This document shows positions 1 to 45,585 of a stretch of 45,585 nt of DNA, piece after piece. Within the stretch, counting starts at the first letter, position 1. The number at the start of each line of letters is the position of its first letter. Source of the DNA: Candidatus Colimorpha merdihippi (GTDB taxonomy: Bacteria; Bacteroidota; Bacteroidia; Bacteroidales; P3); NCBI GenBank assembly GCA_018066145.1, contig JAGHRY010000007.1, positions 1 to 45,585 on the forward strand. The letters run 5' to 3'. The notes under the pieces are model-generated. The model was not told where the DNA came from. It made no database searches and was given only the letters and a program-made list of their open reading frames with translations. The translations under genes were made by a program, and so were the position numbers.

Positions 1-18
1 GAATAATACTACATCATT

Positions 19-1047
19 ATGAAACGCGGATTCGGTTCTGACAACCACTCGGGATTCTCGCCCGAAATTCTCGAGGCCCTCGCCTCGGCCAATATCGACC
101 ATGCCCTCGCCTATGGCGACGACGAATACTGCCTGGCTGCACAGCAGCTCTTTCGCAACCTCTTCGGCCCGCAGGCTTCTGTTTATTTCGTTTTCAACGG
201 CACCGGCGCCAACGTTCTTTCTATCGATGCCATGTGCCGTTCGCACCATGCCGTGGTCTGTGCCGATACTGCCCACATCCATGTCGACGAATGCGGCGCC
301 CCCCAGCGCATCGTAGGCTGCAAGCTTCTGGTGGTGCCCACCCCCGACGGCAAGCTCACCCCCGACCTCGTGCGCACTCAGCTCCATGGCTTCGGCTTCG
401 AACACCACTCACAGCCTCGCGCTATCTCCATTGCTCAGGCCACCGAACTCGGCACCCTCTACACCCTCGACGAAATTCGCGCTCTGGCCGACCTCGCCCA
501 CCAGCACAACATGTATCTCCACCTCGATGGCGCACGCATTGCCAATGCTGCCGTGGCCATGGGCTGCACCTTCAAAGAGATGACCACCGACTGCGGTGTC
601 GATGTCGTTTCCTTCGGCGGCACCAAAAATGGCATGCTCCTGGGCGAATCGTGCGTCATTCTCAATCCCGCTCTGGATGTCGACATGCGCTACCGCCGCA
701 AACAAATGGCACAGCTCTCGTCCAAAATGCGCTTCGTTGCCGCTCAATACCAGGCCTACATCGGCACCGGTCTCTGGCAGCGCAATGCCGCCCATGCCAA
801 CGCCATGGCGCAGCTCCTCTACCAGCAGGTGCGCGACCTCCCTGGCGTCAAAGTCATGTATCCCGTACAAGTCAACAGCCTCTTCGTCCAGCTCCCCCAC
901 GACGTGTGGACCTCGCTCCTCGACGATTATTTCTTCTACGACTGGGACGAGGCCAACAATGTGGTTCGCTGGATGTGTTCCTTCGACACCACCCCCGACG
1001 ATATTAATTCCTTCGTAGCCTGCCTCAAGAAGCGACTCCACCTTTAG
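19..1047 (+). CDS. ltaE: Low-specificity L-threonine aldolase (beta-eliminating lyase family)
   Basis: A PLP enzyme of fold type I that cleaves L-threonine or L-allo-threonine to glycine and acetaldehyde in the cytoplasm. The 342-residue length fits the family. The N-terminal FGSDNHSG motif, the LHLDGARI stretch that holds the PLP-binding Asp and Arg, and SFGGTKNG with the Schiff-base lysine at about residue 203 are all present. The ATG at 19 follows an AT-rich leader and gives the expected N-terminus. The gene ends in TAG, which matters for reading the dnaX stop further on. The next 280 nt are non-coding and contain a hairpin element. Substrate stereo-preference cannot be read from sequence. 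Confidence 0.93.
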   Translation: MKRGFGSDNHSGFSPEILEALASANIDHALAYGDDEYCLAAQQLFRNLFGPQASVYFVFNGTGANVLSIDAMCRSHHAVVCADTAHIHVDECGAPQRIVGCKLLVVPTPDGKLTPDLVRTQLHGFGFEHHSQPRAISIAQATELGTLYTLDEIRALADLAHQHNMYLHLDGARIANAAVAMGCTFKEMTTDCGVDVVSFGGTKNGMLLGESCVILNPALDVDMRYRRKQMAQLSSKMRFVAAQYQAYIGTGLWQRNAAHANAMAQLLYQQVRDLPGVKVMYPVQVNSLFVQLPHDVWTSLLDDYFFYDWDEANNVVRWMCSFDTTPDDINSFVACLKKRLHL

Positions 1048-1075
1048 GCCGCTTGTACGTCTTCGCCGATAACTG

Positions 1076-1279
1076 TAATTTGAGGTAACCTCTAAAAATT
1101 CCCGTTTTACATGAAAAATGGAATTAAAAAAAACTTTTCGATATTTCTGCCCTATTTGGATATCTTCAACTGTTTCACTCAGTTGCATAGCCCGCTATGC
1201 GCCTTCTCTCATCAGCTGAATCTATCTCAAATAGAACAGAAATCTCCTGAAAGCAATTTTTAGAGGTAACCTTGAATTA
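1076..1279. repeat. About 204-bp hairpin element with inverted ends (MITE-like or intergenic repeat)
   Basis: The ends at 1076-1102 and 1253-1279 are reverse complements at 23 of 27 positions, sharing the block ACCTCTAAAAATT. A nested pair (1143-1158 with 1228-1243, built on ATTTCTG..CTATTTG) and a central perfect stem (GCATAGC 1185-1191 with GCTATGC 1194-1200) make the whole segment foldable. It fills the gap between the threonine aldolase and coaE and is more AT-rich than the genes. No transposase gene is nearby and no clear target duplication was seen. It could be a non-autonomous mobile element or a structured intergenic repeat. Confidence 0.6.
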
Positions 1280-1327
1280 TAAATAAAAAACCTTTAGCCC
1301 AGGCCCCGAGCCCTAGTACCGCACCCT

Positions 1328-1957
1328 ATGACCCCATCCGAAACCACTGCCGCCGATAGCGGCCAAAGCCATCCCGCACTGATAGCCCTTACCGGCGGCA
1401 TCGGCTGTGGCAAAACCACCGTACTCAACGGCTTCCGCAGCCTGGGCATACCCTGTTTTGTAGCCGACGAGGTGGCAGCAGCCTATTACCTCAATCCCCA
1501 ATTCCTCAGCCAGGTGCGCCAATGCTTCGGCAACACCGTCTTCCATCCCGACGGCACCATCAACAAAGGGGCCCTGGCCGATATCGTCTTCCACGATAGC
1601 CAACAGCTTGCCCGGCTCAACGCGCTCATCCATCCCAGGGTATGGAGTGACTTTATAGCCTTTGCCCAGGCTCATGCCCAAGCGCCCTACGTCATCTTCG
1701 AGAGCGCCATCACCTACGAATACGGCTTCGACCAGAAAGTCGACAAGGTTATTTGCGTATACCTCGAACTCGAAGAACGTCTGCGCCGCCTTGCCGAACG
1801 CGACCATGCCACCCGCGAGCAGCTCATGGCGCGCATATCCAACCAAATTCCAGCCGAAGAAAAACTCCACCGTGCCGACTATGTAATCCTCAACTACGAG
1901 GGCAATCCCCGCTCCCGCCAGATACACCACATCCACAGCCAGCTTATGCAAGGCTGA
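1328..1957 (+). CDS. coaE: Dephospho-CoA kinase
   Basis: Catalyses the last step of coenzyme A synthesis, the ATP-dependent phosphorylation of the 3'-hydroxyl of dephospho-CoA. The Walker A loop GGIGCGKTT is at residues 23-31; most relatives have GSGKS here. It is followed by the family hallmark FVADE with the substrate-binding Asp, and by LIHPRV. At 209 residues it is slightly long because of an N-terminal tail of about 17 residues. In many Bacteroidales coaE follows ybbR in the nusB-yajC-ybbR block; here that block is at 9.5-12.3 kb on the opposite strand. Its 3' end is followed after about 20 nt by a TTCCGG repeat array. Confidence 0.95.
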   Translation: MTPSETTAADSGQSHPALIALTGGIGCGKTTVLNGFRSLGIPCFVADEVAAAYYLNPQFLSQVRQCFGNTVFHPDGTINKGALADIVFHDSQQLARLNALIHPRVWSDFIAFAQAHAQAPYVIFESAITYEYGFDQKVDKVICVYLELEERLRRLAERDHATREQLMARISNQIPAEEKLHRADYVILNYEGNPRSRQIHHIHSQLMQG

Positions 1958-1977
1958 AAGTGGGGGGTAGGCGGTAG

Positions 1978-2078
1978 TTCCGGTTTTTCCGGTTTTTCCG
2001 GTTCTTCCGGTGGTTCCGGAGTTTCCGGTTCTTCCGGCATCACCCGGCTCATCCGGCATCATCCGGCATCGCCGGCTT
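1978..2078. repeat. Array A of the 9-bp TTCCGGnnn repeat
   Basis: About seven 9-bp units of the form TTCCGGnnn run from 1978 to 2040, followed by degenerate ATCCGGC units to about 2078. The array begins 20 nt after the coaE stop and overlaps the last codons and stop (2059-2061) of the convergent four-helix-bundle gene. Bases 7-9 of the unit vary (TTT, TTC, TGG, AGT, CAT) while TTCCGG is constant. Confidence 0.85.
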
Positions 2079-2778
2079 CTCCTAGCCGCTGGCGCAGCTG
2101 GGTTATTTCGCATTGGAGGCTGGCCACTTGGGATTTTAGCTGCAAAATCTCTTGCTGTTGGGCCTCGATGATTTCTTTTTGGGTGCCGCGGCGGTCGAGG
2201 CGGGCTGCCGTCATGCGCTCTCTGATGCCGCCCTGCTCCACAAACTCCCGGTCGCGTTTTTCCAGAAAAGATGCCATAGCCCTGTCTACCATGTGGCATA
2301 GGCAGATGGCGCAGTTGGCCATCTCCTCGTCGGTCCAGCGCGAATAAAACTGCCTGAAAGCGCCCTCGTCGCTGTTGTCCTTGCAGAACTGCCTCAAGGC
2401 ATCAAAGCGGGGCTTGTTGCCTACTGCCCATTCTTCCATGCCGTGGTGCTTCAGATAATCTTGATAATCCTCCAAAAGCTCGCGGTTGCTTCCCTTGGCA
2501 ATGCCAAGCAGCTTCATTTCCACCTCAAAGGAAGTCTGCCCATCGGTAAACCCCTCGGCAATATTCTGCTTGATGGAGCGTGCCGCCTGCACCATCTGGT
2601 CGACAGTGCGGTCGCCATACTTAGGCAAAAAACGGTCGCAGAAAGCCTTGGTAAGCTGCACCAGCACATCGCTCTTGCGGTAGAAATGCAGCTGGGTGTA
2701 CATGGTAGCCTTGCGCATCACACTGGGTATACCGTCAGGGTAGCGCTGCAACTGTATGTTTTTGGGGTCAATAGGCAT
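2059..2778 (-). CDS. Four-helix-bundle (23S rRNA IVS-like) protein with coiled-coil C-terminus
   Basis: A 239-residue protein from the ATG at 2778; an in-frame start at 2859 adds 27 unlikely residues. The core, with ARSIKQNIAEG, then LLGIAKGSNRELLEDYQDYL and a late helix, matches the four-helix-bundle family related to the proteins encoded in 23S rRNA intervening sequences. The C-terminal 45 residues are rich in Gln, Leu and Glu and look like a coiled coil, as in the four-helix-bundle suffix subgroup. The function of that family is unknown. The gene stands alone with a repeat array on each side, and its final codons lie inside array A. No rRNA gene is present in the window. Confidence 0.8.
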   Translation of the reverse strand: MPIDPKNIQLQRYPDGIPSVMRKATMYTQLHFYRKSDVLVQLTKAFCDRFLPKYGDRTVDQMVQAARSIKQNIAEGFTDGQTSFEVEMKLLGIAKGSNRELLEDYQDYLKHHGMEEWAVGNKPRFDALRQFCKDNSDEGAFRQFYSRWTDEEMANCAICLCHMVDRAMASFLEKRDREFVEQGGIRERMTAARLDRRGTQKEIIEAQQQEILQLKSQVASLQCEITQLRQRLGEAGDAG

Positions 2779-2923
2779 AGTGTTTTTTGTAACGCTTTGG
2801 CGGCCATAATATTGTAGCGGGGGGAATATTTTTTTTATCGGCAGGCCGCAAAAATGCAAACAAAAAGCTGGTATTATGTAAGTTAGATGGGTATTTGGGC
2901 GGTGATTTTTTTTGGCGGGGTTT

Positions 2924-2996
2924 TTCCGGAGTTTCCGGAGTTTCCGGATTTTCCGGCATTTCCGGCATTTCCGGCATTTTCCGGCATTTCCGGCGT
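2924..2996. repeat. Array B of the 9-bp TTCCGGnnn repeat
   Basis: Eight units start at 2924, 2933, 2942, 2951, 2960, 2969, 2979 and 2988. One spacing is 10 bp because of an extra T. Variable triplets are AGT, AGT, ATT, then mostly CAT. The array lies between two minus-strand genes, 18 nt beyond the stop codon of the unknown gene at 3015. Confidence 0.9.
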
Positions 2997-3014
2997 TATC
3001 TGGCGGGGGGCGCC

Positions 3015-3875
3015 TTACTTTTTGGAGGCCAGCCCGTACGAAATCAGCTCATCCTGTATGATGCTGCTGATGCGTGCCGAACTGTCAGTATCTTTTCTGA
3101 GGGGTGCCTTGCTAAAATGGTCGCAGGCAAAGGGCTCCTGAAACTTCTTCAAAAACGCCTGGTTGGCAGCATCCCATACCTCCATACTTTCTACACTGGG
3201 CATGCAAATCCGGTTGTCTCGCACCAAATGCACTATCAGATGGTGTATCCAAATACGGTTCAAGAGGGCATCGCCTTTTAGTACCAAATCGCGCTTCTTG
3301 CCACACATCACCTCTGCCACATCTGCCGTATGCACATGCTGGCCGAAAGCCTCGGCAACGCTGATGCAAATGCGGCTGATACAATCCTCTACAATCCCTC
3401 CCACTGCCGATCCCTCCACACAGAAACAATTGCTTAGCGAAAAGTTGTATTCTACAGCCTGACGCTTTTGGTAAGTCACGGCCAAATTCTTATCGCCAGC
3501 CGAAGCATCACTGCCGGCATATATCTGGCGATACCTTTTCTCCATCTTCAGCAATCGGTCGCGCAGTTCCAAGGTGGCATTAAAGCATTCTACGTTGCCC
3601 GAAAAACCATAGTATCGCAGCATCGATTTAATAGCTTCATCTCTAAGCTGTTGCAACTCACATTCGTTGACATCTCCTTGGGAATAATACTGTTCGATGA
3701 ATCGCTGATAATAGATCCGCACCTCGCTGCCATCCGCCCCCACAAGCATTCTATAGCAGCCTACCGGCAATAGGAGCTCCGGCAGCAGTTTGGCCCGCTG
3801 GCGCTGCATGGCCACAACGAGTATGCCACCAAAGCCTGTCCCTCGTTCGATGTGCAGCGGTGGCGTCGAGCACAT
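3015..3875 (-). CDS. Hypothetical protein, no recognised family
   Basis: A 286-residue open frame on the minus strand that I do not recognise. It appears to be mostly alpha-helical and soluble, with no signal peptide and no membrane segment. It contains many Cys residues spread through the chain (for example in NVECFN and NCFCVEG), and a helical stretch with repeated charged residues around 95-125. The start is uncertain: the ATG at 3875 is only about 20 nt from the hairpin terminator at 3898-3934, and a later ATG at 3810 begins MQRQRAK. The gene may be 5'-truncated or expressed by readthrough of the lipoprotein operon upstream. Its 3' side borders array B. Confidence 0.6.
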   Translation of the reverse strand: MCSTPPLHIERGTGFGGILVVAMQRQRAKLLPELLLPVGCYRMLVGADGSEVRIYYQRFIEQYYSQGDVNECELQQLRDEAIKSMLRYYGFSGNVECFNATLELRDRLLKMEKRYRQIYAGSDASAGDKNLAVTYQKRQAVEYNFSLSNCFCVEGSAVGGIVEDCISRICISVAEAFGQHVHTADVAEVMCGKKRDLVLKGDALLNRIWIHHLIVHLVRDNRICMPSVESMEVWDAANQAFLKKFQEPFACDHFSKAPLRKDTDSSARISSIIQDELISYGLASKK

Positions 3876-3897
3876 GGCTTATAAAGGGGAAAAAGGG

Positions 3898-3934
3898 AAA
3901 GTCCGCGTTGCCTTTCGGCATCGCGGACTTTTTA
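3898..3934 (-). terminator. Hairpin terminator of the lipoprotein operon
   Basis: A 10-bp perfect stem, AAAGTCCGCG (3898-3907) with CGCGGACTTT (3922-3931), lies 32 nt after the stop of the minus-strand lipoprotein gene. The U-run after the stem is stronger on the plus strand (TTTTTATT). On the minus strand the stem is followed by TTCCCTTTTT. Confidence 0.7.
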
Positions 3935-3966
3935 TTATGCATCAGATGAGTGATGATAAGGAATGC

Positions 3967-4431
3967 TTATTCTACTCGGTGCAGCGTCATAGTGGTAACG
4001 TAATCGGAGCCGGCGCCATTGACGATCACCAGGCGTTCGGTTTCCAACACCTCTACGAGGTACATCACCGGAGCGGCACCGGGAACCTGGATGAAGCCAA
4101 GCTGGTCGCCATCGAGGGTCCACTGCATCTCCACATCGTTGATGCCGTCGCTGGTAATCAGGGTGCCATCCTCAAGGAAGGTGAGGAAGAACTCATAGCC
4201 ATAGAAGTTGGTGATGTCGATTTCGTTGCCCGAAACGTTTTGGATAGCGCTATCGAGCTTCCATTTGCCCAGGATGGAGGGAGTGGGTTCGGGAGTGTCG
4301 GGCACGGTGTCGTTGGCGACAGTGGTGTCGTTAGTTACGGGAGTATAGTCGTCCTCTTTATGGCACGAAACTGCAATCAGGGCCATCAGGGCCAACAAGC
4401 ATACTGCTGCAAAACTAAATTTTTTCTTCAT
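3967..4431 (-). CDS. Lipoprotein with lipocalin-like domain
   Basis: A 154-residue exported protein. The N-terminus is a lipoprotein signal (MKKKFSF, hydrophobic core, lipobox ending at Cys23). A Thr/Asp/Pro-rich tether of about 30 residues follows, and then a beta-rich domain beginning ILGKWKLDSA, the usual opening of lipocalin-like domains in Bacteroidota lipoproteins. The ligand is unknown. It is the second gene of a minus-strand operon, 24 nt after the larger lipoprotein gene, and is closed by a hairpin terminator. Confidence 0.8.
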   Translation of the reverse strand: MKKKFSFAAVCLLALMALIAVSCHKEDDYTPVTNDTTVANDTVPDTPEPTPSILGKWKLDSAIQNVSGNEIDITNFYGYEFFLTFLEDGTLITSDGINDVEMQWTLDGDQLGFIQVPGAAPVMYLVEVLETERLVIVNGAGSDYVTTMTLHRVE

Positions 4432-4455
4432 GATGAAATAATTTTATTGGAGAGG

Positions 4456-5361
4456 TTAGATATTGCGACCGAGGCGTACGGGACGGGGGAAGCCTACACC
4501 CACCTGGCCCATTTCAACCATATTGGGGTTGAACAGGAACTGGCCGGCAATGCCCATGCCGCCATCAAAACCTAAGAAAGTGGAAGTCCAGTAGCAGCCG
4601 AGGTAGTCGACAGACACCATGGAGTTGGTGCTGACGCTTACGCAACCCAAAGCGGGAAGGAAAGCGCAGCCGGCCTGCTGAAGGTTTTCCCATTCGTCGG
4701 CGGAATAGACGTTGGTGGCAAAGGGTACGATTTCGTTGATGGAGGTCTCACGCAGGGGTACCATGCCGGCGGGCATTTCAAAGACATCGGGGATAAGAAT
4801 AATGCCAGGCTGGTTGGCTACCATAGCAAGGGCGAAACGGGCATCGGCAACACCGCTGACGGTGGAAGCGGAACGGTCGAAGAAGAGATATTCCCACTCG
4901 TCGCGCGAGAGGGTGCGCCAGGTGCCGGCGGGGTCGATCTTATCGCCATTCTGGATATCGTTATACACGCCCCAGTCGTACTGGGTGCCATCGATATCGC
5001 CGCCAGTGTACACGAGATTGGTATAGGTAAAATGGCCTTCGTAGCCGCTCGAAGCCCAGCGGAAACAGTCGATCCAGCCATCGTAGGTGGCGGAGCAGTT
5101 CAGATTGTCGGCCTTGACACCATCATAAGCATGAGGAGCAAAACGCCATTGACCGGCAGCGGGATTGAACTGGAGATTGCCATCAGCCAAACGAACCTGG
5201 CGGCTGGGGCTTACACTAAACACATTCTTATCTACCAAAGCGGGAGTGCCGCCGCCGGTGGTATCGTTGACATCGGGGTTGGGATTGTCGGCGGGATCCT
5301 TGTGGCAAGCAGTCATAGTGAGGGCGACAGCAAGCATCAAAAAATAAAATTTCTTTCTCAT
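4456..5361 (-). CDS. Lipoprotein with FSVSPSRQV..GNLQF repeat-type surface domain
   Basis: A 301-residue protein from the ATG at 5361, which gives a lipoprotein signal MRKKFYF..LTMTAC with the lipidated Cys at 19; upstream in-frame codons add 35 residues without a sensible N-terminus. After an Asp/Pro/Asn-rich tether the FSVSPSRQVRLADGNLQFNPAAG segment and TWRTLSRDEWEYLFFDR match a type of surface lipoprotein common in Bacteroidales, distantly like formylglycine-generating-enzyme/fimbrial-type domains. The final residues GFPRPVRLGRNI resemble the usual family ending. The role is unknown. A Bacteroidetes -7 box lies at 5423-5430, and the lipocalin-like lipoprotein is co-transcribed downstream. 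Confidence 0.8.
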   Translation of the reverse strand: MRKKFYFLMLAVALTMTACHKDPADNPNPDVNDTTGGGTPALVDKNVFSVSPSRQVRLADGNLQFNPAAGQWRFAPHAYDGVKADNLNCSATYDGWIDCFRWASSGYEGHFTYTNLVYTGGDIDGTQYDWGVYNDIQNGDKIDPAGTWRTLSRDEWEYLFFDRSASTVSGVADARFALAMVANQPGIILIPDVFEMPAGMVPLRETSINEIVPFATNVYSADEWENLQQAGCAFLPALGCVSVSTNSMVSVDYLGCYWTSTFLGFDGGMGIAGQFLFNPNMVEMGQVGVGFPRPVRLGRNI

Positions 5362-5422
5362 GATGTTGTAAGTATTTGTTATTTTTAATGTTGATTCATT
5401 CTGCAGTAGAGCATATATTTTG

Positions 5423-5430
5423 CAAAGATA
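5423..5430 (-). promoter_or_regulatory. Bacteroidetes -7 promoter box for the lipoprotein operon
   Basis: TATCTTTG on the minus strand, about 60 nt before the ATG at 5361. This is the TAnnTTTG box of the primary sigma factor of the phylum. No clear -33 TTTG was seen. Confidence 0.65.
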
Positions 5431-5501
5431 ATAATAATTATTCATAGTGCGGCATTTTTTTTGCACAGCAGCCCCAAAATGCCCGCCCTACCTGAAACCT
5501 A

Positions 5502-5645
5502 CGGAAACTCCGGAATCTCCGGAAACTCCGGAAAAATCCGGAAAATCCGGAATCTCCGGAAAATCCGGAATCTCCGGAATCTCCGGAAAATCCGGGATCA
5601 TCCGGAAAATCCGGGATCATCCGGAATCCCCGGGATCATCCGGAA
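5502..5645. repeat. Array C of the 9-bp repeat, opposite orientation
   Basis: About 15-16 units of the form CCGGAAnnT occupy 5502-5645, the longest of the four arrays. Here CCGGAA reads on the plus strand, so the array is inverted relative to A, B and D. The later units become GGGATCATC and 10-11 bp long. It lies between the divergent promoters of the lipoprotein operon and the S9 peptidase. This 466-bp gap holds nothing else recognisable. Confidence 0.9.
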
Positions 5646-5699
5646 CGCCCCCCTGCTAAAAATACCCCCCATTTTATTTTCAATCTCAAAAAAAAATAG

Positions 5700-5707
5700 T
5701 ACCTTTG
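5700..5707 (+). promoter_or_regulatory. Bacteroidetes -7 promoter box for the S9 peptidase
   Basis: TACCTTTG, followed by CATT, about 120 nt before the ATG at 5828. An AT-rich tract lies about 20 nt upstream of it, where the -33 element would be. Confidence 0.65.
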
Positions 5708-5827
5708 CATTCTCCAATTGTTGGCGGCGGGGGTGGTTTCGGTTTCTTCAATACCACTAGAAACCAATACTATGCCCTATGCTACATGAACCCTTAATTG
5801 ATAATTATAATAATACAATATCACACC

Positions 5828-8284
5828 ATGAAACGTTTAGCATTATCTCTTTGCGCACTGCTTTTGGCCTCGGCTGCTATGGCTCAGGTAAAAGTATCGC
5901 AGGTGCGCCACTGCGGCCCGTACCGCGTGCAACAGCCCGTGCTGATAGACAGCGTGGATGCTGCCCAAAAGAAATTCTCAAAGGACATGCTCCTCGAAAC
6001 CCACATCGCCACCACTCATCTCGACAAGGCGGCACTTATGCCTCTGTCGCAGGCTCCTACGGTGAAGGAGAATGCTGCCAGCGACCTGTATCTGGCCTCG
6101 TTCGACTTTGCTGTTAAGGGCTATGCCAAGGTGACCGTTGCCGTTACCGGCCCTAAGCTGTACAAGGTGTACGTAAACAACAAAGAAACCCAGGGCGAAA
6201 AACCCTACCAGCCCGGCCAATATAGCGTTACCATTAAGTATGTGGCCGATACGGCTGCCCTTAAAGTGGAACTTAAGACCAAAGATTCTAACAACATTAC
6301 CCTCAACGCTATGCAAAAAGGCGACAAACGACCTTTTTCCATGGCCGACAACATGGAGATGCGCCATTATGCCGGCGTGTCGCTTTCGGCTACCGGCAAG
6401 TATGCACGTGTGGGCAAAAGCTGGTTCAACCCCGATGGATCGAACCACTACGAGGTGAATGTGGTAGAACGCGCCACCGGCCGACAGATGGCTATGCGCG
6501 ACTATAACGGCTGGATGCCCAAGAGCGACAAGTACCTCTCGATACGCACCGAGGATGGCAAACGCAAACTCTATGCAGTCGACCCCGCCACCCATGGCGA
6601 GACCCTCCTTTGCAACGATTTGCCCGAAGGCAGAATCACCATGGCTCCTACCGAGGATTACCTCATTATCAGCCAGCAGGTGAAAGGTCCCGAAAAAGAG
6701 TCGGGGGTATACGAAATACTGGTACCTGACGATCGCCAGCCCGGTTTCCGCAATCGCAGCAAACTGGCTAAACTCGACCTTGCCACCGGCATCCTGCAAC
6801 CCCTTACCTATGGCAATAAGAACGTGTGGATGTACGACCTGTCGCTCGACGGTCGCTACATGATTTTCGGGGTGAGCCACGACCGCCTCACCCAGCGCCC
6901 CACAACCCTCACCACCCTCTGCCGCATGGACCTGCAGACCCTGAAGGTGGATACCCTGGTTCGCGAGGATGGCTTCATCAGCAGCGTGGAGTACATTCCC
7001 GGCACCAACAAACTGCTTATAACAGGCAGTGCCGAAGCATTCAACCGACTGGGATGCACCCTGCCCGAGAACCTCATACCCAACCAATTCGAGCATCAGC
7101 TGTTCCTTTTCGACATCGACCAGAAGAGTGCCCGCTCGCTGAGCAGGGATTTCAATCCTTCCATCAAGAGCACCTACCTCTCCAACAACGGGCTGTGTTT
7201 CTTCACTGCTGAAAACAAGGACAGCGTGAGCCTTTACCAGCTCGACCTCAACACCTATGCTATCAGCAAGATTGACCAGCCCTGCGAGGTGATCAATTCC
7301 TGCGCATTGGCTGCCAATGGCTCAGCAATGCTGTACTATGGCTCAGGCGCCTGCACTGCCGACCGCCTGTATGCCCTCACCCTGGGCAAGAAGGGAAAGA
7401 CTGCCATAGCCGAACTGGAAGACCTCAATGCCGAGCGCATGGCGCAGATAGACCTCGGCACCTGCCAGGGATTTGAGTTCCAGAGCCGCAACGGCTACCC
7501 CATCTCGGGCCATTACTACCTTCCCGCCCATTTCGACGCCAGCAAGAAATATCCCGTCATCGTGCACTACTATGGCGGCTGCAGTCCTACTGCCCGCCGT
7601 TTTGGCGGCGGCAGCCATTATCCTGCCCACTATTGGAATGCCAATGGATACATAGTGCTTGTGGTCAACCCCGGCGGTGCTTCGGGCTTCGGCCAGGAAT
7701 GGGGCGCCCGCCATGTAAACACCATGGGCGAAGGCATAGCCGAAGACATTATCGAGGCTACCGAATGGTTTGCCCGCAACACTTGGGTAAACCGCGACAA
7801 GATAGGCTGCGTGAGCGCCTCGTATGGCGGTTTCATGACTCAGCTGCTGCTTACCAAAACCGACCTCTATGCCACTGGCATCAGCCATGCCGGCATTTCG
7901 GACCACACCAGCTACTGGGGCGAAGGATACTGGGGATACAGCTATAGCGAGGTATCGGCAGCCAACTCCTACCCCTGGACCCGCAAAGACCTCTTTGTAG
8001 ACCGCTCGCCGCTGTACAATGCCGACAAGATTCACCGGCCGATACTCTTCACTCACGGCACCGCCGACACCAATGTGCCTATTGGCGAATCGATTCAGAT
8101 GTACACGGCACTTAAACTGTTAGGCGTGCCCACCGCATTTATCATGGTGGAAGGCGAAAACCACGGCATCATGGATTTCAACAAGCGTCAGCAATGGATT
8201 AACAGCATGGTGGCATGGTTCAACCGCTGGCTGCAAGACGACCCATCGTGGTGGAACGAGCTATACACTCCCAAGGAGCTATAA
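5828..8284 (+). CDS. S9 family serine peptidase (dipeptidyl peptidase IV-like), secreted
   Basis: An 818-residue prolyl-oligopeptidase-family enzyme that probably removes dipeptides from the N-terminus of peptides in the periplasm. The ATG at 5828 is chosen because it gives a clean signal peptide, MKRLALSLCALLLASAAMAQ; an upstream in-frame codon at 5798 adds ten residues. A beta-propeller occupies roughly residues 150-560, and the alpha/beta hydrolase domain follows. The catalytic triad is visible: Ser665 in SASYGGF, Asp747 in HGTADTNVP and His779 in GENHG. The usual GWSYGG is SASYGG here. It has its own promoter and ends 24 nt before repeat array D. Confidence 0.93.
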   Translation: MKRLALSLCALLLASAAMAQVKVSQVRHCGPYRVQQPVLIDSVDAAQKKFSKDMLLETHIATTHLDKAALMPLSQAPTVKENAASDLYLASFDFAVKGYAKVTVAVTGPKLYKVYVNNKETQGEKPYQPGQYSVTIKYVADTAALKVELKTKDSNNITLNAMQKGDKRPFSMADNMEMRHYAGVSLSATGKYARVGKSWFNPDGSNHYEVNVVERATGRQMAMRDYNGWMPKSDKYLSIRTEDGKRKLYAVDPATHGETLLCNDLPEGRITMAPTEDYLIISQQVKGPEKESGVYEILVPDDRQPGFRNRSKLAKLDLATGILQPLTYGNKNVWMYDLSLDGRYMIFGVSHDRLTQRPTTLTTLCRMDLQTLKVDTLVREDGFISSVEYIPGTNKLLITGSAEAFNRLGCTLPENLIPNQFEHQLFLFDIDQKSARSLSRDFNPSIKSTYLSNNGLCFFTAENKDSVSLYQLDLNTYAISKIDQPCEVINSCALAANGSAMLYYGSGACTADRLYALTLGKKGKTAIAELEDLNAERMAQIDLGTCQGFEFQSRNGYPISGHYYLPAHFDASKKYPVIVHYYGGCSPTARRFGGGSHYPAHYWNANGYIVLVVNPGGASGFGQEWGARHVNTMGEGIAEDIIEATEWFARNTWVNRDKIGCVSASYGGFMTQLLLTKTDLYATGISHAGISDHTSYWGEGYWGYSYSEVSAANSYPWTRKDLFVDRSPLYNADKIHRPILFTHGTADTNVPIGESIQMYTALKLLGVPTAFIMVEGENHGIMDFNKRQQWINSMVAWFNRWLQDDPSWWNELYTPKEL

Positions 8285-8307
8285 GACAATATAATTTTTA
8301 GGTAGGG

Positions 8308-8396
8308 CCGGGAATCCCGGGGATTTCCGGGATTTCCGGAATTTCCGGGGATTCCGGCCTTTCCGGAATTTCCGGGCCTTCCGGTACTTCCGGGCC
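8308..8396. repeat. Array D of the 9-bp TTCCGGnnn repeat
   Basis: About nine to ten units, some 8 or 10 bp long, of TTTCCGGnA type. The variable part is often GGA or GGC, giving CCGGGG and CCGGAATTCCGG-like palindromes. It fills the gap between two convergent genes and directly abuts the DUF4491 stop codon (8397-8399). Confidence 0.85.
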
Positions 8397-8684
8397 TTAT
8401 TTCTTTCTTTTTGGATTTTTGGGGAACCAGCCGCGCTGGACACGCTTCTCTTGCTTGATAAGCTCGCCTATGCTCCAGAAACAGCTGAAGGCAAACACTC
8501 CGCTAATGGTGCTCAATATAAAACTCTTAACCAGCAGCGAACACACCACTCCCACAATGCCCAAACACAAGAAAAGCCACCAGCTCTCTTTGCCCCAGTA
8601 ATACTCAGCCTTGACGACTATGATGTGAAACATACCAATGGTCAAAAAGGTGGCTATGCCTATTATTAGTCCTTTATAATTCAT
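8397..8684 (-). CDS. DUF4491 small membrane protein
   Basis: A 95-residue protein with three hydrophobic segments (about residues 5-23, 35-52 and 55-73) and a basic C-terminus ending FPKNPKRKK. The conserved pieces MNYKGLIIGIATF, YYWGKESWWLFL and FWSIGELIKQEKRVQRGWFP match my memory of DUF4491, an inner-membrane family of unknown function common in Bacteroides and relatives. A -7 box is at 8896-8903. The stop codon touches repeat array D. Confidence 0.85.
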   Translation of the reverse strand: MNYKGLIIGIATFLTIGMFHIIVVKAEYYWGKESWWLFLCLGIVGVVCSLLVKSFILSTISGVFAFSCFWSIGELIKQEKRVQRGWFPKNPKRKK

Positions 8685-8895
8685 ATCAGATTTCTATTTT
8701 CAGTTGTTCTATTGCTTAGGATTTGCGTATTGTGAGCGCGAAAATTAAATGTTACAGCTTTTCGGCTTTTGAAGTGAAAAAGGCTTCAATACAACCCTTG
8801 TTTGCTAGAAATGGCTCTATTTGCCGGCAATAAAAATATTATTATCTGCTAGCAACCACACAGTTGAACGGCAATACGCACAATCAAGCGTGATG

Positions 8896-8903
8896 CAAAT
8901 ATA
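8896..8903 (-). promoter_or_regulatory. Bacteroidetes -7 promoter box upstream of DUF4491
   Basis: TATATTTG on the minus strand, followed by CAT. It is the only good box in the 259-nt gap between the HEAT-like gene and DUF4491, and leaves a leader of about 200 nt in which I see no riboswitch or small gene. Confidence 0.55.
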
Positions 8904-8943
8904 CGATTTTTTTTTGAGAGTATAAGGGGGAAAGTTGCTCGAA

Positions 8944-9453
8944 CTATAATGTGCCTTTGATGGCTTTGGCATAAGTGCAGCGAACGCCAGGCGAATAATG
9001 TTCGATTTCCATGCAGTCGAGGGTGCGGCGGAATTCGCCGGCAAGCTCGGGGTAAAACCGACACATGCGGAAAGCCAATTTCATGCAGAGGGCCTGTATG
9101 CCAGCAGGCTCGTCGAAAGAGCGCATACCGAAAAGACAATAGTCGAGAAGGTCGGTACGAATTTCGGATTCGTCCATGGGAAGCCGCTCAATGATTGCCA
9201 GCGTGAGGCGGCGCAGCGGGATGCTAGGGGTGGTAAGGGCCAGGGTGGTGATATCGTTGCGCAGCGGGCGCAGCACTAGAAGCTCGGGACGGGAGGCTTT
9301 GGTAAGCACCCATCCTGCATTGCGAGATACACGTTCGTCGGGGTTGAAAAGATATTGAGCAAATTGGACAAAAGAACCATTACGGCGCACTTCGGCCAGA
9401 ATGGCTAATGCCTGGGTATTGCCAAGAGGCTGCTGGAGCTGGTGAAGCATCAT
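8944..9453 (-). CDS. Small HEAT-repeat-like protein, function unknown
   Basis: A 169-residue, probably all-helical cytoplasmic protein. Repeating helix pairs such as FAQYLFNPDERVSRNAGWVLTKA and IQALCMKLAFRMCRFYPELAGEFRRTLD resemble HEAT or alkylation-repair-type repeats used for protein or nucleic-acid binding. There is no catalytic motif. It is the last gene of the leuS-nusB-DUF1573-yajC-ybbR run, 43 nt after ybbR, so it is probably co-transcribed. Confidence 0.7.
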   Translation of the reverse strand: MMLHQLQQPLGNTQALAILAEVRRNGSFVQFAQYLFNPDERVSRNAGWVLTKASRPELLVLRPLRNDITTLALTTPSIPLRRLTLAIIERLPMDESEIRTDLLDYCLFGMRSFDEPAGIQALCMKLAFRMCRFYPELAGEFRRTLDCMEIEHYSPGVRCTYAKAIKGTL

Positions 9454-9496
9454 TACTACTAATACTAAAAGGGACTACTTTGGGGAAGAAATGGTG

Positions 9497-10414
9497 CTAA
9501 CGCTGGATGAGCACATACTGAAGCGAAGCCGGGGTAACGGTGCGAACGCGCACATCGGCCGGGAATCGGGTAAGCGTAACGGGGAGCTGAAGCGAAGCGT
9601 TGGTGGGATCGTACTGGACAATAGCCTGGAACTGCGAGGGCTGCACATCGCGATAACTGGATTCGGGGGCCCACACCTGCACGTCGACACGCTCGGGATA
9701 GAGCATGGCCTGCTGGTTGCCCATAATGCCCTGCACATCGACAGGGACGCTGACAGTGGTTAGCACATAGCGTTGGACAGGCAGATAGATGCGGACGACA
9801 TCAGTAGAGGGGCGAAGGTCGCGATAATTGAGCCATACGGGCTCGAGAGATAAGGTATAATACCCACTATCGGCAATGTGGTCAACTACCGCTGCCGAGG
9901 TAAAGAGTTCGCCTACCTTGTCTAGTGAGGCAGAGGAGCCATAAAGATATACTGTATCGGGTTCGATACGGGGTTCGCCTGAGAGGCCGCACTGGTCGTC
10001 GAAGCGAAACTCGACATTGCGAAGCTGCGGGACGAAAGCCTTGGACTGGCGCTGCTGGAGCGTGATCGTAAGCGCAGGAACCGTGCTGCTGATGCGACGG
10101 CTGTTGGGGATGGAATATATTTCTGACAAAAGGTCGAAGACATCGGCATTTACGGTTATGGAAGTATCGTTGGGAACTGATACCACCCATGGCTGGCGCT
10201 TGATGCGACGAGTGAGCCGGAATGCCTGGAAACCATTGACCTGGACAGAAATCGGGAGGAGGGTATCGGCATGGGAGACCACACAGCGAGCAGTGTCGTA
10301 GCCCGTCCACTCGACTTTGACGGGGAGGCTGAAATCATCGGGTTCGGACATGGTATACAGCAGCCATGCAATGGCTGTAAAGAACAGGATGGTCCAAAAC
10401 TGACGATAACGCAT
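9497..10414 (-). CDS. YbbR-domain membrane-anchored protein
   Basis: A 305-residue protein with one N-terminal membrane anchor (about residues 8-25, FWTILFFTAIAWLLYTM) and an extracytoplasmic beta-rich region with YbbR-type repeats: LPISVQVNGFQAFRLTRR, then PDTVYLYGSSASLDKV, then VDVQVWAPESSYRDVQ. YbbR (CdaR) domains regulate diadenylate cyclases in Firmicutes; in Bacteroidota the role is not known. It lies 81 nt after yajC in the usual Bacteroidales order nusB-yajC-ybbR. The gene that normally follows, coaE, is missing here and lies at 1328. Confidence 0.85.
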   Translation of the reverse strand: MRYRQFWTILFFTAIAWLLYTMSEPDDFSLPVKVEWTGYDTARCVVSHADTLLPISVQVNGFQAFRLTRRIKRQPWVVSVPNDTSITVNADVFDLLSEIYSIPNSRRISSTVPALTITLQQRQSKAFVPQLRNVEFRFDDQCGLSGEPRIEPDTVYLYGSSASLDKVGELFTSAAVVDHIADSGYYTLSLEPVWLNYRDLRPSTDVVRIYLPVQRYVLTTVSVPVDVQGIMGNQQAMLYPERVDVQVWAPESSYRDVQPSQFQAIVQYDPTNASLQLPVTLTRFPADVRVRTVTPASLQYVLIQR

Positions 10415-10495
10415 AGTGCAAATAATAAATATCGATGGCTACGATAAAAAAAATCGATAGCGGATAATACAATCCGCTATCGATATAGGCAGGGT

Positions 10496-10807
10496 TTATT
10501 TCTGCTGTTCGGCAGGTTGAACCATAGATTTTTCGACAGTGACGATGACGCCGTTGGAAATTTCGACATCGACAGTGTGTTCGGCCACATCGTGGACCTT
10601 GCCATAGATACCGCCAGAGAAAGTGATACGGTCGCCTTTGGCGAGTTTTTCGCGGAATTCGCGTTCTTTTTTAGCCTGTTTCTGCTGGGGACGAATCATC
10701 AGGAGCCACATAACGGCAAAAATCAGAACGAGCCAGAGGAGCATGTTGCCGCCGCCGGTACTACCATTGGTTGCGGAAGCCTGAAGAAGGATGAAAAGAT
10801 TGTTCAT
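10496..10807 (-). CDS. yajC: Preprotein translocase subunit YajC
   Basis: A 103-residue accessory subunit of the Sec translocase. It has one membrane segment (about residues 21-38), followed by the family signature IRPQQKQAKKEREF and the cytoplasmic beta domain GDRITFSGGIYGKV..DVEISNGVIVTVEKSMV. The N-terminus is Gly/Ser-rich before the membrane helix. It belongs to the nusB operon. In the 93-nt gap before it, a short hairpin CCTGCC-CGCA-GGCAGG (10829-10844) is present but has no U-run. Confidence 0.95.
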   Translation of the reverse strand: MNNLFILLQASATNGSTGGGNMLLWLVLIFAVMWLLMIRPQQKQAKKEREFREKLAKGDRITFSGGIYGKVHDVAEHTVDVEISNGVIVTVEKSMVQPAEQQK

Positions 10808-10900
10808 AATAAATGTTTGGGGCCCTCCCCTGCCCGCAGGCAGGCTTGGACAAGTTTATAATAAATTATTAATTACAATGACAAATAGCTGCTAACAGCA

Positions 10901-11353
10901 TCAATTGGTGACCTGGGCAGTGATTTTGAGCATAACGCGTGAAGGCTGGGCATTGGACAGGACGGTGACCTCCTGGTATTGCTGGCCTATTTTGCCACGG
11001 GAATTGAAAGAAACGGTAACATAGCCCTCTTCGCCAGGAGCAATTCGCTTTTTAGGATAGTCGGCCACGGTGCATCCACAGCTGGCAGAACAGTTGCTGA
11101 TAACGAGGTCGCTTTTGCCCGTATTGCGGAAATGGAAGCTGTAGGCGATACTCTCACCCTCGGTGATGCGACCAAAATCATGCATATTGTTGTCGAACGA
11201 GATGACCGGCATGGCGCCAGATTCGTCGGTACCACTGGCAGTGGCAGGAATATGGATTATATCGACACCGATATTGTCAGTGCCGTTATTGCCACGATTA
11301 CAGCCTGCAAAAGCAAGCAGCAGAACGGGGAGGAAAAGGAATATACGTTTCAT
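10901..11353 (-). CDS. DUF1573 lipoprotein
   Basis: A 150-residue lipoprotein with signal MKRIFLF..LLAFAGC (lipidated Cys18) and one DUF1573 Ig-like domain. The signature is HDFGRITEGESIAYSFHFRNTGKSDLVI, then SCGCTVADYPKKRIAPGEEG. The family is very common in Bacteroidota and its role is unknown. The start codon directly follows the nusB stop with no gap, which points to translational coupling. Confidence 0.92.
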   Translation of the reverse strand: MKRIFLFLPVLLLAFAGCNRGNNGTDNIGVDIIHIPATASGTDESGAMPVISFDNNMHDFGRITEGESIAYSFHFRNTGKSDLVISNCSASCGCTVADYPKKRIAPGEEGYVTVSFNSRGKIGQQYQEVTVLSNAQPSRVMLKITAQVTN

Positions 11354-12349
11354 TTATTGTTCGTTATAAGGGTTGTCGTCGGAATCGAGATCGGGGTCGT
11401 AAAGGCCACGGCCTGACTTGCGGATGCGACCGGCACTGCGAAGTTCGATCACGAACTTGGAGAGTATGCCATTGATGAAAAGCTTGGAACGCTCGGCCGA
11501 AAACTCTTTGGCGAGTTCGATGTACTCGTCGACACTTACGCGCTCGGGAATGCTGGGAAACTCGGTAAGCTCGGCAACAGCCATATTAAGAAGCAGCACA
11601 TCCATGAAAGCCACACGATCGTACTCCCAGCCATTGAGGTTGCGACGAATCATGTCTTCGACTTCCTTTCCACAACGAATGGTGGCAAGGAGCAGGCGGT
11701 GGGCAAAGTCGAAAGCCTCAACATCCTTTTGATTGCGGGTATCGTGAACCAGGGGAATGGCAGTGGCCTCATCGAGGGTATCGTCAAGCGCCTTAAGCAT
11801 CATGAAGTTGTACTGGGCAATCTGATCGTAGTCGTCCTCCCAGAAAAGGCTCTGGGGATAAAGCAGATCGCAAAGAGGTTCGAAATTGATGATGAACTTA
11901 AAGACATTGAGAGCAAATGCCTGATCGGTCTCGAAAGAAGGTTCGGTGGCAAGATACTGCTTATACTCGGGCAGCTGCGAAAGCTGGGCAAAAGCCTGGC
12001 GGAAAGCCTCATCATATTCGACACCAGACCAGTTGACACGGCAATCGTCGCAATGACGGCGCAAATCGTAGTTATCGGCCAGACGGCGAATAAAGATATT
12101 CTCGGGCAGGCGAAGAATAGGATTGAGGTCCTCCTCGGAGGGAAGGAACTTATGCTGGTTCTCCTCGAGCACCACGCCAGCAATCTCGGCAAGATGAACA
12201 AGGGCTGCAAGCTGAAGGGTGCCAAGGTCGTTGAGACGGGCAATGCCTTGCTTGAAGTTCTTTTCGGCGACAATGATATCGACGGGGTCGGTTTTGGAGG
12301 CGTAAATGGTCTGCAGAACCTTGGAACGAAGGAAATGACGGCTTAACAT
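11354..12349 (-). CDS. nusB: Transcription antitermination factor NusB (long Bacteroidetes form)
   Basis: NusB binds boxA RNA together with NusE (ribosomal protein S10) and supports antitermination in rRNA operons. At 331 residues it is twice the size of E. coli NusB. The N-terminal 180 or so residues are the extra helical region seen in Bacteroidota (MLSRHFLRSKVLQTIYA), and the C-terminal domain holds the conserved part WEYDRVAFMDVLLLNMAVAEL..IPERVSVDEYIELAKEFSAERSKLFINGILSKF. It follows leuS by 42 nt on the same strand. Confidence 0.95.
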   Translation of the reverse strand: MLSRHFLRSKVLQTIYASKTDPVDIIVAEKNFKQGIARLNDLGTLQLAALVHLAEIAGVVLEENQHKFLPSEEDLNPILRLPENIFIRRLADNYDLRRHCDDCRVNWSGVEYDEAFRQAFAQLSQLPEYKQYLATEPSFETDQAFALNVFKFIINFEPLCDLLYPQSLFWEDDYDQIAQYNFMMLKALDDTLDEATAIPLVHDTRNQKDVEAFDFAHRLLLATIRCGKEVEDMIRRNLNGWEYDRVAFMDVLLLNMAVAELTEFPSIPERVSVDEYIELAKEFSAERSKLFINGILSKFVIELRSAGRIRKSGRGLYDPDLDSDDNPYNEQ

Positions 12350-12391
12350 TAGTCTGTGATATTTAGAGTAAAGAGTAAAATGTAGCGGATA

Positions 12392-15238
<2,847 letters not shown>

Positions 15239-15304
15239 GTGTCTCTTCAGTTAACCTTTGTGCTATAATCCCTTACATAACTTTAGAAAAAGGGATGTAA
15301 AATG

Positions 15305-15312
15305 CAAATATA
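15305..15312 (-). promoter_or_regulatory. Bacteroidetes -7 promoter box for leuS
   Basis: TATATTTG on the minus strand with a long A-run before it, 67 nt before the leuS ATG. No T-box or leucine-rich leader was found between the box and the start. Confidence 0.65.
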
Positions 15313-15421
15313 CACTTTTTTTTATAAATTATAGTTTTTTTTGGTGACCAGGTGATGGTTTTATCGTAGAGTCCATGCTAAATGTGATCTCCAAAATGGC
15401 GATATTTTGGGATTTGGGTAG

Positions 15422-18259
15422 CTAATGTGTAAGCGTGAGTGTGGTGCGGCGGGACTGGGGTTTGGCCGTGCGTGACGACACTTTATGCGATATCGTGAGG
15501 GGGACATCGGAACCTTTGCCAATAACGGTGAGCTGGCTGCGCGACACGCCATGCTCGACAAGAAATTCGAGGAGTCCATCGGCTCGTTGCTGAGTTAGGA
15601 TCAAATTATCGGCATCGCCTACATTGCCATCGACATGAACTTCGATGACGGCATGATATCCATGCCGACTCAAGTAAGAAGCCAGCCGGAGGAGTTCGGC
15701 TTGCGAGTTATCGGTATAGCGGGCACCCGAGAGCTGATAAGAAATGCCCTGCAAGACAACCGAGGTGCCATTTTCGGTCATTTGAATAATGGGGACCAGG
15801 TCGAAATCGCATACCTGCGATTGGGCACTGGAAAAATCGGTAAGATCGACCCGACGACATTCAGGGAAGAAATCGGGATGGCGGACAAAAAGATTGTATT
15901 CGGCCCCAAGGGGCAGAATCAACATATAGGTGCCTTTAACGGGGTCGGAAGTGCACTGCCCGAGCAGACGACCCGATACAGGATCCTCCCAACAGAGGGT
16001 GGCCGACAAGGGGCGTCCGGCTTGATCGCGAAGGGTGCCGGAGAGGGTGGCCACAGGCTGGGGGCGTGCCACATCAGGAAGTGTGACAGTATAGATATTC
16101 TGCGACTGTTCGCGACGCGAGAAATAAGCCTTGGAGCCATCGGTGGTGACTTTGTAGCCCCAATCGTCGCCAGTAGTATTGATATCGCGGCCAATATTGA
16201 TAGGTTCAGACCATCGGGTCCAAGAATCGTCGAGGCGGGTGGTCACATACACATCCATCTGCCCCATAGAGCCATGTCCTTCAGATGAGAAATAAAGGGT
16301 GCGCATATCGGGATGAAGGTATGGGGAACGCTCGTCGAAAGGGGTATTCACCGACTCGCCAAGCTCGAAAGGCTGGCCCCAATTGCCACGGTCGTCCATA
16401 ATGGAAATATAGAGATTTAGTGAGCTGTCGACCTCGCGATCGGTACGGCCTAAAGCAGCAAAAAGAATGGCCCTTCCATTGGCTGCCAAGCAGGCATCAG
16501 ATTGCCATGAAGCGTTATTGAAAATCTGAGGCAATTTGGCCACCCGCCACCCATTGGCGGTGCGGTCGGCCTGATAAAGAACACCTGTTTGATAAAGTAG
16601 GAGGGTATTGCCATCGGTAGAGATGGAAATGGGAGCCTCGTTGCCGTAGGTATGAGAGAGATCCATTTCGAGGGATGGTGAAGACCAGCCGCCAGCAGAA
16701 TTGCGGGTAGCGACAAAGACATCCTCGCCCCCGATATTTTCGGGCCGGTTTTTACCTGCAAAGTAAAGGGTACGGCTATCGGCACTGATGACAGGGGCGA
16801 ACTCGTCGCCTTTAGGGGTGTTGATAACAGCAGAAAGAGCTGCAGAACGCCCACCTCCCGTCATATCGGACGCGAGGGTGGAAAGCAGCTTGAGATATTC
16901 TGTACTAGACCGAAAATGAGGAGCATATTGCTTGGCTATATCGATGGCGGCCGAAAAACGGTTGTGGTCGATATGGTCTTTCAATAGTTGCTGTAGCATG
17001 ATGAAAGCTTCGTGGCAAGGAGCCACCGCCCGAATACAGGAATCAATATGACGATAGTCGTAATTGGCATTGGCTTCAACAGCCAGCGAATCGTGGTCGC
17101 GCATCTGGTGCGGGAGCAGATGGGGAAAACGCTGATAAAAACGAGCAAAATTGTTGACCGAAGTGCCCATATACGCCTGGCGAAGGAAATGGCCTACAGA
17201 CTGCCGGAGAGGAGAATCGTCGACCTCGGGCGAGAAACGCAAAGCGGCATGTGTGGCAGCATCGACATGATGATGCAGCAGCGCAAAACGGGAGAGATGA
17301 GCAAGGGCAGTATCGCGCCAGGAGATACAGTTGCTATTGTCGAGGTACTCGACATACGACATCCATCGATTAGGCGTAGTGGACCGGTAGTACTCGATAC
17401 TGTCGGCATACCAGATAGACTGCGAATTATAAGGGCTGAGGGGATAGCGTTGGGCATAGCTTCGATAGTATTGCTCGGCATCGAAGAAACGTACATCGCG
17501 AAAATCGAGGGTATAGACCGAATCCATTGCCCGCGAATAGAGGTGCGACTGGGGATACGAGGTGCAAAACATCTGATAAGAAGTGACCGTGTGCTGGCGA
17601 TCGGCATCAACAAAAACCATGCTGTCGCGAACTGCTTCAGCAGCAGGAATCAAAACAGAGCCTGGGCGTCGGTCGATGAATGCCTGCATCATTGCCAAAG
17701 TGCCTGCATTGCGGGCAATAGCAAACTCGATAGTATCGCGGCTGCGGGTGGCAGCCATGCGCAGATCTGCTGGGGCGAGAGAATAGTACGAAAGAAAAAA
17801 CTGATAGGCATCGGGGGTGCGGAGACTGTCGGCAATATGGAGTGCCAGCCCACACACACGCCTGATACCATAGTCGATAAGGGCACCCGAATAACTATCG
17901 CGCGACCAGCGTTCGACCTGTCTTTCATCGGCATAAGAATAGGCATCATGCACACGGCGAAGGTGGTCATACGCTTTGCTGGGCGAAAACTGGGAGAATG
18001 CAGCATTGGAATACAACTGATAGGCGGCATAATGGCACTCAAGATTGTTGCTATCGCGACTGAGATGGCGAAGAATCTTGTCGGCTGCTTTATCAAACTT
18101 TAGTTTTTCGATATCGCGTCGATAAGGATATTCGGCTTCGGGAGGAATGGCATTTCCAGCCACAGCCTGTGAAGTAGAGGAATCAGCAGGAGCTTGCCCC
18201 TGAGCCATAAATGAGGCCGAGAGCAGTAAGAGCGTGAGTGCAGTGCGTAAGATGTGCAT
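15422..18259 (-). CDS. PorE-like outer-membrane-associated protein (helical repeats, PD40 propeller, CRD, OmpA)
   Basis: A 945-residue exported protein. Order of parts: signal peptide 1-21; a long helical, Tyr/Arg/Asp-rich region to about 470 that is TPR-like; a WD40-like/PD40 propeller at about 485-710 (repeats such as APVISADSRTLYFAG and RSPYLHPDMRTLYFSSEG); a carboxypeptidase-regulatory-like fold at about 740-820 (LSGTLRDQAGRPL); and an OmpA C-terminal peptidoglycan-binding domain from about 835. This order is that of PorE, a peptidoglycan-anchored part of the type IX secretion system, although PorE is shorter and many paralogues exist. It starts 33 nt after the giant glucan synthase gene, so the two are probably co-transcribed. 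Confidence 0.8.
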   Translation of the reverse strand: MHILRTALTLLLLSASFMAQGQAPADSSTSQAVAGNAIPPEAEYPYRRDIEKLKFDKAADKILRHLSRDSNNLECHYAAYQLYSNAAFSQFSPSKAYDHLRRVHDAYSYADERQVERWSRDSYSGALIDYGIRRVCGLALHIADSLRTPDAYQFFLSYYSLAPADLRMAATRSRDTIEFAIARNAGTLAMMQAFIDRRPGSVLIPAAEAVRDSMVFVDADRQHTVTSYQMFCTSYPQSHLYSRAMDSVYTLDFRDVRFFDAEQYYRSYAQRYPLSPYNSQSIWYADSIEYYRSTTPNRWMSYVEYLDNSNCISWRDTALAHLSRFALLHHHVDAATHAALRFSPEVDDSPLRQSVGHFLRQAYMGTSVNNFARFYQRFPHLLPHQMRDHDSLAVEANANYDYRHIDSCIRAVAPCHEAFIMLQQLLKDHIDHNRFSAAIDIAKQYAPHFRSSTEYLKLLSTLASDMTGGGRSAALSAVINTPKGDEFAPVISADSRTLYFAGKNRPENIGGEDVFVATRNSAGGWSSPSLEMDLSHTYGNEAPISISTDGNTLLLYQTGVLYQADRTANGWRVAKLPQIFNNASWQSDACLAANGRAILFAALGRTDREVDSSLNLYISIMDDRGNWGQPFELGESVNTPFDERSPYLHPDMRTLYFSSEGHGSMGQMDVYVTTRLDDSWTRWSEPINIGRDINTTGDDWGYKVTTDGSKAYFSRREQSQNIYTVTLPDVARPQPVATLSGTLRDQAGRPLSATLCWEDPVSGRLLGQCTSDPVKGTYMLILPLGAEYNLFVRHPDFFPECRRVDLTDFSSAQSQVCDFDLVPIIQMTENGTSVVLQGISYQLSGARYTDNSQAELLRLASYLSRHGYHAVIEVHVDGNVGDADNLILTQQRADGLLEFLVEHGVSRSQLTVIGKGSDVPLTISHKVSSRTAKPQSRRTTLTLTH

Positions 18260-18292
18260 TTATTGTAGGATGAATATATTATGGAGCTAGGA

Positions 18293-21200
18293 TTAGTTGA
18301 TAGCGATTGTATGCACCTGTCCATCGTCTACCAGTTGCACCCGGGCAGTTTGCTGGCTGCCGGAACTGCGTTTGTAAACAATATGGTAGGTGGCAGAGCC
18401 ATAGTGGTAGTCGGCCTCGAAAGAATCCCAATCGGAAGGAACATGGGGGTTGATAACAAGGGTATCGGCCTCCTTCTGCAAACCCAGAATATACTCGACA
18501 CCCGTCTTGTAGGCCCACGAAGCCGAACCGGTATACCAAGTCCAGCCGCCGCGGCCGGGATGCTGGGGATTGCTATAAATATCAGCAGCAATACAATACG
18601 GCTCGACTTTATACTTGAGCACATCGGCCAGCGTAGAGGTGCGATGGATGGGATTGATGAGCGAATAGAGGAAATATGCCATGTCTACCCTACCCTCCTT
18701 AAGTTGCGCCATGATGTACCACATAGCGCCATGGGTGTACTGTCCACCATTCTCGCGCACGCCTACAGGATAGCGCATGATGTATCCGGGATTGTCGGCC
18801 GAACGGGCAAAGGCGGGGGTAAGCAGTTGAATAATCTCGTGTTCACGGTTGACAAGGCGGGCATCAGTCTCGCGGAATACCGATTCTTTCTGCTGCGGCG
18901 TGGCCACATCGGTGAGGATAGACCATGCTTGGGAAATAAGGTCGATTTGACATTCGGTGTTGTTGCGCGAGCCCATGGGGCGTCCATTATCAAAATAGGC
19001 ACGCAGGAACCAAGAGCCATCCCAGGCATTCTTCTGGAGGGCATCGACAAGGCGGGTCCGGAAATCGGTAAGCTCGCTAATGTACGACAAATCGGCACCG
19101 GGAACCATCTGGGTAAGCTCTTCCATCTTGGGGAGTATATCGCACAGGAAGAAAGCGACCCAAACACTCTCGCCTTTGCCTTGCACGCCTACGGCAGACA
19201 TTCCATCGTTCCAGTCGCCGCACCCCATCAAGGGGAGTCCATGCTGGCCGATGCGGTTCATGGAGCGGTTGACAGCCCGCCGCAAATGTTCGTAGAGCGA
19301 AGCATATTGGTAATTGAAATCGCGTTTATCGATGGAAGTGGCCACTTTGAATTCGGGTACAGTATAGCGCATGCCGCGTTCGGCTTCGCCGGGATTCAGC
19401 TGCTCGGCCTGACAGAAACACACCTGCTCTGTGAGGATGGAAGTGTCGCCAGTAACCTTGATATACTGATAGGTGACGTATGGCAGCCATAGATAATCGT
19501 CGCTGAAAGTGGTTCGGGAGCCTAGCAAGATGCTCTCGTGCCACCAATGGAGCACGTCTCCTTCGGCAAACTGGTGGGCAGCATGCTCGAGTATCTGACG
19601 GCGGGCATAGGCCGGGTCGCTATATAGTACCGACATGCTATCCTGCAACTGATCACGGAAACCTGTGGCACCACCCACCTGATAGAAACCGGCACGGGCA
19701 AACAAGCGCGATGCATATACCTGATAGAGATACCAGCGGTTAAGCATGTAATTGAACGACTTGTCGGGGGTAGACACCTGGATGTTGCCGAGTTTGTCGT
19801 CCCAGAATTTCGTCACCTTCGCATATTCCTCCTCGATGAGGGGGATGGTAATGCGGCGAGGCTGGTCGGTAGGATGCTCGAGGACCGACACCATATAGGC
19901 AAACTCGCTGGTGCCATTGGCAGGAACCAAGGCATGGAAACCAAGGCGTTTGCGATTGGGGAAGGAAAGGTCGACATCGGTAATTTCTTCGGTAGCAGAA
20001 ATCTGCACACGCGAATTGCGATACACTTCGTGGTATACATTGCGCACCAGGAGGCTATTCTGCTCAGGCTTCCATTCCGAATAGAGATAGCGCGCCGTTT
20101 GTTCCTCGGTAGTGCCAAGCACAAGCTTGTAGAGCATGTCGATCTGAAGGTCGAGGGGATTGTCGGTTTTATTAACCAACTGAACCTGGTAATACTTCTC
20201 GAGCCGTTCGGCCGAAACAAACACACGCACCTTGATAACAAACTGGTCGTATTCGGCATCAAAAGCCGAAAAGCCCTGGCCATGGCGTGCTGTTGCAGGC
20301 ACAAACTGCTGCTTGTTGACCAGCAACATCTCGGAAGCATTATCGCGAACAATATCGTTGCTCCAGCCTGTGAGTTTGAACTGTTGGGCGTTGAATGCAA
20401 ATGTAAAGCCCGACATAGTGGCGCTAACGATAGCACCAAACCGGGGATTGGCCAGCACGTTAACCCATGGCATTGGCGTGTTGGTGTTGGTGATGACATA
20501 ATCGCGTCCTTGATTGTCGAAGCCGCCATATTGGTTGTAGAAATCGAGTGCCGACCACACATGATGCTTGGATGTGGGTTTGAGTACCGGATATTCAACC
20601 ATGTCCTGATAGTGCTGGTTGGCCTGTTCGGCCTGTTGGAGCTGCTCGTAGATTTTGATGCCATCGCGGGTGTTGAACGAGAGATGGGCCACCGTGCGAA
20701 GCAATGTGCGCTCGTCTTGCGAAATCTCATCGCCGTTGAGAATAAACACCCTTCCTTCCTTGATTTGCGATGCCCACAAGTGTTCGGTATTGGCAATATT
20801 GCGGATGAAATGGGTGAGGCCGTCGCGGTTTTCGCCCTTTTCATCATTAATGAATACAATATCTATAATAAGGCCGCGCACCTTCCAATACTCGTAGGCG
20901 CGGAGTGTTTCTTTGGCAAATCCCGAATATTTAATATCGTCGATCTCCATCAGCAGAATATCCAAGTCGCCCGAGATGCCGAAACGCCATAGGCCCGACT
21001 GTGCCAAACGATTTTGTCGCAGATACTGCTGACGGTCGTTGCCTAGGGTGGCCGTTTGGAGGAAATACTTGGAGAGGTTATTGTAAAGCGTCATCTGCGC
21101 GCCCTTGAGAAGCGACATGGAATTGCGCATATTATTGAATACCGACGAAGTGCTGAAGGCATTCTCAATATCGATAGCATCGCTGTAAGCCTCGGCAATG

Positions 21201-24200
21201 TCGATAAGCTGCTCGCGAGCCTTGCCGAAACCGGTGAGGATGGCCACCTGCACCTGCTTGCCGGCTTTTACATGGATGCGGCGGCGCATGCTAACAATGG
21301 GATCGAGGGTGGTGCCTACCGTGCCGCTGAGGGTGCGGTGGCTCTCGATAATATCGGCATGGAGCAGGCTGCCGCCTCGACCGAGGAATCGAAGGCGAGA
21401 AGTCTCGCACTCAGGAACAGTAGCAATTGGCTGTCCTTCATCATCAAAAGCCATGAGTTTGTGCATCACGAAATAGCGGCTCTCGCGAGCCTCCTTCACC
21501 GGCTTGCTAAGCAGCAGCAGCTGGTGATGGGCATCGTATTCCGAGAAAATGCTCATCGAGTTGAATACACGGTGCGCCTCATCGGCCTGGTGGGGAGAGA
21601 GCACTACCTCGGCATAGCTGGTGAGCTCGAGATCGAGATCGCGACTGCCATTATTGGTAAACGTAACACGGCGAATTTCGGCAAACCGATCCTTGGCCAC
21701 TGTAATTTCGGTCTTGGTCTCAACCTCATCGTCAACACGTAGGAACTGGATTTTGTCGGAAGCAAAAGTAGCACGATACTTGGCCGGCATCACGTCGAGG
21801 GGCGCATAGGTATTGCACCACAGCTTGTCGTTGGCCAGATTGCGCACAAAAAGAAACTGTCCATAGTGGTCGGAACTAATCTTGCGGTAACGGTTGAGCA
21901 GAATATTGCGGAAACGAGAGAAACCCACACCGCGGTCGTTAAGCAGCACCGTATACTCGCCATTGCTGAGCACTCCGATTTCGGGCACGGTGGAAAGGGT
22001 GTCGAACTCGCGCACATCGCTTTCCGATTTAACCTTATCGTACTGATAACGCTTAAACTGGGTAACCTTCAAATCGATATAAGGTTTGATTTGGGCTTTC
22101 TCTTTCAGGAGGGTTTCCATAGACTGCATAACGGGCTCGTTCATGAAATAACGCTGCAGGCAATGGTCGGCCAAATAATTGGTGAGGCTGGCCAATATCA
22201 TGCCCTGGTGGTGTGCGTAATGTGCGCGAACTGCCACGTGGTCTTCCTCGTCGAACGACTCAAAGAAACCCATCTTGTCGTACATGCGCAGTTCTTTAAA
22301 ACGGCGCATATTCTCGAATACGGCACGATCGTTGATGCCAATGGTCATTATGGAGCTGTAGGGCGAAATTACTATGCGGTCGGGAGTGGTATTCTGGAAT
22401 TTCAGGTAAGGCACGCCGAAAGCATGGTATTTGTAGTTTTGCGCATCGTCGAGTTCGTTGTAGGCCGTTTCGGATATACCCCAAGGCAGATGCTGCGTAG
22501 CGTCGGAAGGACGGGGCCCGTTTTCGACATTGGTAATAAAGGAACGTTGGGCACGAATGGCGAAACTATAGGTTTCATCCATCAGCGTGTGGCGATAGGT
22601 GGGGAGGAATATCAGCGGCATGAAATACTCAAACAATGTGCCATACCACGATGCCACCCCTTTAAATCCATTGTATTGCACGAGCGTTTTGTCAAGGCAG
22701 AACCAGTGCTTGTATGGTGCATCGCCCTGGGCAATGGTAAGGAAACTGGTGAGGCGTGCCTCGGATGCAAAGTTATTGTAATGATACGGCAGCAGGCTGT
22801 GGCAGCCATAATCGAATCCAATGCTGAACACATCCAGCTCGGGATTGTACAGTTTCGAGAAATCGGTGTCTTTAATCAGCCGCCCTACTGTGTCCATCAA
22901 TGGGCTGCCCGGGTGATGCTGCGAGAGGTATCCTTTTACCACATAGAGGCAGGCTACAAAATTACCGCTGTCGCAAGTGCTGATAAAATAGTTAGGCAAT
23001 TTGTTGAGGTTGGAAATCTGGTACCAGTTAAACAGGTGGCCGTTCCATTTCTCGAGTTTTTCAACCGTGGCTATTACCTGCGATAGACGTTCGAGGGCAG
23101 CGGTATGGGTGATGAAGCCCAGCTCGGCTGCGGAAATGATGGCAGTGAGCGAATAACCGATATTAGTGGGGGAAGTCTTATAGTCGCACTTCGATTCGCG
23201 ATTGAGCTGGTAATTGTCGGGAATGAGATAATTATTCTCGGGAGTGATAAGGGAATCGAAGAAATGCCAGGTGTCCTGCGCACATTGCTTCACCTCGGCG
23301 GTTTCTTCGCTCTTCAGGCTCTTCTTGTCCTGGGGGAATTTCTTGCCCAGATAGTACATCAGCAAGGGGGCTCCCACCCACATCACGCAGGTGAATGCCG
23401 ATGCCAGCACAAGACCTATTGAAGGACAAATGCGCATGAGCATCACCGTAAGTACCGCCACGAGGAAGGCGCACACATAGTTGAACCAGAATTTGGCCAA
23501 ATAATCATCCAAGGTGCCTTTGGTGCTTTTGGAGGCCTCATCGCTGGGCACCCAGTTGAGCAGGTTCTTGTGGGAGTGGAACATGCGGTATAGCGAACGC
23601 ACAATGGCATCGGTATACATCCAAGCCTCTTTAGGCAGGAGGGCAAACTGCACGAGCGAACGATAAATCACCACGCCGATGCCGCGCAAGAGAGTCATAT
23701 AATAGCGGTAGCGTTTATTGAACTGGGGCAGGTGGGCAAGCTGGCCCATCAGGAAAAACAGTATCGGGCAAGCCACCACCAACAGCACTGCCACCACATA
23801 CCATGCCGGCGATACCGAGCCAGGCATCGTATAGAGTGCCTGGGCATAGCCGAAAAGGAGGGCTACCACACATGCAAGGCTGAGTACCGATCGGCGGAGA
23901 TTATCAAATATCTTCCAACGGCCGATGGCGTTAACCTGGTTGTCAACCTCCATATTGCGTTCGTTGCGCACCTTCTTGCCAAGCCAGGAGATAATCTGCC
24001 AGTCGCCGCGTGTCCAGCGGTGATGACGCTTGGCATCATCAAGATAGTTGCTGGGATTGTCGTCGAACAGTTCCACATCGTTGATTAATCCGCAGCGTAT
24101 ATGGCAGCCTTCGATGAGGTCGTGGCTGAGAATGAGGTTTTGAGGGAAGGTGCCTTTGAGCACTGTTTGAAACACCTGCAGGTCGTAGATGCCCTTTCCG

Positions 24201-25936
24201 CAGAATGAACCTTCATTAAAGATGTCTTGATACAGCTCGAACGATGCTGTGGTATATACGTCCAAGCCTCCCAAGCCGGCAAACAGCTGCGCATAGCGCG
24301 ATTTATGGGTCACTTCCACATCCACATTCACGCGAGGCTGCATGATGCCATAACCGGCTTCCACACGCAGGCCGTCGTTGGAAAGGCGGGCCCTATTGAG
24401 GGGATGGGCCATAGCGCCGATGAGTTTCTGGGCCGAATAAAGCACCAGTTGGGTATCGGTGTCGAGGGTGATAACGAATGTGATGGGAACCACGGGCAGT
24501 GTGCGCCACTGCGATAGGGTCTCGCAGCGGAAGTATCGCTGGATTTCGTCATCGCTGAGGTTGCCCAGCAGCAGGTCGTTGAAATGGAGGATGGCGCCGC
24601 GTTTGCGCTCGAAACCAAGCCAGCAGCCCTCGCCCTCGCTATAGGCGCGGCGGCGATAAACAAAGTTAAAGATGGGGGCGCCGTATTTGGCATTCAGCTC
24701 GCGCACCTTTGCCATGCCGGCTTCTACCACTTCGTCATCCCATGGCATATCGGCATTGGGGCCTGCTGCAGCATCGCCTATGAGGGTGTAATACAGGTTT
24801 TGGGGGCGACGTTCGAGGCGTTGCCCTTCAGATGCTCTATTTAAATTGGAGAGGTAATAGATTTCAAGCTGTTCGAGAAGCTGAATGGTCTTGTCGCGAT
24901 TTTTCAAAATCGTGGGCATAATGACCATGGTGGCATACTCCTCGGGGATGATGCCGTCCTTGAATTTTAGCTTAAAGGTATTAACAGGTTTATGGAACCA
25001 ATATAGGCATTGGTTGAATAGATCTATCACAATCTGGCTGGCAGGTACCAGCATCAGCACAGCAAAAAGCCACGTCACCCAGCTTCCCCCCACGGCCACA
25101 TACGAAAACAGGGCTGCAACTGCTAAGGTAGCACACGCAACAATGGTTATGTACAGATGGGCCCGCAGCGTATACCGCTTCGGAGGGAATAGCTGCCAGC
25201 CAACATGCTCGCCGCGTTCGTCAGCACGCTCCACCAGGTCCTTCACCAAGTCGTGCTCTTTCATGTGGCGTTTCTTGGTAAGGCGCACTATCTGCGACCG
25301 ATAGTCATCTTTGGTTTTGTCGTACATCTGGTCGTACATGCCGGCTTTCTCGCGTTTGAGCATTCGCTCCGAATAGCTCACGGCGTCAAGCAGTTCCGAC
25401 ATGGGTATCTTGGTCATCTTCTTCAACGAATTGAAGAGATTCATCATCAGCAGATTTTTCTTGGCGGCATCGTTCAGCTTCTCCATATCTGCCGACGACT
25501 TGTCGGTGGGGGAATAATGGTACGCTTTTTCTCCAGCAAGCTCATTGCACAGCCGGGCCAGCTCCGATAGCAGCACCACCTTGGTCAATGGCAGCAGCGC
25601 ACACACTTCGGGATAGGTCAGGTAGTTGTTTTCCTTAGCCTGCATCTGCGAAAGATAGCGAAACAGCACTACTTTGTCTATTTGGAAACGACTCTTGGCC
25701 AATATATTTCGCAGCATGCTTTCGAGCATTTGCATGCGGCTGGAATCAATCTGACGGAATGAGCGACTGCGGAGGTCCACTTTCAGCACCTTTTCCTGCT
25801 CGCTAATCATATAGAAATTGTCGAGCACCCACTCGTTGGTACTGCCCACCAAACGGTGCGACTTCGTTTCTTCTACCAGCAAAAGATAATAGTCGGTGAT
25901 AGCTTTTATATTCTCTTTGAATACTTTATATATCAT
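18293..25936 (-). CDS. Cyclic beta-1,2-glucan synthase-like giant glycosyltransferase (GT84-glucoamylase-GH94)
   Basis: A 2547-residue inner-membrane enzyme matching NdvB/ChvB/Cgs. Visible order: a cytoplasmic N-terminus to about 255; membrane helices at about 262-310; a GT84 domain with the TLDTDTQ motif (Asp492 and Asp494) and HRWTRGDWQ; further helices at about 682-735, 755-775 and 820-870; a glucoamylase-like domain from about 895 (YLIPDNYQLNRESKCDYKTSPTNIGYSLTAI); a beta-sandwich region from about 1330; and a GH94 phosphorylase domain at about 2060-2480 with GFRDQLQDSM and GCGDWNDGM (Asp2241, Asp2244). In Brucella and Agrobacterium such enzymes start, extend, cyclise and trim beta-1,2-glucan. 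The length is close to their 2800 residues. The frame is intact. Whether the product is cyclic or linear cannot be told from sequence. Confidence 0.88.
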   Translation of the reverse strand: MIYKVFKENIKAITDYYLLLVEETKSHRLVGSTNEWVLDNFYMISEQEKVLKVDLRSRSFRQIDSSRMQMLESMLRNILAKSRFQIDKVVLFRYLSQMQAKENNYLTYPEVCALLPLTKVVLLSELARLCNELAGEKAYHYSPTDKSSADMEKLNDAAKKNLLMMNLFNSLKKMTKIPMSELLDAVSYSERMLKREKAGMYDQMYDKTKDDYRSQIVRLTKKRHMKEHDLVKDLVERADERGEHVGWQLFPPKRYTLRAHLYITIVACATLAVAALFSYVAVGGSWVTWLFAVLMLVPASQIVIDLFNQCLYWFHKPVNTFKLKFKDGIIPEEYATMVIMPTILKNRDKTIQLLEQLEIYYLSNLNRASEGQRLERRPQNLYYTLIGDAAAGPNADMPWDDEVVEAGMAKVRELNAKYGAPIFNFVYRRRAYSEGEGCWLGFERKRGAILHFNDLLLGNLSDDEIQRYFRCETLSQWRTLPVVPITFVITLDTDTQLVLYSAQKLIGAMAHPLNRARLSNDGLRVEAGYGIMQPRVNVDVEVTHKSRYAQLFAGLGGLDVYTTASFELYQDIFNEGSFCGKGIYDLQVFQTVLKGTFPQNLILSHDLIEGCHIRCGLINDVELFDDNPSNYLDDAKRHHRWTRGDWQIISWLGKKVRNERNMEVDNQVNAIGRWKIFDNLRRSVLSLACVVALLFGYAQALYTMPGSVSPAWYVVAVLLVVACPILFFLMGQLAHLPQFNKRYRYYMTLLRGIGVVIYRSLVQFALLPKEAWMYTDAIVRSLYRMFHSHKNLLNWVPSDEASKSTKGTLDDYLAKFWFNYVCAFLVAVLTVMLMRICPSIGLVLASAFTCVMWVGAPLLMYYLGKKFPQDKKSLKSEETAEVKQCAQDTWHFFDSLITPENNYLIPDNYQLNRESKCDYKTSPTNIGYSLTAIISAAELGFITHTAALERLSQVIATVEKLEKWNGHLFNWYQISNLNKLPNYFISTCDSGNFVACLYVVKGYLSQHHPGSPLMDTVGRLIKDTDFSKLYNPELDVFSIGFDYGCHSLLPYHYNNFASEARLTSFLTIAQGDAPYKHWFCLDKTLVQYNGFKGVASWYGTLFEYFMPLIFLPTYRHTLMDETYSFAIRAQRSFITNVENGPRPSDATQHLPWGISETAYNELDDAQNYKYHAFGVPYLKFQNTTPDRIVISPYSSIMTIGINDRAVFENMRRFKELRMYDKMGFFESFDEEDHVAVRAHYAHHQGMILASLTNYLADHCLQRYFMNEPVMQSMETLLKEKAQIKPYIDLKVTQFKRYQYDKVKSESDVREFDTLSTVPEIGVLSNGEYTVLLNDRGVGFSRFRNILLNRYRKISSDHYGQFLFVRNLANDKLWCNTYAPLDVMPAKYRATFASDKIQFLRVDDEVETKTEITVAKDRFAEIRRVTFTNNGSRDLDLELTSYAEVVLSPHQADEAHRVFNSMSIFSEYDAHHQLLLLSKPVKEARESRYFVMHKLMAFDDEGQPIATVPECETSRLRFLGRGGSLLHADIIESHRTLSGTVGTTLDPIVSMRRRIHVKAGKQVQVAILTGFGKAREQLIDIAEAYSDAIDIENAFSTSSVFNNMRNSMSLLKGAQMTLYNNLSKYFLQTATLGNDRQQYLRQNRLAQSGLWRFGISGDLDILLMEIDDIKYSGFAKETLRAYEYWKVRGLIIDIVFINDEKGENRDGLTHFIRNIANTEHLWASQIKEGRVFILNGDEISQDERTLLRTVAHLSFNTRDGIKIYEQLQQAEQANQHYQDMVEYPVLKPTSKHHVWSALDFYNQYGGFDNQGRDYVITNTNTPMPWVNVLANPRFGAIVSATMSGFTFAFNAQQFKLTGWSNDIVRDNASEMLLVNKQQFVPATARHGQGFSAFDAEYDQFVIKVRVFVSAERLEKYYQVQLVNKTDNPLDLQIDMLYKLVLGTTEEQTARYLYSEWKPEQNSLLVRNVYHEVYRNSRVQISATEEITDVDLSFPNRKRLGFHALVPANGTSEFAYMVSVLEHPTDQPRRITIPLIEEEYAKVTKFWDDKLGNIQVSTPDKSFNYMLNRWYLYQVYASRLFARAGFYQVGGATGFRDQLQDSMSVLYSDPAYARRQILEHAAHQFAEGDVLHWWHESILLGSRTTFSDDYLWLPYVTYQYIKVTGDTSILTEQVCFCQAEQLNPGEAERGMRYTVPEFKVATSIDKRDFNYQYASLYEHLRRAVNRSMNRIGQHGLPLMGCGDWNDGMSAVGVQGKGESVWVAFFLCDILPKMEELTQMVPGADLSYISELTDFRTRLVDALQKNAWDGSWFLRAYFDNGRPMGSRNNTECQIDLISQAWSILTDVATPQQKESVFRETDARLVNREHEIIQLLTPAFARSADNPGYIMRYPVGVRENGGQYTHGAMWYIMAQLKEGRVDMAYFLYSLINPIHRTSTLADVLKYKVEPYCIAADIYSNPQHPGRGGWTWYTGSASWAYKTGVEYILGLQKEADTLVINPHVPSDWDSFEADYHYGSATYHIVYKRSSGSQQTARVQLVDDGQVHTIAIN

Positions 25937-25967
25937 AACGCGCGAGTATTTATGGTGAATGATTTTA

Positions 25968-25995
25968 CAAAGATACTATTTTTTTTTAACTTGAC
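25968..25995 (-). promoter_or_regulatory. Promoter of the glucan synthase gene
   Basis: On the minus strand TTG at about 25995-25993 is followed after 19 nt by TATCTTTG (25975-25968). The spacing fits the -33/-7 promoter of Bacteroidetes. The box is about 32 nt before the ATG at 25936. Confidence 0.7.
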
Positions 25996-26083
25996 AAAAA
26001 AATAATTAATAATCATCCAACAATCTACCCATTGGCAGAATTGATTCTCGAAAACAATCACCCACTTCCTCCACCCTAGAGTC

Positions 26084-26162
26084 GCTCATCCTACGGGGAT
26101 CCTACGGCCTAGCTTCGTTCTATAGGAGCGGACACACCCCGTAGAATCCCCGTAATATGAGC
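26084..26162. repeat. 79-bp imperfect palindrome in the divergent gap before dnaX
   Basis: The arms 26084-26107 and 26139-26162 are reverse complements at 21 of 24 positions (built on GCTCAT..TACGGGGAT..CTACGG), with a 31-nt loop that has its own CCTA/TAGG mini-stem. Within each arm CTACGG occurs twice, so a direct repeat sits inside the inverted repeat. It lies in the 563-nt gap between the glucan synthase and dnaX starts. There is no U-run, so it is unlikely to be a simple terminator. The rest of this gap (26163-26460) shows no gene that I can support. Confidence 0.65.
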
Positions 26163-26464
26163 AAAGTTAGGGCAAACGAGGTACTGTTGATTTGAAGTTA
26201 ATGGTGTATTGAATTGGGGAACTGGCCAGCAGCCGCTTCATGAACTCCATCAGCTGCTAACCCCATAAGAGCCATAAAAAACACATCAACCTTATCTAGA
26301 ATCTAGATTGGGCCATTTTTGAGAGGCTTCAGCACAGGTCTCTGACAGGTTAAACTAGCTGGACTAATTCCGCCAAAGGGTTAATCATGTTCGAATCCTT
26401 CATTTGAAAGGTTACAAGATTAGGTTAAGAATGGATATTTTTCTGCAATTTCAAAAAAAAGTTG

Positions 26465-26472
26465 TATCTTTG
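26465..26472 (+). promoter_or_regulatory. Bacteroidetes -7 promoter box for dnaX
   Basis: TATCTTTG followed by CACC, 27 nt before the ATG at 26500. It supports that ATG over the in-frame codon at 26404, which lies upstream of the box. Confidence 0.75.
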
Positions 26473-26499
26473 CACCGAATTATAGTACCCTTTTTGACG

Positions 26500-27600
26500 A
26501 TGGATAATTTTGTAGTTTCTGCTAGAAAATACCGCCCGATGACTTTTGATAGTGTTGTCGGTCAACAACATATCACCACCACTTTAAAAAACGCCATCCG
26601 CACCAACCAGATTGCCCAGGCTTTCCTTTTTTGTGGCCCAAGAGGCGTTGGTAAGACCACCTGCGCCCGAATTTTGGCCAAAACCATCAACTGCACCAAC
26701 CCCACCGACGACATGGAGGCTTGCGGCCAATGCGATAGCTGCCGCAGCTTTGCCAGCAGCGCTTCCATGAATATCTTCGAGCTCGATGCCGCTTCCAACA
26801 ATAGTGTCGACGACATCCGCGAGCTTGTGCAGCAGGTTCAGGTGCCCCCGCAAACCGGCAAATACAAAGTGTACATCATCGATGATGTTCACATGCTTTC
26901 CTCTCAGGCTTTCAATGCTTTCCTCAAAACTCTCGAAGAGCCCCCTGCTTACGCCAAATTCATCCTGGCCACCACCGAAAAGCATAAGATTATCCCCACG
27001 ATTCTCTCTCGCTGCCAGATTTTCGATTTCAAGCGCATCCAAAGCGAGGACATTGTCAACCACTTACGCAATATTGCCGATAAGGAAGGTGTCACCTACG
27101 AAGAAGAGGCACTCCATATCATCGCACACAAGGCCGATGGCGGTTTGCGCGACGCCCTCTCCACTTTCGACCAGCTGGTAAGCTTCACCCGTGGCAACCT
27201 CACACGACAGCTCTGCAACGAAAATCTCAATATCCTCGACTCCGAATACTATTTCCGCCTTGTCGACTATTTCCGCACCGGCAATATCAGCCAAGCCCTC
27301 TTGCTCCACCAGGAAGTAATCCAAAAGGGTTTCGATGGGCAGCATTTCATTACAGGCCTGAGCGAACACCTGCGCAACCTTATGGTTTCGCTCGATCCTG
27401 CCACCCACCAGCTGTTGGAGGTGAGCGAATCTCAGCGCGGCAGATATGGCGAGCAGGCCATCACCTGCGGATTGGCCCTGCTGCTGCGGTATCTCGAACT
27501 CTCCAACGACTACGAATTCCGCTATAAGGAAGCCGGCAACAAGCGCCTGTTTGTAGAAGTGGCCCTCATGCGCATGGCCGCCCTGGCCACCAATCCTTAG
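26500..27600 (+). CDS. dnaX: DNA polymerase III gamma/tau subunit, N-terminal part ending at an in-frame TAG
   Basis: The clamp-loader ATPase of the replicative polymerase. From the ATG at 26500 it has 366 residues: Walker A GPRGVGKTT (46-54), the zinc module Cys65, Cys75, Cys78 and Cys81, Walker B IIDDVH (about 126-131, with Asp in place of the usual Glu), and the sensor SRC at 170-172. Domain III runs to the end. The chain stops at TAG (27598-27600) just where the flexible linker to the tau part begins. The same frame then stays open to 28290, giving a 596-codon gene of the usual Bacteroidales DnaX length. The product as written is gamma-like. See the recoding entry and findings. Confidence 0.93.
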   Translation: MDNFVVSARKYRPMTFDSVVGQQHITTTLKNAIRTNQIAQAFLFCGPRGVGKTTCARILAKTINCTNPTDDMEACGQCDSCRSFASSASMNIFELDAASNNSVDDIRELVQQVQVPPQTGKYKVYIIDDVHMLSSQAFNAFLKTLEEPPAYAKFILATTEKHKIIPTILSRCQIFDFKRIQSEDIVNHLRNIADKEGVTYEEEALHIIAHKADGGLRDALSTFDQLVSFTRGNLTRQLCNENLNILDSEYYFRLVDYFRTGNISQALLLHQEVIQKGFDGQHFITGLSEHLRNLMVSLDPATHQLLEVSESQRGRYGEQAITCGLALLLRYLELSNDYEFRYKEAGNKRLFVEVALMRMAALATNP

Positions 27601-27689
27601 ATAGCAAGATCGCCTCAGGCGGGACACGGCAAAAACGAAGCTGCACAATCTCCTGTGCAAGGGGCTTCGCTGCGCAAACCCGAGGCGAT
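27598..27689 (+). promoter_or_regulatory. Putative recoding element: in-frame TAG plus two-tier stem-loop in dnaX
   Basis: TAG at 27598-27600 is followed by an 8-nt spacer and then an outer stem, ATCGCCTC (27609-27616) with GAGGCGAT (27682-27689). Inside is a second stem, CGAAGCTGCACA (27636-27647) with TGTGCA (27654-27659) and GCTTCG (27664-27669), with loop ATCTCC and a 4-nt bulge. All pairs are Watson-Crick. The position just behind a stop fits a structure that promotes stop readthrough. Readthrough here is inference; the stems are seen directly. Confidence 0.4.
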
Positions 27690-28290
27690 AATCAAGGTGG
27701 ATGCGCCCTTTGCCGCCGCAACGCAGCCCTCCACCCCTTCTTCCTCTACTCCCCCAGCCTCTATCCAACCTCCTTCCAAGGAAGACCCTTCAGCATCCAG
27801 CGCTCCTGCCCCGCGCCCCGCTTTTGGCCGTTTGCGCCGCCCAGGCTCCATTTCTATCAAAGATGCCATACCCGACACCCCCCAGGCTGCCCTCAAGCCG
27901 CAGGAGGTGGTAGGTCCACCTTTGGATATCGAGCGTCTGCAATCGCTATGGAACGAAATGGTGGAAGCCATGGGCAAAAGCGACAAAAAAGAATACCAAA
28001 AACTGGCCCTTCAGCTCAAAGACCGCCAGTTGGAGATTGAAGCCGAAGACCAATTTGTCATTATCGTCAGCAACAGTTTCCTCGAATCCGAAATCAAAAA
28101 CTTCCTTATCCAGATACTCTCGTTCCTGCGCAGCAAGAGCCAGCGTCCGCAGCTCAATAGCCGCATCAAGGTGGTTTATGAAGAAAAGAAATCGGTGGCC
28201 TATTCGCCACGCGACAAATACGATGTGATGCAGAAGCACAACCCTGCTATCGACACGTTCCGAATTCTGTTCCCCGAAGTAGATTATTAG
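27655..28290 (+). CDS. dnaX: DnaX C-terminal (tau-specific) part, in frame with the upstream dnaX
   Basis: This frame has no stop from 27601 to 28290 and is the same frame as the upstream dnaX. The first possible internal start is a GTG at 27655, inside the stem-loop; the first in-frame ATG comes much later, inside the folded domain. The 211 residues consist of a Pro/Ser/Ala-rich linker, then GSISIKDA and a folded tail beginning LQSLWNEMVEAMGKSDKKEYQKLAL, which is the usual end of Bacteroidales tau and should contact the polymerase or helicase. It is probably made by readthrough, or the gene carries a nonsense mutation or a sequencing error. It ends in TAG, 14 nt before the antiporter gene. 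Confidence 0.75.
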   Translation: MQGASLRKPEAIIKVDAPFAAATQPSTPSSSTPPASIQPPSKEDPSASSAPAPRPAFGRLRRPGSISIKDAIPDTPQAALKPQEVVGPPLDIERLQSLWNEMVEAMGKSDKKEYQKLALQLKDRQLEIEAEDQFVIIVSNSFLESEIKNFLIQILSFLRSKSQRPQLNSRIKVVYEEKKSVAYSPRDKYDVMQKHNPAIDTFRILFPEVDY

Positions 28291-28304
28291 GACCCCGCAC
28301 GCCT

Positions 28305-29546
28305 ATGACCTATATTTTTCTTGGATTGCTGATTTTTTGCGCCCACTTATTCAATGCCTGGTTTAGCAGCAGGCGCATTCCCGATGTGCTCCTTTTGATG
28401 GGCATCGGCATCATTGCCGGGCCTGTTACAGGATGGATTTCTCCCGACAGCATGAAGGATATCGGGCCCGTGCTGGCTTCGCTCACCCTCTTGTTTATCC
28501 TTTTCGACAGCGGCACCGATATGCGGCTCGATACCGTTCGCAAATATTGGAGCGGCGTGGTGCAGGTGACTTTCCTTTCCTTTATGATTTCTATGGTCAC
28601 CACCACCATCACAGGCATCACCCTGATGGGCCTTACCTGGCAAACATCCCTTATTCTGGGCGCCATGGTGTCGGGCACGGCTGCCGCCATCGTCATCCCG
28701 CTGGTGCGCCAGATGCGTGTGAGCGACAAAACACGCGTCACCCTCACCCTCGAATCGGCCATCTCGGGCATGATGTGTATCGTCATCACCCTGGTGCTGA
28801 TTGAAGGTTTCAAGCTCGGCAATATCAATGTGGGCTCTCTCATTGGCCGCGTGTTGGCTTCCATCCTCATGGCTGCCATCATCGGCATCGTGGGCGGCAT
28901 CGTTTGGTCGTCCATCATGGAACGGGTGCGCAAATTGCAGAATTCCATGTTCATGACCCCCGCCTTTGTGTTTGTCATTTATGGTGTCACCGAATTGCTA
29001 GGCTATAGCGGCGCCATAGCCTCGCTGGCTTTCGGCCTGGTGCTGGGCAACCCCTCTTACTTCGAGATGTCGTTCCTCCACAAGCTCAAGTTCGGCAAAA
29101 CCACACCTCTCATGGAATCCGAAAAGAGCTTCTTCAAGGAGTTTGTCTTTATTCTCAAAACCTACTTCTTCGTTTACATCGGCCTCTGCATCCCCTTCCA
29201 CGATGTGTGGGCGCTAATCTATGGAGGCATCCTGGCCGCCATCCTGTTTGCCGTCAGGTTCATTCTTATTGCCGTGGTGGGAAGGGAGAATACCCCCAAC
29301 GACCGCCTCATCGTTTCCATGATGATTCCCAAAGGTTTGGTTTCTGCCGTGCTGGCATCCATCCCCGAACAGCTGAATATTGCCGCCGGCTGCATCATCA
29401 TCCATCATGCCACCTTTATCAAGCAAATCACCTATTCGGTAATCTTCTTTTCCATCGTTTTTTGCTCGCTGCTGGTTTTAGCCACCCGCAATCGGCTGAT
29501 GAAAGGCAATCAGGAGCTCGCCGATGCGCCCCCTTCATCAATGTAA
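28305..29546 (+). CDS. Cation/proton antiporter (CPA family, NhaP/KefB-like)
   Basis: A 413-residue inner-membrane protein with about 12 hydrophobic helices and no soluble regulatory domain. The pattern (IPDVLLLMGIGIIAGP; LFILFDSGTDM; SGTAAAIVIPLVRQM; TLESAISGMMCIVITLVL) is that of monovalent cation/proton antiporters, which exchange Na+ or K+ for H+. The transport-site Asp of the usual GPTDP/ND motifs is altered here (SGTAAAI, ESAISG), so ion specificity and even activity are uncertain. It lies 14 nt after dnaX and 62 nt before dapF, probably in one transcript. Confidence 0.85.
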   Translation: MTYIFLGLLIFCAHLFNAWFSSRRIPDVLLLMGIGIIAGPVTGWISPDSMKDIGPVLASLTLLFILFDSGTDMRLDTVRKYWSGVVQVTFLSFMISMVTTTITGITLMGLTWQTSLILGAMVSGTAAAIVIPLVRQMRVSDKTRVTLTLESAISGMMCIVITLVLIEGFKLGNINVGSLIGRVLASILMAAIIGIVGGIVWSSIMERVRKLQNSMFMTPAFVFVIYGVTELLGYSGAIASLAFGLVLGNPSYFEMSFLHKLKFGKTTPLMESEKSFFKEFVFILKTYFFVYIGLCIPFHDVWALIYGGILAAILFAVRFILIAVVGRENTPNDRLIVSMMIPKGLVSAVLASIPEQLNIAAGCIIIHHATFIKQITYSVIFFSIVFCSLLVLATRNRLMKGNQELADAPPSSM

Positions 29547-29608
29547 TTCTGATGCCCCCCCCTTCTTTCACAATACAATAATTACGATAACAATTCCGAC
29601 TGACAGTT

Positions 29609-32475
<2,867 letters not shown>

Positions 32476-32514
32476 AAAAAATCACTTTTTTCTTTTTATA
32501 TCATAAAAAAAACG

Positions 32515-32522
32515 TACTTTTG
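32515..32522 (+). promoter_or_regulatory. Bacteroidetes -7 promoter box upstream of the GH25-like gene
   Basis: TACTTTTG followed by CATT, 33 nt before the ATG at 32556. It marks a new transcription unit after ligA. Confidence 0.65.
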
Positions 32523-32555
32523 CATTTCAATTCAGAATAAAAAATAATTATTAAA

Positions 32556-33200
32556 ATGCGCAAAATATTACTCACCCTCCTCATGGCCCTGCCCCTTATG
32601 GCAGCCGCTCAAACCACTGCCCCCATGGGCATCTTTGTATCACAGAATCAGGGCACTGTCGATTGGACCGCCGTCCATGACCAGAACGACCTCGAATACG
32701 TCTACATTATGGCCACCACCGGCGCCGCCGTTACCGACCAGCGTTGCTCCATCAACCTCGAAGGCGCTGTAAAGGCAGGCTTCCCCGTCGGCTGCGTGCT
32801 CCGCTACGACCGCCACTATTCGGCTCAGGGTCAGTTCGACAATTTCAAGGCTGCCGTCAAAGGCCATCACCTTTCACTCGCTCCCGCTGTGTATGTGGTG
32901 CCCGACAATCCCTACGACCTCAACATCAAGCGCCTCGATATGCTCCTCCAGCTCCTCGAACAGGAATATGGTGCCAAACCCCTCCTCATGGTCAGCCAGG
33001 AAGCCTACCTCAAATATTTCAGCCTCGAGCGCTATGCCGCCTACCATGTCATCACCATCTCCAACGGCCTTAAATTCCCCTCCATCCGCTACACCTTCTG
33101 GCAGTATACCGACAAGGAAAAAGTGGCCGGCATCATGGAATATGTGCCTGGTTTGAAACTCAACCCCACCTACAGACTTAACAACGTAAAGATTCGATAA
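32556..33200 (+). CDS. GH25-like secreted protein lacking catalytic acids (probable pseudo-enzyme)
   Basis: A 214-residue protein with signal peptide MRKILLTLLMALPLMAAAQ. The fold pattern follows GH25 lysozymes: MGIFVSQNQGTVDW (usually GIDVSxHQGxIDW), YVYIMATTGAAVTDQR (usually FVYIKATEG), GAVKAGFPVGCVLRYD, KPLLMVSQEAYLKYF and TFWQYTDKEKVAGI. The conserved first Asp is Phe, the Glu of KATEG is Thr, and the DxE pair of the central strand is replaced (LAPAVYVVPDNP). It may bind peptidoglycan without cutting it. The next gene starts one base after its stop, so the two form a pair with the outer-membrane barrel protein. Confidence 0.75.
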   Translation: MRKILLTLLMALPLMAAAQTTAPMGIFVSQNQGTVDWTAVHDQNDLEYVYIMATTGAAVTDQRCSINLEGAVKAGFPVGCVLRYDRHYSAQGQFDNFKAAVKGHHLSLAPAVYVVPDNPYDLNIKRLDMLLQLLEQEYGAKPLLMVSQEAYLKYFSLERYAAYHVITISNGLKFPSIRYTFWQYTDKEKVAGIMEYVPGLKLNPTYRLNNVKIR

Positions 33201-33950
33201 ATGAAACGTTTTGGGCTGATCATACTGCTGCTAGGTATCGGCCTACTGGCCCATGCGCAATGGGGCATCAGCGCCAACCTATCCTACGGCACCAAAGGCT
33301 ACCAACACACACAAGGAGGCCTCGCCAGCTTCGACAACACACTCCCAAAAGGGCACGAATTCAACTTCTCGCCCCGCCTGGGCTTTTCCATCAATGGCGC
33401 CGTGGAGCTGGGCTTCGATCTGGGCATTGGCAATTCGAACTATACCTACTCCAATGGCATCTACAATCCCAATAACGAAACCTACTTCGAATCGCCCAAA
33501 ACCACCTACTCCCTTTTCACCTACAGCGCTGGAGGCTATCTGCGTGTACGCGTAGGCGACTGGGGGAAACTGACCCTGCACCTCGAAGCATCTGCCGGCT
33601 ATCGCTACGGCCTGGGGGTCATCACCAATGTCGAACAGCGCGCCCACCCCTCCTATGGAAGCAGCGAAACCATCACCACGGTCAATGCCCTCGTCATCAA
33701 CCAAATGTACGCCACCGTAACCCCGGTGTTCAATTACTCCCTCGGCAAACATGCCAGCCTGGATGCCTACCTGAATTTTGCCTCCCTCATGTTCGACCGC
33801 ACACACTCCTGCAACTACAGCGACTACTACAGCAACAGCGGAATCGAAGACAAATACCTCGAATCCGAAACCACCACGCACGAATTCAACATAGGCCTCC
33901 AAGCCCTTACCACCAGTCTGATATCCCTAGGATTCAGCTATATTTTCTAG
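33201..33950 (+). CDS. Outer-membrane beta-barrel protein
   Basis: A 249-residue exported protein with signal peptide MKRFGLIILLLGIGLLAHAQ. After it come alternating hydrophobic strands typical of small barrels (FNFSPRLGFSINGAVELGFDLGIG; LTLHLEASAGYRYGLGV) and a C-terminal aromatic residue (GFSYIF) used by the BAM complex. It probably has 8-10 strands. The substrate is unknown. It is translated directly after the GH25-like protein and ends in TAG. Confidence 0.8.
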   Translation: MKRFGLIILLLGIGLLAHAQWGISANLSYGTKGYQHTQGGLASFDNTLPKGHEFNFSPRLGFSINGAVELGFDLGIGNSNYTYSNGIYNPNNETYFESPKTTYSLFTYSAGGYLRVRVGDWGKLTLHLEASAGYRYGLGVITNVEQRAHPSYGSSETITTVNALVINQMYATVTPVFNYSLGKHASLDAYLNFASLMFDRTHSCNYSDYYSNSGIEDKYLESETTTHEFNIGLQALTTSLISLGFSYIF

Positions 33951-33983
33951 ACCGTACAATCTTCATCAATATAAGCAACGCAC

Positions 33984-34077
33984 GACCCACTGCGCAGTCT
34001 CACAGGAGTAACGCCGCAGTGGGTCCGTTGTTTCTCCGTCCCACGACGGACCCACGACGAACCCACAACGGACCCAC
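33984..34077. repeat. Hairpin and 11-bp tandem repeats (GACGGACCCAC)
   Basis: A perfect 11-bp stem, GACCCACTGCG (33984-33994) with CGCAGTGGGTC (34015-34025), is followed by three tandem 11-bp units, GACGGACCCAC, GACGAACCCAC and AACGGACCCAC (34045-34077). The right arm region 34019-34029 is an exact inverted copy of the third unit. The hairpin may end transcription of the barrel gene. The remaining bases up to the mobile-element remnant show no gene. Confidence 0.7.
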
Positions 34078-34227
34078 TACTTTGTTACTTCCCATCACCA
34101 TCCAAACTCTCCAGAATTGCCAGATTCCCTATCCTTCCCCCCCCTTCCTAGCCATCCTTCCCGTCCAGCCTATCTTTTCAACCTAGCCCATATCAAAACC
34201 AGTAGCGGGAGCATTCTCCCCCTCCGA

Positions 34228-35140
34228 CTACTCAGTCTCACCCACAGCGTCAGCCGCATTTTCGCCCCCTCCGGCTTTCTCCTCCGAAACTTTTTCACCC
34301 TCACCCTCAGCCACTTCCAAACTTTCACCAACTTTTTCTTCGACAGTTTCCAAAATCTTCGTACCTTTGCCGTCGGATGTAGAGGGCATTGTACTGGTCT
34401 TTGTCTGAGTGCCGCCCTGTTCAGCATCGAGCGAACCCTCACCAGTTTCGGCATTCTGGTTAGTCTGAGTATGACGACTATACACCATATTATTACCGCT
34501 GGCATACTTCTTATTGAATATACCAGCGGTATTTATATTCCAATAAGATCCATCTTTCGAAAGTTCCACAACAAGGGTGTTGTTGTGTTTGTCGTTAAGT
34601 TGAAGCAAATACATCTGATTGCCGCTTCTGTCCTTGCCCTCTTTGATTGTCACATAGTTCTTGCCCACCTGTTCCACAAGCTCTACAACAGAGCTATATC
34701 AGGCCTTCCTAATCGGGTTTCCGTGCCTTGCCTCAATATGGACAAGTCCGTAACCCGCATCAGTCTTCGGGAGGGTAATAACACCCTCGCTTAACAGAAT
34801 AGGAGCTGGAGAATTTCCAATCTCGCCAAACTCCACCTCGCCCTTTGCAGCCGCCACATCATTCTGCCACTGCTGCTTCTGCACCTTGAATTCCTCAATG
34901 TTGGTGCCAGGCTTCGGCTTATTCTTCTCCACCTTGTCAAGGGCCTTCTGTACGGCTTTCACGTTATTGTCGATAATTTCGCCCACTTCCTCAGCATCCA
35001 GCAGTCCGTCGGCATACATAGCAGCGTACACCTCCGCAGTCTGTTCGAATCTTCACCACCTTGCCCACCTACGGGTCAAACACTACCACAGTTTGGTTGC
35101 TAGCGTTCTCGACAACGTAGCGCAGGTTGAAGCTTCGCAC
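34228..35140 (-). pseudogene. Remnant of a mobile-element polyvalent protein with a PBECR-type nuclease-like end
   Basis: Two minus-strand pieces in the same frame, 34699-35031 and 34228-34677, are separated by one in-frame TGA where relatives have Gly (HGNPIRKA, stop, YSSVVELVEQVGKNYVTIKEG). The first piece has the helical pattern MYADGLLDAEEVGEIIDNNVKAVQKALDKVEKNKPKPGT found in large polyvalent proteins of Bacteroidales phages and integrative elements. The second has YLLQLNDKHNNTLVVELS..YWNINTAGIF, as in their PBECR-like C-terminal toxin/nuclease domains. A third scrap in another frame (about 35045-35140: NLRYVVENASNQTVVVFDP, stop, VGKVVKIRTD) precedes it. Stops, a frameshift and the lack of neighbouring mobile genes show it is dead. 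The family assignment is from memory. Confidence 0.7.
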
Positions 35141-35245
35141 ATTTAATTATGGTATATAACCAGCATCGCAGCCACAATTTTCAACTAATTTAGGGCAAAA
35201 CATCACAACTTATAAACAATTTTTTTTCATTTCTAAAAATTTTTG

Positions 35246-35253
35246 TATCTTTG
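35246..35253 (+). promoter_or_regulatory. Bacteroidetes -7 promoter box for the DUF349 gene
   Basis: TATCTTTG followed by CATT, 34 nt before the ATG at 35287 and 85 nt before the ATG at 35338. Confidence 0.7.
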
Positions 35254-35337
35254 CATTTCGCCGCAAGGCATAGTTAACCCAATAAAATGTCTACAACAAA
35301 TTGTTGCAGAACTAATTCTAAACAACAGACCCATATT

Positions 35338-37260
35338 ATGGAAGAACTGAACGAAATGCAGCCCAACGTCCAAAACGACGAACTGCAAACCAATGCTCAG
35401 CAGTCCGCTGCCGACATCGACTCTAACACCAACAACGTAACCCCCGCCCCTGAGCCTGTCGCCGAGACAATGCCCGAGGCACCAGCCACAGAAACACCTG
35501 CCGAGGCTGAACCCGAACCCGAAGTGGATTACTCCGCCATGACTCGCGAAGAGCTCCTTGCTGCCCTGAACGAACTCATGCAGCAGGATGTCGCTCGCAT
35601 TCGCAACCGCGTTAGCGCTATCCGCAACCAGTTCAACACCTTGAACAAAGAGGTTGAGAAACAAGCCTTCGAAGCCTTCCTTGCCGATGGCGGCAATAAG
35701 GACGACTACAAGGGCGAGAACGACGAACTGGCCAACACTTTCTACAAAGTGTACGAAACCTACCGCAATCGCCGCCAGAAAATGCTCGACGAAATCGAGG
35801 CTGCAAAACAACGCAACCTCGAAGCCAAGCGCCAACTCCTCGAACAGCTCCGCTTGCTGATCGACAAGGACGAGGAAACCCTCAAGCAGACCTACGATGA
35901 ATTTAATGTCATCCAGGAAAAATGGAAGAGCATCGGCGATGTTCCCCGCGAACAAATGAACGACCTCTGGCAGAACTACCACTTCCTCATAGAGCAGTTC
36001 TTCAATAAAATAAAGATTAACAAGGAGCTCCGCATGCTCGACCTCAAACGCAATCTCGAACAAAAAATCCAGCTTTGCGAAAAGGCCGAAGAGCTTATTG
36101 TTGAAACCTCAGTGGTGAAGGCTTTCAAAGCCCTCCAGGAACTCCGCGCCCAGTGGAAGGAAATCGGTCCTGTTCCCCAGGAACAAAACGAGGAAACCTG
36201 GCAGCGTTTCAATAATGCCGCCAACCAGATCGACAGCCGCCGCCGCGAGTACTACGACCAGCGCAACGAGGAATTCGACCAAAACCTCCTCGCCAAGCAG
36301 GCACTTATCGAAAAGGCCAACGAACTCACCCAGGAGATGCCCACCTCCACCAAGCAGTGGAATGATGTATCGGAAGAGCTTGACAAGCTCCTCTCCCTCT
36401 GGCGCTCCATCGGCCCCGTTCCCCGCGAGCAGAACGAGTCTATCTGGAAACAATTCAAAGGCACCATCGACAAGCACTATGCCGATAAGAAACAGCATTT
36501 CGGCCAAATGCGCGACGAGCAGACCGAGAATTACAACAAAAAGGTAAACCTCTGCCTCCGTGCCGAAGCCATCGCCAAACGCGAAGACTGGAAGAAGGCT
36601 ACCGAAGAGCTGCTGCAGCTCCAAGCCGAATGGAAGACCATCGGCGCCACCAGCCGCAAAGTGAGCGACAAGATCTGGCACCGTTTCCGCAGCGCTTGCG
36701 ACGAGTTCTTTGATAAGAAAGGCGAGTTCTTCAAGGACATCCGCAGCAGCGAATCTGAGAATCTGGAAAAGAAGGCTGCTATCATCGAAGAGATGAAAGC
36801 TTTCGTTCTTGGCGAGGATAAGGATGCCAACCTCAGTGCCATCAAGGAGTTCCAACGCCGTTGGAGCGAAATCGGCCATGTGCCCATGAAGGAAAAAGAC
36901 CGCATTATGACCGAATACCGCGGCCTCCTCGACGGATTCTTCGAGAAACTGAAGATTACCGCACGCGAAATGGACATGAACCGCTTCCGCGAACGCGTTC
37001 GCAGCCACGCTGCCGAAGGCAAGAAGTTTGCCAACAGCGAGCGCGACGACCTGATGTCGAAAATCGAGAAACTTAGAGCCGACCTCAAGCTGTGGGAGAA
37101 CAACCTCGGTTTCCTTGCTTCCAGCAAGCAGGCCGACCTCCTCAAGCAGGAATTCGAAAAGAAGATGCAGGCTGCCCGCCAGCAGATTGCCCTCCTCGAA
37201 GCCAAGCTCCGCATCCTTGACGAACCCGAATCCACTTCCGATAACACCGAAAACAACTAA
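35338..37260 (+). CDS. DUF349 repeat protein
   Basis: A 640-residue cytoplasmic coiled-coil protein with at least five DUF349 repeats. Each repeat carries the W-K-x-I-G-x-V/A-P pattern: EKWKSIGDVPREQ, AQWKEIGPVPQEQ, SLWRSIGPVPREQ, AEWKTIGATSRKV and RRWSEIGHVPMKE. The N-terminus is acidic and Pro/Glu-rich. Its function is unknown. I prefer the ATG at 35338 (MEELNEMQPN) because the codons from 35287 (17 residues, including a Cys-Cys) are unlike the rest; the longer form remains possible. The GldB-like lipoprotein follows after 2-29 nt depending on its start. Confidence 0.88.
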   Translation: MEELNEMQPNVQNDELQTNAQQSAADIDSNTNNVTPAPEPVAETMPEAPATETPAEAEPEPEVDYSAMTREELLAALNELMQQDVARIRNRVSAIRNQFNTLNKEVEKQAFEAFLADGGNKDDYKGENDELANTFYKVYETYRNRRQKMLDEIEAAKQRNLEAKRQLLEQLRLLIDKDEETLKQTYDEFNVIQEKWKSIGDVPREQMNDLWQNYHFLIEQFFNKIKINKELRMLDLKRNLEQKIQLCEKAEELIVETSVVKAFKALQELRAQWKEIGPVPQEQNEETWQRFNNAANQIDSRRREYYDQRNEEFDQNLLAKQALIEKANELTQEMPTSTKQWNDVSEELDKLLSLWRSIGPVPREQNESIWKQFKGTIDKHYADKKQHFGQMRDEQTENYNKKVNLCLRAEAIAKREDWKKATEELLQLQAEWKTIGATSRKVSDKIWHRFRSACDEFFDKKGEFFKDIRSSESENLEKKAAIIEEMKAFVLGEDKDANLSAIKEFQRRWSEIGHVPMKEKDRIMTEYRGLLDGFFEKLKITAREMDMNRFRERVRSHAAEGKKFANSERDDLMSKIEKLRADLKLWENNLGFLASSKQADLLKQEFEKKMQAARQQIALLEAKLRILDEPESTSDNTENN

Positions 37261-37289
37261 TCATTACGAAAAAAATAATCTTTTCATTT

Positions 37290-38240
37290 ATGGCTATAGC
37301 CGGCATGTTCCTCATGCCGGCTTGCCATCATAATACAGCTACCGAAGCGGTGCAACTCCACCGCTTCGAAAAGCTGCTTTTTGCCACGCCCGTAGAGCAG
37401 CTGCAAAGCACCCTCATAGCCTCGGGCAACGAGTTCAACACCGACCTGCTGAACATCCAGCCGCAGAATCCCGAATTCATGCAGATGCTGGCAGGTTTCA
37501 CCCAAGACCCCACAATGCAGGACATCTACCGCATTGTCGACAGCCTTTTCGGCAATCTCGACGAAGTGGCGCAATCCTTGGGATCTGCCCTTGCCGCTGC
37601 ACAGCAGCTCTGCCCCACGCTACGCTACGATAAGGTGTATACCTACATTTCAGGCATGTTCGACTATGACATGCGTGTGGGCTGCAACAGCCACGAGCTC
37701 ATCATCAGCCTCGACCAATATGCTCTCCCCTATACCCAGCGCTACAACTATTTCAATAGTCCCTTATTCATTGTCAGCCAAAGCAATCCCAACTACATGG
37801 TGAGCGACTGCATGCAGGCCATCGCCCGACAGCATATCGCCATTCCGCAGGATCACGAAATGAATATGCTCGATTATATGATTGCTGAAGGCAAAGCCAT
37901 CTATTTTGCCCAGCTCACCCTCCCCGGCACCCACGACAGCATCCTTATGCGCTACACCAAGGACCAGCTTTCGTGGATGGAAAAGAACGAAAAGAACGTT
38001 TGGACCTACCTCCTTCAGAACAAGGTCCTGTACGACAACGACTACATGCGCTTCCACAACTTTATCGACGATGCCCCCAAAACCAATGCTTTCAACGAAT
38101 CGTCGCCCCGCACACCCTATTATATTGGATGGAAGATTGTCAGCCAGTATGCTGCCAACAGCGGCATATCGATGCTGGAATTATTTGAAGAAACCGACTC
38201 ACAGAAGATTCTGAGCCAATCCAATTATCGTCCCAAATGA
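37290..38240 (+). CDS. GldB-like lipoprotein (gliding-motility-related family)
   Basis: A 316-residue lipoprotein from the first ATG. The family features are HRFEKLLFATPVEQL, PTLRYDKVYTYISGMFDYDM, LIISLDQY, and the late segments MIAEGKAIYF and TPYYIGWKIVSQYAANSG, which resemble zincin-like helices of GldB. In gliding Flavobacteria GldB is essential for motility; in non-motile Bacteroidales the role is unknown. The lipobox FLMPAC has its Cys only 12 residues from the ATG at 37290. In-frame codons upstream (ATT 37263, ACG 37266) would supply the missing Lys-Lys n-region. The stop overlaps the next start (ATGA). Confidence 0.8.
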   Translation: MAIAGMFLMPACHHNTATEAVQLHRFEKLLFATPVEQLQSTLIASGNEFNTDLLNIQPQNPEFMQMLAGFTQDPTMQDIYRIVDSLFGNLDEVAQSLGSALAAAQQLCPTLRYDKVYTYISGMFDYDMRVGCNSHELIISLDQYALPYTQRYNYFNSPLFIVSQSNPNYMVSDCMQAIARQHIAIPQDHEMNMLDYMIAEGKAIYFAQLTLPGTHDSILMRYTKDQLSWMEKNEKNVWTYLLQNKVLYDNDYMRFHNFIDDAPKTNAFNESSPRTPYYIGWKIVSQYAANSGISMLELFEETDSQKILSQSNYRPK

Positions 38241-40231
38241 GAAACAAACGCAATTTCTGGCTAAACACCAGCAATATCTATCTATATCTCCTTTTCAAAA
38301 CGCTGCTGGCTCTATTGGTTCTGTTCGCCTCGCAGCTGTTTTTCTATTATTACAACACCCGCATTTTCCATGTCGACGGCTTCGGCGAATGGATGGGTGT
38401 GCTGTTGGGAAACCTCACCTTTGGCATTGCCACGGTGGGATTCATGCTTCTCCCCTATTATGCCGCCAACCTCATCCCTTTCCATTTCCGCTGGAACAAG
38501 CACTACCACCACATCACCGAGATTTTCTTTTTCTACGTCCCCATACTTTTTATCCTCATCACCAATATCTGCGATGCTGCCTATTTCCAGTTCACCTACC
38601 GGCGCCTCAGCGGCGAAATATTCCGCTACCTAGGCATCGGGGGCAATATGGGCACCCTGTGGCCTAAATTCCTCCACGACTACTGGCCTGCTACCGTTTT
38701 CGGCTGCATCATCATACCGCTGGTATTCCTTATCGGCACCCGCCTGCGCCTTGCCGTCCGCAACCGTTACCGCAAGCACACGCTCAACGATATCATTGGC
38801 CTCGTCATAGGTGCTGCCTGCGTGCTGTTCCTTTTCCGCGGCGGCTTTGGCAAAAATCTCGAATGGCGCGATACCGCCAAATATTGCCAGGCTAAGAACT
38901 GCGCCCTGGTGACCAACAGCGGATATAATATCGTGCGCACTTTCAATGGCGGCACCCTCGAAGATGAGTCCTTCATGTCCGACAGCAAAGCCCTCCAGCT
39001 CTTCAATCCTGTTTTTGCTGCCGACAGCACCGCCATACCCGAAGCTTACGCAGGCTGGGCTCCCGGTGCAGGCAGATGGGATGAATTCGACACCGTTCAG
39101 GGTTCCTATTCATTCGGCTTGCTTCAGCCACGCTATTCCAATGTGGTGGTTATCGTGTTGGAGAGTTTCTCTCAGGAGTATATGGGCTGCTACAATAGCC
39201 AAGCCAAAACCAGTTTCACCCCCTTCCTTGATTCGCTCTCGCGCCACAGTGTGGTGTACCAGGGCAGAGCCAACGGCAAAAAGTCTATCGAAGGAATCCC
39301 CTCAATCTTTGCTTCATTGCCAACCCTGATGACATTCCCCCTGACGCTCAGCGACTATTTTTCCGATACCTGCTACGCACTCCCCTCTATCCTACGCGAC
39401 CACAACTACCACACCGCTTTCTTCCACGGCAGCTACAACGGGGTGATGGCTTTCGACAAATTATGCAACAAACTGGGTTTCCAAGAATATTACGGCCAGA
39501 ATGAATATATGACCGACCCCTATGCCCGCGAATCCGACTACGACGGGTGCTGGGGCATCTACGACGAATACTACCTGCAATACATGGTGCGCAAACTGAG
39601 CACCTTCAAGGAGCCCTTCATGGCCGGCGTTTTCACCCTCAGTTCGCACCACCCCTACACCATGCAGCCCGGACACGAGCACGATTTCGTCGAGGGCAAG
39701 CACCCCATCTGCCGCGTGGTGATGTACAGCGACAATGCTTTGCGCAAATTCTTCGATGCCGCCCGACATACCGATTGGTATAAGAATACCCTCTTTGTCA
39801 TCACTGCCGACCACCCCGGCCAGGGTCTCACACCAGAATACAACGGCTACAGTGGCTGGTACCGCATACCCATGATGTTCTATCTTCCCCGATACGAAGA
39901 ATGCCTGGTGCCAGAAATGGGTAAGGAATGGAGCACGGCGCAGGTGTCGCAGCGGCTCATGCAGCAAACCGACATTATGCCCACCATCCTCGAATACCTG
40001 GGTATTGCCACTCCCGCAGTTTGTTTCGGCACCAGTGCCCTCAGCAATGCCTACGGCTGGCAGATAGCCTATGGCAACGGCTACTACCAATTGGAGACTT
40101 CCGATGGCGTGGCCGTGCTGGGACAAGAGAAAGAGGAGATAATCGGCAAAGGCAATATGCCGCTGCTCAAATCGATCATCCAGCAATACAACCACCGTAT
40201 GATTGACAATCAGCTTGTCATTCAAAAATAG
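38237..40231 (+). CDS. LtaS/OpgB-like sulfatase-family phosphoglycerol or phosphoethanolamine transferase
   Basis: A 664-residue inner-membrane enzyme with five N-terminal helices (about residues 15-225) and a periplasmic alkaline-phosphatase-superfamily domain from about 290. Metal and nucleophile motifs are seen: VVIVLESFSQEYMG with the metal Glu, NGKKSIEGIPSI with probable nucleophile Ser350, and VITADHPGQG with metal Asp and His. In relatives this domain moves phosphoglycerol from phosphatidylglycerol to teichoic acid or to periplasmic glucan; the acceptor in Bacteroidota is unknown. It overlaps the GldB-like stop and is followed after 97 nt by a diacylglycerol kinase, which could recycle the lipid by-product. 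Confidence 0.87.
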   Translation: MRNKRNFWLNTSNIYLYLLFKTLLALLVLFASQLFFYYYNTRIFHVDGFGEWMGVLLGNLTFGIATVGFMLLPYYAANLIPFHFRWNKHYHHITEIFFFYVPILFILITNICDAAYFQFTYRRLSGEIFRYLGIGGNMGTLWPKFLHDYWPATVFGCIIIPLVFLIGTRLRLAVRNRYRKHTLNDIIGLVIGAACVLFLFRGGFGKNLEWRDTAKYCQAKNCALVTNSGYNIVRTFNGGTLEDESFMSDSKALQLFNPVFAADSTAIPEAYAGWAPGAGRWDEFDTVQGSYSFGLLQPRYSNVVVIVLESFSQEYMGCYNSQAKTSFTPFLDSLSRHSVVYQGRANGKKSIEGIPSIFASLPTLMTFPLTLSDYFSDTCYALPSILRDHNYHTAFFHGSYNGVMAFDKLCNKLGFQEYYGQNEYMTDPYARESDYDGCWGIYDEYYLQYMVRKLSTFKEPFMAGVFTLSSHHPYTMQPGHEHDFVEGKHPICRVVMYSDNALRKFFDAARHTDWYKNTLFVITADHPGQGLTPEYNGYSGWYRIPMMFYLPRYEECLVPEMGKEWSTAQVSQRLMQQTDIMPTILEYLGIATPAVCFGTSALSNAYGWQIAYGNGYYQLETSDGVAVLGQEKEEIIGKGNMPLLKSIIQQYNHRMIDNQLVIQK

Positions 40232-40328
40232 CCCCAGGGCTACTTAATCCTGCTTTCGTGCATCTTATTTTGTATGATAATGAAGCATATCATTAACCAA
40301 TAGTACCAACTATTAAAAACTCATAGCC

Positions 40329-41327
40329 ATGAAAAAGAAAATGCTGCTAATCGTCAACCCCATTTCGGGGGTTGGACGCCAACGCAAGATTGAGAATCTG
40401 CTCAACGAGAATCTCAACCGCGATATTTACGACTACGAAGTGCGTTACACCGAACACATACACCATGGCACCGAATTGGCCCGCCAGGGTGCCGATGAGG
40501 GTTTCGATGTGATTGTGGCTGTGGGAGGCGACGGCAGCGTCAACGATGTCATTGCTGGCATCCACGGCAGCGATGCCACCCTGGGCATCATTCCCTGCGG
40601 CAGCGGCAACGGCCTCGCACGCTGCATGAAGATTCCCCTCACGCCGGCCATGGCCATCCGCGTTCTCAACCAGGACAACACCAGCTATATTGATGCCATC
40701 ACCCTCAACGACCAGTATTATATCGCCTCAATAGCAGGCGTAGGATTCGATGCCCACATCGCCCGACTGATGAAGTCGGCCAAACTGCGCGGATTCCCAG
40801 CTTATCTCAACCTTATCCTGCGCGAATACCCCACCTATTTGGAAAAAGATTACCGCATGGTTATCGATGGGCGCGAGTATCAGCGCAAGGCGTGGTTTAC
40901 CACTTTCGCCAATAGCAACCAGTTTGGCTATAATGCCGCTGTGGCTCCCCGAGCCAAACTCGACGACGGACTGATCGATATTTCTATCGTCGACAAAATA
41001 CCCGTGGGCCATATCGGCATCACAGGCCCGCTGATGTATGCCAACCTGTTCGACCTCAGCCAGCATGTCGAGGTGTTCAAAGCTCACGAAATATATGTAT
41101 ATGGAAATACCGACAAATGGGTCAACATCGATGGCGAGGGCGAGAATGTAGGCAACGATCTGCATTTCGTCAACCATCCCAGAAGCCTCAAAGTGCTCAA
41201 ACGCGATATGAAACGTCCCTTGGTGGCCCTGATAGACCCTGTGGACCATCTGCACCTGGTTCGCAACCAGATTGAATCGATACAGAACCAGATTGAAACC
41301 ATCCACGACAAAATCACCAAGAAATAA
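40329..41327 (+). CDS. Diacylglycerol/lipid kinase (DgkB/YegS family)
   Basis: A 332-residue soluble or peripheral kinase that phosphorylates diacylglycerol or a similar lipid. The DAGK catalytic motifs are GGDGSVND (66-73) and GSGNGLAR (91-98), preceded by IVNPISGVGR (8-17). The C-terminal domain carries DDGLIDISIVDKIP. The family's C-terminal tail is replaced by a repeating NQIESIQNQIETIHDK heptad-like stretch, which may be a short coiled coil. Placement next to the LtaS-like transferase suggests recycling of diacylglycerol. Confidence 0.92.
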   Translation: MKKKMLLIVNPISGVGRQRKIENLLNENLNRDIYDYEVRYTEHIHHGTELARQGADEGFDVIVAVGGDGSVNDVIAGIHGSDATLGIIPCGSGNGLARCMKIPLTPAMAIRVLNQDNTSYIDAITLNDQYYIASIAGVGFDAHIARLMKSAKLRGFPAYLNLILREYPTYLEKDYRMVIDGREYQRKAWFTTFANSNQFGYNAAVAPRAKLDDGLIDISIVDKIPVGHIGITGPLMYANLFDLSQHVEVFKAHEIYVYGNTDKWVNIDGEGENVGNDLHFVNHPRSLKVLKRDMKRPLVALIDPVDHLHLVRNQIESIQNQIETIHDKITKK

Positions 41328-41352
41328 TCACACACGCCCTATCACCATTACT

Positions 41353-41685
41353 ATGTCAAAAAAGAACAACAAAGTAGGAATTGTATATTCCACCAACCCC
41401 GATTATCAATATCAATACGAAGACGATGACATCCAGCCCGATACCCTTCCTCCTGCCCAGCAGAAGCTGCATGTGCGCATGGAGCGCAGCGGCCGTGGCG
41501 GCAAGACGGTGACTGTGGTGGACAACTTCGTAGGTACCGACGACGACCTCAATGCCTTAGGCAAAACCCTCAAGACCAAGTGCGGCGTTGGTGGCAGTGT
41601 GAAAGACGGCCAAATTATTATCCAAGGCGATTTCCGCGAACGCATCGTCACCCTCCTCAACGATCTCGGTTACAAAGCAAAATAA
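41353..41685 (+). CDS. SUI1/eIF1-family translation factor (YciH-like)
   Basis: A 110-residue protein. The N-terminal 45 residues are acidic and flexible (YEDDDIQPDTLPP). The SUI1 domain begins at about 50 with the family pattern HVRMERSGRGGKTVTVVDNFVG, then LKTKCGVGGSVKDGQIIIQGDFRERIVTLLNDLGY. Bacterial members bind the ribosome and affect start-codon choice, which is of interest in a genome without Shine-Dalgarno sites. The ATG at 41353 is the natural start; codons before it are unlike the family. A shared terminator follows. Confidence 0.93.
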   Translation: MSKKNNKVGIVYSTNPDYQYQYEDDDIQPDTLPPAQQKLHVRMERSGRGGKTVTVVDNFVGTDDDLNALGKTLKTKCGVGGSVKDGQIIIQGDFRERIVTLLNDLGYKAK

Positions 41686-41709
41686 TCCACTTGCACTCGT
41701 ATAAAAAGA

Positions 41710-41743
41710 ATGGGGCTGATTCGTTTGATCAGCCCCATTTTTC
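41710..41743. terminator. Bidirectional terminator between SUI1 and NlpC genes
   Basis: An 11-bp perfect stem, ATGGGGCTGAT (41710-41720) with ATCAGCCCCAT (41728-41738), and a 7-nt loop. On the plus strand it runs into TTTTT; on the minus strand into TCTTTTTAT. It closes both convergent units. Confidence 0.9.
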
Positions 41744-41785
41744 TATCGGTCATAACAGACCCTATATCTCGTTTTCAGTGATTAC

Positions 41786-42397
41786 TCACACTTTCACCCT
41801 GCCGCCTTTATAGAAATGGGCGCTCCAGTATTTATCGCCCAAACGGCTGATGATAACGCCGCGCGAAGTGGAGGAATGAACAAAGAGGTCGTCGCGTAGG
41901 TAAATGCCCACATGCGACACATGACCTTTGCTGTTAACGAAAAACACCAAGTCGCCCTCGCGCAATTCGCTGCGCGAAATCAACTGGCAGTCCTGCTGCA
42001 TATCGTTGGCCACACGGTGCAGCCTTTTGTCATAAACCTCGTTGAAAATATTGCCTACAAATCCGCTGCAATCTACTCCCGATTTGGTAGTGCCGCCATA
42101 CAGATAGGGGGTTCCTATCCAGCCTTCGATGGCATCATACAGTTGTTCGTTATCGTCGGGCATGCGTTCCAGGCCCAAGGCATTCACCTTGCCGGCAGCT
42201 GCAGCTTCTGCCGAAGGGGTAGGCACATAGGGCACCTCCTTTACATACTCATCCACATACAGCTCGCCCATGGAATAATCCTCTTCGGCCAAATCGGTAT
42301 TGAGGATTTTCTTCACGGCATCGCATGAGGCAAACACCATGGTCAACCCCATCATAGCCAGCAGCATCACACGTCTAGCGCTTTTCATCCTTGGCAT
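41786..42397 (-). CDS. NlpC/P60-family lipoprotein endopeptidase
   Basis: A 203-residue lipoprotein that probably cuts peptidoglycan stem peptides. The lipobox FASC gives lipidated Cys25. The NlpC/P60 domain has the catalytic Cys110 in GVDCSGFV, His162 in HVSHVGIY and a third polar residue near His174 in FVHSST. The start may be the ATG at 42397 or the one at 42388; both overlap the ftsB-like gene by 14-23 nt, which suggests translational coupling. It is the last gene of the MltD-FtsB-NlpC operon. Confidence 0.92.
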   Translation of the reverse strand: MPRMKSARRVMLLAMMGLTMVFASCDAVKKILNTDLAEEDYSMGELYVDEYVKEVPYVPTPSAEAAAAGKVNALGLERMPDDNEQLYDAIEGWIGTPYLYGGTTKSGVDCSGFVGNIFNEVYDKRLHRVANDMQQDCQLISRSELREGDLVFFVNSKGHVSHVGIYLRDDLFVHSSTSRGVIISRLGDKYWSAHFYKGGRVKV

Positions 42398-42695
42398 ATT
42401 GATCGTTTACGATAAAGATATCCTCATTGGCGCGCTTCATATAATAATGTTCGCGCCCGTAAGCTTCCAAGGCTTCCTTGCTTCCAAAAAGATTCACAGC
42501 CTCGATGCTATCGGCAATAATGCCTTCTTCCAGCAGAGCAGCCTCCTTATTCAGATCGTTCACGTCATGCTGCAGCCGGCGGATTACCATAAAGTTATTC
42601 TCGCTCAAAAAGAAATAGAAAGCAGCAAATATCGCCAAAGCGATAATATACTTCTTGGGAATTCTCTTCCACAGTTTTACGATTTTTTCTTTCAT
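42375..42695 (-). CDS. FtsB/DivIC-like septum formation protein
   Basis: A 106-residue bitopic membrane protein: a short basic N-terminus, one membrane helix (about residues 16-30, YIIALAIFAAFYFFL), then a coiled coil (VIRRLQHDVNDLNKEAALLEEGI) and the C-terminal motif EAYGREHYYMKRANEDIFIV, usual for FtsB/DivIC proteins. It should act in the divisome with FtsL and FtsQ. It lies 46 nt after the transglycosylase gene and overlaps the NlpC gene. Confidence 0.88.
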   Translation of the reverse strand: MKEKIVKLWKRIPKKYIIALAIFAAFYFFLSENNFMVIRRLQHDVNDLNKEAALLEEGIIADSIEAVNLFGSKEALEAYGREHYYMKRANEDIFIVNDQYAKDEKR

Positions 42696-42741
42696 GGTGT
42701 GCTTGCTTATTAAAATGTTGAGAAAAGAGGGTGCTGCGCAG

Positions 42742-44034
42742 TTACCGCACTTTCAGTCGCTGACCTTCACGAATCACGTCCGAACGCAACCCATTCAGTT
42801 TCTTCAGTTTCTGAACTGTAGTGCCGTGTTTGCCGGCAATAGAGGTAAGGGTTTCGCCGCGGCGCACCTTGTGGTAGGCTGTGGCGCTGGTGGGCTTGTT
42901 GGCCTTGGGGCTGTTTTTGGTAGGTATGTCGCGTTCATCCACGGTGGTGCTGCCTCCTTGGGATGTAACGGTGGTCAGCCGGCGAGCCAAAGAGTCTTCC
43001 GAATGGAGGAAAATCGAATCGGCCCAAGCAATCAGTACGTCCATTTTGTCGGTAGGCAAAGTCAGGGGGTACGACCCGCCCTCGCCAGGTATCAGGTCGG
43101 CACGGTACTGGGGATTGAGGGTGCGCAGTTCGTCCATCTCAACCCCCACATATTTGCTCAAATAGCAAAACAGCATATTGCGCTCCACCATGATGGTATC
43201 GGTACGTAGCGGCAAAGCAACGCGTTTGGGATGAAGGCCATGCTCGGGATAGAAATTCATGATATAAGTAGCTGCAATAAAAGCAGGTATATATCCACGT
43301 GTTTCTTTGGGCAGGTAGGGATAAATCTGCCAGAAATCATGTTTGCCGCCCGAGCGCGAAATAGCCTTGTTGATGTTGCCTGGGCCGCAGTTATAGGCGG
43401 CAATGGCCAGCTGCCAATCGCCAAAAATGCCGTATAGGTCATGGAGATAATGGGCTGCAGCATCGCTCGACTTATAGGTGTCGCGACGCTCGTCGATAAT
43501 AGAGTTCACTTCAAGGCCGTAATTCTTGCCGGTGGTGTACATAAACTGCCACAATCCGGCAGCTCCCACGCGCGAGGTAGCCTGGGGGTTCATGGCCGAT
43601 TCCACAATCGTCAGATGCTTCAGCTCCTCCGGAACGCCGTAACGGGCCAGCGATTCTTCAAAAATTGGATAGTAAAATTCTGATAACGTGAGCATTATAT
43701 CCAGTCTACTTTTCATACGGTTGAGATACATGCGGATGTACGAACGCACCTCTTTGTTGTATGTCATGGGTATCACAGTGTGCAGCGAACGCAGGCGTTT
43801 GGCAATCACCGAATCGGGTATCTGGTCGAAAGCGTAGTCGGTATTGATATTGCCTCGATGCCGACTGGTGGTGGCAGCATACCTGCTCATTACATAGCTG
43901 TTGAGCAGACTGTCGTAATTCGAAACGAACTTTTCAGCCAGATCGGCAGCTTCAGGGTTAGTAGGCGTAGGTTGGGCTTTGACGATAGGCGCCACAGCCA
44001 AAAGAAACAATAACGTGAGATATATCCGTTTCAT
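42742..44034 (-). CDS. MltD-like lytic transglycosylase with LysM domain
   Basis: A 430-residue exported enzyme that cleaves the glycan strand of peptidoglycan. Signal peptide about 1-20. The SLT domain (about 120-270) has catalytic Glu145 in LTIVESAMNP, then SRVGAAGLWQFM, DAAAHYLHDLY, AIAAYNCGPGNINKAI and TRGYIPAFIAATYIMNFY, all hallmark pieces of MltD. A degenerate LysM-like stretch lies at about 295-335, and a clear LysM is at the C-terminus (386-430, YHKVRRGETLTSIAGKHGTTVQKLKKLNGL). It is the first gene of its operon, with a -7 box 55 nt upstream. Confidence 0.94.
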   Translation of the reverse strand: MKRIYLTLLFLLAVAPIVKAQPTPTNPEAADLAEKFVSNYDSLLNSYVMSRYAATTSRHRGNINTDYAFDQIPDSVIAKRLRSLHTVIPMTYNKEVRSYIRMYLNRMKSRLDIMLTLSEFYYPIFEESLARYGVPEELKHLTIVESAMNPQATSRVGAAGLWQFMYTTGKNYGLEVNSIIDERRDTYKSSDAAAHYLHDLYGIFGDWQLAIAAYNCGPGNINKAISRSGGKHDFWQIYPYLPKETRGYIPAFIAATYIMNFYPEHGLHPKRVALPLRTDTIMVERNMLFCYLSKYVGVEMDELRTLNPQYRADLIPGEGGSYPLTLPTDKMDVLIAWADSIFLHSEDSLARRLTTVTSQGGSTTVDERDIPTKNSPKANKPTSATAYHKVRRGETLTSIAGKHGTTVQKLKKLNGLRSDVIREGQRLKVR

Positions 44035-44088
44035 AAAATATTATTATCTAATTAATAGGCACAATTGCCACAAAGTATTTTAGAATTG

Positions 44089-44096
44089 CAAAAATA
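44089..44096 (-). promoter_or_regulatory. Bacteroidetes -7 promoter box for the MltD operon
   Basis: TATTTTTG on the minus strand, 55 nt before the ATG at 44034. The 266-nt divergent gap to thioredoxin is AT-rich and holds this box and the thioredoxin box, nothing else recognised. Confidence 0.6.
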
Positions 44097-44255
44097 CGCA
44101 AAAAAAAGCGCATGACAAAATACTATTTGTATCGAGTTATCAACAATTATTTTTATTCACATGCAATATGCTGAGGTAAACAACATTAACAACACACAGC
44201 TGGTTGATACATTTTTTTTTAACACAACAAAATCCTTTCGTATTGTTTTTTTTAG

Positions 44256-44263
44256 TAATTTTG
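44256..44263 (+). promoter_or_regulatory. Bacteroidetes -7 promoter box for thioredoxin
   Basis: TAATTTTG followed by CAGT, 38 nt before the ATG at 44301. Confidence 0.65.
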
Positions 44264-44300
44264 CAGTCGATAATAATAATAACAAAATAACATATATCCC

Positions 44301-44615
44301 ATGGAAATCAACATCACAGAACAAAATTTTGACGAAGTCCTGGCTAACAATGCCATCGTTATGATTGATTTTGGCGCCACTTGGTGCGGCCCCTGCAAAG
44401 CACTGGCTCCCGTGGTTGAAGAAATTGCCAACGAATACGAAGGCCGCGCTGCCATCTGCAAAGCCGATGTCGAAGAGTGCCCCGCTATCGCTGCCAAGTT
44501 CCGCATCCGCAACGTTCCCACCATCCTTTTCTTCAAAAATGGCGAACTGAAGGACAAGAGTGTAGGCGGTGTCCAAAAGAAAACCCTCACCGACAAGCTC
44601 GACGCTCTTATGTAA
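44301..44615 (+). CDS. trxA: Thioredoxin
   Basis: A 104-residue cytoplasmic disulfide reductant with the active site WCGPCK (Trp28, Cys29, Cys32), the buried Asp23 and the cis-Pro segment VPTILFFKNGE. There is no signal peptide, so it is the general thioredoxin and not an exported paralogue. The DUF58 gene starts 35 nt later. Confidence 0.97.
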   Translation: MEINITEQNFDEVLANNAIVMIDFGATWCGPCKALAPVVEEIANEYEGRAAICKADVEECPAIAAKFRIRNVPTILFFKNGELKDKSVGGVQKKTLTDKLDALM

Positions 44616-44650
44616 TTCGCTTCGCTCGCCCTTCGCGGGTGTAGCATCCC

Positions 44651-45583
44651 ATGTTCGAAGAATTAGAAAAATACAAGGCTCTGGATTTCTATGCACGCCA
44701 GATTGTTGAGGGATTCCTCACCGGCATGCATAGAAGTCCTTTTCATGGTTTTTCGGTCGAGTTTGCCGAGCATCGCCAATACACCCCCGGCGAGTCTACC
44801 CGCACCATCGACTGGAAGCTTTACGGCCGCACCGACAAGCTTTTCGTCAAGCAGTTCGAGGAGGAAACCAATCTCCGCTGCCAGCTGGTTATCGACCACA
44901 GCAGCTCCATGCTATTTCCCATCGAAGGCCACGGCCATCCCAATTCCCCCAACAAGCTTACTTTTGCCTGCTATGCTGCCGCCGTGCTCAGCGAGCTTTT
45001 TGTTCGCCAGCGCGATGCCTTCGGACTCTCGCTCATTTCGCACGATATCGACCTCACTACCCCCTGTCGCAGCAGCCGCACCCACCAGCAGTATCTGCTG
45101 CAGCTTCTCGAAAAAGAATTGCGCTCCCCGCTTCCCACGGCCGACAATGCCCCCAAGCGCACCACCCACATCGCTCCCGCACTCCATCAGCTTGCCGAAG
45201 AACTCCACCGGCGCTCGCTGGTAGTCATCTTTTCCGATGCCCTGGTAAGCCCCGACCACCACGACCCGCTTATCGATGCCATGCGCCATCTTCGCCATTG
45301 CCAACATGAAGTAATCTTCTTTCATACCCTCCATCACGACCACGAACTGCATTTCGACTATCCCAACCGTCCAACCGAGTTTATCGACCTCGAAACAGGG
45401 CTCCGACTAAAAATCAACCCTGCCGAAGTTGCCGACAAATACCGGCAGAAAATCACCCAGCAAACCACTGACATTAAACAACATGCTATACAGTATCGAA
45501 TCGACTACCAACCCATTGATATCGCACAAGGATTCGACCAGATTATACTCCCCTATCTCCTCAAACCATCGCACCACAATTAG
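44651..45583 (+). CDS. DUF58 protein (MoxR-associated, vWA-like)
   Basis: A 310-residue cytoplasmic protein of the DUF58 family, which usually works with a MoxR AAA+ ATPase and Bat-type vWA proteins. Typical parts are the N-terminal MFEELEKYKALDFYARQIVEGFLTGMH, GFSVEFAEHRQYTPGESTRTIDWKLYGRTDKLFVKQFEEE, and the vWA-like strand with the metal site VIDHSSSM (about residues 80-87). It ends in TAG two bases before the window edge. No moxR precedes it here; partner genes could follow beyond the window. Confidence 0.92.
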   Translation: MFEELEKYKALDFYARQIVEGFLTGMHRSPFHGFSVEFAEHRQYTPGESTRTIDWKLYGRTDKLFVKQFEEETNLRCQLVIDHSSSMLFPIEGHGHPNSPNKLTFACYAAAVLSELFVRQRDAFGLSLISHDIDLTTPCRSSRTHQQYLLQLLEKELRSPLPTADNAPKRTTHIAPALHQLAEELHRRSLVVIFSDALVSPDHHDPLIDAMRHLRHCQHEVIFFHTLHHDHELHFDYPNRPTEFIDLETGLRLKINPAEVADKYRQKITQQTTDIKQHAIQYRIDYQPIDIAQGFDQIILPYLLKPSHHN

Positions 45584-45585
45584 TT

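Follow-up and report, generated by a model that had tools for sequence, protein, structure and literature searches.

How the tau product of dnaX can be made when an in-frame stop codon separates the gamma part of the gene from its tau-specific part is the question raised by a locus of Candidatus Colimorpha merdihippi. We analyzed a stretch of 45,585 nucleotides (contig JAGHRY010000007.1; hereafter the window), which carries the sole dnaX found in the source genome. The dnaX frame runs from an ATG at 26500 to a TAG at 28288-28290 and counts 596 codons, including a single internal in-frame TAG at codon 367, with CCT directly on its 5' side. The part before the internal TAG matches positions 1-364 of the NCBIfam dnaX model PRK14971 and contains the clamp-loader Pfam domains, and the part after it matches positions 397-606 of the same model. 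An initial annotation made from the letters alone had described a full-length dnaX of 596 codons broken by one TAG, which separates the clamp-loader part from the tau-specific part, and the frame and the two model matches bear out both statements. In its position, the TAG agrees with the recoding sites of dnaX genes that give gamma and tau.

The initial annotation had proposed an alignment of related genomes to see whether the TAG is kept, and this is the case throughout the genus. Our sample comprised 120 genomes of the genus, seven of which had no match to the gamma part at E 1e-40, leaving 113 readable genomes; a second dnaX of genome G030 (L075) and a locus cut by a contig end (L208) were set aside before this count. 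The gamma frame terminates in TAG in all 113 and never in TAA or TGA, so the TAG is conserved far beyond chance. Behind it, tau is open in frame 0 for 166-259 further codons in 105 of the 113 loci. Two more (L199 and L217) have the same motif and reach a contig end after 73 and 62 codons, respectively, so that the frame of tau cannot be told for L199; together with the 105 open loci they make up a main class of 107. In the other six (L070, L071, L072, L087, L200, and L216), tau lies in the +1 frame.

Searches for dnaX at E 1e-80 gave one gene per genome, with extra matches only in G030 and G052, and tau thus has no other evident source. The second dnaX of G030 is uninterrupted and sits beside the TAG-bearing form, and G052 has a partial second copy (G052:C15:6519-7034); either may be contamination. 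In two trees built with six uninterrupted outgroup genes, from which two and four main-class loci were left out for length, the outgroups all fell on one side (support 85 and 97). The internal TAG is therefore most simply regarded as ancestral to the genus.

Judged by its substitutions, the tau part is under purifying selection, with dN/dS values of 0.09-0.62 in the 12 estimable pairs of the 14 shown (15 given). For the pair L042/L219 the gamma-part dN/dS was nonsensical, probably because one of the two loci is truncated, so the tau values alone were used. With 105 of 113 loci open in frame, the tau part has the features of an in-frame sense extension under selection at the protein level, as expected of readthrough. 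Conservation of the UAG, of the RNA element described below, and of the reading frame is seen in the sequences themselves, as is selection on the tau part.

Of special interest is a compact conserved element of about 32 nt, which consists of W-UAG-AUWGCAAGR-n, a hairpin of 3-4 bp, three nucleotides, and CAYR (Table 1). In the open loci (105), the codon at +1 is ATT (61) or ATA (44), codon +2 is GCA (99), GCT (3), GCG (2), or GCC (1), and codon +3 is AGA (77), AGG (27), or AGT (1). Except for the single AGT, all changes at these three codons are at synonymous third bases, a pattern that fits in-frame decoding straight after the UAG.

Table 1. Features of the dnaX locus, with positions in the window.
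Feature	Position	Strand	Remarks
Gamma reading frame of dnaX, clamp-loader part	26500..27600	+	366 codons + TAG
Codon 5' of the stop	27595..27597	+	CCT, Pro
Proposed recoded stop, in-frame TAG	27598..27600	+	TAG in 113/113 readable genus genomes
Tau-specific part	27601..28290	+	229 frame-0 codons + stop; dN/dS <1 in relatives
Conserved 10-nt spacer AUWGCAAGRn	27601..27610	+	here ATAGCAAGAT, codons Ile-Ala-Arg
Short hairpin CGCC-TCA-GGCG	27611..27621	+	begins 10 nt after the TAG
Element tail, here GGA CACG	27622..27628	+	three nt, mostly purines, then CAYR; CAY 3 nt past the stem
Two-tier stem of the initial annotation	27609..27689	+	outer arms present here, not conserved; not counted as functional

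The hairpin begins 10 nt past the TAG and belongs mainly to one of three types: CGC(C)-loop-(G)GCG, GCC-loop-GGC, or a bulged G-Y-CCC-GNRA-GGG-C. In 112 of the 113 loci, all except L030, the start of a hairpin with 3 or more bp lies no further than 3 nt from this place. Strong hairpins (score at least 8.5) were found in 92% of the loci vs. 20% of 3051 control windows, which were taken further along the same genes; the six +1 loci were searched from nearer the TAG. When the 107 main-class loci were aligned with MAFFT, RNAalifold gave no consensus structure, we think because the hairpin types differ in length. A test based on anchors took its place, in which the 5' arm is placed by its distance from the TAG and the 3' arm by its distance from CAY only. 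All three stem pairs were present in 109 of the 110 CAY-bearing loci (shuffled mean 57.9, maximum 74); the CAY anchor is absent in three of the 113 loci (L013, L030, and L207). Of 104 main-class loci, 62 have CAY in codon phase 0, 41 in phase 2, and one in phase 1. CAYR is thus kept across codon phases while the amino acids change, pointing to a constraint on the RNA.

A downstream RNA structure is therefore conserved in the genus, with weak covariation inside the hairpin types (one double change each, a score reached by 64/500 and 29/500 shuffles). Across types we counted seven distinct arm combinations, six of which are paired (shuffled mean 3.6, maximum 6), which means that independent compensations are few. 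The window has no match in Rfam at the gathering threshold. We built a covariance model, R1, on the commonest hairpin type (type I) alone. Among 190 genomes of the family, it gave 73 matches at E <1e-4, all of them at the dnaX of this genus, with dnaX sites of other hairpin types weaker or missed and chance matches outside the genus from 2e-4. Among 393 genomes of the order, it gave two matches at E 1e-4, both again in this genus; the large searches were run under stricter filters, and the absence of R1 elsewhere concerns the type I form only.

The codon before the stop is also constrained. At residue -1, 97 of the 107 main-class loci have Gly, Pro, Thr, or Ser, compared with 222 of 856 residues at positions -9 to -2, and Ala, the commonest residue at those positions, is found only once at -1. 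The third base is A or T in 95 of the 97 Gly/Pro/Thr/Ser codons, compared with 565 of 1975 in the preceding codons, and GGA is the commonest codon before the UAG (37 of 105 open loci). The stop and its local context are thus conserved beyond chance in the genus, as expected of readthrough. Slow release has been reported for peptides ending in Pro or Gly, both of which raise termination error when placed before a stop, and Thr has been described as depleted before stops (PMC7246954, PMC11126739). In Mycoplasma, a C-terminal Pro or Thr was reported to leave the protein level unchanged (PMC7246954). Considered together with the reports on slow release, the choice of Gly, Pro, Thr, and Ser at residue -1 fits a weakened stop.

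We consider it highly likely, from these comparisons between genomes, that programmed UAG readthrough sets the gamma/tau ratio in the dnaX of this genus. A fraction of the ribosomes would terminate at the internal UAG through RF1 and yield gamma, which would have 366 residues in the source genome, and the remaining ribosomes would decode the UAG by a near-cognate tRNA and yield tau, of 596 residues including the one inserted at the UAG. Termination may be weakened by the residue in the P site (Gly, Pro, Thr, or Ser), by the fixed context W-UAG-AUWGCAAGR, and by the small hairpin near the ribosomal mRNA entry together with the RRRCAYR tail. At the spacing seen here, the hairpin lies near the mRNA entry when the UAG is in the A site. 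We infer that the ribosome reads the UAG by means of some tRNA and that the hairpin acts on this step. The initial annotation had also favored a readthrough switch between gamma and tau, and this remains the best-supported reading (TAG in 113/113, frame 0 in 105, and the RNA element), although the stem that it proposed did not stand.

Among the alternatives, the one we would place next, though unlikely, is termination followed by re-initiation at or just after the UAG, the tau part being a separate polypeptide that acts in trans. Readthrough would then not be needed, and the conserved ATW directly after the UAG could serve as a rare start codon. Yet none of the 105 open loci has ATG here, which a single change would make from either ATT or ATA. 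Further along, start codons have no shared position: the first in-frame ATG can be anywhere from codon 17 to codon 210, and the first ATG/GTG/TTG from codon 12 to codon 112. The six minor-class genes have tau in another frame, where the matching codon is NTA. Less likely again is bypassing, in which the peptidyl-tRNA would quit the codon before the UAG and land further downstream on a codon of the same frame, in the manner of phage T4 gene 60. The strong constraint on the codon before the UAG, and the prevalence of GGA there, which is also the take-off site in gene 60, would agree with it; however, many kinds of codon occupy this place, none of them regularly paired with an equivalent landing codon, and the conservation of codons +1 to +3, with its synonymous changes, looks like that of translated sequence. 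The particular variant raised in the initial annotation, a bypass from CCT to a second CCT, has no support in the relatives, because the codon before the TAG is GGA, CCA, GGT, ACA, AGT, or others and the first codons after the TAG are conserved. We give slightly less credence than this to a role of the element in RNA processing or autoregulatory binding, with readthrough as low-level leakage. A conserved RNA signal could indeed bind a protein, the role of the hairpin and the CAYR tail being putative, but its spacing to the UAG is constant, and the minor class keeps hairpin and tail despite the change of frame, with an altered stop context.

The idea that UAG is reassigned genome-wide, or decoded by a pyrrolysine tRNA or another tRNA dedicated to suppression, is less probable than any of these. 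It would account for the constant use of TAG, never TAA or TGA, but within the window UAG acts as an ordinary stop, closing 7 of 23 chosen ORFs, and all 73 R1 matches in the family are at dnaX. No CUA anticodon is present among the 44 tRNA genes of the source genome (94.8% complete); this list is incomplete, with tRNA-Ile GAU and tRNA-Ala UGC both missing, so that a suppressor tRNA may have been missed. PylS was found in none of 119 genomes of the genus, in a search where the control, Methanosarcina acetivorans, was positive, and RF1 scored over the cut-off in 148 of 159 family genomes. In the source genome itself RF1 (prfA) was not found, the single match (L260) being RF2-like with an SPF motif that we take to mark RF2. 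Most likely this is an assembly gap, and the absence of RF1 was dropped as a lead, since RF1 is present in most relatives. Least credible, and close to negligible, is the view that dnaX is decaying or that the TAG arose as an error in sequencing or assembly. Most of the genomes are drafts, but the TAG is common to all 113 readable ones and the tau frame is open and under purifying selection; the comparison within the genus refutes this view.

Returning to programmed readthrough, the six +1 genes show how the site may have changed. They read AGG CNT AGC TAG in the gamma frame and GGC NTA GCT AGR in the tau frame. The tau frame thus encodes Gly-(Ile/Leu)-Ala-Arg, which is near the Ile-Ala-Arg that follows the UAG in the main class and suggests, in these six sequences, that the frame has already changed at AGG C or upstream of it, rather than at the TAG. 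The hairpin and most of the tail are retained, and the stop context is changed. Monophyly of the six genes was not rejected (p-AU 0.397), so we do not claim several origins. From these patterns it seems probable that a cis-acting RNA element programs efficient UAG readthrough in dnaX and that one or a few sublineages turned to +1 frameshifting with the hairpin kept. If true, recoding of different kinds may be promoted by one and the same element, and the genus would hold a stop-redefining signal in a bacterial chromosomal gene that involves neither selenocysteine nor pyrrolysine.

Split dnaX genes are common in the order, and the in-frame UAG form was seen in this genus only. A match to dnaX was found in 278 of 295 genomes of the order, and from the best 150 or so of these 278 matches we chose 19 genes with a short or odd frame. 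One of them (L294) ends at a contig end; among the 18 assessed, tau lies in the -1 frame in 13 and in the +1 frame in four, and L312 has no clear continuation. An A-run precedes the stop in 15 of the 17 out-of-frame genes. In the genus of the window, frame 0 carries tau in 105 of 113 loci, and in the contexts inspected the 21 nt upstream of the TAG are free of A-runs. Closer to the window genus, dnaX is uninterrupted in the four genomes seen of genus g5 and in five of six genomes of g2, the sixth being a fragment. The loci read from g3 (6) and g4 (13) have an A-run, then a stop, and their tau part continues in the -1 frame. These genes (L090-L094 and L228 in g3; L095-L101 and L222-L227 in g4) are of the known two-ORF kind, common to both sister genera. 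The order thus holds uninterrupted, -1, +1, and in-frame dnaX genes, which would make the evolution of recoding directly comparable.

Some split genes without an A-run deserve mention. The single dnaX of G107 (L103) is split behind TTG GGG GAG with tau in the -1 frame, and that of G068 (L105) behind CCT CCC TCG with tau in the +1 frame; these may be draft errors or further recoding sites. In L297 (G405) and L298 (G190), the other two of the 17 out-of-frame genes and from one genus of another family, tau is in the +1 frame, also without an A-run. Both have tau behind a shared AGG CAA TCG CAG GAG CG, and AGG followed by C is also seen in the +1 variants of the window genus.

Among the titles and abstracts listed in searches of open-licence literature, we found no report of dnaX readthrough. 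The two-ORF dnaX genes of Chlorobium, Chloroherpeton, and others are similar to the present case in that gamma is the standard product and tau needs recoding near the end of gamma (PMC3711429). They differ in that tau of the Chlorobium type is in the -1 frame, mostly at an A-run (PMC3711429), whereas here it is in frame 0 behind a UAG. In E. coli, -1 frameshifting likewise gives two products from one gene, with a hairpin downstream of the recoding site, but the shift at A_AAA_AAG makes gamma (PMC5009743), whereas here termination would give gamma and recoding of the UAG would give tau. Transcriptional slippage in Thermus dnaX serves the same gamma/tau purpose (PMC5009743). Unlike in Thermus, no homopolymer run precedes the stop here and the main class has no change of frame. 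In gammaretroviral gag-pol, a short spacer follows the UAG, as is the case here. The two also have in common an in-frame UAG and a downstream RNA structure (PMC5009743), but the retroviral signal is a large pseudoknot, whereas the dnaX element, in a gene of a bacterial chromosome, has a hairpin of 3-4 bp between conserved flanks. Similarly, bacterial SECIS and pyrrolysine insertion rely on a stop redefined by its context, with a downstream RNA in the SECIS case (PMC8211752). They differ in that the codon here is UAG and not UGA, and no PylS or CUA tRNA was found. Neither an RF2 gene whose in-frame UGA is read through nor an equivalent RF1 gene with UAG is known, according to PMC5009743.

The initial annotation had called readthrough a third, new route to gamma and tau. 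This understates the known ones, as dnaX products arise not only by frameshifting and transcriptional slippage but also by proteolysis in Caulobacter (PMC5009743). UAG readthrough would be a route absent from the dnaX literature that we found, and it would add to these three as a way to set the gamma/tau ratio of the replisome clamp loader. A natural readthrough signal of about 32 nt with more than 100 natural variants could also serve to work out how RF1 is overcome by context and a small hairpin.

The signal proposed in the initial annotation was a two-tier stem, and this fared less well than the TAG. Its 8-bp arm at 27609-27616 does have an exact partner at 27682-27689 in the window, but this pairing is not kept in relatives. 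A partner match of at least 7/8 is found in 12 of 113 loci, the window included, and a control placed 150 nt away gave 5 of 111; among the 11 near relatives listed the best match is 7 and the others are 5-6. The two-tier stem is therefore a property of the source genome. Folding of the 131-nt region is unexceptional in energy (z -1.24, equalled or bettered by 28 of 200 shuffles), and with its outer arms not conserved the stem was dropped as a functional signal.

Elsewhere in the window, the minus strand at 18293-25936 holds a frame of 2547 residues that contains glycoside hydrolase 94 and glycoamylase-like domains, presumably resembling cyclic beta-glucan synthase.
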